Part shown: positions 1 through 64,000 of the stretch, piece by piece | Layout: each line of letters starts with the position of its first letter | How positions within the stretch are numbered: position 1 is the stretch's first letter | NCBI RefSeq assembly: GCF_030506285.1 | Contig: NZ_CP119422.1 | Location: 1,116,001 to 1,180,000, forward strand | Length of the DNA stretch: 64,000 nucleotides | Origin: Catalinimonas niigatensis | GTDB taxonomy: Bacteria; Bacteroidota; Bacteroidia; Cytophagales; Cyclobacteriaceae | Direction: 5' to 3' | The notes under the pieces: generated by a model | Seen by the model: the letters and a program-made list of their open reading frames with translations, nothing else | Databases searched by the model: none | Told to the model about the DNA's origin: nothing | Position numbers and translations under genes: made by a program

Positions 1-2
1 TA

Positions 3-614
3 CTTCCTAAAGGAATCAATTTTGGCGTACGCTTGATGAATGAGGGAGAAAAGTTCAGATTTTACATCCCTTCTTATCTTGCATTTGGTAACTATTCTTA
101 TAAAACCTTGCTATCCTCCGGAGCCATCCTTGTTGTGGATACTGAGGTGGTAAAAGTGGAATCAGAAGAGGATGTTAAAGCTCAGGAGAAACAGGCTATT
201 CAGCAATATATTACCATGCACCAACTGGAACGTGTTTCTGAAAAATCATCTGGGATTTTTTACCAAATACTCTCAGAAGGTACAGGAGAAGTAGTAAAGA
301 CGGGACAATCCGTAAAAGTGGCCTACAAAGGTTTGTATCTCAACGATGAAGTTTTTGATGAATCAAAAAGTGGAGAACCTATATCATTTTCCATAGGATA
401 TAGTAACATCATTAAAGGTTTTGAAGAAGGCATCAAGCTGATGAAGAAAGGTGAAAAAGGGCGCATTTTTGTACCTTCTGATCTCGCTTATGGACAAGGG
501 ACTCAGGTAATCCCAGGTATACTCAGAAAAGATTACCTGAAAACATATAACCTAAGAGACATGGCTCCATATCAAACGCTTATCTTTGAGGTAGAGCTAA
601 AAGAGGTTAACTAA
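3..614 (+). CDS. FKBP-type peptidyl-prolyl isomerase, 5' end missing
   Basis: Catalyses cis-trans isomerisation of prolyl bonds, probably in the periplasm, as in other multi-domain Bacteroidota FKBPs. The reading frame is open to the left edge of the window, so the protein starts upstream and the in-frame TTG/ATG at 33-36 is not a real start. The visible part holds the C-terminal half of one FKBP domain (ending near GAILVVDTEVV), a short helical linker, and a complete second FKBP domain. The second domain has the VAYKG strand, the IIKGFEEGIKLM helix and the GEKGRIFVPSDLAYG segment. A signal peptide or lipobox would lie outside the window. It converges on the minus-strand helicase gene, with a hairpin terminator between them. 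Confidence 0.88.
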   Translation, partial: LPKGINFGVRLMNEGEKFRFYIPSYLAFGNYSYKTLLSSGAILVVDTEVVKVESEEDVKAQEKQAIQQYITMHQLERVSEKSSGIFYQILSEGTGEVVKTGQSVKVAYKGLYLNDEVFDESKSGEPISFSIGYSNIIKGFEEGIKLMKKGEKGRIFVPSDLAYGQGTQVIPGILRKDYLKTYNLRDMAPYQTLIFEVELKEVN

Positions 615-623
615 TATTAGAAG

Positions 624-651
624 AGGCTGAATTGAATAGATTCAGCCTTTC
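624..651 (+). terminator. Hairpin terminator after FKBP gene
   Basis: A perfect 9-bp stem, AGGCTGAAT (624-632) with ATTCAGCCT (640-648), has a 7-nt loop and is followed by a short T stretch. It sits 10 nt after the FKBP stop codon, between convergent genes, and may act in both directions. Confidence 0.7.
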
Positions 652-658
652 AATTTAT

Positions 659-2065
659 TTATTCAAAAAATTCTGCTTTGAAATTCATCAGATATAGCTC
701 TCCCTTAGCACGGGTTACTGCTGTATAAAGCCATCGCAAATACTCCTGATTGATCATATCCTCGGCCAGATATCCCTGACTTACAAACACAGCATCCCAC
801 TGACCTCCCTGTGATTTATGACAGGTAAGCGCATAAGCAAACTTTACTTGTAAAGCATTCAGATACATATCACTACGCACTGCTTCCAACTGCTCTTGCT
901 TCGTTCCTGCATCCTGATAGTCAGCAAAAACCTGCTGATAAAGCTTATTATGATCTTCTTCTGGTAAAGCCGGAGTAGGTGAATGGAGGGTATCAAGAAT
1001 TACTTTAGCCTCGAAAGGTACCTGATCAGGGTAATCTAATAACTGTAACTCCAAAGTAGCGAAACGTAAACCATACATTTCTTCCAGATCTACCACTCTC
1101 AAAATTTCGACAAAATCACCATTGGCCAGAAAACCTGCGGGAGAATCTTCTCCTAAAAAGTAATAATTATTTTTGACAATCATGAGGTAATCTCCTGCTT
1201 CTATTTCTTGATCAAAAAAGAAAATACTTCTTCTTATATATTCATTGTACTGTACTGTTTCCCGATTGGATCGGCAGACAATGATGGTATTTTCTTTTCC
1301 AAATTTATCATAGGCATACCTGAGCCCATCTTCAAGACGATCTCCTGACATGCGATATACATCTTTGAACTTGCGGGTTTGAAATAAGATATTAAAATTT
1401 TCTTTACCTACTTCTTCGCGTATCGCAGTAGCATTATACAATATACCCGATTCCAAATCCTGACGCATAACTTCTGTCAGCTCTGTCTCCAGAATAGACA
1501 GGCGAAAAAAAGAAGATAAGTAACTGGCATCCAACCCTCGGCTAAGAAGCTGACCTACCGGAGGCAATTGGGCAGCATCTCCAATGAGCATCATTTTATT
1601 GGAGTCATCCTCAAAAACAAAATCTATCAGATCAGAAAGCAGACCATTGCCTGTCATCCCTGCTTCATCAGAGAGCATAGAAGCCTCATCTATGATAAAA
1701 AGGGTTTGCTTATAATAATTACGTCTGCGCTTAAACTGTATTTTACCACTGTGTGGATCAGCTGTACGTTGATAGATAATCTTATGAATTGTAAAAGCAC
1801 TACGCTCCGCATAGTTTGCCATTACTTTGGCAGCTCTGCCAGTGGGAGCCAGTAAGACCGAACGAAAATCAAAATGAGGAAGCGCCTTGACCAAAGCACT
1901 AATAACAGTAGTTTTTCCTGTACCTGCATAGCCTTTCAGAATAAGGGTGAGGCGTTTCTGATTGGTGTTGGTTAAGAATTGGTCAAAAAGCAAAAAAAGT
2001 TTCTCCTGTCCTTGGGTAGGAGTAAAGGGAAACTTTTTGCGGATAATTTGTGAGGGTTTTGGCAA
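659..2065 (-). CDS. RecD-like ATP-dependent helicase/exonuclease subunit
   Basis: A superfamily 1B DNA helicase, 468 aa. The Walker A motif GYAGTGKTT is near residues 45-53 and the Walker B LFIIDEASM near 120-130. A GDAAQLPPVG segment follows (motif III), and the C-terminal UvrD_C_2-type fold contains ALTCHKSQGGQWDAVFV followed by YTAVTRAK. This is the pattern of RecD/TraA-like helicases that act alone in Bacteroidota, not of a RecBCD RecD with its full N-terminal domain. The substrate is DNA. It lies 25 nt downstream of asnS on the same strand, so co-transcription is likely. The start is the first ATG of the frame and leaves the Walker A motif at the usual short distance from the N-terminus. 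Confidence 0.85.
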   Translation of the reverse strand: MPKPSQIIRKKFPFTPTQGQEKLFLLFDQFLTNTNQKRLTLILKGYAGTGKTTVISALVKALPHFDFRSVLLAPTGRAAKVMANYAERSAFTIHKIIYQRTADPHSGKIQFKRRRNYYKQTLFIIDEASMLSDEAGMTGNGLLSDLIDFVFEDDSNKMMLIGDAAQLPPVGQLLSRGLDASYLSSFFRLSILETELTEVMRQDLESGILYNATAIREEVGKENFNILFQTRKFKDVYRMSGDRLEDGLRYAYDKFGKENTIIVCRSNRETVQYNEYIRRSIFFFDQEIEAGDYLMIVKNNYYFLGEDSPAGFLANGDFVEILRVVDLEEMYGLRFATLELQLLDYPDQVPFEAKVILDTLHSPTPALPEEDHNKLYQQVFADYQDAGTKQEQLEAVRSDMYLNALQVKFAYALTCHKSQGGQWDAVFVSQGYLAEDMINQEYLRWLYTAVTRAKGELYLMNFKAEFFE

Positions 2066-2090
2066 AGCAAGTGCTTATAACCTTTTTATA

Positions 2091-3554
2091 TTAAAATTCG
2101 GCGTTCTCTGGTGTTCTGGGAAAAGGAATGACATCACGAATATTGCCCAGCCCTGTTATAAAGAGTAACAAACGTTCAAATCCAAGACCAAACCCACTAT
2201 GAGGAGCAGTACCAAATTTACGCGTGTCCAGGTACCACCACATCTCATCATGAGGTATATGGGCTTGATCCATGCGTTGCATCAGCTTATCCAGACGTTC
2301 TTCACGCTGTGAGCCGCCAATGATTTCACCAATTCCGGGAAAAAGCACATCCATAGCCGCTACTGTGTCTTCTCCTGTCTGAGACTCAGGATCATTTTGA
2401 CGCATGTAAAAGGCTTTGATTGCTTTGGGATAATTATACAAAATTACTGGCCGTTTGAAATGTTTCTCCACTAAAAAGCGCTCATGCTCAGATTGCAGAT
2501 CGGCTCCCCAACGCTCAATCAAAAACTGAAACTTTTTTTTCTTATTAGGCTTAGAGTTCCTCAGGATTTCAATCGCTTCCGTATAAGTTACCCTTGCAAA
2601 ATCATTTTCCAGGATAAACTGAAGACGTTCTATCAGCGACATCTCGCTTTTTTCTTCTTTTTTCTTATCCTTCTCTTCGTCCAAAGCCCGCTTATTCAAA
2701 AACTCAAGATCGTCTCTACAATGATCCAATGCATAGCGAACCAGATATTTAAGAAATTCTTCTGCCAAATCCATGTTATCATTGATATCATAGAAAGCCA
2801 TCTCCGGCTCAATCATCCAAAACTCAGCTAAATGACGGGAAGTATTGGAGTTTTCAGCACGAAAAGTAGGTCCAAAAGTATAGACCTCAGATAATGCTAG
2901 GGCTGCCAGTTCTCCTTCCAACTGACCTGAAACGGTGAGATTGGTTTCTTTGCCAAAGAAATCTTCTTTATAATCTATTTTTCCTTCTTCATCACGGGGA
3001 GGCTTATCCATGTTTAAGGTAGTCACTCTAAACATCTCGCCTGCTCCCTCTGCATCCGAACCAGTGACAATTGGCGTATGCACACAATAAAATCCTTTGT
3101 CATGAAAGAACTTATGGATGGCAAAAGTCATGGCATGCCGCATACGATACACTGCTCCAAAGGTGGCAGTGCGAGGACGCAAATGAGCGATCTCACGTAA
3201 GAACTCAAAGGAATGTTTCTTGGGTTGCAAAGGATAAGACTCAGGATCAGCCTCTCCTAATATTTCTATTTTTGAGGAATAAAGTTCAATTGACTGACCC
3301 TGACCTTGTGAGGCAGTCAGCTTACCAGTGACCGCAATGCATGCTCCTGATGTAACTTTCCGAAGGGTTTCTTCATTAATTATACCAGGATCTGCTACAA
3401 TCTGTAAATTGTGAATTGTTGAACCATCATTGAGTGCAATAAATGCAACATTTTTGCTACCTCGCTTTGTCCTTACCCACCCTTTTACCAGTACTTCCTG
3501 ATCCAGGGTTTTTTCCTGCAATAATAAACTGATTTTGGTTCTCGTTAATCGCAT
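2091..3554 (-). CDS. asnS: Asparaginyl-tRNA synthetase
   Basis: A class IIb aminoacyl-tRNA synthetase that charges tRNA-Asn; 487 aa, a normal length. The N-terminal OB-fold anticodon-binding domain begins near residue 17 ([19 protein letters not shown]). Class II motif 2 is seen around [20 protein letters not shown], where the acidic and Arg residues bind ATP. Motif 3 is at [15 protein letters not shown], followed by the conserved AsnRS end [12 protein letters not shown] lysine/glutamate-rich insertion near residues 283-300 ([13 protein letters not shown]) fits the insertion found in the Bacteroidota type. It is the first gene of a two-gene transcript with the RecD-like helicase. The N-terminal Met has no alternative in-frame ATG nearby. 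Confidence 0.96.
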
Positions 3555-3706
3555 AACCGGTACCGATGATTTTTGTCAAAAAAATCAAAAATAAATAGAT
3601 TAAAGTAACTTTTGATTTAATGAAATATTATCTTACTAGTGTACTAAAACATGTGTGCAAAGCAACGATATTTTGCTCTTTTTATCAAAGATTTGATAGA
3701 ATATAA

Positions 3707-3714
3707 TAAATTTG
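3707..3714 (+). promoter_or_regulatory. Possible Bacteroidota -7 box upstream of rpoN
   Basis: TAAATTTG matches the Bacteroidota housekeeping -7 consensus TAnnTTTG and would place the transcript start about 30 nt before the rpoN ATG. No convincing -33 TTTG at the usual 19-21 nt spacing is visible, so this is a weak call. Confidence 0.3.
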
Positions 3715-3751
3715 AACACAGTTTGGTAATGAAGATTAACGGAGAGACTAC

Positions 3752-5200
3752 ATGCAGAAGCTTGGTTTAAGCCAGACCTTAAGTCAAAAACTTTCTCCTC
3801 AGCAAATTCAATTTATTAAGCTCTTACAAATTCCTACGGCTGAACTAGAAGCAAGGATAGAACAAGAGCTTGAAGTTAACCCTGCTTTGGAAGAAGGAAG
3901 AGATGAAGATGAAGGAATCACGAGCAGTGAAGACGATTTTGATAGTGATGCTGAGAGGGATGATCACAGTGATGATTTAAGTATAGAAGATTATCTGGCC
4001 GAAGATGAATTTAGTGGTTATAAAATGTATGGAGATGGCAACTACTCTGATGAGGAGGATCATGACATGCCCGTACCTACCAATACTACTCTTAGTGAAC
4101 AATTAATTTCACAACTCAATTTTTTGGGATTAGATGACAGGCGGTATCAAATAGGTTTACAACTCATCGGCAGTATTGAAAGTGATGGATACATTCGCCG
4201 TGAATTAGAAGCCATTATTAATGACTTGGCTTTTTCGCAGAACATTGATACTGATTTAGAAGAAGTAGAGGGTTTGTTGAGGAAAGTCCAGCAGTTTGAT
4301 CCACCAGGTATTGCTGCTCGTAACTTACAGGAATGCCTTCTTTTGCAATTGGAGCGCCAGCCTGATCCTGATAAATACCATAGACTCGCGATAGAAATCC
4401 TGAGAGATCATTTTAAGGAATTTACCAAAAAGCATTTTGACAAAATCTGTCGCAAACAGGGAGTAGACGAAAATTCTTTGCGTGAAGCCATTGGTATTAT
4501 CATAAAGCTTAATCCTAAACCCGGAGGCATTGTAGATAGCAATGCAAGGACTCAATATGTTATTCCTGATTTTATTCTGACTAATAATAGCAACAAGCTT
4601 GAACTTTCGCTGAATTCAAGAAACGCCCCTGACCTTAAAATCAGCCGATCTTACTCAGATATGCTACAGGCCTATGATAAGAATAAGAAGGATAAAAAAT
4701 TGAAAGAAACTGTTACTTTTGTGAAGCAGAAACTGGACTCGGCTAAGTGGTTTATAGATGCCATTCGTCAAAGGCAGCAAACTTTGCTCACTACCATGGA
4801 AACAATTATTAAATATCAGTATGATTTCTTTCTGACAGGAGACGAGAGTAAGCTTAAACCTATGATCCTGAAAGACATAGCCAATGAGATAGGTATGGAT
4901 ATATCTACAGTATCCAGGGTAGCCAATAGTAAATCCGTGCAAACAGAATTTGGGATTTACCCCCTTAAGTACTTTTTCTCTGAAGGCATTGCTACTGAAT
5001 CAGGTGAGGATGTAAGCAGCCGTGAGGTTAAAAATTATCTCAAAGGACTGGTAGATCATGAAGACAAACGGAGGCCTTTATCTGATGATAAATTGGAAAA
5101 GCTTCTTAAAGACAAAGGATACAATATCGCCAGACGGACAGTAGCTAAATACAGAGAGCAATTACAAATACCGGTAGCAAGGCTAAGAAAGGAATTATAA
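3752..5200 (+). CDS. rpoN: RNA polymerase sigma-54 factor
   Basis: Sigma-54 directs RNA polymerase to -24/-12 promoters that need an AAA activator; 482 aa. Region I, rich in Gln and Leu, is at residues 1-50 (LSQTLSQKLSPQQIQFIKLL), followed by an acidic region II (about 50-110). The core-binding region is central, and the C-terminus carries the DNA-binding HTH and the RpoN box (ARRTVAKYRE, near 459-468). The motif DISTVSRVANSK is the expected HTH segment. All domains are present and the length is usual. The next gene starts directly after its stop codon (TAAATG), so the two are co-transcribed. No sigma-54 activator is encoded in this window. Confidence 0.96.
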   Translation: MQKLGLSQTLSQKLSPQQIQFIKLLQIPTAELEARIEQELEVNPALEEGRDEDEGITSSEDDFDSDAERDDHSDDLSIEDYLAEDEFSGYKMYGDGNYSDEEDHDMPVPTNTTLSEQLISQLNFLGLDDRRYQIGLQLIGSIESDGYIRRELEAIINDLAFSQNIDTDLEEVEGLLRKVQQFDPPGIAARNLQECLLLQLERQPDPDKYHRLAIEILRDHFKEFTKKHFDKICRKQGVDENSLREAIGIIIKLNPKPGGIVDSNARTQYVIPDFILTNNSNKLELSLNSRNAPDLKISRSYSDMLQAYDKNKKDKKLKETVTFVKQKLDSAKWFIDAIRQRQQTLLTTMETIIKYQYDFFLTGDESKLKPMILKDIANEIGMDISTVSRVANSKSVQTEFGIYPLKYFFSEGIATESGEDVSSREVKNYLKGLVDHEDKRRPLSDDKLEKLLKDKGYNIARRTVAKYREQLQIPVARLRKEL

Positions 5201-5836
5201 ATGGTGAGAAAATTATCTATTGCCATATCCATTCTCATGCATCCTTTGCTTATGCCTACTTTTCTGTTTGCCTTTTTATTGTATTATGCTCCGGTCATTA
5301 CGCAACCTATAAATGCTAAGGCGGCCAATTATTTGTTGCTGGCAGTATTAATCACTACTTTTTTACTGCCAATGATCAGTATTACAGCGCTACGTTTTTC
5401 TGATTTTATGAACAAGGGAAAAATCACAGCCCTTAGTATACCCCAACGTAAAGATAGAATATTGCCTTTTTTCTTCACCAGCTTGTTCTATATCATTACT
5501 ACCTATATGTTTTTCAGTAAGTTTAGAGTAAGTCAGGTTCTTGTTATCATTCTGGCTGCGATTACCCTCATCATTCTTATTATCAGTTTCCTTACGTTCT
5601 TCATTAAAGTAAGTGCGCATAGTGCCAGTGCAGGGGCTTTGATGGGATTCTTACTAGGTTTAGGGTTTAAATATCCACAGGAAAGAATTTTATGGCCTTT
5701 ACTTGCCATTATACTCTTGGGAGGAATGGTCATGTCAGCAAGGCTTTATCTTAATACACACCGTCCTATAGATATTATAATAGGAAGTATCGTAGGTTTC
5801 TCAGTAAGTCTATGTTCTATACTATTGTTTGTATAA
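5201..5836 (+). CDS. PAP2-like integral membrane phosphatase
   Basis: A 211-aa membrane protein with about six hydrophobic segments. Near residues 143-152 it has KVSAHSASAG, and near 180-195 RLYLNTHRPIDIIIG, which fits the R-x5-H-x3-D motif of PAP2 acid phosphatases. The first PAP2 motif (K-x6-RP) is not evident, so catalysis is inferred from the two other motifs only. Proteins of this type hydrolyse lipid phosphates such as undecaprenyl pyrophosphate or phosphatidate in the inner membrane. The ATG abuts the rpoN stop codon. It converges with ftsY, with only 3 nt between the two stop codons and no room for a separate terminator. Confidence 0.65.
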   Translation: MVRKLSIAISILMHPLLMPTFLFAFLLYYAPVITQPINAKAANYLLLAVLITTFLLPMISITALRFSDFMNKGKITALSIPQRKDRILPFFFTSLFYIITTYMFFSKFRVSQVLVIILAAITLIILIISFLTFFIKVSAHSASAGALMGFLLGLGFKYPQERILWPLLAIILLGGMVMSARLYLNTHRPIDIIIGSIVGFSVSLCSILLFV

Positions 5837-5839
5837 CTT

Positions 5840-6805
5840 CTATTTTCCAAAAAGAGAGTCAACAAATTCCATCTTATTAAAGACCTGAAGATCATCCATC
5901 TTCTCTCCTACCCCAATATATTTAACAGGAATGTTAAACTGATCTGAAATACCAATAACTACACCGCCTTTGGCAGTACCATCCAGTTTGGTGATGGCAA
6001 GCGCAGTGACCTCAGTAGCTCTGGTAAATTCTTTGGCCTGCAAAAAAGCGTTTTGACCGGTACTTCCATCCAGTACCAACAACACTTCATGCGGAGCCTC
6101 CGGAATAAACTTCTGAACAACGCGCTTGATTTTAGTCAGCTCGTTCATCAGATTCACCTTATTGTGTAAACGTCCTGCGGTATCAATGATGACTACATCA
6201 ACCTTACTTTCTTGACCTTGTTTGGCAGCATCAAAAGCCACAGAAGCCGGATCGGTATTCATCCCATGCGAGACTACGGGCACACCTACCCTTTCGCCCC
6301 AAAGCTTAATCTGATCTACTGCTGCTGCCCTAAAAGTATCTGCAGCACCTAACAGAACACTTTTGCCTTGTTTTTTAAATTGATAAGCAAGCTTACCAAT
6401 CGTTGTTGTTTTTCCAACACCATTCACTCCAACTACCAGAATGACATATGGCTTATGCTGTTCGGGTACATAAAAATCATTGGCTCTGGCGGTAGCCGAA
6501 TTGTCATCGTTTTCTGCAAGTAAGCCTGCTATTTCTTCCCTTAATATTTTATCCAGTTCGGAAGTACTGAGATATTTATCTCTTGCCACCCGTGCCTCAA
6601 TGCGGTCAATGATTTTAATTATCGTATCAACTCCAACATCACTGGTAGCCAGTATACCCTCAAGTTCGTCTAAGACTTCATCATCAACTGTAGACTTACC
6701 AGCGATAGCCTTACCCATCTTGGAGAAGAAGCTGTCTTTAGACTTTTCCAGCCCTTTGTCCAGAGATTCTTTTTTTTCTTTAGAGAAGAAACCAAATAGT
6801 GCCAT
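5840..6805 (-). CDS. ftsY: Signal recognition particle receptor FtsY
   Basis: An SRP GTPase that docks ribosome-SRP complexes at the inner membrane. From the chosen start it is 321 aa: a short N-terminal segment (MALFGFFSKEKKE), the helical N domain, then the G domain with GVNGVGKTTTIGKLAY (P-loop), DTFRAAAVDQ, DTAGRLHNKVNLM, TKLDGTAKGG and the closing GVGEKMDDLQVF. The frame extends further upstream to 6844, but that stretch would run into the terminator of the ribosomal-protein operon. The N-terminus MALFGFFSKEK is also typical of Bacteroidota FtsY, so 6805 is preferred. There is no long acidic A domain, as is usual for this phylum. Confidence 0.95.
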   Translation of the reverse strand: MALFGFFSKEKKESLDKGLEKSKDSFFSKMGKAIAGKSTVDDEVLDELEGILATSDVGVDTIIKIIDRIEARVARDKYLSTSELDKILREEIAGLLAENDDNSATARANDFYVPEQHKPYVILVVGVNGVGKTTTIGKLAYQFKKQGKSVLLGAADTFRAAAVDQIKLWGERVGVPVVSHGMNTDPASVAFDAAKQGQESKVDVVIIDTAGRLHNKVNLMNELTKIKRVVQKFIPEAPHEVLLVLDGSTGQNAFLQAKEFTRATEVTALAITKLDGTAKGGVVIGISDQFNIPVKYIGVGEKMDDLQVFNKMEFVDSLFGK

Positions 6806-6846
6806 AAGACTAATTAGAATAAAAAGTGAATATATAATATACAAAA

Positions 6847-6872
6847 AAAGCCCATAGCGGGCTTTAAAAAAA
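6847..6872 (-). terminator. Rho-independent terminator of rpmB-rpmG-DUF4295 operon
   Basis: A 7-bp stem, AAAGCCC (6847-6853) with GGGCTTT (6859-6865), is flanked by A-rich sequence on the plus strand. Read on the minus strand this is a stem-loop followed by seven T residues, just after the DUF4295 stop. It separates that operon from ftsY, though read-through into ftsY is possible. Confidence 0.75.
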
Positions 6873-6892
6873 CTTAGACGAAATAAAATTAT

Positions 6893-7048
6893 TTATTTCC
6901 TGGTCAAATAATCTTTTACAGAATCTACCGGTACCATTTCTTCCTTGAAGGTATAAGCACCAGTCTTTGGTGATTTAACCGCCTTAATAACCTTAGCTAC
7001 GGTTTTACCACCTTCTTTTCTCATTGAAGCAACTGATTTCTTTGCCAT
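6893..7048 (-). CDS. DUF4295 small basic protein
   Basis: A 51-aa lysine-rich protein translated from the ATG at 7048: it begins MAKKSVASMRKEGGKTVAKV and ends VDSVKDYLTRK. A small protein of this kind (DUF4295) is regularly found after rpmG and before ftsY in Bacteroidota, and the position here matches exactly. Only 2 nt separate it from the rpmG stop codon, so the three small genes form one operon. Its function is unknown to me. Its size, high charge and genetic linkage suggest a ribosome-associated or assembly role, but that is inference. Confidence 0.85.
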   Translation of the reverse strand: MAKKSVASMRKEGGKTVAKVIKAVKSPKTGAYTFKEEMVPVDSVKDYLTRK

Positions 7049-7050
7049 GA

Positions 7051-7239
7051 TTATTTAATTTCTCTGTGAACAGTCTGTTTCTTTAAAATAGGATTGTATT
7101 TCTTACGTTCCAACCTTTCAGTCGTATTTTTACGGTTCTTGGTGGTGATGTAGCGCGATGTACCAGGCTGACCACTGGTTTTGTGTTCAGTACATTCTAG
7201 GATTACCTGTATACGATTACCTTTACTTTTCTTAGCCAT
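7051..7239 (-). CDS. rpmG: 50S ribosomal protein L33
   Basis: A 62-aa component of the large ribosomal subunit. The sequence [19 protein letters not shown], then [20 protein letters not shown] and the conserved end [14 protein letters not shown], is diagnostic of bacterial L33. Only one cysteine (LECTEH) is present, so this is the form without the paired CxxC zinc motifs. It lies between rpmB (upstream, 50 nt) and DUF4295 (downstream, 2 nt) on the minus strand. Confidence 0.96.
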
Positions 7240-7289
7240 TGTTCAATTAATATTTTTGATTCAGACAAGTACCAATACAAAAAATAGTA

Positions 7290-7529
7290 CTATACTAAAG
7301 CTGTTCCTTTTTCTCTAGCTTCTTTCAAAACTGAAGTAATTCCTTTTTTGTTGATCGTTCTCAACACAGAAGTAGATACTTTTATAGTGACCCAACGGTC
7401 TTCCTCCGGAAGGTAAAAGCGCTTCTTCTGAAGGTTAGGGTAAAACTTACGCTTTGTTTTATTATTAGCCTTGGAAACATTGTTTCCCACCTGAGGTCTT
7501 TTACCTGTTATCTGACAAACTTTAGCCAT
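7290..7529 (-). CDS. rpmB: 50S ribosomal protein L28
   Basis: A 79-aa large-subunit ribosomal protein. The N-terminus [20 protein letters not shown] and the following [20 protein letters not shown] are conserved L28 features, and the C-terminal [19 protein letters not shown] completes the family pattern. It is the first gene of the rpmB-rpmG-DUF4295 operon. The promoter must lie between 7530 and 7620. Like most Bacteroidota genes it has no clear Shine-Dalgarno sequence. Confidence 0.96.
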
Positions 7530-7872
7530 TTTATCTCTAAATTTCTTCTTTCCGATATTTAAGGTTGCAAATATCTAAAAAATAATCCGTATTCAAAAAA
7601 GTTACTTAGGCTTTTTTGAATTATCGTAAGGACATTGTTTGCAACCCTATTCACATGAGTACATCGATTATGATAACCCATTTTAGGTAAATACGGTTCA
7701 ATACACATCATTAGGCATTATTATTAAATTTGAAATTTACTTCTTCTTGCAGAACTTTACCTTTATTGCTAATCTATTTACTTTTTGGCATGAGCTCATG
7801 AGGAAGATGCCAGCTTTTTTTTACATTTGAAGCAGCTATTTAGCAAAATTTTTAACCTGAAAATTAATATTA
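7530..7872. other. Intergenic region between rpmB and rocD promoters
   Basis: About 340 bp between divergent genes. It must hold the promoters of the ribosomal operon (minus) and of the aminotransferase gene (plus). A TACATTTG at 7822-7829 fits the Bacteroidota -7 consensus for the plus-strand gene, about 44 nt before its ATG, but I see no matching -33 element. No ORF or RNA gene is supported. Confidence 0.4.
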
Positions 7873-9114
7873 ATGATTGGTCATATTACAAGCAGCCAGG
7901 AAGCAATAGCATTGGAGGAACAGTACGGAGCGCATAATTATCATCCGCTTCCAGTGGTTCTGTCTAAAGGAGAGGGTGTATTTTTGTGGGATGTGGAAGG
8001 GCAAAAATATTATGATTTTTTATCTGCCTATAGTGCAGTAAACCAGGGGCACTGCCATCCACGGATTCTAGATGCGTTAATGGAGCAGGCAAAAAAGCTC
8101 ACGCTTACTTCACGTGCATTTCATAATGATGTACTAGGTTCCTACGAAAAGTTTATCACTGAGCTTTTTGGATATGATAAAGTACTGCCTATGAACACTG
8201 GAGTAGAGGGTGGCGAAACTGCCATTAAGTTATGTCGCAAATGGGCTTATACCATCAAGAAAATACCTGAGAATCAGGCTAAGATTATCTTTGTAGACGG
8301 TAATTTTTGGGGCCGTACACTTGCAGCCATTTCTTCTTCAACCGATCCTCAGAGTCGCCGCGGGTTTGGCCCATATATGCCCGGATATGAATTAATCCCT
8401 TACAACGATTTATCAGCACTGGAAAAAGCATTGGAAGATCCACATGTAGCAGGGTTTATGGTAGAGCCTATTCAGGGTGAAGCTGGGGTAATGGTACCGT
8501 ATTCTGGTTATCTTAAACAAGCATACGCGCTTTGTAAGCAAAAAAATGTACTTTTTATTGCTGATGAAGTACAGACTGGTATTGCGCGTACCGGAAGACT
8601 ATTTGCTTGCCAGCATGAAGATTTCCGTCCCGATATTTTAATTTTGGGTAAGGCTTTGTCTGGGGGAGTAATGCCAGTATCAGCAGTACTGGCTGATGAT
8701 GAAGTCATGCTATGTATCCATCCTGGTGAGCATGGATCTACTTTTGGTGGAAATCCATTAGCTTGTGCCGTAGCTATGGCCGCTTTACAGGTGGTAGAAG
8801 ATGAAAAATTATCTGAAAGAGCAGAGAAATTAGGTAGAATTTTTCGTCAGCGAATGCAACAGCTTGTGGATAAGAGTCAGTTGGTTTCACTTGTGAGAGG
8901 AAAAGGCTTGCTCAATGCCATTGTGATTAACGATACTGAAGATAGCAGCACAGCCTGGGATATTTGTCTTCAGCTAAAAGAAAATGGTTTATTGGCAAAA
9001 CCAACTCATGGTAATATTATTCGTTTTGCCCCTCCTTTAGTAATTTCCGAAGAGCAGTTATATGAGTGCTGTGATATTATTGAGCGTACAATTACAGAAT
9101 TTAAGAAGGTTTAA
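7873..9114 (+). CDS. rocD: Ornithine--oxo-acid aminotransferase
   Basis: A class III PLP aminotransferase, 413 aa, converting ornithine and 2-oxoglutarate to glutamate semialdehyde and glutamate in the cytoplasm. Visible features are the N-terminal [19 protein letters not shown], the substrate-pocket segment [52 protein letters not shown], and [16 protein letters not shown], which carries the PLP lysine. [13 protein letters not shown] follows. These match RocD more closely than acetylornithine aminotransferase. It is transcribed alone and is followed by a strong hairpin terminator. No arginase, proline or arginine biosynthesis gene is nearby. Confidence 0.92.
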
Positions 9115-9142
9115 ACACTTGTTGTTCCTCTGAGTTATTTGA

Positions 9143-9175
9143 ACGGTAGATAAGAGCATCTCCTCTACCGTTTTT
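9143..9175 (+). terminator. Rho-independent terminator after rocD
   Basis: An 8-bp stem, ACGGTAGA (9143-9150) with TCTACCGT (9164-9171), is followed by TTTTT. It lies about 30 nt after the rocD stop and ahead of the CrtA-like gene, which therefore probably has its own promoter or depends on read-through. Confidence 0.75.
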
Positions 9176-9199
9176 ACAACTTTATTAAATCTTGAAGCT

Positions 9200-9922
9200 T
9201 TGAGGGGACAGGTAGCCACTATTTCATTTTTTTATTATCAAGGAAGGCAAAAATGGTGGGCATTTCGGCAGATGAAAAGTGCACTTCCTAAGCTTAATAA
9301 AATAGAAGATTTACAGTTTTTTAAAATGCTGGGCAGCGGCGGCGGTAATGGATTTAGTATTTTACCTGACCTTTCTATTTATGCTGTACTCTGTGTCTGG
9401 AAATCTCTTGGTGCAGCGGAAGATATCTTAAACAAGGATGCATCTTTTTGCACTATGAAATTGAGAGCTTCGCATTATCTACACGTGTATATGAAAGCTA
9501 CGCGCAGCAAAGGTGCATGGTCAGGCAAAAAGCCCTTTGATGAATTTGCAGAATACCAGGAAGAAGCACCCATTGCTGTATTGACTAGAGCCAGCATCGC
9601 CCCTAATAAGCTTTTTTCTTTTTGGAAAAATGTGCCTAAAGTGAGTCAAAAGCTTCAAGCATATGATGAAGGCTTAATTTTTTCTAAAGGAATAGGAGAA
9701 CTACCAGTTATACAACAGGCTACCTTTAGTATATGGCAATCTCGCAAAAAAATGGTTGAGTACGCTTATCAGGGCAAAAAACACCAGGAAATGATTCGCA
9801 AAACAAAGGAACTTCAGTGGTATACAGAAGAAATGTTTGTAGAATTTATCCTTCTTAAAATTGATCATCAATGGCCGGGATTCAACTTTAAGGGAAATGC
9901 GAAAGTTGTACATACTAAATGA
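9200..9922 (+). CDS. Spheroidene monooxygenase (CrtA)-like protein
   Basis: A 240-aa protein with the conserved blocks of the CrtA-like family: QMKSALPKL, FKMLGSGGGNGFSILPDLS, a central GAWSGKKPF, PIAVLTRASIAPNKLFSFW, and GIGELPVIQQATFSIW. CrtA proteins oxygenate carotenoids using haem. Non-phototrophic Bacteroidota carry homologues whose substrate is not established, and no carotenoid gene is seen nearby. The start is probably the TTG at 9200: the first ATG (9272) would remove the conserved N-terminal strand QVATISFF, and the frame further upstream has no ATG. It is separated from rocD by a terminator and reads toward the osmoprotectant transporter, 259 nt away. Confidence 0.75.
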   Translation: MRGQVATISFFYYQGRQKWWAFRQMKSALPKLNKIEDLQFFKMLGSGGGNGFSILPDLSIYAVLCVWKSLGAAEDILNKDASFCTMKLRASHYLHVYMKATRSKGAWSGKKPFDEFAEYQEEAPIAVLTRASIAPNKLFSFWKNVPKVSQKLQAYDEGLIFSKGIGELPVIQQATFSIWQSRKKMVEYAYQGKKHQEMIRKTKELQWYTEEMFVEFILLKIDHQWPGFNFKGNAKVVHTK

Positions 9923-10181
9923 TTGTCTTCCTTATTCATTTTTGAGTAAATTGAATTGCTTCTATAGGTCGTGCTATCTGAATAAAGGACATATATTGTA
10001 CTTGAGGTTATTCTACAATGATTTTATTGATCAGAGTAAGGAAAGTATACAGTAAGCCAGGCTGTCAATTTGCCTTAGCCAAAATCACTATACATAAAGG
10101 TAGAAAATGGGATTGAAGGTGAAAAAGTTAGCTGTCAAACCATTGTTCAAAATCATACTACTTTATTAATATATCAATATT

Positions 10182-11759
10182 TTGCTTGAAGATTTTCTTT
10201 CCTTTGTTGTCGATCACAGGCGTGAAATTTTGGAACAGACATTGGAACATATCTGGATTACCCTGATTTCATTAGCGATTGCAACGGTGGTAGGTATTTC
10301 AGCAGGAATACTAATTACACGTTATCAACGCATCTCCAAACCCATTCTAGGTTTTGTTAATATCATACAAACTGTCCCTAGCATTGCACTCTTAGGATTT
10401 CTTCTTCCTTTTTTTGGAATTGGAGTTACTCCAGCGATCATTGCTCTTTTTCTTTATGCTTTGTTACCTATTGTAAGAAATACCTATGCAGGTATAGAAG
10501 GAGTAGATAGTGCTGTAATTGAGGCTGCAAGAGGTTTGGGCATGAGCAACCGTCAGATTTTAAGGCGCGTGGAATTACCATTGGCTACACCTGTAATATT
10601 TGCTGGAGTTCGCACAGCTATGATAATTAATATTGGTGTAGCAACCCTTTGTGCATTAATTGCTGCCGGTGGCTTAGGAGAGTATATTTTTCGTGGCATT
10701 GCAGTAAACAATGTAAATATGATTTTGGCTGGAGCTATTCCTGCTTCATTATTGGCTATTTTGTTTGACACTATTTTAGGCTTAATACAGCAGCATATTC
10801 AAAAGTTAATTCGTCCTTTACTGCTCGTCAGCACTTTTGCTTGTCTGTTCCTGATAAGCTACCAACTTCTGCTACCTTTCTTTAGCCCGAAACCCACGGA
10901 GTTTATAGCAGGCTTTAATTCTGAATTTATGGAAAGAGCCGATGGTTATCCCGGACTTCGAGAAGAGTATGGATTTTCAATGGAGGCGGTAGAAATGGAG
11001 ATTGGATTAATGTACGAGGCTTTAAGAAGTGGAAAGGTAAATGTAATCAGCGGCTTTTCTACCGATGGAAGAATCGCTGCCTATGATCTGAAAGTTTTGG
11101 AAGATAATAAAAATTATTTTCCTCCCTACTATGCAGCTCCGCTGATAAGCACTGAAACACTCAAAAAGCATCCTCAATTGAGAGATATATTTGAAAAATT
11201 GGAAGGTCTGATTTCTGCTGAAGAGATGATGAAGATGAACTATGAGGTTGACCAGGAAAAGAAATTTCCCCGTGAAGTAGCAAGAACCTTTTTAAAGCAG
11301 GCTGGATTTACTTTAGTTTCCAAAAAGAATGGTAACGCTGTTATTGTGGTGGGTTCAAAAAACTTTACCGAGAATTTTATATTAGCTGAAATGTTTACTG
11401 CCGTAATAGAAAGTAATAGTAGCTTAGTTGTTGAGTTAAAACAGGGCTTTGGAGGCACTAAGTTACTCATGGATGCCATTATCTCAGGAGCAGTGGATAT
11501 ATACCCGGAATATACTGGTACGGGGCTATTGGTTTTGCTTCAACCTCCCGCACAAGTAGTTGATAGTCTGATAGATAATAAAGAAAAAGTCTACCAGTAT
11601 GTACAAATGGAATCAGAAAAAAGGTTTGGTCTGACTTGGCTACAACCTTTAGGGTTCAATAATACTACCGCCTTAATGATGAGGAAAGAAGATGCCCAGG
11701 TGCTTGGTATTCGTAGTATTCAGGATTTAAAGACTTATATTCTTAGCCTTCAAAAATAG
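10182..11759 (+). CDS. Glycine betaine/choline-type ABC permease fused to a circularly permuted binding domain
   Basis: A 525-aa membrane protein of the OpuC/OsmW class. Residues 1 to about 215 form the permease with the EAA-like loop EAARGLGMSNRQILRRVELPLA, and a further membrane segment (about 213-232) exports the binding domain. The binding domain is in swapped order. Residues about 240-385 match the second half of OpuCC-type proteins (EFMERADGYPGL, then FPPYYAAPLI). Residues about 387-525 match the first half (VVGSKNFTENFILAEMF, VDIYPEYTGTGL, LGFNNTTALMMRK). The protein stops where the normal second half would begin. It would import compatible solutes, but the ATPase subunit is not in the window. 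The start is TTG; no ATG precedes the first helix. Confidence 0.85.
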   Translation: MLEDFLSFVVDHRREILEQTLEHIWITLISLAIATVVGISAGILITRYQRISKPILGFVNIIQTVPSIALLGFLLPFFGIGVTPAIIALFLYALLPIVRNTYAGIEGVDSAVIEAARGLGMSNRQILRRVELPLATPVIFAGVRTAMIINIGVATLCALIAAGGLGEYIFRGIAVNNVNMILAGAIPASLLAILFDTILGLIQQHIQKLIRPLLLVSTFACLFLISYQLLLPFFSPKPTEFIAGFNSEFMERADGYPGLREEYGFSMEAVEMEIGLMYEALRSGKVNVISGFSTDGRIAAYDLKVLEDNKNYFPPYYAAPLISTETLKKHPQLRDIFEKLEGLISAEEMMKMNYEVDQEKKFPREVARTFLKQAGFTLVSKKNGNAVIVVGSKNFTENFILAEMFTAVIESNSSLVVELKQGFGGTKLLMDAIISGAVDIYPEYTGTGLLVLLQPPAQVVDSLIDNKEKVYQYVQMESEKRFGLTWLQPLGFNNTTALMMRKEDAQVLGIRSIQDLKTYILSLQK

Positions 11760-11773
11760 AATTTTATTTTATT

Positions 11774-12409
11774 TTATTTCAATTCACTATACTTATCAGC
11801 AATATAGGTTACCGACTCCTTGAGTTTACTAATTTCTTTTTTGCACATACTGCGGTAAGGTTCTTCCATTTCAGCAATTTCAATTAAACCTTCTATTCTA
11901 CTAATATCACTCAGGAAACGCTGATGATGTAAATCATGTACTATTCCATCATGTAAAACCTTATAATCAGAGATTTGGCCTAGGTAATTTCTGTGTATGT
12001 AAAAAAGATAGACAACCACACAATTGAAAATACAGATAATAGCTGATACGTCTATCCAAAGGGGAGTTTTCTGAGTGAATGGTAGGGTGTCATAAGTCAT
12101 AAAAACTGAATAAAAGATAGAAGCCAGCGCAATCATTTGCAGAGCAAAATCCTTACGGTGTATTGTTAAAAACCAGGCGACTGAGATAAGTACACAAATG
12201 AAATTGATGGAAAAGGAGTATAGGAATAGATGAAGATAATCATAGTAAGGAAACTCAACGTTTTGAGGTACCATCTCCCATAATTTACCTATGAATGGTA
12301 GTAAAAAAACTATGATCAAACTAGCCAGTTTTCTTCCATCTCTGAAAGTAAACTGTGCGCCTTTAAAGATAAGATCAATGATGGGTGATTGAATAATTTT
12401 TGTATACAT
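11774..12409 (-). CDS. Unknown four-helix membrane protein with cytoplasmic helical tail
   Basis: A 211-aa protein I do not recognise. About four hydrophobic segments are visible (residues about 28-48, 64-88, 92-106 and 121-142). They are followed by a roughly 65-residue charged helical tail containing HDLHHQRFLSDISRIEGL and ending KESVTYIADKYSELK. The spacing of His, Asp and Arg recalls a dimerising helical hairpin, but no kinase ATPase domain follows and no named family is claimed. It converges with the osmoprotectant transporter, with stop codons 14 nt apart, and is followed upstream by a large AT-rich gap. The start ATG is the first in the frame. Confidence 0.6.
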   Translation of the reverse strand: MYTKIIQSPIIDLIFKGAQFTFRDGRKLASLIIVFLLPFIGKLWEMVPQNVEFPYYDYLHLFLYSFSINFICVLISVAWFLTIHRKDFALQMIALASIFYSVFMTYDTLPFTQKTPLWIDVSAIICIFNCVVVYLFYIHRNYLGQISDYKVLHDGIVHDLHHQRFLSDISRIEGLIEIAEMEEPYRSMCKKEISKLKESVTYIADKYSELK

Positions 12410-13119
12410 ACTTTACAGAGGGTCGCTGTTCAAATATAGTAATTGTATCCTTCAAATAATAATCTTACCTATTCAAAGTATTAGAATCAAAATATCATGT
12501 GAATAACTCACGTATTAAATCTATGATAATAGTTGTAAATTCAGCTAATTATATTTTGAAAAAGTATTTGAGTCAGAAGAAAAAATTGTTTATAGAAAGA
12601 AAATATTACTTCTATCATATTGTGTAAGTTTGATTCAAATTATTGTACATAAAAACCCCTATGGTATTTTTACTCTATTCCATTAATACAAATTGACTAT
12701 AAAGAACAAGTAGGTATAATAACTTTTATACTTATATATATTATATAAGTATTAACCAATAAAATATCTAAATGAATAAGATATATCAATAATAAGCAAA
12801 AATTTTAATGATTATATAGTATTATTTGGTAATACAATTTTTCTAAATATGGATAGACAGAAATTTTACTGTATGAGAATAGTTTAATATTATATGAAAT
12901 TTTACGTACTATTTACCTACGTACAGAACTGTCTTAGACACAGTGCTAAATGTAATTTTTAAACATAATTTGTACATAAATCAATAAAATATCACAAAAA
13001 ATTGCTAAAATATACTTTTAATACTATATTGTGAGACAATTAATTCTTGGGAATCTTACATGTGCAATTTTCTCTAGTTAATTGGTTACTTATTTTCTTA
13101 ACTACCAAACTATCTAAGT
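12410..13119. other. AT-rich intergenic region
   Basis: About 700 bp of very AT-rich sequence between the membrane protein (minus) and the small lipoprotein (plus). It contains an 11-bp inverted repeat, ATACTTATATA (12728-12738) with TATATAAGTAT (12742-12752). No ORF above about 30 codons that looks coding, no tRNA and no repeat family were found. It probably holds promoters for both flanking genes; no certain -33/-7 pair was identified. Confidence 0.45.
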
Positions 13120-13272
13120 ATGAGAATTTCTTTCAGAGGATTGGCAAAACTGTCATTGGCGTTACTCATTCCTGCAACATTTATGTTTAGCAGTTGCAGT
13201 GAGGATGTAGTAGATCCTACTAGCACTATGCCTCCTAAAAACCTGATTAAAACTCCTCCTAGAAAATCATAG
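13120..13272 (+). CDS. Small lipoprotein, 50 aa
   Basis: The ATG at 13120 opens a 50-codon frame with a clean type II signal peptide: MRISFRGLAKL, a hydrophobic core LALLIPATFM, and lipobox FSSC. Only about 24 residues remain after the cysteine (CSEDVVDPTSTMPPKN then a basic Pro-rich end TPPRKS). The N-terminal charge, core and lipobox make a real gene likely even though it is short. A strong terminator follows 22 nt after the stop, which supports a single-gene transcript. The function is unknown; the size fits a membrane-anchored lysis-type or accessory peptide, but nothing in the sequence decides this. Confidence 0.7.
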   Translation: MRISFRGLAKLSLALLIPATFMFSSCSEDVVDPTSTMPPKNLIKTPPRKS

Positions 13273-13294
13273 TAAAGGAGTATTTACATTGACT

Positions 13295-13319
13295 AACCCG
13301 CCCTTATGGCGGGTTTTTT
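13295..13319 (+). terminator. Rho-independent terminator of the small lipoprotein gene
   Basis: A perfect 8-bp GC-rich stem, AACCCGCC (13295-13302) with GGCGGGTT (13308-13315), has a 5-nt loop and ends in six T residues. Confidence 0.85.
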
Positions 13320-13375
13320 ATCTCCAGTACAAAATGTGTTTCGACACTTATGCTTTAAGAAATATATATATGCAA

Positions 13376-13418
13376 AAAAGAAAGCCTCTTGCGTTTATTA
13401 CATAAGAGGCTTTCTTTT
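13376..13418 (-). terminator. Bidirectional terminator of the M16 protease gene
   Basis: A 15-bp perfect stem, AAAAGAAAGCCTCTT (13376-13390) with AAGAGGCTTTCTTTT (13404-13418), has a 13-nt loop. It gives T-rich 3' ends on both strands and lies 25 nt past the M16 stop codon. Confidence 0.8.
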
Positions 13419-13443
13419 ATTATAAATTTTTGAGGTGTCTTAG

Positions 13444-16314
13444 CTATTGCCCTGATTCATCCGTAGTTTCTTCAGGATACAATACTACTTTCACATACTG
13501 ATCAAAATTAAAATATTTGTTAGCAGTCTCTTTTAAATCTTCTGTATTTAAACCTTCTATTGCTTCCTCATACTCAACAATGCGAACAGGATCTCCACCA
13601 TTAAAATAAATATTTTCTAAACTCTGAAGCCAAAAATTATTTTGCTTTAAATTAGTCTCCATCTCTCTCCGTTGCGCTTCTTTTACTTTCATTAAATCTT
13701 CTTTCGTCGGTCCGCTCTCTTTCATCTTCTTGATTTCTGCAAAAACAGCCTGACTTAAATCCTCTACATTTTCTGGTGCACAAGGAAAAGAAACAGTAAT
13801 TGTATAATGCTCGTAAGGTAATTTCACAGCACTTGTGTTTGCTCCAATTCCATAAACTCCACTTTTCTTCTCTCTAATCTCCTCTATTAACTTAATATTA
13901 AGTGCCTGTACAAGTGAATTTAATTCATAGGCTTCCTCTCTACTATATTCAAATTCACCAGTGAAAGAAATTCTGACCATACTTTTAGGATCAGTACCCT
14001 TCATTACTTTTTCTTCTACTACACCGCCAGGAGGCCTTATCCCCACATCTTTCCAGCTCTCCTTTCTGTTAGTAGCCGGTAAATTTCCTAAGTAAGAAGC
14101 TAGTAAAGGTTTTATTTCTTCAACATCTAAATTCCCAACAAAGAAAAATGTGAAGTCGCTGGCATCTGCAAAGCGATCATGGTAAGCATTCATCGCTTCT
14201 TCAAAGCTGACACTATCCCAATCCTCTGCTGTAGGAAAGCCACCTCCGCGAGGATGGTTCTGAGACATGATACGCATTACTTTATCCTGATAATAGTACT
14301 GCGGGTTAGACATCACGTTTTGATAAATAGCTTTGTATTTACTAATATAAGACTGGAAAGATTCTTCATCCTCACGTGGAGCTGTGAAGTATAAATGCGT
14401 CAGTTGAAGCATAGTTTCCAAATCTTCAGGGGAGGTACTACCAGAAAAGCCTTCCTTCAGATCACCAATATACGGACTGGCATTCGCGTTTTTGTCTGCT
14501 AAGAACTTTTGAAGGGCTACAAATGAAAAATCCGATACACCACTTTGTTGTACAATACCATCCGCATTGGCAGCCGAAAAATATTTTTCATCACTATACA
14601 CTGAATGGCCTCCCGGACTATAAGACAACATCAATATTTCGTCATCTTTAAAATCCGTAGGCTTTAGCACTGCACGCACACCATTGGCAAAAGTAAGTTC
14701 GGTAACTCCAATTTCATCTATCACTTTTTCATTGGTAATTTCGACAGCGGCTGGTATATTCTCAATCAGAACTGAGGCAATTTCTTCGTCCTGATATGCC
14801 TCTACTTCAGAGTTAATTACATCTTGAAGAATAGTCCTTATTTCAGATTCACTGGGTACTGTGGTGCCTTCTTTTTCGGGAGCAGTTACAACTGCAACCA
14901 TATTCCCATCCTCCATCCATTCAGATGCCAAAGCATTTACCTCCTCTAACGTGATCTCCGGTAAAAATTGCTGTAAAAATTTATATTCAAATCCAATGCC
15001 TGATACAGGCTCTTCTTCCAGAAAGTTTCGCACATATTCAGCCGCATAACTTGCGGATTCAGTCTTGTCTCTTTCCTTATAAGCTGCTTCATAATTTGTA
15101 AGCATGCGCTTCTTATACCTTTCAAGTTCCGTTACTGTAAAACCAAAACGTTTCACTTTTTCATTTTCTTCTAACAAAACCTGTAAACCTTTTTCAATTC
15201 CATTTTCTGGTACTACTGCGTATTCCTGAAAAGCATTAGCAGTTCTAATTATACTTCCATAGTATGCTCCTGCATTCATAAAAGGTGGATCAGCTTGTTG
15301 TGTTAGCTCGCTCAATCGCTGACTGAGCATACCCGTAAAGAGATTGTGCTTGGTCATCTCACGGTAGTCCTGAAAAGTTTCTTCTTTTTCAGGCACCCCT
15401 TCTTCCTTATAAAAAAGTTGTATCTGATTGTATGATGCTTCTTTATCTGTTACCACCACTACTTTATTATCCTGATGTGCAGGTACGTCATAAATTTCTC
15501 TCTGGCGTACTTTGGCTGGTGCTTTTAAATCTCCAAAACGCTGCTTGATTTCAGCTTCCATTTCTTTTGGATCAATATCTCCTACTGCAATAATTGCCAT
15601 CAGATCAGGACGATACCAGTCTGTATAAAAACGCTTGATGGTCTGATAATCAAAATTTTCTAATATGGCTTTTGTTCCAATCGGCAAGCGGTTCGCATAG
15701 CGGGAGTCTGCCAGTAATACCGGCAAATACTGATCTAGCATACGACGTTGGGCACCCTGTCCTATACGCCACTCTTCAATCACTACACCTCTCTCTTTAT
15801 CTATTTCTTCATCTTCAAATGAAATACCGTCTGCCCAGTCCTCTAGGATTTGCAATGACTTTTCCAGTGTAGTGTCTGCTGTAGGCACTGTAAGCATATA
15901 TACTGTTTCATCAAAACTGGTATAGGCATTGAGGTGCGCTCCGAATTTAACACCGGCCATTTGCAAAACATTGACTAACTCATTTTTTTCAAAATTCTTT
16001 GTTCCATTGAATGCCATATGTTCCGTGAAGTGAGCAAGACCTAGCTGATCGTCATCTTCCATCAAAGAACCGGCGTTTAGAGCAAGTCTAAGCTCCACCC
16101 TGCTTTCAGGGCGACTATTCTGACGTATATAGTATGTAAGACCGTTATCTAGTTTTCCTTTGATGATTTTTGGATCAAGAGGAATTTCGGTACTTAAATC
16201 AGAGGGTATGTCGGTTTCAGTATTATTGGGATACTCTTGTGCCCATGAGTAGGTACATAAAAAACTCAATAGTAAGGCCAAAAAGGTTGGGTTAAAATAG
16301 ATACGTTGCTTCAT
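13444..16314 (-). CDS. M16 family zinc metalloprotease
   Basis: A 956-aa secreted peptidase of the pitrilysin/PqqL type. The chosen ATG (16314) begins a clear signal peptide: MKQRIYF, then a hydrophobic stretch ending SWAQ. The frame continues 46 codons further upstream, but that extension is not signal-like and is rejected. The inverted zinc motif HxxEH is present as HFTEHMAFNGT, with the distal acidic ligand region in the following helix. The protein carries two M16 halves: an active N-terminal half, and a C-terminal half without HxxEH (TEDLKETANKYF near the end) that forms the other side of the clamshell. Likely a periplasmic or outer-membrane-associated peptide-degrading enzyme. It is monocistronic, with its own terminator. 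Confidence 0.9.
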   Translation of the reverse strand: MKQRIYFNPTFLALLLSFLCTYSWAQEYPNNTETDIPSDLSTEIPLDPKIIKGKLDNGLTYYIRQNSRPESRVELRLALNAGSLMEDDDQLGLAHFTEHMAFNGTKNFEKNELVNVLQMAGVKFGAHLNAYTSFDETVYMLTVPTADTTLEKSLQILEDWADGISFEDEEIDKERGVVIEEWRIGQGAQRRMLDQYLPVLLADSRYANRLPIGTKAILENFDYQTIKRFYTDWYRPDLMAIIAVGDIDPKEMEAEIKQRFGDLKAPAKVRQREIYDVPAHQDNKVVVVTDKEASYNQIQLFYKEEGVPEKEETFQDYREMTKHNLFTGMLSQRLSELTQQADPPFMNAGAYYGSIIRTANAFQEYAVVPENGIEKGLQVLLEENEKVKRFGFTVTELERYKKRMLTNYEAAYKERDKTESASYAAEYVRNFLEEEPVSGIGFEYKFLQQFLPEITLEEVNALASEWMEDGNMVAVVTAPEKEGTTVPSESEIRTILQDVINSEVEAYQDEEIASVLIENIPAAVEITNEKVIDEIGVTELTFANGVRAVLKPTDFKDDEILMLSYSPGGHSVYSDEKYFSAANADGIVQQSGVSDFSFVALQKFLADKNANASPYIGDLKEGFSGSTSPEDLETMLQLTHLYFTAPREDEESFQSYISKYKAIYQNVMSNPQYYYQDKVMRIMSQNHPRGGGFPTAEDWDSVSFEEAMNAYHDRFADASDFTFFFVGNLDVEEIKPLLASYLGNLPATNRKESWKDVGIRPPGGVVEEKVMKGTDPKSMVRISFTGEFEYSREEAYELNSLVQALNIKLIEEIREKKSGVYGIGANTSAVKLPYEHYTITVSFPCAPENVEDLSQAVFAEIKKMKESGPTKEDLMKVKEAQRREMETNLKQNNFWLQSLENIYFNGGDPVRIVEYEEAIEGLNTEDLKETANKYFNFDQYVKVVLYPEETTDESGQ

Positions 16315-16548
16315 AATTGCGTAGTTAAAATAAAAAGGGTAGTGCAAATAAGAATGAAAAACTTTTACTTGCATTAGAACAGAAAAGCATGGTGCTTTAT
16401 TCAATATTAGGGTTTTTTTTCCAAAAATATTACATAAGAATAGATTATTCATCCAATATAAGGGAGAGAAAAAGCATTATGATTTTACCAGCCCTACTTC
16501 TCTATATGATATGACCTTTAACATACTTCACCTTAGTGAGAGCATATC

Positions 16549-16983
16549 TTACAAAACGATACATGAAAAAATTAGTAAAGCGCTTTTATCATAATTTTCA
16601 CTTAAGGGTTTATATTTAAAACAATCCTCTCTGGTAATTGCAGTGAAATAACCAACTTCTTCTACCAGTATCGCCTCGGTAATTTGTTCAACAACAGCAA
16701 TTTCTACATCTACTCCTTCATATTTTAGATGTCGTACCAGTTCTACATAGTCAGCATTACCTGAAAGAATAATAATAGTATCTGCTTTATAGGTAACTCG
16801 AGTGGCTTTGAAACTCAAAGGTATATTTACTCTCTTGTAGCAGGGCACAACTGAATGATAGTAATATTTATGTAGGCGATCAGAAAGTCTGTTACCTTCC
16901 TGAAAGGAAATCAAACGGTTAAGCCCATGTGCATTGAGTAGTTTGGGAATTAGGATATCAAAGTTGATAGTTGAAAAAATCAC
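16549..16983 (-). pseudogene. NYN-domain protein remnant
   Basis: The 144-codon frame contains the second half of a NYN (PIN-like) nuclease domain: DTIIILSGNADYVELVRHLK, then GVDVEIAVVEQITEAILVEEVGYFTAI. NYN proteins of the LabA type have SGDSDF at this site; here the first Asp is Asn. The N-terminal half with the first catalytic Asp (normally near residue 10) is absent, and the frame opens only with a GTG. I read this as a decayed gene rather than a functional nuclease. The flanks are non-coding. An alternative is a divergent short protein with a new role. Confidence 0.5.
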
Positions 16984-17485
16984 TGCGCCTTTTGCTCATG
17001 TGCACTCCTTTTCTTCAAAGCAGTTGCTCCAGCAAATTTTGTATCTAACGGTAGCAGACTCCCAAAATATTTATTCAGATGGTTTTAAAGTATTGCGTCT
17101 CGGACATTACAATATTCAGATCAAATTCCTTTAACTCACCATTCAAAAGTTACATCACTTAAGTACACCACCCAAAATTATTACAGACTATATTATTGTA
17201 CTTCATTTTGAATGAGATACACTCACAAAATGACACGTTGAGCCCTTACTATGAATACTTAAGGTTCAGCAGCAAATGAATATATGTAAATTATATTGAC
17301 TTTCTTTTGAATAAAGAGTGTTTATAAAAACGCTATAAAAATGGCTAGCCTTACATCCGTAACTTTAATGTATTTAGGAAATATGAAAAACCTCAAATCA
17401 ATATCATATTTGTAATGTCACTCACCGCTCTCACCGAGCAAAGAGTGAATAGAATTGTTTCTCATAGTTTAGGTAGTTTAGGAGT
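16984..17485. other. Intergenic region, nothing supported
   Basis: About 500 bp with stop codons in all frames. A remnant of the 5' part of the NYN gene would be expected at 16984-17150 on the minus strand, but I could not recognise one by eye. No RNA gene or repeat was seen. Confidence 0.4.
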
Positions 17486-17512
17486 AAAACCTGCTCATTT
17501 GAGCAGGTTTTT
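17486..17512 (-). terminator. Hairpin overlapping the 3' end of the hybrid kinase gene
   Basis: An 11-bp perfect stem, AAAACCTGCTC (17486-17496) with GAGCAGGTTTT (17501-17511), has a 4-nt loop. The stop codon of the kinase gene (17495-17497) lies inside it. It reads as a terminator in both directions. Confidence 0.75.
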
Positions 17513-20500
17513 ACTTTTTAAGACCTGCGACCTGATATGTGAAAAAGTCTTTTCAAATGCTTCATCCAATTCTCTTTTCAAGCTTAAATAGCTTCCTTTC
17601 CGATTAATTCTAGTGGTACTCTTACGCAGAAGTTCAATGAATGCATCCTGTTTAAAATGCATAAGCAAGTTAATGAGCTTGTGACTCTGTTGGACGTAAT
17701 CCTCTATCCTGTTCTTTTTGAGAGCATCCAGCAAAAGTTCACGATAGTAATGAATATAGTTTTGAGAAGTTTCAAGTAAAGTGACATACTCTTTTGGATT
17801 CTGTGCATGATATTCTTCCAGAAGGGTAAACATATTCTTCTGCGCATGATCTTCGCCTGTACTTGGAGAAGCCTGCTGAGGTGATAGGCTGGATATAATC
17901 TTTTGAATCAACTCCTGAGGTTTGATGGGTTTTTCTATAAAATCACTCATGCCATATTGTAAATATTTTTTTACCTCTTTGTTAGATACAGAAGCTGTTA
18001 CAGCAATGATAGGAACTGTTTTATAATAAGGCCCCTGCACTTTTCTTATTTGCTGAGAAGTTTCATAACCATCCATACCAGGCATCATAATGTCCATCAA
18101 GATCAAATCATACTGCTGAGAGGTCTTGAGTATTTCCATAGCTTCTTCTCCATCTGATGCTATATCAAGGTGTACTCCCCAATGGCTACAAAAACCTTTC
18201 ATTAAAAACTGATTAGGCAGTACATCTTCCACATATAATATGTGTAGGCCTTTGAGCTTCTCTTCACTTATATTTACTTTTTTTCCTGTACACAAAGCTG
18301 GTGCTGCCCTCGTAAGCGGGAGATCAATAATAAAAGTAGTGCCTGCTCCCGGTTTACTTTTCAGTCTGAGATCTCCTCCTTGCAAGTTTACCAGCTTTTT
18401 GGTAATCGTAAGTCCCAGACCGGTGCCTCCATATTTTCTACTGGTAGAAGAATTTGCCTGCGTAAAAGCTTCAAATATCTGAGATTGCTCTTCTTTGGTC
18501 ATTCCAATTCCACTATCCTTCACCTTAATTCTTAACTGATTTATACTTTTTTTGCTCAGGTTAAGGGTGATTGAACCTTTGTCTGTAAATTTTACAGCAT
18601 TGCTCAGGAGGTTATTTAATATTTGGCTTATTCTGGTAGGATCTCCCATGATCTGGGCCGGTAATTGTTCATCAATCTCCAGAATTAAATCAATTTGTTT
18701 ATCACGGGCATGTATCTGAAAAAGCTTAATCGTCTGCCTTGCCAGTTCGTGTAAATTATACGCTATGTCCTCAAGCTTAAGTTTACCAGCCTGTAGCTTA
18801 GAGAAATCCAAAATATCATTGACGAGCGTGAGCAAATGGTCAGCAGAAAAACCAATGGTTTGGAGTGTTTCTTCCTGCGCAGACAAGTGATCTTGCTGCT
18901 TCAGCAGATGCGAAAGGCCTATAATCGCATTTAAAGGAGTTCTGATTTCATGGCTCATTACTGATAAAAACTCATCCTTAATCTGAAGGGCTTTCTCCAA
19001 TTCACTTTTGGTACCAATCAGTTCATCTTCATACTCCTTCCTCTTCGTAATGTCGTTGATCAGTATGAGCTCTTTCTTACTGCCATCCTGCTCATAAACA
19101 TGCGCATGAATATTTACATAGATTATTTTGCCTTCTTTGGTCTTGTGACGACAAACCGCATGAAAAATATTACTGAGAGGCTCCATCTTGACATGCTTCC
19201 GATGACTTAAATATTCATTTATATCATCTTTATGCTGAAGATGATGTAAGTGTAAGCCTATAAACCCAGCTCTGGTATATCCATACTTTTGAATCGCTGC
19301 TTCATTAACGTCCAAAATGACATTGGTAACAGCATCTAAAAGAATAAGTGGGTTAGGATTATTCTCAAAAAGATATTTATACTTAACCTCTCTCTCTTTC
19401 AGCAATATTTCAGATTGCTTCCTGTCAGTTACATCTTCCACGATTCCTACAAAACCTATCACACGCTGATCTTCGGACATGAGAGGAGTGAAAGTGACAA
19501 AAATCCACTTCACTTCACCTGATTTGAGGAGATAGCGACACTCCATTCTTTCATGAAATAAAGCTTCATTCTGCTTAGATTTTTTCCAGAGCTTGAGAAT
19601 TAACTCTTTGTCTTCATGATGTAAGCTTTGAAATATCCCATCTCCTAAAGCCTCTTCAAACCTAAAGTCTCCTATCTCCTGAAGTTTTTTATTGGTCCAG
19701 GTACAATAGCCTTGCTTATTGGTGAGAAATATACCCACTGGAGCAGCTAAAACTAAGGTCCTGAATTTTTCCTCACTGGCTCTCATCTTTTGTTCAGCCA
19801 TCATTTTTGAAGTAATATCCAATCCAGCTGCCTGAAATTCTGCAAGTATACCTTCATGGTTATAGACAGGAATAATGGTCCAGTGATGCCAGTAGCGCTT
19901 TCCTTCAGGGCTTTCTACAATGTATTTGTTAGTAGAGGGTTTGCCTTCTTTGGCTATCTTCCTAAGTCCTTTTACAAATTGTTGATGTTCTTTTACAGGA
20001 ATAAGCTCAAGAAATTTTTTACCAATCAGCCTATCAGTAGGTTTGCCTAGATGTCTTACGCAGGCATGATTGACAAATGAAATAGTAGTATCTGGCTGAA
20101 AACGGCATATCATCTCATGTTGTGTATTCACCACACTTTTGTAGAGATTTTCAGTATATTTAAGCTTTTCTTCCTGTTGTTTTCTTTCCGAAATATCTCT
20201 TCCAAAAATAGTAGCCCCTACTATTTCCTGACCATTATGGTATATCGGATGAAAGTGAAACTCGTAATAACAATCCTGATATTCTTTGGAAAACACATAT
20301 TGAACCGTAAACTTCTCCCCTGAAAGTACCCTGCTAAAATATTTTTTCCAGGTAATCTCCTTTTGAGTCTCAGGATTTTTTCCTGAAGAGAAGACAGAAT
20401 GATTGAGTTTTAAATGAATACCAGCAAAACTATTGGCTACTTTATAGGCTTCTCTATTAAATTCAGTTACACATAAATTTTTGTCAATTGACCACACCAA

Positions 20501-21028
20501 ATCATCTGTATGTTCAATCAGCATTTTTAGTCTGGCCCTTTCCAAAGCCAGGGCCTGTTCAGCTTCCTTTTTAGCAGTGATATCTGTAATTGTGATAAGC
20601 CAGTATTGATTCTGCCCAACCTTTATCTGTTGAGTTTCTTTAAGTCCCCAGAACGCGCTCTTTTTCTTACCGATATACTCTACTTCCACTTTATCTTCCT
20701 CAAGTTGCTTAGGGCTGTTCTTCGTTGATGATTCTTTATGAAATAAATATTCGTATCCCCCTAAAAGCTCGTCTTTTTCATTCAAGCCAAACATTTTGAC
20801 AGCCCTGGCATTACACATCACAATCTGCTGACTCTCAGAATGAATAAGCATAAGTGCGTCAGGTGATTCATCAAATATTTTCTGATAAATTAAACTAGCT
20901 TCTCCTCCGGGTACATCAATCCGTTTATTATCCTGACTCAGAATAATATTCATAAGTTGCTCTTTGGAGAATTGATGGAGCATATCATAACTGTAGTCAG
21001 ATGGATAATTGCTCATATCTTGATACAA
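17495..21028 (-). CDS. Hybrid sensor histidine kinase with five PAS domains
   Basis: A 1177-aa protein without membrane segments, so probably a cytoplasmic sensor. There are five PAS-like domains in order (about 45-160, 165-285, 290-412, 415-540, 543-670). HisKA follows, with the phospho-acceptor His in FLSVMSHEIRTPLN (near 691), then HATPase_c with NLLSNAVKF and GGTGLGLTI. A receiver domain has ILYVEDVLPNQ and the phospho-acceptor Asp in DLILMDIMMPGMDGY (near 981). The last 120 residues are helical and contain QQSHKLINLL, resembling a phosphotransfer domain but without the usual HxxKG core. Phosphorelay to a separate regulator is expected; no partner gene adjoins it. The signal is unknown. 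Confidence 0.92.
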   Translation of the reverse strand: MYQDMSNYPSDYSYDMLHQFSKEQLMNIILSQDNKRIDVPGGEASLIYQKIFDESPDALMLIHSESQQIVMCNARAVKMFGLNEKDELLGGYEYLFHKESSTKNSPKQLEEDKVEVEYIGKKKSAFWGLKETQQIKVGQNQYWLITITDITAKKEAEQALALERARLKMLIEHTDDLVWSIDKNLCVTEFNREAYKVANSFAGIHLKLNHSVFSSGKNPETQKEITWKKYFSRVLSGEKFTVQYVFSKEYQDCYYEFHFHPIYHNGQEIVGATIFGRDISERKQQEEKLKYTENLYKSVVNTQHEMICRFQPDTTISFVNHACVRHLGKPTDRLIGKKFLELIPVKEHQQFVKGLRKIAKEGKPSTNKYIVESPEGKRYWHHWTIIPVYNHEGILAEFQAAGLDITSKMMAEQKMRASEEKFRTLVLAAPVGIFLTNKQGYCTWTNKKLQEIGDFRFEEALGDGIFQSLHHEDKELILKLWKKSKQNEALFHERMECRYLLKSGEVKWIFVTFTPLMSEDQRVIGFVGIVEDVTDRKQSEILLKEREVKYKYLFENNPNPLILLDAVTNVILDVNEAAIQKYGYTRAGFIGLHLHHLQHKDDINEYLSHRKHVKMEPLSNIFHAVCRHKTKEGKIIYVNIHAHVYEQDGSKKELILINDITKRKEYEDELIGTKSELEKALQIKDEFLSVMSHEIRTPLNAIIGLSHLLKQQDHLSAQEETLQTIGFSADHLLTLVNDILDFSKLQAGKLKLEDIAYNLHELARQTIKLFQIHARDKQIDLILEIDEQLPAQIMGDPTRISQILNNLLSNAVKFTDKGSITLNLSKKSINQLRIKVKDSGIGMTKEEQSQIFEAFTQANSSTSRKYGGTGLGLTITKKLVNLQGGDLRLKSKPGAGTTFIIDLPLTRAAPALCTGKKVNISEEKLKGLHILYVEDVLPNQFLMKGFCSHWGVHLDIASDGEEAMEILKTSQQYDLILMDIMMPGMDGYETSQQIRKVQGPYYKTVPIIAVTASVSNKEVKKYLQYGMSDFIEKPIKPQELIQKIISSLSPQQASPSTGEDHAQKNMFTLLEEYHAQNPKEYVTLLETSQNYIHYYRELLLDALKKNRIEDYVQQSHKLINLLMHFKQDAFIELLRKSTTRINRKGSYLSLKRELDEAFEKTFSHIRSQVLKSKNLLK

Positions 21029-21615
21029 TGGACGATCAATTACAAAATATTATAACCACTTTCTAAAAACTGATTTCAATACCATATTCATCAATGTTCG
21101 TGGGAATTTCATTATAACGCTCGTGACTATCTCATAGGTGCATTTAGCATCAAAAATTAACTCGCCAAGCGAGCACTACTGTTGAGCATTTGGGTTAGAT
21201 CTTATCTATTCAAAAAATTGTCTTTAGGATTTACCATCATTATCTTATATAATATATACGATAAGAAATGTTTAACTTATCCAATGCTTGAAAAACAGAT
21301 AAAAGAATACTCTAAAAGAATGAATTGCACGCCAAATTCCAAGAGTAAGATGCTATTTATTACGCAGATTCTTTAAAAAATTTAAATATGCCTTCTCTTA
21401 AACAGAAAGTTTTCTTTTGACGAAATATGAGTACGATAGTTATCTATATATGCTATTTATCTTTTGAAGAATGAACAGGGATATGAAAGACAAAGTAAAC
21501 CAAAACGGACATACTGTAAATGACCTTTTGTAAATTTTTCTGACTTACAATCAAGAGCACTGTAAGAAATAAAAATACCACTGCCAATTTTTAGAAAATG
21601 AGAACCTCTGTAAAT
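21029..21615. other. Intergenic region upstream of hybrid kinase
   Basis: About 590 bp, AT-rich. A 64-codon frame at 21182-21376 (plus) has no signal peptide, no family resemblance and poor composition, and is not called. The kinase promoter must lie near 21030-21120, and the sequence downstream of the XRE regulator gene occupies the right part. No clear terminator or repeat was seen. Confidence 0.35.
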
Positions 21616-22413
21616 TTAATTCTTTTTTATTTTACCAAGCTGTTTTTCCACAGCCATCATCTTTTGCTCCAATACTGAAATTCGCTCTTCTATGAGCAAA
21701 GGTGGCTTAAGAAATGTGCTGTAAAACCCTTCAACTTTCCACAGTTCAAGAATTTCTGATTTTTCAAGGTCTAATACCTGCCATTGAGGGTTATCTGCTG
21801 TAAAGTGTAGTTTTTCTCTGGCATGATTAAAACGTCTGATATAAAGCTCATGTTGCCCAACAATTACATACACTTTTCCCGTTTCAAGATGTTTTTGGTA
21901 GGGTTTAATTATTGGACAACAGGATAGAATATCTCCTGCCTGCAAGCCCTTATCCAGCCAGGTCATGCTGTCATCCTGCACTTCAAAAGCCCGTGACTTC
22001 TTTTGGTTGGTGTTTGGCAGGTTTACAAAAGGCAGCCGGTTGATAAAATCCTTGTTCTGAAAATTGACAATGTATTCAATGTATTGAGCACTTCTGATCA
22101 AAGGCGTAGCCTCTCGCTGCTCGTCTTTATCTATCTGGTCTTGTTCGGCCTGACTCTTCTGAACGCCTTTCTCATGCTTAAACAGGTCAAATTTGAAAAG
22201 TTCATTAACCGTTAATTCCTTGGTTAACAATATATCAATAGATAAACCGAATTTTTGAGCAATCTGTATAATGGTCTCAAGCTTAGGCTCTGCCCTTTCT
22301 TCCTCATAAGAACCTACAGTGCCTCTGGATAAATTGAACATTTCAGCAAAAGCTGCCTGACTGATCTTTTTGACTACTCTTATTTTTTTAATGTTTTTCC
22401 CGATAGTAGACAT
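21616..22413 (-). CDS. XRE-family regulator with degenerate S24 (LexA-like) domain
   Basis: 265 aa. The N-terminal helix-turn-helix (residues about 5-60: KNIKKIRVVKKISQAAFAEM, then SRGTVGSYEEERAEPKLETI) is Cro/CI-like. The C-terminal part (about 125-225) has the S24 fold: FEVQDDSMTWLDKGLQAGDIL carries the serine, and VYVIVGQHELYIRRF lies where the catalytic lysine should be, but that residue is Arg. Self-cleavage is therefore unlikely. Repressors of this type bind short inverted repeats and respond to DNA damage or to a ligand. It is divergent from the YbjN-PspA-flotillin operon across a 65-bp region with a palindrome, so it most likely controls that operon and itself. Confidence 0.85.
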   Translation of the reverse strand: MSTIGKNIKKIRVVKKISQAAFAEMFNLSRGTVGSYEEERAEPKLETIIQIAQKFGLSIDILLTKELTVNELFKFDLFKHEKGVQKSQAEQDQIDKDEQREATPLIRSAQYIEYIVNFQNKDFINRLPFVNLPNTNQKKSRAFEVQDDSMTWLDKGLQAGDILSCCPIIKPYQKHLETGKVYVIVGQHELYIRRFNHAREKLHFTADNPQWQVLDLEKSEILELWKVEGFYSTFLKPPLLIEERISVLEQKMMAVEKQLGKIKKN

Positions 22414-22440
22414 ATATTTTTTGCAAATTATATTAGTTAT

Positions 22441-22455
22441 GCTAACTTTATTAGC
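22441..22455. promoter_or_regulatory. Candidate operator in the divergent promoter
   Basis: The inverted repeat GCTAA-CTTTA-TTAGC sits at the centre of the 65-bp space between the XRE-type regulator and the YbjN-like gene, with partly symmetric flanks (TAGTTAT left, AATTATA right). This is the expected kind of binding site for a dimeric XRE repressor. Its use is inferred from position and symmetry only. Confidence 0.4.
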
Positions 22456-22478
22456 AATTATACGTAAACACTATGTAA

Positions 22479-22892
22479 ATGACAAACACAATGAACCTAT
22501 CATTTACCAAAGTAAAAAACTACCTGATCGAACTTAACTATGAAGTAGTTGAGGAAAATCCAGATGAATGCGTACTGGTCATTGACCATGAAGAAACCGG
22601 CATCAGCCACATGGTACTTTGCTGCGCAGATCCTATTCTCATCATAGAGCAATACCTCTGCGATATTACACAGATTAGCCTGGAAACATATCGTATGCTA
22701 TTACAAAAAAACCGTGACATCATCCACGGAGCTTTTGCTCTGGATGAATCCGGAAAAAAACTCATTTTCCGTGATACCCTGGTGCTGGAAACGCTGGACC
22801 TGGATGAACTGGATTCTACCTTTAACTCGCTGGGACTGTTGCTCAGTGAGTTTACCCAACAAATTATAGACATTTCAACACCCAAATCATAA
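22479..22892 (+). CDS. YbjN-like small protein, first gene of PspA-flotillin operon
   Basis: A 137-aa acidic, soluble protein. The layout (an N-terminal helix, KNYLIELNYEVVEENPDECVLVI, then ISHMVLCCADPILIIEQYLC, then helical MLLQKNRDIIHGAFALDESGKKLIFRDTL) fits the YbjN / type III chaperone-like fold. That match is by eye and therefore tentative. The protein probably binds another member of the operon. An in-frame ATG at 22491 is an alternative start. The gene lies 29 nt before pspA and is transcribed away from the XRE/S24-like regulator. Confidence 0.6.
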   Translation: MTNTMNLSFTKVKNYLIELNYEVVEENPDECVLVIDHEETGISHMVLCCADPILIIEQYLCDITQISLETYRMLLQKNRDIIHGAFALDESGKKLIFRDTLVLETLDLDELDSTFNSLGLLLSEFTQQIIDISTPKS

Positions 22893-22921
22893 TTAACTTT
22901 AAATACTAAATAATTATTGAC

Positions 22922-23635
22922 ATGAATATCTTCAGAAGAATTTTAAAAGTAGGTCAAGCCGAAGCTCACTCAGCCATTAATCATCTGGAAGACCCTATCA
23001 AACTCACTGAGCAGGGTATCCGCGATATGCGCCTGGATCTGGACAAAGCTTTACATGCACTGGCAGAAGTAAAAGCCCTGACCATTCGTACACAAAGGGA
23101 ACTTGGCCAGCAACAGGATGCCGCCAGCCAATATGAGAGGAAAGCTGTACTCCTGCTCCAAAAAGCCCAGAGAGATGAACTGGAGTCTAACGAAGCCGAC
23201 CGTCTGGCTGCTGAAGCTTTGAACAAAAAAGAACAAGCAGAGCAGCAGGTAAGAAATCTGACGACAGAAAAGAAAAAATATGATGAATCCGTGCTAAAAT
23301 TGGAACACAATATCAATTCCCTTAAGTCTAATATCAGTCAGTGGGAAAACGAATTGCGCACGCTTAAAGCACGCATGAAAGTGAGCTCAGCCACCAAAAC
23401 CATGAACAAGCAACTGGCAAAAATTGATACTTCCAGTACGGTATCCATGCTGGAGCGTATGAAAGAAAAAGTGGAACAGGAAGAAGCCCTGGCACAGTCG
23501 TATGGTGAAATTGCTGCTGAGCCCAAATCTGTAGACGATGAGATTGACAAAGCCCTGGGAGATGACAAAGTAGAAACCTCTCAAAAGTTACAGGAACTCA
23601 AACAAAAATTAGGTATAAATTCTAATACCCCATAA
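22922..23635 (+). CDS. PspA/IM30 family membrane-stress protein
   Basis: 237 aa, almost entirely helical and strongly charged. The N-terminus MNIFRRILKVGQAEAHSAINHLEDPIKL is the membrane-binding amphipathic helix and first segment of the family. AEVKALTIRTQRELGQQQDAA and the long coiled coil to about residue 165 follow, and the end (QKLQELKQKLGI) matches the C-terminal helix. PspA/Vipp1 proteins are ESCRT-III-like, polymerise on membranes and repair or stabilise them. The neighbours fit that role: a YqiJ-like membrane protein and a flotillin in the same operon. The next gene begins 1 nt after this stop codon. Length and domain order are normal. Confidence 0.9.
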   Translation: MNIFRRILKVGQAEAHSAINHLEDPIKLTEQGIRDMRLDLDKALHALAEVKALTIRTQRELGQQQDAASQYERKAVLLLQKAQRDELESNEADRLAAEALNKKEQAEQQVRNLTTEKKKYDESVLKLEHNINSLKSNISQWENELRTLKARMKVSSATKTMNKQLAKIDTSSTVSMLERMKEKVEQEEALAQSYGEIAAEPKSVDDEIDKALGDDKVETSQKLQELKQKLGINSNTP

Positions 23636-23636
23636 A

Positions 23637-24260
23637 ATGAATGATCTTTTCAACGCCGCCATTGCTGCACCCAACATCATTCCTACCGCCATGCTCATCT
23701 TTGTGCTGGTCTACTGGATGGTGGTGATCATGGGTGTGATTGATGTAGAGTCTATCGATGTGGATATAGAGGTAGACACGGACGTTGATGGAGAGATTTC
23801 GGTATCCTGGCTCAATCATGTATTGGCTTTTTTCAATCTGGGCCGGGTACCCTTTATGGTCTTTATGACTTTCCTGATCGTTCCGATGTGGGCCATCTCG
23901 GTCATGACCAATTACTATATGGGAAATGAATCATTCTTGCTGGCCGTCATCTTATTGATTCCCATTTTCATTCTTAGTGCCTTTATTGCCAAATTTACCA
24001 CTCAGCCTTTCATCAAGCTGTTTAATCATCTTGAAAACAATATTGACCAGGGAGAAAGACAAGTAGGTAAAATTTGTACCTTAATGACTACTGCCAACAG
24101 TCTCAAAGCCGGACAAGCCAAAATCAATACTAGCGGTGCTCCCCTCCTGTTGAATGTCATCACCGATGAAGGTATCAATATGTTCAATGGGGATACCGGC
24201 ATCGTACTGGAATATATGCCTGACAGAAATGTCTACCTCATAGAACCTTATGTAGCCTAG
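23637..24260 (+). CDS. YqiJ-like OB-fold membrane protein
   Basis: 207 aa. A hydrophobic segment at residues about 17-38, an acidic loop (VESIDVDIEVDTDVDGEIS), and two more membrane helices (about 73-90 and 98-122) are followed by a C-terminal soluble domain. That domain (about 135-207: GERQVGKICTLMTTANSL, then GINMFNGDTGIVLEY) reads as an NfeD/YqiJ-type OB fold. Such proteins pair with flotillin-like proteins and with PspA at the inner membrane. It starts 1 nt after the pspA stop, and the flotillin gene follows 32 nt later, so translation of the three is probably coupled. Confidence 0.8.
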   Translation: MNDLFNAAIAAPNIIPTAMLIFVLVYWMVVIMGVIDVESIDVDIEVDTDVDGEISVSWLNHVLAFFNLGRVPFMVFMTFLIVPMWAISVMTNYYMGNESFLLAVILLIPIFILSAFIAKFTTQPFIKLFNHLENNIDQGERQVGKICTLMTTANSLKAGQAKINTSGAPLLLNVITDEGINMFNGDTGIVLEYMPDRNVYLIEPYVA

Positions 24261-24292
24261 TGCTCTTCTTTACATCCTAAAAACGTATCATC

Positions 24293-26461
24293 ATGGAACA
24301 ACAAATGCTCTATGCGCTGCTCATTATTGGCGCAGTCTTCTTCATCGGCCTACTTGCCTTTGTCATCAAAATGTATAACAAAGCAGTACAGGGAGAAGCC
24401 CTGGTTCGCACCGGACTCGGTGATGTTAAAGTCTCTTTTTCCGGCATATTTGTAGTACCCGTGCTGCACAAACTGGAAGTGATGGACATCACTCTCAAAG
24501 CAATGGAAATATCGCGCCTGGGCAGAGACGGGCTGATCTGTCGGGATAATTTACGGGCAGACATCAAGGTCTCTTTTTTCATCCGTGTCAATAAGACCAC
24601 CGAAGATGTTATCCATGTGGCACAGTCTATCGGCTGTACACGTGCTTCCGATCAGGAGCAGTTGCAAATGTTGTTTGATGCCAAGTTTTCGGAAGCTTTG
24701 AAGACAGTAGGAAAACATTTTGAATTTGTGGAATTGTATAACTCCCGCGCCAAATTCAAAGAGAAGATTCTGGAAGAAATTGGTACCGACCTGAATGGTT
24801 ATATCCTGGACGACTGCGCCATAGATTACCTGGAGCAAACACCCCTAGAGCATCTGAATGCTGAAAACATCCTGGATTCTGAAGGTATCAAAAAGATCAT
24901 TGACCTGACCAACCAGCAGAAAATCCAATCCAACCTGATTGAGAATGAAAGCAGGAAAACCCTCAAAAAGCAGGATGTGGAAGCTGAAGAAACCATTCTG
25001 GAACTGGAGAGGCAACTAATAGAAAAGCAGGAAAGACAGCAGCGGGAAGTGTCTAACATACGCTCCAGAGAATCAGCCGAAAGGGAAAAAGTAAGGCAGG
25101 AAGAGCACAAGAAAGCCGAACATGCCCGTATCTTAACCGAAGAAGAAGTAGGCATTGCCGAACAAAACAAAGATCGCCAGATCCTGGTGGCACAGCGCAA
25201 TAAAGAACGGGCCGATGTCATTGAACTGGAACGCGTAGAGCAGGCACGCTTACTGGAAGCCACCGAACGTGAACGAGTGGTAGAACTGGCTCAAATAGAA
25301 AAAGAAAAGGCATTGGAAGAAGAGCGCAGAATCATTCAGGAAGTGATCCGCGAGCGGGTAATCGTAGAAAAAGCTACGGTGGAAGAAGAAGAAAAGATCA
25401 AGGATACCCGCGCCATGGCCGAAGCCGAAAGAAATAAGCAGGTTGCCATCAAAAATGCCGAGCGTGATGCCCAGGAAGCCCTGGTGAAAGAAATCAAATC
25501 TGCTGAAGCTGCCAAAGAAGCATCAGAGCACAGAGCCAAGCAACTCATGATAGACGCGCAGGCCGAGGAAGAATCTGCCGCCCACAAGGCCAAAGCCATT
25601 AAAACCATGGCCGATGCTGAAGCGGCACAGAAAGCTGCCATTGGTTTATCAGAAGCCCAAGTAATGGAAGCCAAAGCCGCTGCCCGTGAAAAAGAAGGAG
25701 AAGCTGAAGCTGTAGTGATAGAAGCGCAGGCTGATGCCGAAGCCAAGAGTATCCGGATGAAGGCTGATGCCCAGGCCGATGCCGATGAGAAACTTGGTAT
25801 GGTAGCCGCTAAAGTAAACCGCGAAAAAGGTAAAGCCGAAGCAGATGTGATTCAGGAAAAAGCGGTAGCCGAAGAAAAACATGGCATGGCTGAGGCCCGT
25901 GTGTTGCAGGAAAAAATGAAAGCCGAAGCCAGTGGTATTAAAGAGAAAGCACAGGCGATGCAGGCATTGGATGGTACCGGTAAAGATCATGAAGAGTTCA
26001 GATTGAGACTGGAAACCGAGAAAATCCTGGAAATGGCCAAGATCAATATCCAGAAAGATATTGCAGATGCCCAGGCCCAGGTGATTGGCGAAGCACTGAA
26101 ATCGGCCAAAATTGACATCATCGGTGGCGAAACTATGCTCTTTGACCAGATCATGGGCTCCATCGCCAAAGGCAAGGCCATTGATGGCATGATCGGCAAC
26201 AGCCAGGCATTGACAGGACTGAAAAACAACCTGCTGGGTAATGGCAACGGCCATGCTTCTTTTGGAGAAAATCTTAAAAAGTTCATCGGTCAGTTTGGGA
26301 TGACCTCAGAGGATGTCAAGAACCTGACCGTATCAGCGCTGCTTTTCAAGATGATCAACAAGGCGGATCAGCCCGGTATCAAAGATGAACTGAACAAGCT
26401 GCTGGCCGTAGCCCGCACCGCAGGCATGGCCGACGAGCCGATACATAACATCAGATTATAA
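24293..26461 (+). CDS. Flotillin family protein (YqiK-like)
   Basis: 722 aa, anchored by one N-terminal membrane helix (LYALLIIGAVFFIGLLAFVI). The SPFH/band-7 domain follows (about 30-200: GEALVRTGLGDVKVSFSGIF, then SRLGRDGLICRDNLRADIKV). Residues about 210-560 are a very long Ala/Glu/Lys-rich coiled coil with many tandem short repeats (EAEAVVIEAQADAEAKSIRM and similar). The C-terminus (about 600-722) is a less charged region needed for oligomerisation in flotillins. It organises membrane microdomains and is expected to work with PspA and YqiJ. Base composition and Ala/Glu-rich codon use differ visibly from the AT-rich genes upstream. A hairpin follows it. Confidence 0.92.
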   Translation: MEQQMLYALLIIGAVFFIGLLAFVIKMYNKAVQGEALVRTGLGDVKVSFSGIFVVPVLHKLEVMDITLKAMEISRLGRDGLICRDNLRADIKVSFFIRVNKTTEDVIHVAQSIGCTRASDQEQLQMLFDAKFSEALKTVGKHFEFVELYNSRAKFKEKILEEIGTDLNGYILDDCAIDYLEQTPLEHLNAENILDSEGIKKIIDLTNQQKIQSNLIENESRKTLKKQDVEAEETILELERQLIEKQERQQREVSNIRSRESAEREKVRQEEHKKAEHARILTEEEVGIAEQNKDRQILVAQRNKERADVIELERVEQARLLEATERERVVELAQIEKEKALEEERRIIQEVIRERVIVEKATVEEEEKIKDTRAMAEAERNKQVAIKNAERDAQEALVKEIKSAEAAKEASEHRAKQLMIDAQAEEESAAHKAKAIKTMADAEAAQKAAIGLSEAQVMEAKAAAREKEGEAEAVVIEAQADAEAKSIRMKADAQADADEKLGMVAAKVNREKGKAEADVIQEKAVAEEKHGMAEARVLQEKMKAEASGIKEKAQAMQALDGTGKDHEEFRLRLETEKILEMAKINIQKDIADAQAQVIGEALKSAKIDIIGGETMLFDQIMGSIAKGKAIDGMIGNSQALTGLKNNLLGNGNGHASFGENLKKFIGQFGMTSEDVKNLTVSALLFKMINKADQPGIKDELNKLLAVARTAGMADEPIHNIRL

Positions 26462-26474
26462 GTTTATTCTTTTT

Positions 26475-26528
26475 GTAGAACAACTCAGCAAGTCTCCATG
26501 ACCTGGTTGTTCTACTTCTCTATTTTTT
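26475..26528 (+). terminator. Hairpin with T-tract between flotillin and AAA ATPase genes
   Basis: A perfect 10-bp stem, GTAGAACAAC (26475-26484) with GTTGTTCTAC (26506-26515), has a 21-nt loop. A pyrimidine-rich stretch and a run of T residues (about 26522-26528) follow, just after the flotillin stop. It may end most transcripts and so lower expression of the large ATPase relative to the upstream genes. Confidence 0.6.
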
Positions 26529-26547
26529 TAGCCTTTCACCATTCCTT

Positions 26548-29500
26548 GTGTCAAAACCAGCTTTGAACATGCAAAACCCTAGCGTAACTCCGGCAGACAT
26601 CTCCATAGAAAACGGCGCTTATGAAGTGTTGCAAAATCGCCTTAACCAAAGCAAAAGCCATCTCAGGGAAAAACTGGGCCAACTTAATGAAGCGCGCAAA
26701 CAAGTCTTTGGCTCTCTGGAAACTACCCTGCTAACTACTGAGCGTATCCATACTGCCAATAATTGTGTACCGCATGACATGGTAGCTTTTGGTGATTGCT
26801 TCATGTTTGGGTATAATGTCCATTTAGGATTAAAAACCAATGTGGAGCTTTCCGATGTGTTCAGCATCTATACCTATCATAACCACAGTTTTCAGGAGCA
26901 GGACTATGCGTTGATCAACCATCCGGGTTTTGTGGATGATTTTCAAAAACTGTACAAGTATTATAAAGATACCATCTTCATCCGCTTTGTACAATCTGGT
27001 CCTTATCTCTATATGGTATTCCGTATCAGCAAGGGACTGGACGACATCAAAGCCTTCAAATGGCAGATACAAGGTAAAAGTCTGGTGTATCTGGATAATC
27101 GTAGCGAACTGGAAATCCAGCAGCCGGAACAGCATGATTTTCGCTGGCAGCGGGTGTCACGCGATGCCCACCGCAAGGGTAAATTTCCGCACATTTCCAT
27201 TGAAGATAAAGTTTTTGTGGAAACCCTTCAGGGCGACTTGACCATCAAAGTGGAAGACAATACCGACAGCGGGCAGGGCATTTACCAGGAACCGGTAGAT
27301 GATGCGGATCAGACGCTGGACGATGTGGAAATCTTTTATGCCCTGCTAGAAAACCTGGTGTTGCTCAGGATACGACCCTACCAGGAAAAACAGTTCCGAT
27401 ACTTCGTTTTCAACACCAAGTTACAGGAAGTCAGGAGGATAGATGCCTTGGAAGATGCCTGTCTGCTGCTACCGGATGGACAGGGCATTCTCTTCCCCAA
27501 TGGGTATTACCTGCAAACCGGTACTTTCAAAACTTTCGGAAATGATCTGAGCGACCTGCGTTTTGAAAAGAAAATCCAGTCTCCCAATGGGGAAGATTTC
27601 CTGTACGTCTTCTACAACCGTGTGCAGGGAATTTACCAACTCTTGTTTTACAACCTGATTACGCAACAAACCGGTACTCCTATCATCTGTCATGGCTATA
27701 CGATTTTTGACAATGGTGAACTTTGTTATTTCAACGGCGATCCAGAGCCTAAAAGGCATCATGCCATCCGTATCTGGCAAACGCCCTTTGTGGCACCAGA
27801 CTTTACTATCACCCAAAAGAACGATTCATATCTCTACAAAGTAGGCAACAAAGACATCGTCCGGCTGATGGCGGAAAGCCAGTTGCTCATCAACCTGATT
27901 GACAAGGGAGAAAGTTATGAAGACCTCTACGTTGATCTGAAAAAACAGGCTTCTACCCTGCTGGAAGCCTATTACTGGCTGGATAAGCCCGATTCATTCC
28001 ATGTCAGTGAGCCTATTAGTCAGATCAGGGATACTGCTGCGGCGGCCATTGAAGAGTACGAAAAAGTCATCAGCATCCGCAAGCAGACGAATGAGCAGCT
28101 TACTAAAACCACACAGGCTACCGATCAGTTGCTCAAAAAAGTGCGTCATGCCCGTTATGAGCATATTCATGACTTCGTCACATACCTTACAGAGCTGAGA
28201 AAAGTGCGGGGCGAAATAGTGTCCCTGTCTGATTTACGCTATGTAGATCAACCGCAGGTGAAGGAATACGAAAACAGACTGCAGGAAACAACAGAACGGC
28301 TGGCTCATGATTGTATCCGTTTTCTGTCCAAAGAAAATGCTTTGCAACCCTATCGGCAGAAGATGGAGGCAATCAATCAGTCCATTGACAAGCTCCAAAA
28401 AGTAGTAGATGCCGATAAAATTGAGCAGGAAATTCAGCAAAGTTCTGCCGACCTGGAAATGCTGGTAGAGATCGTCAGCAACCTAAAAATTGAAGATGTT
28501 ACCCTCACTACCCAGATCATTGACCGCATATCGGTACTTTTTTCAGAGTTCAACAAAATCAAAGCCTATCAGAAGCGGAAGAGAAAAGAACTGCTGAGCG
28601 TAGAGGGCAAGGCAGAGTTTGAAGCACAGAAAAAGCTGATCAGCCAGGCCATGCTCAACTACCTTGACGTAGCCGACACTCCTGCCCGCTGTGATGAGTA
28701 CCTGAACAAACTGATGGTGCAACTGGAAGAACTGGAGGGAAAATTTGCCGAGTTTGACGAATTCATCACCCAGATCAATGACCTGCGGGAAGAGCTTTAC
28801 AATGCTTTTGAAGCCCGCAAGATACAGCTCACCGAAGCCCGGCATAAGCGGGCCAACACCCTGGCCCAGTCCGCAGAACGTATCCTGAAAGCCATCAGCA
28901 ACCGGGTGCAGAACATCACTTCTATCAGTGAGTTGAACGGCTACTTTGCCTCCGACCTGATGGTGGATAAGGTAAACAGTGTGATTGAAGAACTCAAGGC
29001 GCTAGAAGATACCACCAAGGCCGAAGACATCCTGAGCAAGCTCAAAAGCCTGAAGGAAGATACCATCCGGCAGATCCGCGACCGCTCGGAGATTTATGCC
29101 GAGGGCGGCAATACCATTCGCTTTGGCAACCATACCTTTCTGGTGACCACTTCCAGCCTGGCACTCACTACCGTGACCAAGGAGGATAAAATGTATTACC
29201 ACCTCACCGGCACCAATTTCTACGAGGCCGTCAGCGATGAACGCATGCTGGCTTACCGGCAGTACTGGGAGCAGTCGCTGCTTTCTGAGAATGAGCAGGT
29301 GTACCGGGCGGAGTATTTGGCGTATCTTGTTTTCAAAGCGGCTCAGGAAAGAAACTTAGCTCCTATCCATGAGTTGGCGGCACTCACTGAAGATGCTTTG
29401 CAAGCCCGTATACAGCAATTCATGATGTCGCGCTATGAGGAAGGTTATATCAAAGGCATACATGATCATGATGCTACCCTGATCCTGAAAAGTCTGCTCA

Positions 29501-31458
29501 ACATCCATCAGCAGGCAGGCTTACTGCGCTACGCCTCTCCTGCCCGAACCTGTGCGGCTTTATGTTGGAACCACTACCTGAAACCTGAGCAGAAAACGTT
29601 CATCAACCATCAATTAAAAGGTGCCGGAGCCATACTGAAGGTGTTTCCCCAAAGCTCCGCTTTTGCAGAGCTGATCACTTTGCTCAGGGATGAAATCAGG
29701 CAGTTTATCCAGGAAAGTCGTTTGTTTGATATTTCCTTAGCCTGGGAAGCGGCTCATTACTTGTTTGAAGAACTGGCCGGTGACGATGATTTTGTTTTCG
29801 CACAGGAAGCTGTTGCACAAAAAGAAGCTTTCCTCAAACAGCTGGAACGTAGCAAAGGCAAAGAAGCTTTTCATCAATCCATAGAAAGCCTGAAGGCGCA
29901 TCCCTTCACGCAATATGAGCTGATCAGAAAGTGGTTGCTGTCGTGGCAGCAGGAGGCTCAGCAGCCTGAAGTCTATACGGAAGAAGCCGCTTACCTTTTG
30001 TTTGCCGGAGAAGAACAGGCGTACCAAACCAAAACGGCTAGCTTGAACGCAGAAATTCCTAGCCTGCAGGGCAGTCACTCGCTGATTGAGCAGGGAGTTT
30101 ACCCACTGCACTACATCCGGTTTATGCAAAAATTGGAAAGCTTTGCCTCCGAAGACGTTCCGGCATTTACCCATTTTCAGGCCCTCAAAAAATCAATCAC
30201 GCATCAATTTGAAGAAAGCCTGAAACTGGAAACATTCAAACCCAAAGTGATGAGTTCATTTGTGCGCAACCGGCTCATTGACAAAGTATACTTTCCGTTG
30301 ATCGGTGCCAACCTGGCCAAGCAGATTGGCGCTGCCGGAGACAATAAACGCACCGATCGCATGGGCATGCTGCTGCTGATCTCTCCTCCCGGCTACGGCA
30401 AAACCACCCTGATGGAATATATTGCCAACCGTCTGGGCATCATTTTCATGAAAATCAACGGCCCGGCCATCGGACATGCCGTCACCTCAGTTGATCCTGA
30501 AACAGCTCCTAATGCGGCAGCGCGGGAAGAGTTGCACAAGCTCAACCTGGCTTTTGAAATGGGCGACAATGTAATGATTTACCTGGATGACATACAGCAC
30601 TGTCACCCTGAGTTTTTGCAGAAGTTTATCTCTTTGTGCGATGCCCAGCGAAAAATAGAAGGGGTATACAAAGGCAAAAGCAAAACTTACGATTTCCGCG
30701 GTAAGAAAATCTGTGTGGTGATGGCCGGAAACCCCTACACCGAAAGTGGCGATAAATTCCAGATTCCGGACATGCTTTCCAATCGGGCCGATATTTACAA
30801 TTTGGGCGATATTATTGGTGATACTGCCGAAGACTTCAAGCTCAGTTACATAGAAAACTGCCTTACTGCCAATCCGGCACTCCATAAGCTGTCTGGCAAA
30901 AGTCAGAAAGATGTGTATGCTTTGGTAAAAATTGCTGAAACCGGCAGCCGGGAAGGGATTAGCTTTGAAGCTAGTCATGCCGCAGAAGAAGTGAATGAAT
31001 ACGTGGCGGTGCTCAAAAAACTACTCCTGATAAGAGATACGGTGCTGAGGGTCAATACAGAATACATCCATTCTGCTGCCCAGGCAGAAGCTTACCGCAC
31101 CGAGCCGTCCTTCAAACTACAGGGTTCTTACCGCGATATGAATAAAATGGCTGAGAAGGTGCAACCGGTGATGAATGAAGCCGAATTGCAAAGCCTGATC
31201 ATGTCACATTACGAAAGTGAGGCGCAAACACTCACTACCGGAGCCGAAGCCAACCTGCTCAAATTCAAGGAAATGACCAAGCGCATATCAGGAGCAGAAA
31301 CGCAGCGCTGGCAGGAGATCAAAACGATCTTTCTGAAAAATCAGCAGACCCTGGGTTATGGAAGCAATGGTGTAGGTCATGCCGTAGCCAAAATGGAAGA
31401 CATCTCCCAAAGCCTGAAGGCCATCGCCGAGTATTTGAATAAGAATAGTGAACATTAA
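26548..31458 (+). CDS. Large DUF3686-type AAA ATPase
   Basis: 1636 aa. The N-terminal 450 or so residues contain the DUF3686-like region (TTERIHTANNCVPHDMVAFG). Long coiled-coil stretches follow at about 510-830. The C-terminus has an AAA domain: Walker A SPPGYGKTTL near 1278, and Walker B MIYLDDIQHC near 1344 with a downstream Arg-rich segment. The family is labelled DNA repair ATPase in databases, without solid evidence for DNA work. Here its operon partners are membrane-stress proteins, which suggests it remodels flotillin or PspA assemblies. The start could be GTG 26548 or ATG 26569. It is separated from the flotillin gene by a hairpin but runs in the same direction. Confidence 0.88.
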   Translation: MSKPALNMQNPSVTPADISIENGAYEVLQNRLNQSKSHLREKLGQLNEARKQVFGSLETTLLTTERIHTANNCVPHDMVAFGDCFMFGYNVHLGLKTNVELSDVFSIYTYHNHSFQEQDYALINHPGFVDDFQKLYKYYKDTIFIRFVQSGPYLYMVFRISKGLDDIKAFKWQIQGKSLVYLDNRSELEIQQPEQHDFRWQRVSRDAHRKGKFPHISIEDKVFVETLQGDLTIKVEDNTDSGQGIYQEPVDDADQTLDDVEIFYALLENLVLLRIRPYQEKQFRYFVFNTKLQEVRRIDALEDACLLLPDGQGILFPNGYYLQTGTFKTFGNDLSDLRFEKKIQSPNGEDFLYVFYNRVQGIYQLLFYNLITQQTGTPIICHGYTIFDNGELCYFNGDPEPKRHHAIRIWQTPFVAPDFTITQKNDSYLYKVGNKDIVRLMAESQLLINLIDKGESYEDLYVDLKKQASTLLEAYYWLDKPDSFHVSEPISQIRDTAAAAIEEYEKVISIRKQTNEQLTKTTQATDQLLKKVRHARYEHIHDFVTYLTELRKVRGEIVSLSDLRYVDQPQVKEYENRLQETTERLAHDCIRFLSKENALQPYRQKMEAINQSIDKLQKVVDADKIEQEIQQSSADLEMLVEIVSNLKIEDVTLTTQIIDRISVLFSEFNKIKAYQKRKRKELLSVEGKAEFEAQKKLISQAMLNYLDVADTPARCDEYLNKLMVQLEELEGKFAEFDEFITQINDLREELYNAFEARKIQLTEARHKRANTLAQSAERILKAISNRVQNITSISELNGYFASDLMVDKVNSVIEELKALEDTTKAEDILSKLKSLKEDTIRQIRDRSEIYAEGGNTIRFGNHTFLVTTSSLALTTVTKEDKMYYHLTGTNFYEAVSDERMLAYRQYWEQSLLSENEQVYRAEYLAYLVFKAAQERNLAPIHELAALTEDALQARIQQFMMSRYEEGYIKGIHDHDATLILKSLLNIHQQAGLLRYASPARTCAALCWNHYLKPEQKTFINHQLKGAGAILKVFPQSSAFAELITLLRDEIRQFIQESRLFDISLAWEAAHYLFEELAGDDDFVFAQEAVAQKEAFLKQLERSKGKEAFHQSIESLKAHPFTQYELIRKWLLSWQQEAQQPEVYTEEAAYLLFAGEEQAYQTKTASLNAEIPSLQGSHSLIEQGVYPLHYIRFMQKLESFASEDVPAFTHFQALKKSITHQFEESLKLETFKPKVMSSFVRNRLIDKVYFPLIGANLAKQIGAAGDNKRTDRMGMLLLISPPGYGKTTLMEYIANRLGIIFMKINGPAIGHAVTSVDPETAPNAAAREELHKLNLAFEMGDNVMIYLDDIQHCHPEFLQKFISLCDAQRKIEGVYKGKSKTYDFRGKKICVVMAGNPYTESGDKFQIPDMLSNRADIYNLGDIIGDTAEDFKLSYIENCLTANPALHKLSGKSQKDVYALVKIAETGSREGISFEASHAAEEVNEYVAVLKKLLLIRDTVLRVNTEYIHSAAQAEAYRTEPSFKLQGSYRDMNKMAEKVQPVMNEAELQSLIMSHYESEAQTLTTGAEANLLKFKEMTKRISGAETQRWQEIKTIFLKNQQTLGYGSNGVGHAVAKMEDISQSLKAIAEYLNKNSEH

Positions 31459-31492
31459 CTGGCTGTAAATAGTCCAGCGACTTATGGGGATG

Positions 31493-31520
31493 GTAAGAAC
31501 ATGATTGATCATGTTCTTAC
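31493..31520. repeat. Perfect 13-bp inverted repeat downstream of AAA ATPase gene
   Basis: GTAAGAACATGAT (31493-31505) is followed by its exact complement ATCATGTTCTTAC (31508-31520), leaving a 2-nt spacer. It starts 35 nt after the ATPase stop. There is no T-run afterwards, so it is either a terminator without a T-tract, an mRNA-stabilising stem, or a protein-binding palindrome. Confidence 0.6.
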
Positions 31521-31704
31521 TATGGGCAAATAAAGAATTTAGATACTGTGCACGATGTAAAAGTCACACCTATAGTGACAGGCATCCTAGAAGGAAAAGA
31601 TGAGGTGTTAGATAACGCTGAAGAATTTACAAAAAATAAGCTTTTTACATCTGCTTTACACATTTTTTTACTTGATTGGTTATGGTTATTTATCCTAAAC
31701 GATT

Positions 31705-32415
31705 ATGCAAGTAAATTCTACGGTACAGCAGATGCATCACACTTTTTTTAGCCAATGGCCCCGCTACTTTGCACTTACGTCCCTACTTTTCGTGAGCATT
31801 TACCTCTACTTTGACTCCCCCTTAATCTTCTCGGCACTATGGGGCATCTTTTTCTTCTATTTTCTCTACCAGGGACGATTATTCTGGAAACCCCTGGGAG
31901 TGCTGGGTGGCATTGCCAATAATATCACTGCTGTCAGGGTATTGGGAATGCTTTTGCTGCTTACCTTTCAGCCCTATTTTCACTATTATGCTTTTTTTGT
32001 ACTGGGTATCCTGATTTTGATTGCCGACGGGCTGGATGGATATTATGCCCGTAAATACCATACGGTTTCTGAATTCGGAGACTTTTTTGACAAAGAAACG
32101 GATGCTTTTTTTGTACTGGCATTTTGTGTCATCCTGATTGAGCAGGGGCTGATCGGGAAATGGGTGCTCCTTCCCGGACTGATGCGCTATGCCTTTGTGC
32201 TTATTCTCTATCTCTTCAATATTGAGCACATCTCCCTGGGCAAATCATTCCGCCGCCAGTTTTTAGGCATGTGGTTTATGGGTACCATCATGGCCTGCTT
32301 TGTACTTCCCACACCTATTTATACGGCAGGGATGATCTTCGCTACCACCATGCTGGCTTATTCTTTTATGAAAGATATCTTTCTTATGATCCGACAACGT
32401 AGCCATCAGGGATAG
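31705..32415 (+). CDS. CDP-alcohol phosphotransferase family protein
   Basis: 236 aa with about five or six membrane helices. The family motif D-G-x2-D-G-x2-A-R-x8-G-x3-D-x3-D is complete: ADGLDGYYARKYH followed by SEFGDFFDKETDAFF (about residues 110-140). These enzymes join a CDP-activated alcohol to a second alcohol with loss of CMP. The substrate cannot be read from the motif. The gene converges on the minus-strand operon below, overlapping the methyltransferase gene by 10 nt at the 3' ends, so it probably belongs with that biosynthetic cluster rather than with phospholipid housekeeping. A housekeeping PgsA or PssA would normally lie elsewhere. Confidence 0.85.
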   Translation: MQVNSTVQQMHHTFFSQWPRYFALTSLLFVSIYLYFDSPLIFSALWGIFFFYFLYQGRLFWKPLGVLGGIANNITAVRVLGMLLLLTFQPYFHYYAFFVLGILILIADGLDGYYARKYHTVSEFGDFFDKETDAFFVLAFCVILIEQGLIGKWVLLPGLMRYAFVLILYLFNIEHISLGKSFRRQFLGMWFMGTIMACFVLPTPIYTAGMIFATTMLAYSFMKDIFLMIRQRSHQG

Positions 32416-33281
32416 GCAAAAATATCGCTGTGGTCTACAATAATCTCTAACTGGTGATCCCGACACATCTGTTTTTTCTTCTCCAGCCAGACCTCTAAAT
32501 CCTCTATTTCACTGGCACTCAGACTCAAATCACGCACGGCATGTTCAAAAAAATGCAGCAGGTAATGCTGCATGGTAGAGTCATATCGCTTCAAATGCCA
32601 CTGGCTTCCCTCCTGCTCTACCATCATCTGATGTTCAGCCAGAAGATCCAGCATCTCCTCAGTACAGTTTGGGCCCATTGCAGCGCCAAATGCCTGTGGA
32701 CGGGTCATGTGGGTATGGAAATAACGTATAAAACGGCCATCTTCTTCTGAAAAGGGAAGAAATGAGGTCTCATAATAATTGAGGGTAGCCATCAGACAAA
32801 CGTTGTAAGCCGATAGTTTACAGGCAAAAGTATCAAACTGATCGTAACTAAGCAGATCAAACAAAGCATTGGCAGTAATGACATCTATTTTTTTTAGGTC
32901 AGTATGCTGTTCTATCTCTTCCAAACCTCCGTGGGCAAAACGAATATGGGCTTTTTTATCGCCCGAGTGAATACTTAACAAACCATTATTTTCTTCTAAC
33001 CGATAATTGTGTTTTTGCGCAAAACCCATCAGTTTTTCCTGGCAGGACTTAAGCACATTATGCTCACAATCCAACAGCGTCCATTCCTGATGATTAGGGA
33101 GTTTGTCAAAATAATATTGAAAGTTTGAGCCTGTACCCGCTCCGGCATCTACAATCGCCAATGAATTTGCTTCATTAAAATACGCAAGAAACTTCTTTTC
33201 AATATTGGCATTGCGTGCCTCCGCATCGCAGGCATAGCGGTGGTCTAACCAAAGTACGGGGTCATTATAATTGATATGCAT
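32406..33281 (-). CDS. Class I SAM-dependent methyltransferase
   Basis: 291 aa. Motif I is seen as AIVDAGAGTGSNFQYYF (about 45-60) and motif II as WTLLDCEHNVLKSC, with the SAM-contacting acidic residue (ITANALFDLLSYDQF) further on. Methylated substrates are not predictable. It is the last gene of the minus-strand operon, 8 nt downstream of the glycosyltransferase, with tail-to-tail overlap to the CDP-alcohol transferase gene. Its C-terminal half is helical and resembles a small-molecule methyltransferase rather than an rRNA or protein one. It is the candidate for O- or N-methylation in the GTP-derived pathway described in the findings. Confidence 0.8.
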   Translation of the reverse strand: MHINYNDPVLWLDHRYACDAEARNANIEKKFLAYFNEANSLAIVDAGAGTGSNFQYYFDKLPNHQEWTLLDCEHNVLKSCQEKLMGFAQKHNYRLEENNGLLSIHSGDKKAHIRFAHGGLEEIEQHTDLKKIDVITANALFDLLSYDQFDTFACKLSAYNVCLMATLNYYETSFLPFSEEDGRFIRYFHTHMTRPQAFGAAMGPNCTEEMLDLLAEHQMMVEQEGSQWHLKRYDSTMQHYLLHFFEHAVRDLSLSASEIEDLEVWLEKKKQMCRDHQLEIIVDHSDIFAYP

Positions 33282-33289
33282 AGCTTAGA

Positions 33290-34324
33290 TCATAAAAAAT
33301 CCCTAAAAAAATTCAAAAAAAGAGCAGCAGCCTGCTTCCAGGTATATGCTTCATATATTTTTGTATCAGCCTTTGCTGATTGCCATAATTCTAAAATTTC
33401 TAAATTATTCCGGCTTAATTTTATGAAATTTTCTGCTAATTCGGAAATTTGAAGATATAGCATTCCTACTCCATCCTCTAAATGTTTTGCAGCATGCCCC
33501 CCTTCATACAACAACAGAGGTAAGCCTTGTACTTTGGCTTCCTGTATCGCCATGCCAAAAGTTTCCATGTGTGCAGTGGAAAGAAAGAGATGATGCTGAG
33601 CATACTGTTTTAGCGTAGCAGTATGCTCCAAGCCTCCCAAAAAATGCACTTTGTTTTTTAAATCAGAAGTTTCCACAAGTTGCACACAGGCATCAAAATA
33701 GTCAGGTTCCATGTCAGTGCGTCCAATGATGTTGAGTACAAAAGCATCCTCTTTTTCTGATTGACTGGATAAAGCTTCCAGAAAAGGCAGGATGCCTTTG
33801 CGCTCTACCACATTGGCTACCATCAAACCTTTGACAGGAAGATCAGGAGGCAAAGAGGAAACAGAGGAAGCAAGCGTACTGGCCGGTTCTACCACCATCA
33901 TGGGAGCCGAAATTCCTTTTTGCAATAAATAAGTTTTTGAGTACGCACTGCTCAGCAGAAAAGCCTGAAAGAAATCTAACACCTCTTTTTCATGCTCCTC
34001 AAAAAAAAGAGTAGCATCCACTCCGGCAGGAGGATGAAGGCTTTGGAGATGATGCATGATAAAAAATGAATACGTCTTGGCTGGCCGAACACCAATCAAA
34101 GGCTTCATTTCTTCTACAAAAAGACTGTCTACGCCATAAATCCCTTCCTGATCGTGCAGTACAGCCTCACGATAAGCTGCAAAATCAATAATCTTTACCG
34201 ATTGTCCCAGACTTATCAGCGCCTCTATCAATTGTTCATTATAGATATTTCCGCCGGAAGGTAAATGCCGGTCATCCGGTAATACAAAATGAATTGTTTG
34301 TGATAAAGGCTGAGACGCATCCAT
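33290..34324 (-). CDS. Glycosyltransferase (GT4 type)
   Basis: 344 aa, a GT-B fold retaining transferase. The N-terminal Rossmann start (HFVLPDDRHLPSGGNIYNEQ) contains the GG-x-N acceptor loop. The C-terminal domain has the donor-binding signature ETFGMAIQEAKVQGLPLLLYE with the two Glu residues of GT4 enzymes. It transfers a sugar from a nucleotide-sugar donor to an acceptor that I cannot name. It lies within the operon between PTPS-like (10 nt) and methyltransferase (8 nt) genes, which indicates that the sugar acceptor is an intermediate of the same pathway. No other sugar biosynthesis genes are in the operon. Confidence 0.82.
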   Translation of the reverse strand: MDASQPLSQTIHFVLPDDRHLPSGGNIYNEQLIEALISLGQSVKIIDFAAYREAVLHDQEGIYGVDSLFVEEMKPLIGVRPAKTYSFFIMHHLQSLHPPAGVDATLFFEEHEKEVLDFFQAFLLSSAYSKTYLLQKGISAPMMVVEPASTLASSVSSLPPDLPVKGLMVANVVERKGILPFLEALSSQSEKEDAFVLNIIGRTDMEPDYFDACVQLVETSDLKNKVHFLGGLEHTATLKQYAQHHLFLSTAHMETFGMAIQEAKVQGLPLLLYEGGHAAKHLEDGVGMLYLQISELAENFIKLSRNNLEILELWQSAKADTKIYEAYTWKQAAALFLNFFRDFL

Positions 34325-34334
34325 CGTACGAATT

Positions 34335-34715
34335 TTAAGCTATTTCTCCTTCATAGGATGCCCAGGCAACATGAGATTCGCCCAAAGTAATTTTCAGGCT
34401 TCCTTTAAAAGTACTTTTTATCTCCTGACTGATCACTTCATGGACATATTTTGCCAGAAACTCAGTAGTCGTTAGCTTGCCACGAAACACTTCTATCTCA
34501 TCCAGGTTCTGATATTTCAAAGGCTCCAGCGCCTTTTGCAATTTCTTGGTGGCAATATCAATGTCTATGACAATATTGTTCTCATCCAGTTCTGCTGATT
34601 TAAATTCTGCATCCACTACATAGGTGGCACCATGCAGCTTTTGTGCTGGTCCAAAGGCCTTGCTTTGCAGAGAGTGAGCAATCATCATATGATCGCGTAT
34701 GGTAACAGTGTACAT
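34335..34715 (-). CDS. Divergent 6-pyruvoyl-tetrahydropterin synthase-like protein
   Basis: 126 aa from the ATG at 34715. The frame runs 10 codons further upstream into the dehydrogenase gene, which is unlikely. The PTPS/QueD fold is recognisable: YTVTIRDHMMIAHSLQS, the FGPAQKLHGATYVV segment where QueD has CxxxHGH, then NLDEIEVFRGKLTTTEFLA, which retains the TE motif. The catalytic Cys and one zinc His are replaced (FGPAQ, HGA), so normal dihydroneopterin triphosphate chemistry is unlikely. It probably acts on a GTP-cyclohydrolase-derived intermediate or binds one. It sits 16 nt after the dehydrogenase gene and 10 nt before the glycosyltransferase gene. Confidence 0.75.
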   Translation of the reverse strand: MYTVTIRDHMMIAHSLQSKAFGPAQKLHGATYVVDAEFKSAELDENNIVIDIDIATKKLQKALEPLKYQNLDEIEVFRGKLTTTEFLAKYVHEVISQEIKSTFKGSLKITLGESHVAWASYEGEIA

Positions 34716-34731
34716 GTTTGGTTTTTTTAGA

Positions 34732-35688
34732 TTAAGTATAATCAATGACCCAGCTCAATGCGCTGAGTTTCCCTGCTCTTATCTGGTCAAACAAAGCAGG
34801 TACTTCTTGAAAAGTGATTCTGCTCCCAATATGTTGATCAAAAACTGGGTTTTTCAAAAGTTCCATCACGGTAGTTTTCCGCCGCTGATAGTCCCAGCGT
34901 ACTTTCTTCTTCCCGGGGATCTGAGAGACTTGTGAGCTGATGATCTGCTTTCGCTGGTGATGAAAACTGTTGCCTAAATGAATATGTACCGCCTGTTCTC
35001 CGTACCAGCTCAGTTCTATTATTTTTCCCTCCATACCCACATGGTCAATGCAGGTTTGAAGCCCCTGGCTGCTCCCACTGCAATGAAAGGCGATATCATA
35101 TTCATGAAAGCCATCCACCAGATGAAAACCCATCTTTTCAGCGATGTTACAACGATCCGGATTCGTTTCATGGATTGACAAATCCACTCCAGGGATAGAC
35201 TGTAGCAATCGGGCGGTCAGTGAGCCAATGATGCCAAAGCCTACCAGCAGCACCCGGTCTCCTATACTTACCTCCGAATCCCAGACTGCATTCAGGGCCG
35301 TCTCCATATTACTGGCCAGCGTAGCCCGCGGAGCAGGGATATCAGCAGGAATAACTTTCAGGTCAGCAGCTTTTACCTTACAAATATCCTGATGGGGATG
35401 GAGCAGATGTACCAACTGGCCTTGTAAAGCTGCCGGTCCTTCGGTTACTTTTCCTACCAGCGAATAGCCGTACTTAATCGGAAAAGAAAAGGCTCCTTCC
35501 ATATAGGGTACACTCATCTGCTTATTCATAGAAACCGGCACTTGTCCGTTGGCCACCAGGCGCTCCGTACCCGTACTGATCAGACTGTACAAGGCTTTCA
35601 CTTCACACTCGCCATCAGTACTATCCAGAGCATCCTGGATGATGGTTTTGTGAGAGGAAATGTGCCAGAGGGCCTGTGCATTATGCAT
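34732..35688 (-). CDS. MDR-superfamily dehydrogenase, zinc-less type
   Basis: 318 aa. The Rossmann motif is RVLLVGFGIIGSLTARLL (near residue 150). The N-terminal segment EVKALYSLISTGTERLVANG resembles the BchC-type branch of medium-chain dehydrogenases, which have Ser-Thr-Gly-Thr-Glu rather than the catalytic zinc Cys. The structural zinc Cys cluster is also absent. It should oxidise or reduce an alcohol on an intermediate with NAD(P). It overlaps the RibD-type reductase gene by 8 nt upstream and is followed by the PTPS-like gene, which ties it to the cluster. The substrate is not readable from sequence. Confidence 0.78.
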   Translation of the reverse strand: MHNAQALWHISSHKTIIQDALDSTDGECEVKALYSLISTGTERLVANGQVPVSMNKQMSVPYMEGAFSFPIKYGYSLVGKVTEGPAALQGQLVHLLHPHQDICKVKAADLKVIPADIPAPRATLASNMETALNAVWDSEVSIGDRVLLVGFGIIGSLTARLLQSIPGVDLSIHETNPDRCNIAEKMGFHLVDGFHEYDIAFHCSGSSQGLQTCIDHVGMEGKIIELSWYGEQAVHIHLGNSFHHQRKQIISSQVSQIPGKKKVRWDYQRRKTTVMELLKNPVFDQHIGSRITFQEVPALFDQIRAGKLSALSWVIDYT

Positions 35689-36646
35689 TATTTCCTACAT
35701 TCATAGCTCCAACAAACATATACGTATTGCCCATAGGACGAAAAAAGAAGCTATCAAACTGCACTGCCTGCTGCACATGCGTAATCTCCGTTAGATTAAA
35801 ACTGCTTACTCCTGAGCCAAAAATAATGGGAGCAATATGGAGTTGCACGATATCAGTCGCTTTCTCTTCCATAAACCCTGAAGTAGTGGCTGAACCACCT
35901 TCTATGTATACTGAATACAAGGATCGCTGATAAAGAAAGCGAAGTAGTGCATGACAATCTATCCTGCCTTTGGCATTAGGTTCAAAAGGGAAATATTCCG
36001 TTTGAGGAATCTGAGGATCATCACAGGTGCCTACAATGATAACATCATCTTTACACTTCTCCTGCAAACTGCTGAAATCAGCATCAGATGAACATATTAC
36101 GATTCGCTGGGGATTTTTACCTTCTACCAACCTTACCGTCAGAGCAGGTTGATCAAAATTCAGTGTATTGGCTCCGATCAGAATACTGTCGCAAAGGGCA
36201 CGCATACGGTGGGCATGGACAAGGTTCTCTTCGTTTCCTATCCATTTGGAATCTCCGCTTTGCGTAGCAATTCGTCCGTCCAGTGATTGCGCAAAATGAG
36301 TAATGGCTACGGCTCTTCCCATTTTTCGTGCTTGCAAGGGGAGAAAGCAGTAAGGCAAGTAGGCAGTTAAAAATTCTTTTGCTTCTTCCGGGAGTCCCAT
36401 ATTCTGAACTATATGCACAGTATAAGTATCCAGTCTAAAAACACTTGCCTGTTCATGGCTCATTTCAAGTTCAGGGTTGGCAATGATCATAAGCAGTAGA
36501 CTATCCTTGACCGGTACGGGAAGATGATTGATCCGGACTTCCGGTTCGGCACCAAGCTGTAAAAAACAATAGTCTATATTCTCCTCTGAATGTTTTACTT
36601 TCTCAGCGAGCATTAGTATCCCTAACCAGTAATCTTCTATCTCCAT
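35681..36646 (-). CDS. RibD C-terminal-type pyrimidine reductase
   Basis: 321 aa. The conserved part (about 100-321) starts at RAVAITHFAQSLDGRIATQS and has WIGNEENLVHAHRMRALCDSILIGANTL, QPALTVRL and, at the end, QLHIAPIIFGSG. This is the dihydrofolate reductase-like reductase half of RibD. The N-terminal 100 residues do not carry the deaminase zinc motif (HAE...PCxxC), so this is a reductase only. In riboflavin synthesis it would reduce the ribosyl group of the RibA product. As a partner of the RibA gene directly upstream, it should act on a GTP-derived diaminopyrimidine. It overlaps the dehydrogenase gene by 8 nt. Confidence 0.82.
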   Translation of the reverse strand: MEIEDYWLGILMLAEKVKHSEENIDYCFLQLGAEPEVRINHLPVPVKDSLLLMIIANPELEMSHEQASVFRLDTYTVHIVQNMGLPEEAKEFLTAYLPYCFLPLQARKMGRAVAITHFAQSLDGRIATQSGDSKWIGNEENLVHAHRMRALCDSILIGANTLNFDQPALTVRLVEGKNPQRIVICSSDADFSSLQEKCKDDVIIVGTCDDPQIPQTEYFPFEPNAKGRIDCHALLRFLYQRSLYSVYIEGGSATTSGFMEEKATDIVQLHIAPIIFGSGVSSFNLTEITHVQQAVQFDSFFFRPMGNTYMFVGAMNVGNNA

Positions 36647-36740
36647 ATGATTTAGTTAAAAGCTACAGGTGAACTTCAAAAAATTAATGCAGTCAGCACT
36701 TGCACTACTTGAAACCTTCTACTTCAAACCTTTGACCTTT

Positions 36741-37343
36741 CTACTTACTAATATCTAACAAATGACCCATTAGATTTTGTTTGGTTTGCAAATAATCAAG
36801 ATTTTCCTGATGGGGTTTTATCTCAATAGGCACTCTGCCCAGTACCTGAACACCTGATTTTTTGAGGCTTTCCAGTTTGTCAGGATTATTGGTCATCAGC
36901 AGTACAGAGGAGATATTCAGGTCCCGAAGTATTTCAATGGCAATCCCATAATCTCTTTCGTCAATTTCAAAGCCCAGATGTACATTGGCTTCGGCAGTAT
37001 TCAGCCCCTGATCCTGAAGATTATAGGCTTTCATCTTATTGATCAGCCCGATACCACGCCCCTCCTGTCTCAGATAAATTACTACTCCTCCATCTTTACC
37101 CGTCATCATCATGGACTGGTCCAGTTGCTCACCACAATCGCAACGTAAAGAAGCAAACACATCACCAGTCATGCATTCGGAATGAATACGCACCAGTACG
37201 GGCTTAGTAAAATCAGTCTTCTCACTTACCATAGCCAGGTGAGGCATAGGATTATCCGCCTCACCAGCATATCCAATCATTTTATAAGTACCAAAGCGGG
37301 TAGGTAAGTTTGTTTCAGCTTGTCTTACTAATTTTTGTATCAT
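36741..37343 (-). CDS. ribA: GTP cyclohydrolase II
   Basis: 200 aa. Opens GTP to 2,5-diamino-6-ribosylamino-4(3H)-pyrimidinone 5'-phosphate, formate and pyrophosphate. The zinc cysteines are in HSECMTGDVFASLRCDCGEQ (C-x10-C-x-C). The catalytic region LRQEGRGIGLINKMKAYNLQD and the GTP-contacting MTNNPDKLESL are intact. It is a stand-alone RibA without a DHBP synthase (RibB) domain, which suggests a second copy for secondary metabolism rather than the fused RibBA usual in riboflavin synthesis. ATG 37343 is preferred over the upstream TTG. It lies 94 nt before the RibD-type reductase gene. Confidence 0.92.
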   Translation of the reverse strand: MIQKLVRQAETNLPTRFGTYKMIGYAGEADNPMPHLAMVSEKTDFTKPVLVRIHSECMTGDVFASLRCDCGEQLDQSMMMTGKDGGVVIYLRQEGRGIGLINKMKAYNLQDQGLNTAEANVHLGFEIDERDYGIAIEILRDLNISSVLLMTNNPDKLESLKKSGVQVLGRVPIEIKPHQENLDYLQTKQNLMGHLLDISK

Positions 37344-37448
37344 AAGGATTATCAACTCTTCAACGTGGGTACTTCAGAAGAAGAAGCACAGGGGGTTACA
37401 CATTAACAAATATTGCACAGAAAGTTCACCAAAATACACTAAATACCT

Positions 37449-38795
37449 TTATCCGGAAAATTCTAATTCCAACATTTTCCGAGAGCTTACCTTGTTCAGA
37501 ATGACATAAGAAAGCAGGGTAGCCAGCAGATGTGATATCGGATAAGCGGCCAGGATACCATCAAAACTGTTCATCAACATAGCTCCATAAGCTATCGGCA
37601 GATAAAACAAAAACAAGTGACATAGCGCCAGTCCCATAGCCAGCCAGGGGCGCTGGTATACGTTGAGCACTGTCAGGCTGATCATCACAAAACCATTCAT
37701 GGCATATCCCCAGGGTACAATCTTCAGGTAGTCATTCAGTGCCCGGAAAGTAGCCGCATCCGTAGCAAATATCCTACTGATGTGTTCCCTGAATACACTG
37801 ATAAATACTGCTGCTAATAAGCCTAAGATAAAGGCGTAAGTAATTCCGTACTGTAAGCCCTTATGCGCTCTTGTCCTCTCCTCAGCACCAAGATTTTGTC
37901 CGATAAAGGGTGCCAATACTGCTGTTAACGAAGTAAACGAAAATATGGCCAGCATATCTACCCGTGATCCTGCACCATAAGCGGATACGGCTGCATTGCC
38001 AAAATGACTTAGCAATTTTACAAAAAGCGTGTTTCCCAAAGGTACCAGTACGTTGGTAAGGGCAATTGGAAAAGCCATAGCTACGATGGGCCTCCACCGG
38101 AAAATCCGCGCAAATGACCAATCTGTATGTTTATATCTTTTGAGTGCTTTCCATAAATAAGGAACTGGTAGCCACATGCTGATGAAAATGGCAATTGTGG
38201 TAGCCCAGGCTGCACCGGCAATGCCAAGCCTGGGGAAGCCCGCATACCCAAAAATCAGAAGCGGGTCCAGCAGGGCATTGATTATCACCAGTAGTAACAT
38301 CGTATACGTCAGCAATTTATGATTACCGAGTGCCCGTGCCAAGCTGGTCACAGCTACCAGCAGGCACAAAAAAAACATACCGGGGATCATGATCTCAAAA
38401 TATTGCATGAGTTGCGTCAACACTTCTTTTCTGGCACCCAACTGCACAAAAAGGTTACGACTTCCCATGAACAGGATTATCCACAACATCAATCCAAAGA
38501 TAAAAGCAAAACTAATGCAACTTATCAGGAGTGAGTGCAGTTTTTTGTGGTCATTTCCTCCGGCAGCATTGGCTACCACTACTACCATACCTGCTCCTAC
38601 TCCAAGTAACATACTGACCAGCAAAGTCATCACAGGCGTAGCATAACTTACAGCGGTAAGCGATCGGCTTCCCAATTGACTGATAAAATATACATCTATC
38701 AGCATGAAAGAAGCCATCATCAGTACGCCCAAGAGCAGTACTCCAGACTGTCTGAGTATGTATTTTGCAATATTTCCCTGCAGTACTTCCGACAT
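37449..38795 (-). CDS. MATE-family efflux transporter
   Basis: 448 aa with 12 hydrophobic segments in two homologous halves (for example ITEQ-free LMLWIILFMGSRNLF in the first, RPIVAMAFPIALTNVLVPLG in the second). MATE proteins export cationic or aromatic compounds using a Na+ or H+ gradient. ATG 38795 is preferred; the frame's extra upstream codons start with TTG. Being first in the minus-strand cluster, about 105 nt ahead of ribA, it is a good candidate exporter for the compound made by the downstream enzymes, but the spacing is large enough for an independent promoter. Confidence 0.85.
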   Translation of the reverse strand: MSEVLQGNIAKYILRQSGVLLLGVLMMASFMLIDVYFISQLGSRSLTAVSYATPVMTLLVSMLLGVGAGMVVVVANAAGGNDHKKLHSLLISCISFAFIFGLMLWIILFMGSRNLFVQLGARKEVLTQLMQYFEIMIPGMFFLCLLVAVTSLARALGNHKLLTYTMLLLVIINALLDPLLIFGYAGFPRLGIAGAAWATTIAIFISMWLPVPYLWKALKRYKHTDWSFARIFRWRPIVAMAFPIALTNVLVPLGNTLFVKLLSHFGNAAVSAYGAGSRVDMLAIFSFTSLTAVLAPFIGQNLGAEERTRAHKGLQYGITYAFILGLLAAVFISVFREHISRIFATDAATFRALNDYLKIVPWGYAMNGFVMISLTVLNVYQRPWLAMGLALCHLFLFYLPIAYGAMLMNSFDGILAAYPISHLLATLLSYVILNKVSSRKMLELEFSG

Positions 38796-38888
38796 AGCAT
38801 GCAATTAAGCAATAAACTGATGAATGGACTAAATCATTGAAGTGATTTTATTATTTTGCCCCATATCTTCATCTAAAAACAAAATCAT

Positions 38889-39815
38889 ATGCGCAACCAG
38901 ATCGTCGTAGTAGGTAGTTCTAATATAGATCTGATTGCACAGCTCAGCCATCTTCCTAAGCCGGGAGAAACGGTGGGCGATGCTGCATTCAGTCAGGCAC
39001 ATGGAGGCAAAGGAGCTAATCAGACAGTAGCTGCTGCCCGTGCAGGTGCAGAGGTTAGTTTTATTACTTCGTTGGGTAATGATAGTTTTGGGCAAAGCAT
39101 GCTTCAGGATTTTAAGCGTATCGGCATCAATACTGACTATATTTTACAGAGTAAAGATACGCCTACAGGAACTGCCCTGATTTGGGTAGATACCCGGGGA
39201 GAAAACAGCATAGCGGTAGCACCGGGGGCAAACCATAAGCTTAGCCCTCAGTATATTGACGAATGCAGAATTCTGCTTTCAGGGGCAGAACTGATTCTGC
39301 TACAGCTAGAAATTCCTTTTGAAACAGTAGAATATGTCATTGATCTGGCAGCAAGCCTGGGTAAAAAAATTATGCTCAACCCTGCCCCGGCCCGCAAGTT
39401 GGAAAGAAAACACCTGAAGCCCCTATTTAACCTGACTGTAAATGAAACCGAAGCGGCTATGCTCAGTGGGATGCCGGTGGAGACACAGGAGCAAGTAGTA
39501 GAGGCAGGCAGATATCTCCTGGCTATGGGGCCAGAAATGGTGGTCATCACGCTGGGTGCTCGTGGCGTATTTTATCTCACCAAAAGAGAACAGAAAATGG
39601 TAGAGGCTTACCCTGTAAAACCCATAGACACCACCGCAGCAGGAGATGTGTTCTGCGGAGTGCTGGCTTCTCAGATGGTACAAAACAAAAAGCTGGCGGA
39701 TGCGATCAAATATGCCAACGCTGCCGCCGCACTCTCAACGACCATACTGGGAGCTCAACCCTCTGCCCCTAACCAGCAACAGATCAAAGATTTTCTCGAC
39801 CAATATGAATTTTAA
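38889..39815 (+). CDS. rbsK: Ribokinase (PfkB family)
   Basis: 308 aa. Phosphorylates D-ribose to ribose 5-phosphate. The PfkB signatures are present: GSSNIDLIAQLSHLPKPGET and HGGKGANQTVAAARAGAEVS in the N-terminal part, and the second signature DTTAAGDVFCGVLASQM with the catalytic Asp near residue 254. The segment YANAAAALSTTILGAQPSAP is typical of ribokinase rather than of fructokinase. It is divergent from the MATE gene (93 nt) and has no transporter next to it. Regulation is not evident. The reading frame is of standard length and starts at the first ATG. Confidence 0.9.
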   Translation: MRNQIVVVGSSNIDLIAQLSHLPKPGETVGDAAFSQAHGGKGANQTVAAARAGAEVSFITSLGNDSFGQSMLQDFKRIGINTDYILQSKDTPTGTALIWVDTRGENSIAVAPGANHKLSPQYIDECRILLSGAELILLQLEIPFETVEYVIDLAASLGKKIMLNPAPARKLERKHLKPLFNLTVNETEAAMLSGMPVETQEQVVEAGRYLLAMGPEMVVITLGARGVFYLTKREQKMVEAYPVKPIDTTAAGDVFCGVLASQMVQNKKLADAIKYANAAAALSTTILGAQPSAPNQQQIKDFLDQYEF

Positions 39816-39817
39816 TT

Positions 39818-39897
39818 AATGAAAAATGATGAATGAGTAGTGAATGATGATTCAGCAATACTCTATTATTCATTCATTATTTATCATCACTCATTAA
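39818..39897. repeat. Long imperfect inverted repeat, likely bidirectional terminator
   Basis: Sequence with repeated ATGAATGA-type units on the left (about 39818-39850) and matching TCATTCAT-type units on the right (about 39868-39895) can fold into a long imperfect stem with a loop near 39851-39867. It lies between the rbsK stop and the stop codon of the convergent DUF2892-like gene. Confidence 0.45.
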
Positions 39898-40354
39898 ACG
39901 CCCTAAAGGCCTGATTGATACGCTCCTCAGGGGTAGCTTCCTGGTCTACACAAAGATCATCAAAGTCGCCGCGTACCGCTTTGAGTAGGTTTCTTTCTCT
40001 TAAAATTTCTTCTTTGGTGCGAATTCCTTTTTTCCGGAAAAAAGCCAAAGGCGGACACCAGCCCTGTAAGGCATGCTGCAACAAAAACGCGCTCACCAGG
40101 GCTGGAAAAACCAGAAAGCGCCGGTCAACGAGGAGACTAAGCAAAATCCCGAATAAACTCAGGGTAGACGCATTGGTTCCCAGAGTCCTCTCTATATCCC
40201 ACTCTTCTTCCAGTTCCTGTAAGCGACCGGGAATCAATTCCGGATGCTGAGCATAAAATTTTATATTTTCGTCCGTTTCATATCGGATATTGCGATTCAC
40301 TTCTTCTGACGTATGGTAAGCAACTCGGTTGCTCATGGTTTTAGTACTTTCCAT
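39887..40354 (-). CDS. DUF2892-like (YgaP transmembrane-type) membrane protein
   Basis: 155 aa. Two adjacent hydrophobic segments (about 62-75 LSLFGILLSLLVD and 80-95 LVFPALVSAFLLQHALQG) are followed by WCPPLAFFRKKGIRTKEEIL. The pattern of a helical hairpin followed by a W-C-P-P turn, with an R-T-x-x-E-I motif and a charged helical C-terminus, matches the small DUF2892 membrane proteins. The N-terminal 50 residues are charged and acidic. The function of the family is unknown. It converges with rbsK. The start ATG is the first; a second in-frame ATG (7 residues on) is also possible. Confidence 0.6.
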   Translation of the reverse strand: MESTKTMSNRVAYHTSEEVNRNIRYETDENIKFYAQHPELIPGRLQELEEEWDIERTLGTNASTLSLFGILLSLLVDRRFLVFPALVSAFLLQHALQGWCPPLAFFRKKGIRTKEEILRERNLLKAVRGDFDDLCVDQEATPEERINQAFRAFNE

Positions 40355-40546
40355 AATGCTATAGTTTTGTTTAAAAAATAAATATACTTGCTAGATCAGG
40401 CTAGCGATTGATAAAACATAAAGAAACGCAAAGAAATCAGTAAATCCACAAAGTGTAAGTCATGATTTTATGCTCACATGCAAAGTGTTTTTGGGCTCCT
40501 TTCATTTTTGTATTTGTATCGCCAGAGTATTGCATACGTTTTTCAT

Positions 40547-40846
40547 TTAGCTCAAAGGCAAGCTTTTTATAGCGATATTTTCTTTAGTATCTTCCCTGTC
40601 TGGAGCCAACTTGTCATGCATATCTATGCCCGTTATATAGTGAGAAGCACTCTCCCCCTGCCTTTCATTCATCATCCATTCCAGATGCGACAGTGCGTCC
40701 TGGCAGACTTTGTTGTAGTAATGATGACTGAATAATTCTACCGCTCGCTCATATTGTTCTTTAAACAGATAATCCCAGGCTGTCTGGACATCAAGTTTTA
40801 CATTGGATAGGAAAGACAAAATAAGTAAGCATAGTAAATATCTCAT
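40547..40846 (-). CDS. Hypothetical small secreted protein
   Basis: 99 aa; I do not recognise it. The N-terminus MRYLLCLLILSFLSNVKLDVQ is a good secretion signal or membrane anchor. The next 40 residues (YLFKEQYERAVELFSHHYYN) look helical, like one or two TPR-type repeats, and the C-terminus is polar. No homologue or motif supports a function. It stands alone, between the DUF2892-like gene and the PIG-L gene on opposite strands. It may be a chance frame, although the signal-like start makes it worth listing. Confidence 0.4.
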   Translation of the reverse strand: MRYLLCLLILSFLSNVKLDVQTAWDYLFKEQYERAVELFSHHYYNKVCQDALSHLEWMMNERQGESASHYITGIDMHDKLAPDREDTKENIAIKSLPLS

Positions 40847-41042
40847 CTACAGACAGTTGAATTTATTCTATTTTTCATAAAATACTTTTTTATTTACAAT
40901 ACTATTCATCACAAATATGTTTGACACAAAGCATATTTATAGAATACTGCTGAGAACAAAAATCTATCATCAGTATTATTCACTATCATTAGTCGCAAAT
41001 TGTGTCAAAGCATTATATTTAAAGCTATAATAATCTAATACT

Positions 41043-41921
41043 ATGCTGAAAAATATCTTTTTTACCTGCCTGCTGTTGGTATGTACATTTACATCCGTAC
41101 ATGCTCAGACTGATGTACTTCGTATCGTAGTCATTGGTGCTCATCCTGACGATGCGGATATCAAAGCCGCAGGTACGGCTATACTTTGGGCTAAAATGGG
41201 TCACGAAGTAAAGTTCGTCTCTGTGACCAATGGAGATGCCGGACATCAAACCGAAGGAGGTGGCGCACTGGCGATGCGGCGCATGGAAGAAGCCCGCGAA
41301 TCTGCAAAACGGATGGGCATCACCGCTTACGTCATCCTGGATAACCATGATGCAGAACTGGTACCCAGCCTGGACATACGCAAGCAGGTGATCCGCGAGA
41401 TCAGGAAATGGGACGCCGACCTGGTCATCACACATCGTACTAATGATTATCATCCTGACCATCGCTACACCGGGGTACTGGTGCAGGATGCCGCATTTTT
41501 GGTGGCAGTACCCAATGTCTGTCCTGATACTCCTCCCCTGGAAAAAAATCCCGTGTTTATGTATTTGCAGGACAATTTTATGAAACCTTATCCCTTTCAG
41601 CCGGATATTGTGGTGGCCATTGATGAGGTGTTTGAGCAAAAGATCAACGCACTGGAGGCCCATGAGTCCCAGTTTTATGAATGGCTTCCCTGGGTCAACG
41701 GCCGTCAGGAAGTACCTGCAGATCCTGTTCAACGCAAGCAAATGCTGCGTACCTCACGAACTACAAAAATTACACCCACCATGCATACCTCACTGGTCAG
41801 GTGGTATGGGCAGACTAAGGCCAATGAAGTCAAACATGCGGAAGCCTTTGAAATTTGTGAGTACGGCACCCAACCCTCTGAGGATATGATTCACCGGCTA
41901 TTTCCTATGCTGGGAAAATGA
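41043..41921 (+). CDS. Secreted PIG-L family deacetylase
   Basis: 292 aa. The N-terminus (MLKNIFFTCLLLVCTFTSVHAQ) is a signal peptide. The zinc motif AHPDDAD (near residue 35) and the second site HPDHRYTG (near 140) define the PIG-L / LmbE superfamily, whose members remove acetyl groups from N-acetylglucosamine derivatives. It is probably exported and may act on amino sugars of glycans or glycolipids. A distinctive segment, FMYLQDNFMKPYPFQPDIV, lies between the two halves. It is transcribed alone, with no partner genes on the same strand. Confidence 0.85.
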   Translation: MLKNIFFTCLLLVCTFTSVHAQTDVLRIVVIGAHPDDADIKAAGTAILWAKMGHEVKFVSVTNGDAGHQTEGGGALAMRRMEEARESAKRMGITAYVILDNHDAELVPSLDIRKQVIREIRKWDADLVITHRTNDYHPDHRYTGVLVQDAAFLVAVPNVCPDTPPLEKNPVFMYLQDNFMKPYPFQPDIVVAIDEVFEQKINALEAHESQFYEWLPWVNGRQEVPADPVQRKQMLRTSRTTKITPTMHTSLVRWYGQTKANEVKHAEAFEICEYGTQPSEDMIHRLFPMLGK

Positions 41922-42216
41922 TGTATGGGATGTAATTATCTATTGCTTTGTTATTTTTATATTACTAAAACCTTTTTCTTAAACTCGTAGAGGTTTATTT
42001 CTTTCCTTTATTCCAAATCACTCAGAAAACTGAATGTGTATGATTTCTCTTTGTCAGCAAGGATACCTTAACTTGAGCTTGCCCCATCTGATTTGTAGAC
42101 ATTGTATGTCTTTGTAGCAACTACTTTTTATCATTTTTAATAAGTTCTCAAGAAAACAATCCTTCCGCAAAATGGTAATCAATCAAAGTAAATTTGATTA
42201 CAAACTTTTTCACCTT

Positions 42217-42834
42217 ATGTTCAGATACATTGCTGTTTTTTTTACATTATGTTGTCTTTCTTTCCCTGTATTAGCCCAGGACACTGATGATCAGGAAACG
42301 CTCTTCGGAGATTTTACGATTACCCATTCCGGAGGATATTTCGCTCCGGCAGTTCGTCTTTCAGCAATTAATGGTGACTTTGCCAGCTTCATGGGTGGAT
42401 ATGGTGGCTGGTTCATCAACAAAAGATTCATGATAGGTGGTGGCGGATTCGGATTGGTCAACAATCTGGCCGTACCGGAAGATGCACGTATAGACCCCAC
42501 GCTGGATCTACACTACGATATGGGCTATGGAGGGTTGATGTTTGAATATGTCTTGAGTTCCGACCGCATACTACATCTGATGGGTAATTTCCTGATTGGC
42601 GGTGGCGGCATAGAGCAGGATTATGAGGGTGAAGATGATTTTGAGGATACAAAAAGCGGCTTTTTTGTCTTTGAACCGGGAGTACATCTTGAGGTCAACA
42701 TCACACCCTTTTTAAGAGCTAACGGAGGGATTACCTACAGACTCATCAGTGGCTCAGATACCTATGGGATCAGAGACCGGGATTTGAGCAGCATGGGTCT
42801 GGCGGTAGGTCTGAAGCTTGGTAATTTTGAATGA
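42217..42834 (+). CDS. Putative outer-membrane beta-barrel protein
   Basis: 205 aa from ATG 42217, which starts a clear signal peptide (MFRYIAVFFTLCCLSFPVLAQ). The rest is rich in Gly and aromatic residues with alternating hydrophobics (GGYGGWFINKRFMIGGGGFG, DMGYGGLMFEYVLSS, ILHLMGNFLIGGGGI), and it ends with a phenylalanine-containing strand (GLAVGLKLGNFE). That pattern fits an 8-strand outer-membrane barrel. I cannot assign a named family. The frame extends 15 codons upstream, but that part is not signal-like. It stands alone before the nuoK-like gene and has no obvious operon partner. Confidence 0.6.
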   Translation: MFRYIAVFFTLCCLSFPVLAQDTDDQETLFGDFTITHSGGYFAPAVRLSAINGDFASFMGGYGGWFINKRFMIGGGGFGLVNNLAVPEDARIDPTLDLHYDMGYGGLMFEYVLSSDRILHLMGNFLIGGGGIEQDYEGEDDFEDTKSGFFVFEPGVHLEVNITPFLRANGGITYRLISGSDTYGIRDRDLSSMGLAVGLKLGNFE

Positions 42835-42937
42835 TACCTTCCTAAGTTAAGTATGTCTACTATCTTTAAACTACAATCCTGATTGTAAATCATGGCTGAA
42901 TCATTGGAATTTGCTAAGTTTACACAAACTATTTTCT

Positions 42938-43243
42938 ATGATTCCGTTGGAGCATTATCTTATCCTGAGTGCATTACTCCTGTGCATTGGCCTGACAATT
43001 ATTATCGTCAAAAAAAATGCGATTGTGGTACTTATGGGCATAGAGCTGATTTTCAATGCCGCTAATATCAATCTTGTAGCATTTAGTAAATACGATGCAA
43101 GTTTACTACAAGGCCAAATGTTTGCCCTTTTTGTGATCATCATCGCAGCGGCGGAGGCTGCAGTAGCCATGGCCATTGTGTTGAAGATCTACAACTTCTA
43201 CCATACCTCCAACCTGAATGAGGTCAATGCAATGAAGGAATAA
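42938..43243 (+). CDS. nuoK: NADH-quinone oxidoreductase subunit K, solitary
   Basis: 101 aa, the usual NuoK size, from ATG 42938; the longer frame starts with a TTG. Three membrane helices are visible, with the conserved glutamate in VLMGIELIFNAANINLVAFS and the second in IAAAEAAVAMAIVLKIY. NuoK is a proton-translocating membrane subunit of complex I (or the related MrpC of Na+/H+ antiporters). Neither nuo nor mrp genes flank it: a barrel protein precedes it and a MarR regulator follows. The sequence is intact, so it is not a visible pseudogene. It may be a displaced or duplicated subunit. Confidence 0.85.
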   Translation: MIPLEHYLILSALLLCIGLTIIIVKKNAIVVLMGIELIFNAANINLVAFSKYDASLLQGQMFALFVIIIAAAEAAVAMAIVLKIYNFYHTSNLNEVNAMKE

Positions 43244-43301
43244 AATGTAGGTGAGCCATAAATACCAGTATCTTTTTACAGAAAAAAATTATCTTTGGTA
43301 A

Positions 43302-43751
43302 ATGAGGCTAGAAGAAGAAATAAAACAAAAAAAATTTCGCAGTGAACGTCATAAGGTGATTATCAACCTGATGTACACCGGCAATTGGGTATATTCTATT
43401 AACAAATCTATTCTTAAGCAGTATAACCTCTCTCCCGAACAGTATAATCTTTTGCGTATCCTCAGAGGCCAATACCCTGACCCTTCTACGGTGATGTTGC
43501 TTAATGAGCGGATGCTGGACAAAATGTCCAATGTATCGCGCATTGTAGAAAAGCTGCGTCTTAAAAATCTGCTGACCCGCAATGAATGCCCTGCCGACCG
43601 ACGTCAGGTAGACATTACCATTACAGAAGAAGGTCTGGATTTACTTAAGCAAATAGATGAGAACGCCGAGATTACCGAATATGCGGCACAACACTTAAGT
43701 GACGAGGATGCTGTCCAGCTTAACAAACTATTGGATAAGGTAAGAGGTTAA
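43302..43751 (+). CDS. MarR-family transcriptional regulator
   Basis: 149 aa. A winged HTH is seen from about residue 28 (INKSILKQYNLSPEQYNLLRIL) through MLDKMSNVSRIVEKLRLKNLLTRNECPADRRQVDITITEEG. The DRR(x)VDI wing motif is typical of MarR. Helices at both ends form the dimer. A TATCTTTG box just before the ATG (43290-43297) fits the phylum's -7 consensus and would give a nearly leaderless transcript. Family members repress efflux or stress genes and are released by phenolic ligands; here the target is not apparent. Confidence 0.85.
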   Translation: MRLEEEIKQKKFRSERHKVIINLMYTGNWVYSINKSILKQYNLSPEQYNLLRILRGQYPDPSTVMLLNERMLDKMSNVSRIVEKLRLKNLLTRNECPADRRQVDITITEEGLDLLKQIDENAEITEYAAQHLSDEDAVQLNKLLDKVRG

Positions 43752-44204
43752 ATTTCTTCTTTGTTTATTAGAGCTTGTGCCAAAAATTAAGTGAGCAGAC
43801 AAAAGTTTCATGGTACAACAAGTTTTTAACTTGTTATGTGCGATATTTTATGAACTTTCAGAAGAAGCAAAAGAAGGATTTCGTCATGGTGCTACCCATC
43901 GTTCCCGGATAAGATGTCATAGTATTTTACTTAGCCCACATAGCTAGGGCTATCGTATTCTATAGCTGGCAGTGATGTTTTAGGTAGATGGTGACTGTAA
44001 CATCGGGGACCAGCACGTCGATGAAGAAGCCGCCTATAACAGGCAGAGAATACATGTTTCTCCAGATGATATGACAGCAGAACAGTGCGGAAAAATGATA
44101 AATCAACTTCAAAAAGCTGATTAACTTACCGTCCGTTTTTTATTGCAAGTTCACTGTTGGCAAAAAAACACTAGCGCAAGCATCCCGCTTGTATTACTAT
44201 AGTG
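43752..44204. other. Intergenic region with possible IS630 transposase remnant
   Basis: About 450 bp without an intact gene. At about 43852-43982 (plus) a frame reads ELSEEAKEGFRHG, then RSRIRCHSILLS before a stop, which resembles the N-terminal HTH part of IS630-type transposases; two further in-frame stops follow. The right part (about 44170-44192) carries one copy of the dispersed palindromic repeat reported in the findings. Confidence 0.3.
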
Positions 44205-44229
44205 TTGGGATTACGCATCATAATCCCAA
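44205..44229 (-). terminator. Hairpin spanning the 3' end of the DUF1801 gene
   Basis: A 9-bp perfect stem, TTGGGATTA (44205-44213) with TAATCCCAA (44221-44229), has a 7-nt loop containing the stop codon (44218-44220). It is probably the terminator of the minus-strand gene. Confidence 0.5.
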
Positions 44230-44646
44230 AGTAGGCAGGTGCTTTACTTGATGATACCTCAAACCAGCGGTGATACAATGCCTCAATTCAACTTCTGCCG
44301 GCTGATCATCCAATTGAAATACAATGGCTCTGTTTCCTTCAAAGGAAAACAGGTCCTGATACAACATTCTGAAGGTGGGTACCAGCTTACTGGTACATTT
44401 GAAATAGATCGCATACTGATCCGGTTTCTTTTTCTTCCAGTCTATTCTTATGGTGCTTCCCTGTTTGGTCAGATAGCTGGGTTCACCCCATTTAAGAGTT
44501 TCTTCCAGTTGAGTGATGTCTTCCATTTCCTCAGCTACTTCCAGAATTAAACCACGGAGATATATCATTTTCTCACGCACCGCATCAGGATATCCGTTGA
44601 ACACCATTTCTACTTCAGGGCTGGCATTGATTTGTAGATTTTTCAT
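44218..44646 (-). CDS. DUF1801 domain protein (YdhG-like)
   Basis: 142 aa. DUF1801-like features are visible: VFNGYPDAVREKMIYLRGLI, LKWGEPSYLTKQGSTIRIDW, PDQYAIYFKCTSKLV, and the C-terminal AVELRHCITAGLRYH-like end. Members are small soluble proteins of unknown function, often linked to iron or stress genes. The start MKNLQINASPEVE is the only ATG at the start of the frame. It is transcribed toward the repeat region and its 3' end is embedded in a hairpin. Confidence 0.75.
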   Translation of the reverse strand: MKNLQINASPEVEMVFNGYPDAVREKMIYLRGLILEVAEEMEDITQLEETLKWGEPSYLTKQGSTIRIDWKKKKPDQYAIYFKCTSKLVPTFRMLYQDLFSFEGNRAIVFQLDDQPAEVELRHCITAGLRYHQVKHLPTLGL

Positions 44647-44678
44647 GAGTGTCTGCTAAATAAGGGGTAACACAATTG

Positions 44679-44698
44679 ATACGCTTGCGCCAAAGCGT
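44679..44698. repeat. Partial copy of the dispersed palindrome
   Basis: ACGCTTGCGCCAAAGCG resembles half of the repeat found in fuller form at about 44172, 45463 and 46504. It lies between the DUF1801 and ICMT-like genes. Confidence 0.35.
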
Positions 44699-44724
44699 TT
44701 GTCAGATTACCAATACCCTCCAGC

Positions 44725-45255
44725 TTATTTATATTTGCTATTAGCGGCTGCCTTTTCTTTGTATATATTATTTCTTTTATGATCTGGGGCCCACGGCTTC
44801 ATTCTTGGTATCCATCGTGGTACATTTTTTTTGTATTCAATATATTCTTTTCCAAATCTCTTTTCCAGTCCTGGCTCTTCTGAAAAAATAAAATACATAG
44901 TATTGATGACAAAAAATGCAAATGCCCAAATCCCAATGCTCAAGGAGGCAAAAAGTATTGCTTCGCCAAGCACTACTATAAACACACCCATGATCATTGG
45001 ATTACGAACATAACCATATAAACTGCTTGTAACTAAATATCTTGTTGGATCCCAGGGTGCGAGGGTTCCATTTCCAATCTTTATAAACATTCGGATAGTT
45101 AAAATTACAGTGAGTGAACCAAAGCAAATGAAAACACTACCTAGAATCGTAGTCCAAAGCCATGTCAAATGGAGATCATTCTCTATCAAATAGGGTACAA
45201 CAATCAGAACCATGACAGGTAGTATCAATGAAATTAAATGTCTAAGTATTATCAT
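44725..45255 (-). CDS. Isoprenylcysteine carboxyl methyltransferase-like membrane protein
   Basis: 176 aa from ATG 45255. Upstream codons of the frame (to 45309) are not hydrophobic or signal-like. Four to five membrane helices, then GYVRNPMIMGVFIVVLGEAI, and a C-terminal EEPGLEKRFGKEYIEYKKNVPRWIPR. These are the hallmark residues (RNP, EEP, YxxY, RWxP) of the ICMT/PEMT superfamily, which methylates carboxyl or amino groups on membrane-embedded substrates with SAM. The substrate here is unknown; a bacterial role in lipid or quinone-like metabolism is common for the family. No operon partner is evident. Confidence 0.8.
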   Translation of the reverse strand: MIILRHLISLILPVMVLIVVPYLIENDLHLTWLWTTILGSVFICFGSLTVILTIRMFIKIGNGTLAPWDPTRYLVTSSLYGYVRNPMIMGVFIVVLGEAILFASLSIGIWAFAFFVINTMYFIFSEEPGLEKRFGKEYIEYKKNVPRWIPRMKPWAPDHKRNNIYKEKAAANSKYK

Positions 45256-45623
45256 CACTCTTTCATTAAAACAACCCTTGTTTAGATTCAAATGGTTACC
45301 ACATCTCAACTATGCATATCCTCATTGGGAATATCCATGCCGTGCGTATCCACTGTTTTCTCTGTATGCTTACAGGATTGGACTGTTACATTCTATATAC
45401 CTACCCTAAGCTATTTCCCTACGCTTTTGCGGGATTAGGAATGAAAATATCAGGGAGAGTGTCTGGATAGCACAAGCGGAACGCTTGCGCTAATGATGGG
45501 ATTACGTATAAAAACATTAGGTTTTGTCATACCACTTCCGTTCGTGTTTTCACTTTGGTGCTTGGGGTATCTTGATTTTCTAGCGCATCATTCCGCAGGC
45601 TGACAGCTAGCTTTTGTAGGTCT
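45256..45623. other. Intergenic region with palindromic repeat
   Basis: About 370 bp. The repeat GGATAGCACAAGCGGAACGC followed by TTGCGCTAATGATGGGATTA lies at about 45466-45504. Otherwise no ORF, RNA gene or strong terminator was seen. Confidence 0.4.
45463..45506. repeat. Dispersed palindromic repeat, copy 2
   Basis: Core GGATAGCACAAGCGGAACGC then TTGCGCTAATGATGGGATTA. Copies with near-identical cores are at about 44172-44192 (inverted) and 46504-46535. Copies 2 and 3 also share an upstream ATGAAAATATCAG within about 110 bp. Confidence 0.5.
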
Positions 45624-45989
45624 TCACGTAAGGGTGCCCCGTGCTTTCTCCTTTTTTACAATTTCATCTATCTGCTTTAGGTTTTCTGGTAGGTATTCAG
45701 TAGCAATCCGCCAGATGATTTCATGATCAACCCCAAAGTACTCATGGGTTAATCTATTCCTTAATCGGTACATGGCTGACCAAGGTGTATCCGGATATCT
45801 TACCTGAACCTCTTTTGGCAAATTTTTGGTTGCCTCTCCAATAATTTCAAAGTTCCTTATGACCGCATCTACTGTCTTATAATCTTGCTTGAAAGCTTCC
45901 AAATTCAATTCACGGATATATTCTTGAATACGGTTCATGGAAGTCTGAATATCTTCCAAATATAAGATATAGTTTCTCGGTTCAGTCAA
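45624..45989 (-). CDS. HepT-type HEPN ribonuclease toxin (DUF86)
   Basis: 121 aa. Contains the HEPN catalytic motif R-x4-H-x-Y as RNRLTHEYFG near residue 77. Helical segments YLEDIQTSMNRIQEYI and VDAVIRNFEIIGEATKNLP are the usual DUF86 features. HepT cleaves RNA and is silenced when its antitoxin MntA transfers AMP to the tyrosine of the motif. It overlaps the antitoxin gene by 8 nt; the antitoxin lies upstream, so both are made from one transcript with coupled translation. All functional residues are present, so the pair is probably active. It sits among the palindromic repeats. Confidence 0.9.
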   Translation of the reverse strand: MTEPRNYILYLEDIQTSMNRIQEYIRELNLEAFKQDYKTVDAVIRNFEIIGEATKNLPKEVQVRYPDTPWSAMYRLRNRLTHEYFGVDHEIIWRIATEYLPENLKQIDEIVKKEKARGTLT

Positions 45990-46275
45990 TGTATTGTACG
46001 CTTTGTAATATTTGTTCTTTAAGCTGTTCTCGTAAAGCTGCCTTGGTTACTAAATCAACTTTTCTTTCTAATACCTTTTCAAGGTATTCTTCCAGCATAA
46101 AAAATTCCCATCCAGGAGTGGATGAAAACTCTACCAGTATATCAACATCAGAATCAATACGATAATCTCCTTGAGCAAAAGAACCAAAGAATCCGATTTC
46201 TTTGACTTTGAACTTATCTGCCAGGTAAGGCTTAATTTCCTTTAATTTGTTTGCTATGTCATATGATGTTACCAT
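45982..46275 (-). CDS. MntA-type nucleotidyltransferase antitoxin
   Basis: 97 aa. The minimal nucleotidyltransferase motif GSFAQGDYRIDSDVDILVEF (GS-x10-DxD, near residues 30-50) is complete. MntA AMPylates the HepT toxin and so blocks its RNase action. The C-terminal helix (ERKVDLVTKAALREQLKEQI) is also typical. The gene precedes hepT with an 8-nt overlap, the standard arrangement. It starts at the only suitable ATG, 46275. Confidence 0.9.
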   Translation of the reverse strand: MVTSYDIANKLKEIKPYLADKFKVKEIGFFGSFAQGDYRIDSDVDILVEFSSTPGWEFFMLEEYLEKVLERKVDLVTKAALREQLKEQILQSVQYID

Positions 46276-46503
46276 AATTTAAAGATAGCCAATTTTACTA
46301 TGATTTTGTATGAGGTCCAACAAATGGATAAAAGCGATATGGTAGTTTATCTATGATACACCTCTGCATAAGCAAATTTTGTCCATTTTGAGAGAGTACG
46401 CATGAAAATATCAGCTTATACCATACCGCCCACCTTTGTGTCTCCACCAAGGGTTCAATGCATCCCATACGATCCTATGTAGCATGTTAAGATAGGCGTT
46501 TGC

Positions 46504-46535
46504 ATGGATAGCACAAGCGGGACGCTTGCACCAGA
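46504..46535. repeat. Dispersed palindromic repeat, copy 3
   Basis: TGGATAGCACAAGCGGGACG followed by CTTGCACCAGAG, in the same orientation as copy 2 and differing at a few positions. ATGAAAATATCAG is seen about 110 bp upstream (46401). Confidence 0.5.
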
Positions 46536-46582
46536 GATCATGGAGTCCTGCTTATCGGTTATTCTATGGAAAAAATAAAGAT

Positions 46583-46658
46583 CCTTATATGTAGACTTTT
46601 TAGTGTAAAAAAATGAGCACGCGCCCTTACATCCTGACTTTTTAGTATAGAAAAACGA
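46583..46658. repeat. Tandem direct repeat, two units of about 35 nt
   Basis: Both units contain CCTTA-T/C-AT, then GACTTTTTAGT followed by an A-rich run and GA. Unit 1 core is GACTTTTTAGTGTAAAAAAA (46593-) and unit 2 core is GACTTTTTAGTATAGAAAAA (46636-). The offset is 43 nt. Confidence 0.5.
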
Positions 46659-46664
46659 AGGGAT

Positions 46665-46712
46665 AAGGCTGCATCTTCACTTTTGATGATGAAAACATGC
46701 GAGTGCAGCCTT
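46665..46712 (-). terminator. Possible terminator of the Nif3-like gene
   Basis: A 9-bp stem, AAGGCTGCA (46665-46673) with TGCAGCCTT (46704-46712), has a 30-nt loop that can itself pair partly. On the minus strand the 3' side leads into CGTTTTT. It lies about 74 nt past the stop of the Nif3-like gene. Confidence 0.4.
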
Positions 46713-46785
46713 AAAGGTAGATTTTAGCGGCTCATCAATAGCTCTGTTGTTGCTGCTGCATCATTGTCTGCATGCCGCCTCATCA

Positions 46786-47703
46786 TCATAAGAAAGTAAA
46801 GGGGTTGGTAGAAGCGATGTGCATTACCTTGGTGTCGGAAACTTTGGCTTGTAACCAGGTAGCCGCATACTCCATACCTGCTTCTTCGCTCACCGCATGG
46901 CTCAGCACCAGCAATGAGGTTTTTTGTCCCATCTGTAGGCCATCCCTTACCCGCTCTACCGTTTCCCATTCCCGGGTTTCGCCACTTAGAATCAGATGAG
47001 GTTGGTAGGTTTGGATGGCTCCTATCTGCATCTTACTATCCATATAGCCGAAGGCCAGGTATACAGTGCGGCATTCCTGATTGATATTGCCCACAAGCCG
47101 CAGGGTTGAAATCCCCAACCTTTCTTTGATCAGGGCCACGATAGATTTCAAAGGCATAGGCTCGGGAAAAGTGAGTAAACGGGGTTGGCTGGGGTCGTAA
47201 TATTTTTCCCAACCCAACTTGATCAAATTGCCCATGATAATACCGTCGGGCTGGTGCCGGTGCCAGTAATCATGAAAGCGCCATATGGCTATCTCATGTT
47301 TATTGATTAAGGCTACTTTGTGCTGGTAAGCTTCATCCTGCTCTAGCCAGTCGGTTTCATCCTGGTGATTATAAAAAGGGGTTTCGTGCGCAATGATCAT
47401 ATTGGCACCGGCCTCCGCTGTTTGTTCTATGACCTCTACAGTAGGGAACATGGTAGTGACGATGCCTGTTACTTCCTGCTCCGGAGTGCCCGTGATTAAC
47501 TGATCCACTGTTTTGGGAAAGGGTGCTCCCGGAATTTCTTTCAGTATAATATCAATCACTTCTTTTACCGAGAGGGGCTGCGCTACATTTTCTGCGAGAC
47601 TAATGCCGGGTATGGGGATGACCATTGAAGTGCCGACAAGGCTACTTAGTGATGTTAAAAACTTTCTTCTTCCTTCAGATGTATCAGCGTTAGTGTGCTT
47701 CAT
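46786..47703 (-). CDS. Nif3-like dinuclear-metal protein with Tat signal
   Basis: 305 aa. The N-terminus has a twin-arginine signal (EGRRKFLTSLSSLVG), so the protein is probably exported folded. The body resembles the NIF3/DUF34 fold: GIVTTMFPTVEVIEQTAEAGA, NMIIAHETPFYNHQDE near residue 115, and a C-terminal LVLSHAVSEEAGMEYAATWL. The His and Glu residues of HETPF and the later H/E site would hold the two metal ions. Family members are hydrolase-like with uncertain substrates; some are labelled GTP cyclohydrolase type 2, which is not well supported here. Monocistronic. Confidence 0.7.
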   Translation of the reverse strand: MKHTNADTSEGRRKFLTSLSSLVGTSMVIPIPGISLAENVAQPLSVKEVIDIILKEIPGAPFPKTVDQLITGTPEQEVTGIVTTMFPTVEVIEQTAEAGANMIIAHETPFYNHQDETDWLEQDEAYQHKVALINKHEIAIWRFHDYWHRHQPDGIIMGNLIKLGWEKYYDPSQPRLLTFPEPMPLKSIVALIKERLGISTLRLVGNINQECRTVYLAFGYMDSKMQIGAIQTYQPHLILSGETREWETVERVRDGLQMGQKTSLLVLSHAVSEEAGMEYAATWLQAKVSDTKVMHIASTNPFTFL

Positions 47704-48045
47704 AGTAGGTTATTTTTTCATGGCGCAGATCTGCCTGTCTATTTGTAATTAGGTTATTTTTTTTTCGTAATCATTCCTGATTTAGCTTTGGTTTTCTGTA
47801 CTTTATATATCCAACTGCCAAGCATTTGTAGTGCATGCAAGCTGTACTGACGAAAGTTCAGAACGCAACGCTCATCTAATACCCAGCCAAGATACAATTT
47901 TTCAGTTTTCGTTTTTATCCTCCGCATCGGCTTCCTACAAACGAAGCACTTTAGAAAGTATCGTGTTTGTGGGGATACAAATATGGGCGAGCAAAACAAG
48001 TAAGCTGGAAACACAGGCTAGGCATTATACCTCTAAACCCATCTC
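47704..48045. other. Intergenic region, nothing supported
   Basis: About 340 bp between the Nif3-like and DegT-family genes, both on the minus strand. A minus-strand 86-codon frame (47754-48014) is basic and has no family features; it looks like a chance frame. The Nif3-like promoter must lie near 47710-47760. Confidence 0.4.
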
Positions 48046-49140
48046 CTATCTCAACAGTTTGTGCATACATTCTATCACATAGCCTTGTTCATCATCTTCC
48101 AGTTCAGGATAAAGGGGAAGAGAGAGGAGTTGCCTGGCTTGTTTGCTGGCCACTGGCGTATCATCCTGCCGATATTGACTGAATACCGGCATGTCAGCCA
48201 CTGCCTGCGGATAATGTATGGCGGTGCCCACCCCCAGTTTTCCCAGTGCATCCATCAGCCAGTCTCTTCTCTCCGATTGGATCACATACAGATGATAGAT
48301 GTGGTAGTCATCTGCCTTTTCTACTGGCAACTGTATGGGAAGTACTTTTAAGGCATCGGTATACCTGGCTGCAAGGGCACGACGCCGCGCATTCCAGTCC
48401 TCCAGAAACCCAAGTTTATACTGAAGTACTGCTGCCTGAAGCGTATCCATCCGGCTATTCCTCCCCAGACGGATATGCTGGTTCCTGGTGATCTGTCCGT
48501 GGCTGGCGATCTGTCTGCACATTTCAGCCAAAGAAGAATCAGCCGTCACCATAGCGCCTGCGTCACCAATGGCTCCCAGATTTTTGGTAGGATAGAAGCT
48601 GAAAGCAGCAATATCTCCCCAGTTGCCGACTTTCTTGCCTCCAATACTGGCGCCATGCGCCTGCGCGCAATCTTCTATCACTTTGAGCTGATGCTTTTGG
48701 GCAAGGGCACATATCTCAGGCATATCGGCGGGCAAGCCATAGAGATGGATGGGAATAATGGCTTTCGTACGGGAAGTAATTTTCTCTTCTATCCGCTTGG
48801 GATCAAGAGTGTAGGCATCAGGATGGTTGTCTACAAATACCGGTTGGGCATGGAGCAGGCAAACCGCTTCGGCAGCAGACATCCAGCCATTGGCAGGTAC
48901 AATCACCTCATCCCCCGCCCCGATGCCTAATCCTCTCAGCGCAATTTCCAGGGCATCGGTGCCATTGGCACAGGAGATGGCATGCGACCGCCCCTGATAT
49001 GAAGCAAAATCCTTCTCAAAAGAGATAACAGCTTTTCCTCCCAAAAGCGTATCTTTGAGCACTACTTCATCAAATAGTGTCTGAAGAGAAGAAATCATGC
49101 TTTTTTGTTGTCTATACAAATTCAGGAAAGGAATTTTCAT
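48046..49140 (-). CDS. DegT/DnrJ/EryC1-family sugar aminotransferase
   Basis: 364 aa, a PLP enzyme that transaminates keto-sugars bound to nucleotides. The N-terminal AISCANGTDALEIALRGLGI, the phosphate-contacting region EVIVPANGWMSAAEAVCL, ESCAQAHGA-like segment (IEDCAQAHGASIGGKK), and AFSFYPTKNLGAIGDAGAMV with the PLP lysine (near residue 185) are all present. The product could be an amino sugar for a polysaccharide or glycan. No NDP-sugar gene adjoins it: pfkA is divergent to the right and the Nif3-like gene is downstream. The first ATG (49140) is used; IPFLNLYRQQKSM fits the family's usual N-terminus. Confidence 0.88.
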   Translation of the reverse strand: MKIPFLNLYRQQKSMISSLQTLFDEVVLKDTLLGGKAVISFEKDFASYQGRSHAISCANGTDALEIALRGLGIGAGDEVIVPANGWMSAAEAVCLLHAQPVFVDNHPDAYTLDPKRIEEKITSRTKAIIPIHLYGLPADMPEICALAQKHQLKVIEDCAQAHGASIGGKKVGNWGDIAAFSFYPTKNLGAIGDAGAMVTADSSLAEMCRQIASHGQITRNQHIRLGRNSRMDTLQAAVLQYKLGFLEDWNARRRALAARYTDALKVLPIQLPVEKADDYHIYHLYVIQSERRDWLMDALGKLGVGTAIHYPQAVADMPVFSQYRQDDTPVASKQARQLLSLPLYPELEDDEQGYVIECMHKLLR

Positions 49141-49315
49141 AAAAATGAAGCAATACGTTTTATTTAATGAATTTTTTTTAAAGTTTTACGGTCAATTATA
49201 ATGAATACTTCTTATCTAGAGTATGTAAATATGCTTAGCCTGCAAAAAGCTTTACGTTTTACCTACTTTATATAAACACACTTATTATACATTCAAATTT
49301 TAGTTATTTTTTTCT

Positions 49316-50287
49316 ATGAAAAAAATTGCGGTATTGACCTCAGGAGGGGATGCGCCAGGAATGAACGCCTGCCTCAGGGCAGTTATCAGAGGGGCCATCT
49401 ATCATGGAATAGAAGCCTACGGTATTAAGTATGGATATAATGGCCTGATTGAAGGTGATATATACAAGATGAAGTCCTACTCGGTGAGTAACATTATTCA
49501 AAAAGGAGGAACCATCTTAAAATCTGCCAGAAGTGCCGAGTTTCGCACCAAAGAAGGCAGAAAAAAAGCATTTCAGCAATTGCAAAGAAGAGGCATTGAG
49601 GGGTTGGTAGTGATTGGGGGTGACGGTACTTTTACCGGAGCCAGCATCTTTTATGAAGAATTTGGTTTTCCTATCGTAGGTGCTCCCGGTACTATTGACA
49701 ATGACTTGTATGGTACGGATTATACCATTGGTTTTGATACTGCGGTAAACACGGCCCTGGAGGCAATTGATAAAATACGGGATACAGCTAACTCACACGA
49801 TCGTATTTTCTTTATTGAAGTGATGGGTCGCGACTCGGGCTACATTGCCATACAGTCGGGCATTGGTGGTGGTGCAGAACTGATTATGGTGCCCGAAACC
49901 AGTACATCTATTGAAGATGTCATCCACGATCTGAACCAGGGACGCAATACCGAAAAAACATCTTCTATCGTAGTAGTTGCCGAAGGTGATGAAGAAGGGG
50001 GTGCGATGGAGGTAGTGAATAAAGTAAAAGCACGTTTGAAAGGAAAAGACCTTAAAGTATCTATTCTGGGACATATACAGAGAGGTGGTGCGCCTACAGC
50101 GATGGATAGGATCATTGGTAGCCGGTTAGGACTGGCAGCGCTGGAAGGACTCTTGGGAGGTAAAAAAGATATGATGGCGGGTATTATTAATAATCGTGTA
50201 GTCTATACCGGCTTCAAAGAATGTATCAATACCTCCAAGCCACTGGAGCAGGATCTGCTGAGAATGGTGAAAATTTTAAGTATCTGA
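49316..50287 (+). CDS. pfkA: 6-phosphofructokinase
   Basis: 323 aa, an ATP-dependent PFK. Phosphorylates fructose 6-phosphate in glycolysis. Features: ILTSGGDAPGMNACLRAV (ATP loop), VIGGDGTFTGA, PGTIDNDLYGTDYTIGFDTA with the catalytic Asp, MGRDSGYIA, and LGHIQRGGAPTAMDR. It starts 175 nt from the divergent DegT-type gene. The LemA-like gene starts 9 nt after its stop codon, so the two are co-transcribed. Confidence 0.95.
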   Translation: MKKIAVLTSGGDAPGMNACLRAVIRGAIYHGIEAYGIKYGYNGLIEGDIYKMKSYSVSNIIQKGGTILKSARSAEFRTKEGRKKAFQQLQRRGIEGLVVIGGDGTFTGASIFYEEFGFPIVGAPGTIDNDLYGTDYTIGFDTAVNTALEAIDKIRDTANSHDRIFFIEVMGRDSGYIAIQSGIGGGAELIMVPETSTSIEDVIHDLNQGRNTEKTSSIVVVAEGDEEGGAMEVVNKVKARLKGKDLKVSILGHIQRGGAPTAMDRIIGSRLGLAALEGLLGGKKDMMAGIINNRVVYTGFKECINTSKPLEQDLLRMVKILSI

Positions 50288-50296
50288 TCTCATTAT

Positions 50297-50785
50297 ATGG
50301 GCTATCTGCCGATTATTCTGGCCCTGCTGGGCTTCACTTTCCTTTGGGCTATCGTAAATTACAATAGCATCAAGATCAAGAAAGCTGAAGTGGAACAAGC
50401 CAGCCTCCAGGTTTTTAAGTATGCAGGCTTAAGAAATACCATTATCAGGCGGATGGCAAATATCAAACATGAAGACAATACTCTCCAGCAGATTGTGGTC
50501 AAGGTAAGCGCTCAGTTGAATGATGACAAATCTGAGACAGTGGGTATTGAGGAGAAGATGAAGGCTGAAAAACCAGTTACCCAATTGGTGGCTGATATCC
50601 CGGCCGGTTATGTAAAAAACTCACCTTACAGCGAGGCTTATAAACAACTTCAGGTAGTTCAGAACAGCTATCAAAAAGCAGCTTCTGTGTATGTGCACAG
50701 ACGAGAGGAATATCATGAACTGCTCAGAAAATATCCTTCTAAACTGATTGCTAAAGTAAGCGGATTCAAGTCGATGGAAAACTAA
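50297..50785 (+). CDS. LemA-like membrane-anchored protein
   Basis: 162 aa. An N-terminal membrane helix (YLPIILALLGFTFLWAIVNY) is followed by YNSIKIKKAEVEQASLQVF and a long helical region, with a C-terminal VYVHRREEYHELLRKYPSKL then VSGF. This matches the LemA layout (YN near the membrane, FP/GF near the end), although the sequence is divergent. LemA proteins are outward-facing helical bundles of unclear function. Its short gap to pfkA suggests co-expression rather than a shared function. Confidence 0.55.
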   Translation: MGYLPIILALLGFTFLWAIVNYNSIKIKKAEVEQASLQVFKYAGLRNTIIRRMANIKHEDNTLQQIVVKVSAQLNDDKSETVGIEEKMKAEKPVTQLVADIPAGYVKNSPYSEAYKQLQVVQNSYQKAASVYVHRREEYHELLRKYPSKLIAKVSGFKSMEN

Positions 50786-50824
50786 AAGCGTATTATGGTT
50801 TGCTGGTGTTAAAGTATTATAGTG

Positions 50825-50855
50825 TTATGGTTTATTGATCTTTCTCAAACCATAA
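50825..50855. terminator. Stem-loop between convergent genes
   Basis: A 9-bp perfect stem, TTATGGTTT (50825-50833) with AAACCATAA (50847-50855), has a 13-nt loop. No T-run follows on either strand. A near-copy of TTATGGTTT occurs about 30 nt earlier. It lies between the LemA-like and reductase stop codons. Confidence 0.4.
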
Positions 50856-50903
50856 GCCTGCACCTCCCCAAAACGATCACACCACAATACTTTTACTCCC
50901 TAA

Positions 50904-52292
50904 TCATCCCGGATCTTCCACGTTCACAAATAAGTTATTCAGGCTTTCTGCGTAAGTAGGATGCGCAAAAACGCCATCTCTAAGTTGTTCGTAAGTCAAT
51001 CCTCCCATCATAGCAATCTGTAACATGGACATTATCTCTCCGCCAATTTCGGCCAGACAAGTAGCCCCCAGTATCTTTTTGCTTTTGGGATCAATCAACA
51101 CTTTCAGCAGACCATTTGTCTCATTGGCTTCCTTGGCCCTGGCGGATTGCGTCATCGGCATTTGCGCAATTTTATAGTTTATCCCTTTTTCTTTTGCCTG
51201 CTTTTCATTTAATCCCACCCGTCCCAACTCTGGTTTGGTAAACATGGTATAAGGCTGCATACGGTCATCCAGTTTGCGTTTTTTCTTACCAAACAGATAG
51301 TCATTGACAATGCGAAAATCGTCGTAGGAAATATGGGTAAACTCGGGGCCACCTTTACAATCGCCCAGCGCAAATATTCCATCTATATTGGTTTCCAAAT
51401 GCTGATTTACTTCTATGTACTGATGTTTTGCTAATTTTACCCGGGTTTTGTCCAGATTGAGAACTTCCGTATTTGGCGTAGTACCAGTGGCAATGAGCAA
51501 GTGGGAGCAGTCAAGCGTTTTACTAACGTTTCCTTTGGTTTGGATTGACAGCCCTGATCCTTTTTTTTCTACATGGACAGGTTTGGTGTTAAGGTAGACT
51601 TCTATCCCTTCTTCTTCCAGAAATTCCTGCATCGCTTCCGATACATCTTCATCCTCTTTGGGAGCCAGATGTCCTTCCTGTTGGATAACCGTCACTTTAC
51701 TACCCAGACGACGATACATCTGGCCAAACTCTAAGCCAATGTAACTTCCTCCAATGATGGCCAGATGCTCAGGTAGTTCCTGTAGCTTCATCATAGACTT
51801 GGCGGTCAGATAGTCCACCTTATCCAGCCCTTCAATCTCAGGAATTCTGGGACTAGTTCCCACATTGATAAAGATTTTTTCAGCCGTAATTTCTTTGGCC
51901 TCTTCACCCTCATTCATTTTGATCTGAAGCAATTTGTTTCCGATAAAACGGGCTTCTCCAAAGAGATAAGTGATATTTTCTGTTTCCAATATTTTCTTCT
52001 CTATGCCTTCTCTACTCTTTTTCACCATGTTATTCCTCCTTTCAATCACTTTTTGGAAGTTTGTCTGCGGAGGGCTACTTTGTATTCCCACTTCAGTTGA
52101 AGTTCTGATCACATGACTTGCAGTGGCTGAAGCCAGCATCGTTTTGGTAGGGGTACACCCGTAGTTGACGCAGCTTCCGCCAGGATGTTCGCGTTCAATA
52201 ACAGCCGTTTTGAGTCCCTGTTCAGCCAGCGTGGCAGAAAGCGGATTTCCTGCCTGTCCTATACCAATGATAATCGCATCGTATGTTTCCAT
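50904..52292 (-). CDS. Flavin-dependent disulfide reductase (pyridine nucleotide-disulfide oxidoreductase class I)
   Basis: 462 aa from ATG 52292; the upstream in-frame codon is TTG. The FAD site is DAIIIGIGQAGNPLSATLAE, the redox pair is GGSCVNYGCTPTKTM, the NAD site is LAIIGGSYIGLEFGQMYRRLG, and the C-terminal interface has AHPTYAESL with the catalytic His. This is the architecture of dihydrolipoamide and mercuric reductases. It lacks the N-terminal heavy-metal domain and the C-terminal vicinal Cys pair of MerA, so mercury reduction is not supported. No lipoamide-dependent dehydrogenase genes are nearby. The substrate is open. Confidence 0.88.
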   Translation of the reverse strand: METYDAIIIGIGQAGNPLSATLAEQGLKTAVIEREHPGGSCVNYGCTPTKTMLASATASHVIRTSTEVGIQSSPPQTNFQKVIERRNNMVKKSREGIEKKILETENITYLFGEARFIGNKLLQIKMNEGEEAKEITAEKIFINVGTSPRIPEIEGLDKVDYLTAKSMMKLQELPEHLAIIGGSYIGLEFGQMYRRLGSKVTVIQQEGHLAPKEDEDVSEAMQEFLEEEGIEVYLNTKPVHVEKKGSGLSIQTKGNVSKTLDCSHLLIATGTTPNTEVLNLDKTRVKLAKHQYIEVNQHLETNIDGIFALGDCKGGPEFTHISYDDFRIVNDYLFGKKKRKLDDRMQPYTMFTKPELGRVGLNEKQAKEKGINYKIAQMPMTQSARAKEANETNGLLKVLIDPKSKKILGATCLAEIGGEIMSMLQIAMMGGLTYEQLRDGVFAHPTYAESLNNLFVNVEDPG

Positions 52293-52336
52293 CAAAAAAA
52301 ATCAAACGTTAAAAAAATGATATAAGCTTACTATAA

Positions 52337-52377
52337 AAATTGAAACAGAGTTTTTCATAGAAACTCTGTTTCAATTT
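52337..52377 (-). terminator. Strong terminator of the GH127-CRTAC1 operon
   Basis: A 17-bp perfect stem, AAATTGAAACAGAGTTT (52337-52353) with AAACTCTGTTTCAATTT (52361-52377), has a 7-nt loop. On the minus strand it is followed by TTTTTATAG. It lies about 60 nt after the glycosidase stop codon and before the reductase gene. Confidence 0.85.
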
Positions 52378-52439
52378 AAGACAGCTGTGCATCTTTTCAA
52401 TACAATCCGGGCGATAATGTTTGATTAAGAAAAAAAAAC

Positions 52440-54437
52440 TTACTCGTCATGCAGCAACCAGACTGACATGGGGCTGATGTCGCGATGGCTCCAGGCATAA
52501 TAGGGAATCAGTTGTACATTCATTTTTTTGTTGGGGGACTCCACCCAGCCTCTACCCTGCAGTACAGTTACTCCATTGAGTAAATCTTTCTTGTAGTTAG
52601 CTTTCATGGGAGATTGGCTATCCAGATGAAGGTCCATGGCATGGCCGTCATTGTCCACGCCTTCGGCACAATAGACCAGCGGACCTCTTTCTACCGCTAC
52701 TTTGCCGGTATTGGCTTTAATCTTTTCATGACTCAATACAGTTTTAATTTCCATAGAAAACTGGATGTCAATGCGATCCCCTTTTTTCCAGTTGCCTTCT
52801 ACTACCGCATAGCCTTTCTGCTGACTGAACTTATATGCTTTTCCGTTGACTTTGATGGTGGTAGCTTTCTGACTTTTATCTTTATAGGTGTAAAGGTCAC
52901 TGGGCACTGCCTCATTGGCTGACCAGCCCGGAATCCTGATCATCAGATTGGCCTGCACAGGTTGTTCGTTATTCACCCTGATACTGACATCTCCCTCCCA
53001 GGGATACTGAGTAACTTGTTCCAACGCTAGTTTTTGATCATTGACATCTACTTCTGTCCGGTTATTCATAAACAGGTTAACATATACCTCCTGATTATCT
53101 ACTGCATACACATATCCACCCACAGAAGGTACAAAACGGGAGAGGTTGGAAGGGCAGCAGGAGCAGTCAAACCACTCGCTTCTGCAAACCGCGCCCTGAT
53201 TGAAAGTGGATTCTCCGTTAAACTCCAGAGGATTGGGATAGAAAAAAGTCTCTCCTTCCATGGACAAACCTGCAATCAAACCATTATAGAGCGTACGCTC
53301 CAGCACATCTATGTATTTGGAATCTCCATGCAGCAAAAACATACGATGGTTCCAGTATACATTGGCAATGGCGGCACAGGTTTCTGCATAGGCATCGTTG
53401 GGCAGGGCATATTCCACATCAAATCCCTCTATGCCATTGCCTGCACCCAAACCACCGGTAACATACATTTTCTTGCTTACAATATTTTCCCAAAGCTTGT
53501 CGGAAGCTTCAAGATAGGCCTGGTCTCCCATGATGGCTGCAATATCCGCCATGGAAGAATACATATAGGCAGCCCTTACAGAATGTCCTACAGCTTCTCT
53601 CTGCTCGGTAACAGGTTGATGGTCCTGAGAATAAAGGGCGTGAGTTGCCAAATGATTTTCTTCATTCTCATAGGTTCTCAATCCTTTGCCTCTTCTGTCC
53701 AAAAATAGCTTAGCCAGTTCCAGGTATTTTTCATTTTCGGTTACGCGATACAATTTCACCAGACCTATTTCTATTTCCTGATGTCCGGGGTAATAATCTT
53801 TGCCTTCTTCCACGCAGAGTTGATAAATCAGGTCAGCATTCCGGATGGCGATGTTGAGAAAATCATCTTTGCCAGTTGCCCGATAGTGGGCCACAGCAGC
53901 TTCGTACATATGACCGGCATTATATAGCTCATGGCTCAGTCTGGAACCTTCAAATCGTCCGGAAGGATCGTAGGAGCAGCAGATGAAGTCATTGTATTCA
54001 TTGGCTTTCAGGGTCCAGGAAGTATACAGATAACCGTCATCTTCCTGAGCTGCCTCCAAATAAGACACCAGCGTATCCAGATAAGCTTCCAGTTCAGGAT
54101 TTTCCTTAAGCATCAGGCTGTAGGCTGCCCCTTCCATGATTTTGTATACGTCGGAATCGTCAAAGCCAAAATCACCCTCAAATTTACCTTCCTTTAGTCC
54201 ACCGGCATAGATAAAATTGTTGATCCTTCCGGTTTCCTCACATTTTTGAAAAGCATAAGGAATGGTCACATCGGATACGGTATTCAGACGATCTCTCCAG
54301 AAGCCTTCGGTCAGAGACACTTCCGTAAAGTCCACCGGCCGGATGGGATAATCCGACATCTGGGCAAAAACCTTCGCAGAGGGCAGCATGAGCAGCCCAC
54401 CAAGGGACAGGCAGAAGAATTGGCATATGCGTTTCAT
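52440..54437 (-). CDS. GH127 beta-L-arabinofuranosidase-type glycoside hydrolase
   Basis: 665 aa with an N-terminal signal peptide (MKRICQFFCLSLGG, then a core ending KVFAQ). The GH127 catalytic region is intact: AETCAAIANVYWNHRMF holds the zinc Glu and first Cys, and SEWFDCSCCPSNLSRF holds the adjacent cysteines that include the nucleophile. An (alpha/alpha)6 barrel (repeated helical segments about 30-420) and a beta-rich C-terminus (about 440-660) complete it. It releases beta-L-arabinofuranose or a related sugar from plant or algal glycans in the periplasm. It is the last gene of the minus-strand cluster, 18 nt after the first CRTAC1-type gene. Confidence 0.9.
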   Translation of the reverse strand: MKRICQFFCLSLGGLLMLPSAKVFAQMSDYPIRPVDFTEVSLTEGFWRDRLNTVSDVTIPYAFQKCEETGRINNFIYAGGLKEGKFEGDFGFDDSDVYKIMEGAAYSLMLKENPELEAYLDTLVSYLEAAQEDDGYLYTSWTLKANEYNDFICCSYDPSGRFEGSRLSHELYNAGHMYEAAVAHYRATGKDDFLNIAIRNADLIYQLCVEEGKDYYPGHQEIEIGLVKLYRVTENEKYLELAKLFLDRRGKGLRTYENEENHLATHALYSQDHQPVTEQREAVGHSVRAAYMYSSMADIAAIMGDQAYLEASDKLWENIVSKKMYVTGGLGAGNGIEGFDVEYALPNDAYAETCAAIANVYWNHRMFLLHGDSKYIDVLERTLYNGLIAGLSMEGETFFYPNPLEFNGESTFNQGAVCRSEWFDCSCCPSNLSRFVPSVGGYVYAVDNQEVYVNLFMNNRTEVDVNDQKLALEQVTQYPWEGDVSIRVNNEQPVQANLMIRIPGWSANEAVPSDLYTYKDKSQKATTIKVNGKAYKFSQQKGYAVVEGNWKKGDRIDIQFSMEIKTVLSHEKIKANTGKVAVERGPLVYCAEGVDNDGHAMDLHLDSQSPMKANYKKDLLNGVTVLQGRGWVESPNKKMNVQLIPYYAWSHRDISPMSVWLLHDE

Positions 54438-54454
54438 AGCATAGGGTGTTTAGG

Positions 54455-57400
54455 TTATGGTAGTAATAATACTGTTTGATTATCTTCTATCAGAGGCTGC
54501 ACTTGCATTAGCCGGGGTTTTGCATTGTTGCGGCTGATGATTACTTTCCTCTGTACTCCGATTTTGATCTGCTTCATGTCTCTGGCTTCACCATAGACGG
54601 CAAAACCACTGTTCCAGGCTTCAATAGCTTCAAAGTTTCCATCTCCTTTGCCTTGCAGGTAACTGCCATAAGAGGCATCATAACGACCCAGCGTAGGCAC
54701 ATTGCCATCAAAGTTACCCACTGCCAGCACATCTGCAATACCGTCCTGGTTAAAATCTTCTGTCAGAAAGGCATATAACGGAGCATACTGAACGGAGGTC
54801 GGAAAATTGTGGATCATATATGCACCATTACCCTGGTTAAGCAGATACACCGATTGTAACATCTGCACTTTTTTAGTTACAGAATTGCTGATGAAGGCTT
54901 CCGAAAATACTTGTTCAAAGGTATGGCTGGCAAAGGAAGCATAGTCGTTGTACCTGATCCTGATGGGTGGAATCTGTTTTTTCAAGGCATCCAGTCCGGC
55001 ATACACCCATTCTTTTCCCTGCCGGTAATAAGTCATGATGGGATCTGTCATCAGGTTGTTGTCAAAGTCTTTGACATACAGGCCGAGAGGCTCCTGAGGC
55101 GAGGCTTTTAGCTCCGAATTCAAGCCCATGTTTCCGCAAAGCAGGTCCAGTTTGCCATCAGCATTCAGATCAGCAGCCTCTATGGTATTCCACCAGCCGG
55201 AAGTATTGGGAATTTCTCTTTTCTCTATGTTATCTTTACCAAAGGAAAGAAAAGTAATGGGCATCCACTCACCAACTACTGCCAGTTCCCGGCTATCTTC
55301 CAGCCAGACCGCATCCGAAACCATTCCCAATTGAGCTAATACCTGAGCATATGCGGTGGTATCTTGTATCAATTGTCCCTGTCCATTGTTCCAAAGTAAA
55401 TAGCTGTCAGGCGAAAGTCCGTAAGCTCCTACTACTGCACGCGTACCTACGAACAGATCTGTGTAGCCATCGCCATCAAAATCAGTGGCTACCACACAGG
55501 AGCCATTGTCATTGGGCAGGGATTGCTCCGACCTGACAAAATTTCCCAATCCATCATTAAGATAAAGGCGATCTTCGTTGTTTTTGCTTTGGTTGAATTG
55601 CCCTCCCCCACTCACCATATAAAGATCGGCGTCTCCATCCTGATCTGCATCAAAAAACAACGAAGTTATATCTTCGTGTACTTGGTCCTGTTCAAAAACA
55701 GAGGTACTGCTTTTGACAAACAAAACGGAATCTTGAGGACTTTGCAGATATAGTTCTCCTGCCTGGCCTGAGGCTCCTCCAATGAAAAAATCTTCCAGTC
55801 CATCTCCGTTAACATCAGCGACAGCAAGCCCAGGTCCTTCAGTAGAAAGCTTATGGGGAATCAGCCTTTCCATATTAAAATCTATGAAATGATTTTCCTG
55901 GTGTTTAAAAGTGATACCTGTTTCTTCGGTAATGTCACTGAACATTTTAGGAACAGAAGATCGAGCTACTTTTTGGGAAGCAGGTTTTTTCTCAACTTCC
56001 AGAAACTGATCGGCAGGCACATCTAATAACACCTGCTGACTTCCATCAGGCCAAAGGATAGCGATTTTCTGGATAGCGGAAGCCTTACCCAGACCAAAAT
56101 TCAAGGTATAATCTACCGAAGACTGCCAGCCTCTCACCGGTTGAAGTTCCTGAATCATTTCCATCTCTTCTATTTTGACAATTACCCTGGCTCCTACGCC
56201 ATAGGGATTTTGCTGATCTCCTTTCAGCCTGATTTTGATAAAATGATTTTCACTGATTTGCCCGGAATTATTCCGATACACAGCAGCAGGTGCATTCAAA
56301 TGGTTAACTACCAGATCCAGGTCACCATCATTATCCAGGTCTGCATAAGCCGCGCCCATAGAATAGCCTACCTCATTCAACCCCCAATCCGCAGATACAT
56401 TTTTGAAAGTCAGATTGCCTTGATTTTGATATGCATAATTGGACACTGCGCCTTCAGGCATGCTATGGGCTTTTTCCAGTGCAGACTGTTTCTGTCCTGC
56501 TTCCTGATCGTAGGTATAATTGATGTAATCCAGGTCAATGGGTCTGCGCAGAATACCGTTGGTGATGTAGATATCTTTCCAGCCGTCATTGTCCAGATCA
56601 GCCATCAAAGCACTCCAGCTCCAGTCGGTAGCATCTACACCAGCCAGTTGACCGATCTCACTGAACTGTACATTGCCTTCAAACAGATTTCCCCGGTTGA
56701 GGTGCAGCATATTGCGGGGATATTGATAATAGTAACCAAAACCCAGTTTGTATGCATAAATATCATAGGGATCAGGACCGGCTGACTTTTTTTTGATGAC
56801 TTCATCCTCCGGCTTCATGTCCAGGGTGAGGATGTCCAGCAGGCCATCATTGTTAAAGTCAGCGATATCGCTGCCCATAGAGAAAGTACTGGAGTGTCCT
56901 AATGTTCCTTTGATATCTTCACGAAAAGTGCCATCGCAGTTGTTGTAATAGACATAATCATTTTCGTGAAAATCATTGGACACATAGATATCCGGACAGC
57001 CATTGTTGTCCAGATCGCCGATAGCCACTGCCAGTCCGTAGCCTAAAGCCGCGCCATAAATGCCTGCTTCTTCGCTTACATCCTGGAATTTTCCATTCTC
57101 ATTTTTAAATAACTGATCTCCTGCCAGGCTGTCGCGACGGGTCCGCAACACAGCTTTGATGTATACATCCGGGTTATGCACCGCATGCCTGAGCTGGTAC
57201 ATGTCCAGATCACCATCTCCATCGTAGTCAAAAAAAGCAGCCTGCTGCGCATAGCCTTTGATGGCTAACCCATATTCCTGTGCTTTCTCAGTAAATGTTA
57301 TTTGCCTATCTGGCTGAGCACCATTATTGATAAAAAGCTGATTGTGCCCTTTGAAAAAATTGTATTGGGAGACCTGTGAGACATAAATATCCAGCCAGCC

Positions 57401-57772
57401 ATCTCCATTGACGTCGGCCATCACTACACCGGTGGTCCAGTGGTCAGGGCCATACAATCCGGCTACTCCTGCCTGCTCGGTGATGTCCTCAAAAATCATG
57501 TCTCCTTTGTTAAGATACAGTCGGTTGGGCAATCGATTGGCGGTAAAATAAATATCGGGCAGGCCATCATTATTGATATCGCCTATGGCGACCCCTCCTC
57601 CGTTATGGGCATAGAGGTATTCATTGATATTAATCTCTTCAGTTTCAGTAAGCTGGTTGATAAATGTGATACCCGTTTTTTCAGCAGCAAGTGAAGAGAA
57701 TAATTTAGGTTCCGATTCACAGCCGCAGAACAGGCAAAGCACCAGCAAACCTACCAGAAGTTTCTGCTTCAT
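54455..57772 (-). CDS. CRTAC1-type FG-GAP/VCBS lipoprotein with UnbV/ASPIC domain, copy 1
   Basis: 1105 aa from ATG 57772, which begins a type II signal peptide (MKQKLLVGLLVLCLFCGC). The longer frame start (57811) overlaps the next gene and is rejected. Multiple FG-GAP/VCBS blades carry calcium loops such as DINNDGLPDIYF and DVNGDGWLDIYV. An ASPIC/UnbV domain follows near residues 530-600 (RGWQSSVDYTLNFGLG). Then a second run of blades (DFDGDGYTDLFVG). The fold is a beta-propeller with binding, not obvious catalytic, features. It is anchored at the outer membrane and probably holds or recognises glycans. It lies between GH127 and copy 2. Confidence 0.88.
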   Translation of the reverse strand: MKQKLLVGLLVLCLFCGCESEPKLFSSLAAEKTGITFINQLTETEEININEYLYAHNGGGVAIGDINNDGLPDIYFTANRLPNRLYLNKGDMIFEDITEQAGVAGLYGPDHWTTGVVMADVNGDGWLDIYVSQVSQYNFFKGHNQLFINNGAQPDRQITFTEKAQEYGLAIKGYAQQAAFFDYDGDGDLDMYQLRHAVHNPDVYIKAVLRTRRDSLAGDQLFKNENGKFQDVSEEAGIYGAALGYGLAVAIGDLDNNGCPDIYVSNDFHENDYVYYNNCDGTFREDIKGTLGHSSTFSMGSDIADFNNDGLLDILTLDMKPEDEVIKKKSAGPDPYDIYAYKLGFGYYYQYPRNMLHLNRGNLFEGNVQFSEIGQLAGVDATDWSWSALMADLDNDGWKDIYITNGILRRPIDLDYINYTYDQEAGQKQSALEKAHSMPEGAVSNYAYQNQGNLTFKNVSADWGLNEVGYSMGAAYADLDNDGDLDLVVNHLNAPAAVYRNNSGQISENHFIKIRLKGDQQNPYGVGARVIVKIEEMEMIQELQPVRGWQSSVDYTLNFGLGKASAIQKIAILWPDGSQQVLLDVPADQFLEVEKKPASQKVARSSVPKMFSDITEETGITFKHQENHFIDFNMERLIPHKLSTEGPGLAVADVNGDGLEDFFIGGASGQAGELYLQSPQDSVLFVKSSTSVFEQDQVHEDITSLFFDADQDGDADLYMVSGGGQFNQSKNNEDRLYLNDGLGNFVRSEQSLPNDNGSCVVATDFDGDGYTDLFVGTRAVVGAYGLSPDSYLLWNNGQGQLIQDTTAYAQVLAQLGMVSDAVWLEDSRELAVVGEWMPITFLSFGKDNIEKREIPNTSGWWNTIEAADLNADGKLDLLCGNMGLNSELKASPQEPLGLYVKDFDNNLMTDPIMTYYRQGKEWVYAGLDALKKQIPPIRIRYNDYASFASHTFEQVFSEAFISNSVTKKVQMLQSVYLLNQGNGAYMIHNFPTSVQYAPLYAFLTEDFNQDGIADVLAVGNFDGNVPTLGRYDASYGSYLQGKGDGNFEAIEAWNSGFAVYGEARDMKQIKIGVQRKVIISRNNAKPRLMQVQPLIEDNQTVLLLP

Positions 57773-57807
57773 GCCATTTGTTCCCAGCCATATATGATCA
57801 TACCATT

Positions 57808-60800
57808 TCACAAGTTTGGGTTATTGCGTTCTTTTTCAGATTGCGTTTTGATTTTTAGCGCCTGCACTCTGGCATTGTTTTTCACCATCAGCAGTACTTC
57901 TTCTCCAGCGATTTTTACTGGAGCAATGTCGCGAAGTTGGCCTTCTACATTTAAGCCCATAGTCAGGTTGGGCATAGCTTCAAAAGTACCATCTCCCAGA
58001 CCTTTCAGAAAAATGCCACGGCTGGCATCGTAGCGGCCAACTTCGGGTTTGGTTTCATAGAGGTTTCCTCCCAGCAAAATATCCGGATGTCCATCCTGAT
58101 CCATATCCTGAATGTGCAGCGCATAGGCAGGAGAAATCTGGGCCTCTCTGGGCAGTGGCATGGCTGTGAATGTACCCTCTCCCTGATTCAGTAACACCAT
58201 GCTTTCCAGCGTAGTCACCTGATGCACCATAGAAGAAGCCAGTTGCTCTTCACTGAAAATATCTTTCATCTGCTGACCTTTATAATTTTCATTTTTCAGG
58301 TACTTCTTCCTCAGGTAAGGGAGTTGCTTCACCAGATCGTGCTGCAATACCAGCGGATAGGAAGAGTCGCCCTGAAAGGTGCAAATGATTTGCTCTACCT
58401 GTCCGTTGCCATCAAAATCATTGATATAACAGAAAATGGGTTTCTCCTGGCTGGCCCTGAACCTGGAATTTAAACCATGATTGCCTACCACCAGATCCAT
58501 GAGCCCATCCGAGTTCAGATCAGCAGCCTCCACCCTATGCCACCAGCCCTGAAAATTCGCCAAGCCGGCTTGGGTGGTGACATCTTTAAGCACGCCCTTT
58601 TGGTTCTCAAAAAGGTGGATGCCCATCCACTCTCCTACCACCACCAGGTCCATCCAGCCATCTGTATTATAATCCACCCAGACCGCATCTCGGATCAAGC
58701 CCAGTTCCTGTAGTCCGAAAGCTTTTTCTTTGCTTGCTGGAGTAAAGTTGCCCTTACCATCGTTTTCCAGCAAATATCCGTTTTGCGGTACACCATACAG
58801 CCTGTCGCGCAGGCGCACCCCTACAAACAAATCCTGGTCTCCATCCTGGTCATAGTCCGCAGCTACCACACAGGAAGTGCTTTCAAATTTAGAGGTAGGC
58901 AGCAGTTGACCCGACTTTGTGAAATTTCCTTTGCCATCATTCAGATACAAGCGATCCGACAAAGCAGAAGAACTTGTTGGGTACTCACTTCCACCACTCA
59001 CTACATATAAATCCTGATCACCATCCCCATTAGCATCAAAAAAGAGGGCATCCACATCTTCATGACGTTTTTCTTCTTCCCACAAACTGGTCTGGCTACT
59101 GAGCATCTGCCCTCTGGAATTTTGAAGAAACAGCTTCGCCGGATGATCTTTGGCTCCGCCGATAAATATATCTTCTCTGCCATCTCCATTCACATCTCCT
59201 ACTGCTATTCGCGGCCCTTCGGTAGAATTCATATGAAACAGCAGGGCATCTTTGTCAAAGTCGCTGTAGGTATTTTCTTCATGGGCAAAACCTTCAGGGA
59301 ATTGTGCACTGATATCCTGAAAAGAAAAAGAACCTGTTTCTTCATATACTGCCTGAGAAACTCTGGCTACTTCTTTGGCATCTGATTCAACCAGTAAGAT
59401 CATTTGATCTACAGATACGTCCAACAATACGGACTGACTTCCTGATGGCCATTCTACCCGCAATGAGTCCACATGGACTAATTCGCCTAATCCAAAATTG
59501 AGGACATGATCTACCGAAGACTGAAAACCTCGGCTGGGTATTTGTTCCAGGTAAAATCTTTTTTCGCCCGCAATGACCGTAACTTTAGCGCCGATGGCAT
59601 CTGTATTCTGTCCTTTTCCATTCAGCTTTATCTTGAGGTAATGATGATTGGGGAAAAAAGAATTCGTCTGGTTCTGATAGATAAAAGGAGGCATATTGAC
59701 ATTATTAACCACCAAGTCCAGATCGCCATCATTGTCCAGGTCTGCATAGGCTGCTCCATTGGAAAAGCCCGGCTGAGCCAATCCCCAGGACTGTGTACTG
59801 TCTTGAAAAACCAACTTTCCGTCACTGGAGAAAACGTAATTGGAAATGGGCTGAGAAGGAATCATTTCTATCAGTTTTTCATAATTGACGCCTTCTTCTG
59901 TCACGATGCTCTTGACTACTACATCGCTGGAAATGAATTTGAGGTAATCCTGGTTAAGGATATCCTGATAAATTCCATTGGTAATGTAAATGTCTTTGCT
60001 ACCATTATTATCCAGGTCAGCCATCAGCGCACTCCAGCTCCAGTCGGTCGCTTCTACTCCACTCAGCCTGCCGATTTCTGTAAAAGAAATATTTTGGTTA
60101 CCAGCTTGCTCTCCGACCGGACCATTATTCAGGTGCAGCATGTTGCGGGTGAACTGGTGATGGTAATCATTGTTGACATTGTGCTGATATCTGTTCCAGT
60201 TTTCAAAGGTCATACTGGTTTTCAGGCGATCATCGCTCTGGGGCAGCATTTCAGTGACAAAGATTTCCGGATAGCCATCTCCGTTTAGATCGGATACATC
60301 TGCACCCATAGAAGCCATGCTGATGGAGGGTATTTGGGCAGGTAATTCTTCCCTGAAAGTACCATCTCTGTTGTTCATGTAGATATAATCCCGCTCAAAA
60401 AAATCATTACAGATATACAGGTCAGGCCAGCCATCTTTGTCCAGGTCGGAAACCAGAATGCCGAGACCAAAACCAATGATGCTACCATAGATTCCGGCTT
60501 CTTCGCTTACATCCACAAATATCCCCCTTTCTTCCCCCCCTGAGAGGGGAATGAGGGGGGTATCATTTCTGTACAGCTTATCTCCACCCAGGCTGTCACG
60601 CTGATGACGTTCATTCTCTTTCAGGTTAAATGAGCCAATGGCCCGAAAGGAATTGTTGAGCAGATAGACATCCAGATCACCATCTTTGTCATAGTCAAAG
60701 AAGGCAGCATGGGTAGAAAAACCCATATCATCCAGACCATAGGCTTCTGCTTCTTCTGTAAAAATGGGCATACCTTCTTCATTATTCCCCTGATTGATAA

Positions 60801-61278
60801 ACAGCTCATTCTGCCGGTCATCCCCTTCTATATCACCAGAGTTGCAGACATATATGTCCAATAAACCGTCGCCGTTGATATCCAGCATTGTCACACCGGT
60901 AGACCATGCCCTGCTTCCAGCCACACCTGCCTGCTGGGTAATGTCCTCAAACTGAAACGAGGCAGCCCCTCTGTCTCCTTTATTCAGGTAGAGCTTATTA
61001 GGTCCCATGTTGGCACTGAAGTAGATATCCGGAAAACCATCATTGTTTACATCACCAATGGCTACACCTCCTCCATTGTAAAAATTACGGTAGGTATAAA
61101 TATTGAATTCACGGCTGTTCTCAATAGTATTCTGAAAATCAATATTTGTCTCTTCTGCCGACATTAGTCTGAACAGTGAATTTTGCGCATCAGCAGGTGC
61201 TTCCCCAGGCTCACAGGAAGTGGCTATGCCCAAAGCCAGCAGACAGATTTTCCAGACTTCTCGCATCTTACTATTCAT
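57808..61278 (-). CDS. CRTAC1-type FG-GAP/VCBS lipoprotein, copy 2
   Basis: 1156 aa; the lipobox is GIATSC after MREVWKICLLAL. The start could be ATG 61278 or 61266, and both give a lipoprotein signal. The order of domains is as in copy 1: blades with DVNNDGFPDIYFS and DINGDGLLDIYV, the ASPIC/UnbV domain (near 560-640: RGFQSSVDHVLNFGLG), then further blades (DYDQDGDQDLFVG). It is a paralogue of copies 1 and 3. It overlaps the 199-aa lipoprotein gene by 8 nt, so translation is coupled. A bridge between surface glycans and the GH127 enzyme is a reasonable but unproven role. Confidence 0.88.
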   Translation of the reverse strand: MNSKMREVWKICLLALGIATSCEPGEAPADAQNSLFRLMSAEETNIDFQNTIENSREFNIYTYRNFYNGGGVAIGDVNNDGFPDIYFSANMGPNKLYLNKGDRGAASFQFEDITQQAGVAGSRAWSTGVTMLDINGDGLLDIYVCNSGDIEGDDRQNELFINQGNNEEGMPIFTEEAEAYGLDDMGFSTHAAFFDYDKDGDLDVYLLNNSFRAIGSFNLKENERHQRDSLGGDKLYRNDTPLIPLSGGEERGIFVDVSEEAGIYGSIIGFGLGILVSDLDKDGWPDLYICNDFFERDYIYMNNRDGTFREELPAQIPSISMASMGADVSDLNGDGYPEIFVTEMLPQSDDRLKTSMTFENWNRYQHNVNNDYHHQFTRNMLHLNNGPVGEQAGNQNISFTEIGRLSGVEATDWSWSALMADLDNNGSKDIYITNGIYQDILNQDYLKFISSDVVVKSIVTEEGVNYEKLIEMIPSQPISNYVFSSDGKLVFQDSTQSWGLAQPGFSNGAAYADLDNDGDLDLVVNNVNMPPFIYQNQTNSFFPNHHYLKIKLNGKGQNTDAIGAKVTVIAGEKRFYLEQIPSRGFQSSVDHVLNFGLGELVHVDSLRVEWPSGSQSVLLDVSVDQMILLVESDAKEVARVSQAVYEETGSFSFQDISAQFPEGFAHEENTYSDFDKDALLFHMNSTEGPRIAVGDVNGDGREDIFIGGAKDHPAKLFLQNSRGQMLSSQTSLWEEEKRHEDVDALFFDANGDGDQDLYVVSGGSEYPTSSSALSDRLYLNDGKGNFTKSGQLLPTSKFESTSCVVAADYDQDGDQDLFVGVRLRDRLYGVPQNGYLLENDGKGNFTPASKEKAFGLQELGLIRDAVWVDYNTDGWMDLVVVGEWMGIHLFENQKGVLKDVTTQAGLANFQGWWHRVEAADLNSDGLMDLVVGNHGLNSRFRASQEKPIFCYINDFDGNGQVEQIICTFQGDSSYPLVLQHDLVKQLPYLRKKYLKNENYKGQQMKDIFSEEQLASSMVHQVTTLESMVLLNQGEGTFTAMPLPREAQISPAYALHIQDMDQDGHPDILLGGNLYETKPEVGRYDASRGIFLKGLGDGTFEAMPNLTMGLNVEGQLRDIAPVKIAGEEVLLMVKNNARVQALKIKTQSEKERNNPNL

Positions 61279-61870
61279 CTTTCCGGGGTTTAGCAGTCAA
61301 ATCCACATACCATACATTGATCAGGTTTTCACTGGCATCTTTGTACAGGGTGATCCTGCGATTTCCATCTACTTTCACGTAGACATCTGCTTTATAAAAG
61401 TAAGGGCTATTGATTTTGATAAAGCCCTCACCATACCACTTCTCCATGAGCTGTAGCACATCATGCAATAAGCTATCGCCCTTGGGTACCGGAGCGCCAA
61501 GCCTGACATTGTCATAGTATATGGCTGCCTCCATTTCGGTAATTCTGTTGTCCTGAAATTTAGGAAAGAAGTTGATCGCCGCCGGATATCTCAGCTCATC
61601 TTTTAATTTACATTCTACCCAGTTACCGCTTTTCACACCTCCCTGCTTGAACTCTCCTTCTAAATTTTGATTAAAACAGTAATCCCGAAACTGCTTTTCT
61701 TCCATTGTGAAATGAATCCCTTTGAAGAGGCTGTCATGTCTTATACCACTTTCCAATTCCTCTTCCTCCATTCGGATATACTGTTCTTCAGGACTATCCT
61801 GGCAGGCGCTTATTCCCCCTATCGTCAGCCACAAAAAGATCAGGTAAGTGATTTTTTCTCTCCACCACAT
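61271..61870 (-). CDS. Hypothetical lipoprotein between CRTAC1-type genes
   Basis: 199 aa. A clean lipoprotein signal is visible (MWWREKITYLIFLWLTIGG, then ISAC). The remainder is soluble and charged, with segments such as DSLFKGIHFTMEEKQFRDYC, WVECKLKDELRYPAAINFFP and YKADVYVKVDGNRRITLYKD. It is predicted to be mixed alpha/beta. I do not recognise the family. Its gene overlaps copy 2 by 8 nt and follows copy 3 by 8 nt, so it is part of the same operon and probably of the same surface complex. Confidence 0.7.
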   Translation of the reverse strand: MWWREKITYLIFLWLTIGGISACQDSPEEQYIRMEEEELESGIRHDSLFKGIHFTMEEKQFRDYCFNQNLEGEFKQGGVKSGNWVECKLKDELRYPAAINFFPKFQDNRITEMEAAIYYDNVRLGAPVPKGDSLLHDVLQLMEKWYGEGFIKINSPYFYKADVYVKVDGNRRITLYKDASENLINVWYVDLTAKPRKDE

Positions 61871-61878
61871 ATTTTCCT

Positions 61879-64000
61879 TTACTCATTATTTTTAAGTACG
61901 ACCATCGTATCATTGTTTCTTAGCAACATAAGCAGCGACTCTTTTCCTGCTTGTATGGAAAGTATGTCACGTATTTCTCCCCGTATAAACACGCCCGACT
62001 CAGCAGCACTCAAGGGATCAAAATTGCCCTGCCCATCGCCTCTCAGCAGGAGTCCGCGGCTGGCATCGTAGATACCGACCTGAGGCTTGGACCAGTGAAA
62101 ATTGCCTCCCAAAAGGATATCCGGAAGACCATCATGATCAAAATCAGCAATTTCTAAGGCATATACCGGAGCCAGTTGGGCTTCCAGCGGCAGCTCTTTT
62201 TTGACAAAACGCCCATTTTCATTGATAAAACAGGAAGATGCTGTCGTCACTACCGTTCGTCTGATAGATTTGTCTACCTGCTCCTGTCCGAAGATGTCCA
62301 CGATGGTCTGCTCCTTATAATCATGGAACTTCAGGTACTTTTTCTTCAGAGAAGGCAACTGGCTAATCAGTTCAGAACGCATTACCAGTGGATAGGCTTC
62401 TTCACCATGGTAAGCGGTGATAAGCTGTTCCGCTTTTCCATTTCCATCAAAATCGTTTACATAGAGACTCAGCGGCTTTCCTTCGGAAGCTTTAAAACGG
62501 CTATTCAGTCCATGATTACCTGCCACCAGGTCAAGGTCACCATCCTGATCCAGGTCGGCTACGGCTATAGCATTCCAGAATCCTTCAGTATCAGCCAAAC
62601 CTGCCTGATCTGATACGTCGGTAAATTTTCCATGCTCATTTTCAAAAAGACTGACGCCCATCCACTCTCCCACCACCAGCAGGTCAAGGTCCTGGTCATC
62701 ATCATAGTCCAGCCAGCGGGCATCGGTAATCATCCCCAGTTCCAGCAGTTGAGGCGCGATGGCTGAGGTCACTTCCTCAAACTCACCTTTGCCCTTATTT
62801 ATGAGTAGATACCCGTTTACAGGCACTCCATAAAGAAAGGGTTTCGCCCGTACCCCTACAAACAAATCCACATTACCATCCCCATCAAAATCTGCTGCCT
62901 GTACACTGGAAGTATTTTCATACTGGCGCGTAGGAAGTGTTTGCTCAGATGCACTAAAATTTCCCTGGCCATCATTGAGGTACAGGCGATCGCTGAGTGT
63001 AGAAGAACTGGAAGGAAACTCATTGCCCCCACTGCATACATACAGGTCCATGTCTCCATCCTGATCGGCATCCAGAAAAACTGCGTCGGTATCTTCGGCA
63101 CGGCTGTGCAGCTCAAAAGCTTCCTGCGATAGTTTTTTAAACTGATGGTTTTCAATTTGAACGTACAAAGTCGCGGATTGCCCTACCCCTCCACCTACGA
63201 ACATATCCTCTTTTCCGTCCCCGTTTACATCTGCTTTACAAATGACAGAGCCTTCTGCCGAGAGCATGTGAAAAAGCAGCGGGTCGCGATCAAAATCCAC
63301 AAAGCTTGTCTTGGCATGCTGATGGTCAATAGCGTACTTTTGCGTCACTTCCTCAAACAGAGGCAGCGCTTCTTCCACTGTACTTGCCAGCATCACAGGA
63401 CTTCCTGTTTCATCCTCTTCCTGAATCACCGTCAGTATCTGATCTGAGGTTACATTTCTCAGCAGTTGTACTGCCTGATCCGGCCAGCGGATGAGCACGG
63501 AATCTACGGTGTTAATGTCGCCCAATCCAAAATGAAGGCGAGGGTCCACGGAAGACTGGTAGCCACGCATGGGAGCCAGTTCCTGATAAAAGGTTTTTCC
63601 TTCCGTTTTGAGCGTGATCTGTGTGCCCAGCCCAGCAGTATTCATCCCTTTTCCCTCCAGTTTGAACGTCAGAAAATGGTTTTTCTTCTCAGAAGCTTCC
63701 GAATTGTTTCGCAAAATAAAGGGCGGCATATTCACATTGCTGACGACCAGGTCCAGGTCGCCATCATTGTCCAGGTCAGCATAGGCCGAACCATTGGAAA
63801 AACTGGGACAATCCAACCCCCATGCTTCTGCCTGATTCGTAAAAGTCAGGTCTCCATTATTCTGAAAAGCATAGTTAGGAAGCGCCTGCGAGGGAATGCT
63901 ATCAATTATCTGTTTGAGAAACTTACCCTTTTCATCCAGCAGCTTTTGGATGGTCAGCGGATTGGCATAAAAGTTAATATAGTCCAGGTCGGTGAGGTCT
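61879..64000 (-). CDS. CRTAC1-type FG-GAP/VCBS lipoprotein, copy 3, partial
   Basis: The frame is open to the right edge of the window, so the start, the signal peptide and most N-terminal blades are missing. The in-frame TTG at 63816 is not a real start, because coding continues upstream (NYAFQNNGDLTFTNQAEAWG). Seen are the end of the first blade region (NGSAYADLDNDGDLDLVVSN), the ASPIC/UnbV domain (RGYQSSVDPRLHFGLG), and a second set of blades (DFDGDGNVDLFVG, DLDQDGDLDLVAG). It closely resembles copy 2. It is the most upstream visible gene of the operon. The neighbouring gene outside the window is worth checking for a SusC/SusD pair. Confidence 0.88.
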   Translation of the reverse strand, partial: DLTDLDYINFYANPLTIQKLLDEKGKFLKQIIDSIPSQALPNYAFQNNGDLTFTNQAEAWGLDCPSFSNGSAYADLDNDGDLDLVVSNVNMPPFILRNNSEASEKKNHFLTFKLEGKGMNTAGLGTQITLKTEGKTFYQELAPMRGYQSSVDPRLHFGLGDINTVDSVLIRWPDQAVQLLRNVTSDQILTVIQEEDETGSPVMLASTVEEALPLFEEVTQKYAIDHQHAKTSFVDFDRDPLLFHMLSAEGSVICKADVNGDGKEDMFVGGGVGQSATLYVQIENHQFKKLSQEAFELHSRAEDTDAVFLDADQDGDMDLYVCSGGNEFPSSSSTLSDRLYLNDGQGNFSASEQTLPTRQYENTSSVQAADFDGDGNVDLFVGVRAKPFLYGVPVNGYLLINKGKGEFEEVTSAIAPQLLELGMITDARWLDYDDDQDLDLLVVGEWMGVSLFENEHGKFTDVSDQAGLADTEGFWNAIAVADLDQDGDLDLVAGNHGLNSRFKASEGKPLSLYVNDFDGNGKAEQLITAYHGEEAYPLVMRSELISQLPSLKKKYLKFHDYKEQTIVDIFGQEQVDKSIRRTVVTTASSCFINENGRFVKKELPLEAQLAPVYALEIADFDHDGLPDILLGGNFHWSKPQVGIYDASRGLLLRGDGQGNFDPLSAAESGVFIRGEIRDILSIQAGKESLLMLLRNNDTMVVLKNNE

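Follow-up and report, generated by a model that had tools for sequence, protein, structure and literature searches.

Several described systems share parts with the locus analysed here. Homologues of 6-pyruvoyl-tetrahydropterin synthase (PTPS) of the SCO6650 type are expected to bind a pterin-like substrate, and to our knowledge SCO6650 has no PTPS activity; SCO6655 makes a formylated intermediate. In the toxoflavin cluster, RibA- and RibD-like genes stand with a methyltransferase and Tox-specific genes, and the cyanobacterial route to tetrahydrobiopterin glucoside proceeds, as far as we know, without RibA. In Sinorhizobium, a creatininase-family protein is reported to be a deformylase that yields 2,5-diamino-6-ribosylamino-4(3H)-pyrimidinone 5'-phosphate (DARoPP) (PMC9478397). 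The cluster described below combines members of these families in a gene set whose fixed core order spans two domains of life and whose product was not found in the open-licence literature.

Layout of the locus

The window, by which we mean the whole 64,000-nucleotide stretch of DNA analysed, was subjected to an ORF check, in which 8/8 ORFs were found where the original prediction had placed them, with seven packed genes on the minus strand and a convergent eighth (Table 1). The core spacing likewise agreed with that description. The RibD and dehydrogenase genes overlap by 8 nt, the gaps from PTPS to the family 4 glycosyltransferase (GT4) and from GT4 to the methyltransferase are 10 nt and 8 nt, respectively, and the methyltransferase and CDP-alcohol transferase genes converge with an overlap of 10 nt. 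The dehydrogenase and PTPS genes overlap by 14 nt if PTPS starts at a TTG and are separated by 16 nt if it starts at an ATG ten codons on, which may be the real start. Spacing is looser upstream, with 93 nt between MATE and RibA and 94 nt between RibA and RibD. The names given to the cluster ORFs are backed by Pfam or NCBIfam except for those of the methyltransferase and the dehydrogenase. A ribokinase gene lies near the cluster in loci L130-L134 also and, in another phylum, in L122.

Table 1. Genes of the cluster and its flank, in window coordinates.
Feature	Positions	Strand	Basis
CDP-alcohol phosphatidyltransferase	31705-32415	+	PF01066, 64 bits
Class I SAM methyltransferase	32406-33281	-	Score under Pfam cut-off; fold matches
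GT4 retaining glycosyltransferase	33290-34324	-	PF00534
PTPS-like T-fold protein, SCO6650 type	34335-34745	-	PF01242
MDR dehydrogenase, BchC-like, zinc-less	34732-35688	-	Sub-cut-off BchC match
RibD C-terminal-type reductase without deaminase domain	35681-36646	-	PF01872, 123 bits
GTP cyclohydrolase II (RibA), stand-alone	36741-37355	-	PF00925, 209 bits
MATE family transporter	37449-38804	-	PF01554
Ribokinase, divergent from operon, possible accessory	38889-39815	+	TIGR02152, 352 bits

Conservation and variation of the gene set

In the window's family, the dehydrogenase, the cluster-type PTPS and the cluster-type RibD occur in an identical 17 of 148 genomes, a set delimited by E-value thresholds that were placed after the gap was visible, except for the limit of one search (1e-20), which was fixed beforehand. 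These 17 genomes are spread over 13 of the 84 genera, and in two of them the genes are divided between two loci. The probability that any second set would be identical is 1e-22 on the assumption of independent genomes, which these are not. Outside the family, genes arranged as dehydrogenase-PTPS-GT4-methyltransferase are seen again in Alpha- and Gammaproteobacteria, Actinomycetota and haloarchaea, and the window has its gene order in common with Rhizobiales, Streptomyces, Microbacterium and haloarchaea. The expectation that the genes would co-occur in other genomes was thus borne out within the family and beyond it.

One scan of genome contigs, with an E-value limit of 1e-3, returned 550 dehydrogenase relatives; among the best 80 of these 550, which were read and each of which scored 6e-72 or better, most have a neighbouring PTPS and GT4. 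The control, a set of 13 short loci with ordinary MDR relatives, contained no other cluster gene. The association also persists where linkage is broken. In two genomes with split clusters (L133/L134 and L182/L183), RibA, RibD and the dehydrogenase lie at one locus, and PTPS, GT4 and the methyltransferase lie at another together with the CDP-alcohol transferase, which in L182 and L183 again lies next to them in the opposite orientation. Among 11 genomes examined in which PTPS is away from the dehydrogenase, a cluster-type PTPS is encoded elsewhere in nine and absent from two. Conservation, the control loci and this co-occurrence of split loci rule out chance linkage. The genes belong together and, because the set is conserved across genomes, it represents more than chance; these observations support a single biosynthetic unit that is conserved and distinct from riboflavin synthesis.

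Not all members are equally constant. GT4 homologues are present in 94 of 105 loci and methyltransferase homologues in 76. Clusters without a GT4 include L122, L127, L171 and all six of L157-L162. The original prediction had counted both RibD and the MATE protein as parts of the set, and neither belongs to its conserved core. MATE lies near the cluster in only 5/105 loci (L044, L108, L130, L131 and the window) and is lineage-specific, and universal membership is ruled out by these counts for RibD too, which is present in 57/105 loci. No RibD lies close to the dehydrogenase in L125 of Streptomyces, in the eight haloarchaeal records or in any of five f36 clusters. In 12 genomes with RibD-less clusters that were checked, the cluster type is encoded elsewhere in three and only the housekeeping type in nine (five of them Bosea). 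Since RibD is absent from several lineages, a ribityl step is not general unless another enzyme supplies the ribityl compound.

The GTP-opening slot is held by different enzymes, namely RibA, RibA with Met in place of Tyr105, or archaeal GTP cyclohydrolase IIa, the last replacing RibA in the Haloarcula and Natrarchaeobaculum clusters. The Met105 form adjoins a creatininase-family gene in the Streptomyces cluster. RibA lies near the dehydrogenase in only 49/105 loci, many of which end at contig ends, and neither RibA nor GTP cyclohydrolase IIa was found nearby in five haloarchaeal clusters.

The transferase at the other end of the cluster varies as well. The CDP-alcohol transferase motif DxxDGxxARx8GxxxDxxxD is complete in 25/25 cluster rows, that of the window included. 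In alphaproteobacteria this enzyme is mostly missing and an MdoH-like glucosyltransferase adjoins the cluster instead; the MdoH-like gene is found in 69 loci and the CDP-alcohol transferase in 25, with both in a single locus. Lipid linkage is therefore not general.

Residues and families of the cluster enzymes

The window RibA keeps the three zinc cysteines (Cys54, Cys65 and Cys67) and Tyr105, as in GTP cyclohydrolase II, in what we take to be E. coli numbering. DHBP synthase, lumazine synthase and deaminase were all absent from the cluster in domain and motif searches, in line with the predicted lack of ribB and ribH, and a motif search of the window RibD homologue found no deaminase motif. 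Separate RibBA, RibD, RibH and FolE (GTP cyclohydrolase I) are encoded outside the cluster in the same genome, so that the cluster RibA and RibD are not its sole riboflavin enzymes; had they been, this would have counted against the original prediction. A riboflavin operon is ruled out on both grounds, and the presence of RibBA, RibD, RibH and GTP cyclohydrolase I elsewhere argues for a dedicated pathway.

The closest solved relative of the window PTPS is 3d7j, which is SCO6650 of Streptomyces coelicolor (E 6e-35), deposited as uncharacterised. Measured against a QueD/PTPS reference whose sequence and residue roles we presume, the window protein has Ala at the third zinc His and at the catalytic Cys and Tyr at the His71 position, which together with its closest relative places it in the SCO6650 type. 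The same replacements are found in 92/94, 92/94 and 91/94 rows, respectively, and the conserved Glu is kept in 94/94. In the haloarchaeal or f36-type proteins the three zinc His are mostly kept and the catalytic Cys is lost. A canonical QueD/PTPS is ruled out by these residues, the catalytic Cys being missing in both types and one zinc His in the window type.

The dehydrogenase had no Pfam match, and its NCBIfam match to BchC (59 bits vs an equivalog cut-off of 291 bits) rules out that identity. Profile matches in the PDB are to polyol and other MDR dehydrogenases. At the usual catalytic-zinc stretches, the ligand positions of which we presume, the window protein reads STGTE and GYS, and GTE and YGY are invariant in 12 rows; the catalytic zinc Cys/His (GHE) residues are missing, which rules out a zinc-dependent MDR alcohol dehydrogenase.

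GT4 carries an EX7E motif at residue 254, and its AF2 model (pLDDT 90) has PDB fold matches that include sucrose-phosphate synthase, BshA and SenB. The AF2 model of the methyltransferase (pLDDT 95) matched methyltransferases and cyclopropane synthases in all 50 listed PDB matches (TM 0.39-0.57), and this fold comparison gave no hint of the substrate.

Proposed pathway and relation to known systems

On balance, we favour a dedicated pathway that leads from ring-opened GTP to a pyrimidine or pteridine carrying a sugar and a methyl group, to which, in the window's lineage, a phospholipid is probably attached. Ring-opened GTP as the starting point is well supported, with the consumption of GTP deduced from family knowledge; the order of the steps, ring closure, the sugar, the methyl position and the lipid linkage are proposed with less certainty. 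RibA would convert GTP to DARoPP, and the stand-alone RibD reductase would probably reduce the ribosyl chain to ribityl. Reworking of the side chain could then fall to the zinc-less MDR dehydrogenase and the T-fold protein without the catalytic Cys, perhaps with closure of a pteridine, after which GT4 would attach a sugar and the methyltransferase would methylate the product. Where a lineage has a CDP-alcohol transferase, as that of the window does, a phosphodiester would probably link the product to a phospholipid and so hold it at the membrane. We infer a pterin or pyrimidine lipid or glycoside as the product. A more specific version, which we regard as distinctly unlikely, is a pterin route that bypasses GTP cyclohydrolase I and ends as a membrane-anchored pteridine common to bacteria and haloarchaea. 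After opening of GTP by RibA and reduction of ribosyl to ribityl by RibD, the polyol-dehydrogenase-like MDR enzyme would oxidise C2', so that the RibD-MDR pair would do the work of an Amadori rearrangement by reduction then oxidation; the Cys-less T-fold protein would close the pyrazine ring, and the dihydropterin phosphate would be glycosylated, methylated and fixed to a membrane lipid by the CDP-alcohol transferase.

The product could instead be a modified tetrahydropterin glycoside, similar to biopterin glucoside and derived from the product of FolE, with the PTPS-like protein, the dehydrogenase and the RibD-fold reductase acting on dihydroneopterin, GT4 adding the sugar, and RibA serving only riboflavin or pool size. 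FolE is found in 17/17 cluster genomes of the window's family, PTPS and GT4 belong to the families that act in known biopterin-glucoside routes, and the GT4 matches include UDP-glucose:tetrahydrobiopterin glucosyltransferases (BGluT). However, the first BGluT ranks behind 30 other GT4 sequences by sequence and 41st by fold, which rules out BGluT-type glucosylation as a close match, and the PTPS residue losses described above also count against this route. Moreover, clusters of several lineages hold GTP-opening enzymes of different kinds, which such a route would not need, and the reductase retains residues that align with the substrate site of RibD: positions matching E. coli D200 and R207, which we take to be so numbered and to line the ribose-phosphate site, are conserved in 57/58 rows, the remaining row being unread there. 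We consider this explanation possible, if unlikely.

Alternatively, the locus could make a cell-surface glycolipid or glycan, with GT4, the CDP-alcohol transferase, MdoH, FkbM, sulfatase and an LPG-synthase-like flippase at its centre and the GTP-derived part only a tag. Envelope-type neighbours do recur among the 105 loci (FkbM-like in 50, sulfatase-like in 17 and LPG_synthase_TM in 6, besides the MdoH-like genes), but they differ by lineage, whereas the dehydrogenase, PTPS and methyltransferase are common to bacteria and archaea, and we judge this very unlikely. Least probable of the alternatives is a regulated second branch of riboflavin or flavin-analogue synthesis (giving secreted flavins, or roseoflavin- or toxoflavin-like compounds) with transferases linked by accident. 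RibA and a RibD reductase are in the cluster, and for Sinorhizobium it has been hypothesised that secreted and internal flavins are made by different enzymes (PMC9478397), but the cluster has none of the riboflavin enzymes sought, and genomes with a split locus still carry PTPS, GT4 and the methyltransferase.

Its shared order, its co-occurrence without linkage and the exchange of its GTP-opening enzyme clearly mark the gene set as a pathway yet to be read. The original prediction knew of no characterised pathway with exactly this set; we likewise found no paper on the gene set or its product in the open-licence literature, a weak result given that most subscription papers lie outside that scope, and parts were already known from S. 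coelicolor through the SCO6650 structure.

Riboflavin biosynthesis (RibBA, RibD, RibH, RibE) resembles the cluster in its RibA and RibD-type reductase but differs in having the deaminase, DHBP synthase and lumazine synthase. QueD/6-pyruvoyl-tetrahydropterin synthase shares the T-fold family PF01242 and the conserved Glu, whereas the window PTPS has lost the Cys, the third His and His71. The cyanobacterial tetrahydrobiopterin glucoside system (BGluT) has PTPS and GT4 family members, but the GT4 likeness is only a generic match. Archaeal and alphaproteobacterial GTP opening (GCH III with ArfB, and BrbF) has a parallel in the GTP cyclohydrolase IIa or creatininase-family genes of some clusters; those enzymes serve riboflavin, whereas their cluster counterparts adjoin the dehydrogenase and, mostly, PTPS and the methyltransferase. 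Finally, the cluster of Streptomyces fungicidicus has a flippase-like gene, a creatininase and the Met105 RibA and is without RibD and MATE, but it holds a PTPS orthologue (3e-79 to SCO6650) in the order dehydrogenase-PTPS-GT4-methyltransferase, with RibA and the creatininase nearby.

Conservation of the gene set around the dehydrogenase

The eight genes of the original prediction were confirmed at their place and spacing when open reading frame positions and gaps were checked, and the names RibA, RibD reductase, PTPS-like protein, GT4, CDP-alcohol transferase and MATE exporter all stand over Pfam cut-offs. RibD had been described as reductase-only, and no deaminase motif was found in the window protein. 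The methyltransferase falls under the Pfam cut-off, and the dehydrogenase, for which a Pfam search gave no match, matches BchC (NCBIfam) weakly. A ribokinase gene adjoins the cluster in two phyla.

Neighbours within 9 kb of the dehydrogenase were scored with profiles built from the window proteins in 105 loci, comprising the best 80 (predominantly Hyphomicrobiales) of 550 relatives in genome contigs (E 1e-3 or better), 8 plasmid records, 16 family genomes and the window. Since contig ends cut many loci, the counts in this sample are lower bounds: PTPS and GT4 each lie near the dehydrogenase in at least 94 of 105 loci, the methyltransferase in at least 76, RibD in at least 57 (L096 among them, a partial match only on re-search) and RibA in at least 49; GT4 and methyltransferase are large families, and a few of their matches could be unrelated strangers. 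The CDP-alcohol transferase was found in 26 loci, or 25 once every ORF was given to its best family. The MATE exporter, with 5 of 105, could not be upheld as part of the set. In a control on ordinary MDR relatives, other cluster genes were found beside the dehydrogenase at 0 of 13 loci (1.5 kb either side). Of the 105 loci, 36 have cytochrome b561 near the cluster, which may hint at a redox partner in the membrane.

By annotation and profiles, the order dehydrogenase-PTPS-GT4-methyltransferase recurs in plasmid records of Agrobacterium, Methylosinus, Neorhizobium, Thiodictyon, Microbacterium, Streptomyces and the haloarchaea Haladaptatus, Halomicrococcus and Natronorubrum; it occurs without the intervening GT4 in a Rhodobacteraceae plasmid, two Haloarcula records and Halobellus. 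Three gammaproteobacterial contigs (L072, L102, L119) carry the four-gene order, and in Polynucleobacter (L059) dehydrogenase-PTPS-GT4 is accompanied by RibD and RibA, the only methyltransferase match being distant and on the other strand. In the dehydrogenase tree, one set (100/100) unites the eight haloarchaeal rows with five Bacteroidota rows of group f36 and a single row of group f45; a second set (99/96) holds the Saprospiraceae rows and one more Bacteroidota row. The window's clade includes named Saprospiraceae rows, and by that placement the host would probably be a Saprospiraceae-like member of the Bacteroidota. Two tyrosine-integrase genes stand beside one f36 cluster (L158), in which a PF08543 kinase adjoins RibA. 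Dehydrogenase matches in 55 Enterobacter plasmid records have <60% identity and may be ordinary MDR enzymes.

Coordinates of features in the window, in the genome and at related loci
Feature	Sequence	Position	Remark
Ribokinase	Window	38889-39815	Beside cluster
Ribokinase	L122	7815-8735	Adjoins cluster
RibBA	Genome	198784-199854	Both domains present
RibD	Genome	3775869	Bifunctional length
Lumazine synthase	Genome	4685230	
Sulfotransferase and FkbM methyltransferase genes	L156 (genome G184)	7497-9156	Adjoin RibA-dehydrogenase; PTPS at other locus
Two tyrosine integrases and PF08543 kinase	L158	5309-7815 and 11999-12844	
GTP cyclohydrolase IIa and dehydrogenase	L167 (Natrarchaeobaculum)	6135-7909	Paired; no PTPS match nearby
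RibA	L123	7699-8805	About 168 N-terminal residues without Pfam family match
MdoH-like glucosyltransferase	L061	8071-10218	
Cytochrome b561	L123	12984-13517	
Cytochrome b561	L061	13760-14353	

Co-occurrence and split loci

The predicted co-occurrence was borne out: the dehydrogenase (E 1.3e-73 or better; next match 7e-8), cluster-type PTPS (1e-20 or better) and cluster-type RibD (1.4e-46 or better; next 1.1e-23) occur in an identical 17 of 148 family genomes. For independent genomes, a second set of 17 would be identical by chance with a probability of 1e-22, but the genomes are not independent; counted by genus, the figure is 13 of 84. Across the 395 genomes of the phylum sample, 10, the window's own among them, have the dehydrogenase at 1e-30. 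A distribution this patchy is consistent with gain and loss or with transfer.

In genomes G125 and G071, RibA, RibD, dehydrogenase and ribokinase lie together (L133, L134) without PTPS, GT4 and methyltransferase, which form a second locus (L182, L183), where a CDP-alcohol transferase is encoded on the other strand. G184 is split likewise (L156, L184), RibD and the CDP-alcohol transferase not being seen there. No PTPS was found near the dehydrogenase in 11 of the 105 loci; among 11 genomes searched (those of 10 such loci, L054 being left out, plus G184), 9 have a cluster-type PTPS elsewhere, and none was found in those of L043 and L101. Such unlinked co-occurrence in split clusters argues for one pathway in two modules.

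Enzymes at the probable GTP-opening step

The RibA rows keep three Cys residues and Tyr105, except that the Streptomyces row has Met. With Met for Tyr105, SCO6655 of Streptomyces coelicolor reportedly halts at the formylated pyrimidine. A creatininase-family gene adjoins the Met105 RibA of Streptomyces; others occur in the Haloarcula marismortui cluster and in five more of the 105 loci (L072, L087, L102, L113, L117), all with Tyr105 RibA. According to PMC9478397, the creatininase-family protein BrbF of Sinorhizobium converts the formylated compound to DARoPP (2,5-diamino-6-ribosylamino-4(3H)-pyrimidinone 5'-phosphate) and formate. GTP cyclohydrolase IIa immediately precedes the dehydrogenase in two Haloarcula records, whose protein is above the family cut-off, and in Natrarchaeobaculum; neither it nor RibA was found near the dehydrogenase in five other haloarchaeal records. 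Unrelated enzymes in the same slot are our best evidence for a pathway starting from ring-opened GTP, and this start is well supported. Many alphaproteobacterial RibA rows are as long as that of L123.

The cluster RibA and RibD are not the sole riboflavin enzymes of the single 7.13-Mb contig that forms the genome, which also has two further PTPS genes, one adjoining GTP cyclohydrolase I. Given these genes and the RibBA, RibD and lumazine synthase elsewhere (the riboflavin enzymes that the search covered), riboflavin and ordinary pterins are probably independent of the cluster.

Proposed pathway and relation to known enzymes

RibA would convert GTP to DARoPP, which the RibD reductase would reduce to the ribityl compound; the dehydrogenase and the T-fold (PTPS-like) protein would then rework its side chain, before addition of a sugar, a methyl group and a phosphodiester link to lipid. 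A polyol phosphate acceptor would suit the PgsA-like transferase, whose CDP-alcohol motif is intact in 25 of 25 rows. In 57 of 58 RibD rows (the remaining row was unread) the positions corresponding to D200 and R207 of the E. coli enzyme are conserved, which suggests a ribosyl-phosphate substrate. The usual zinc ligands are missing from the dehydrogenase, whose profile matches L-iditol, sorbitol, xylitol, butanediol, threonine and other dehydrogenases in the PDB. In 94 cluster PTPS rows, compared with E. coli QueD, the catalytic Cys and the third zinc His are each replaced by Ala in 92, the His71 position is Tyr in 91, the first and second zinc His are each kept in 93, and Glu110 is kept in all 94. 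A second PTPS type, from haloarchaea and f36 (six rows), mostly keeps the three His, and the Cys is also absent.

Some observations weaken the generality of this mechanism. First, of 12 RibD-less loci with genomes searched, three (L095, L100, L107) have cluster-type RibD elsewhere, and nine (L055, L061, L081, L088, L094 of Bosea, L082, L097, L105, L112; genome completeness unstated) have housekeeping-type matches only. Second, in alphaproteobacteria the cluster mostly adjoins an MdoH-like gene and lacks the CDP-alcohol transferase. This membrane glucosyltransferase gene occurs at 69 loci (among L046-L129) and the CDP-alcohol transferase at 25, both only in L074 among the 105, a near-exclusion confounded by kinship. 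An FkbM methyltransferase follows it in several alphaproteobacterial loci.

The modelled window GT4 is similar to sucrose-phosphate synthase, BshA and SenB, and BGluT (UDP-glucose:tetrahydrobiopterin glucosyltransferase) is a weak match; the methyltransferase model is confident, with a generic likeness to class I enzymes. In summary, the biosynthetic unit is real, widely conserved and apparently uncharacterised. Single-enzyme pieces are already known from Streptomyces, and the unit is therefore not categorically new on present evidence. Among solved structures, the best relative of the window PTPS is SCO6650 of S. coelicolor (3d7j), of which the Streptomyces fungicidicus cluster PTPS is a close orthologue.
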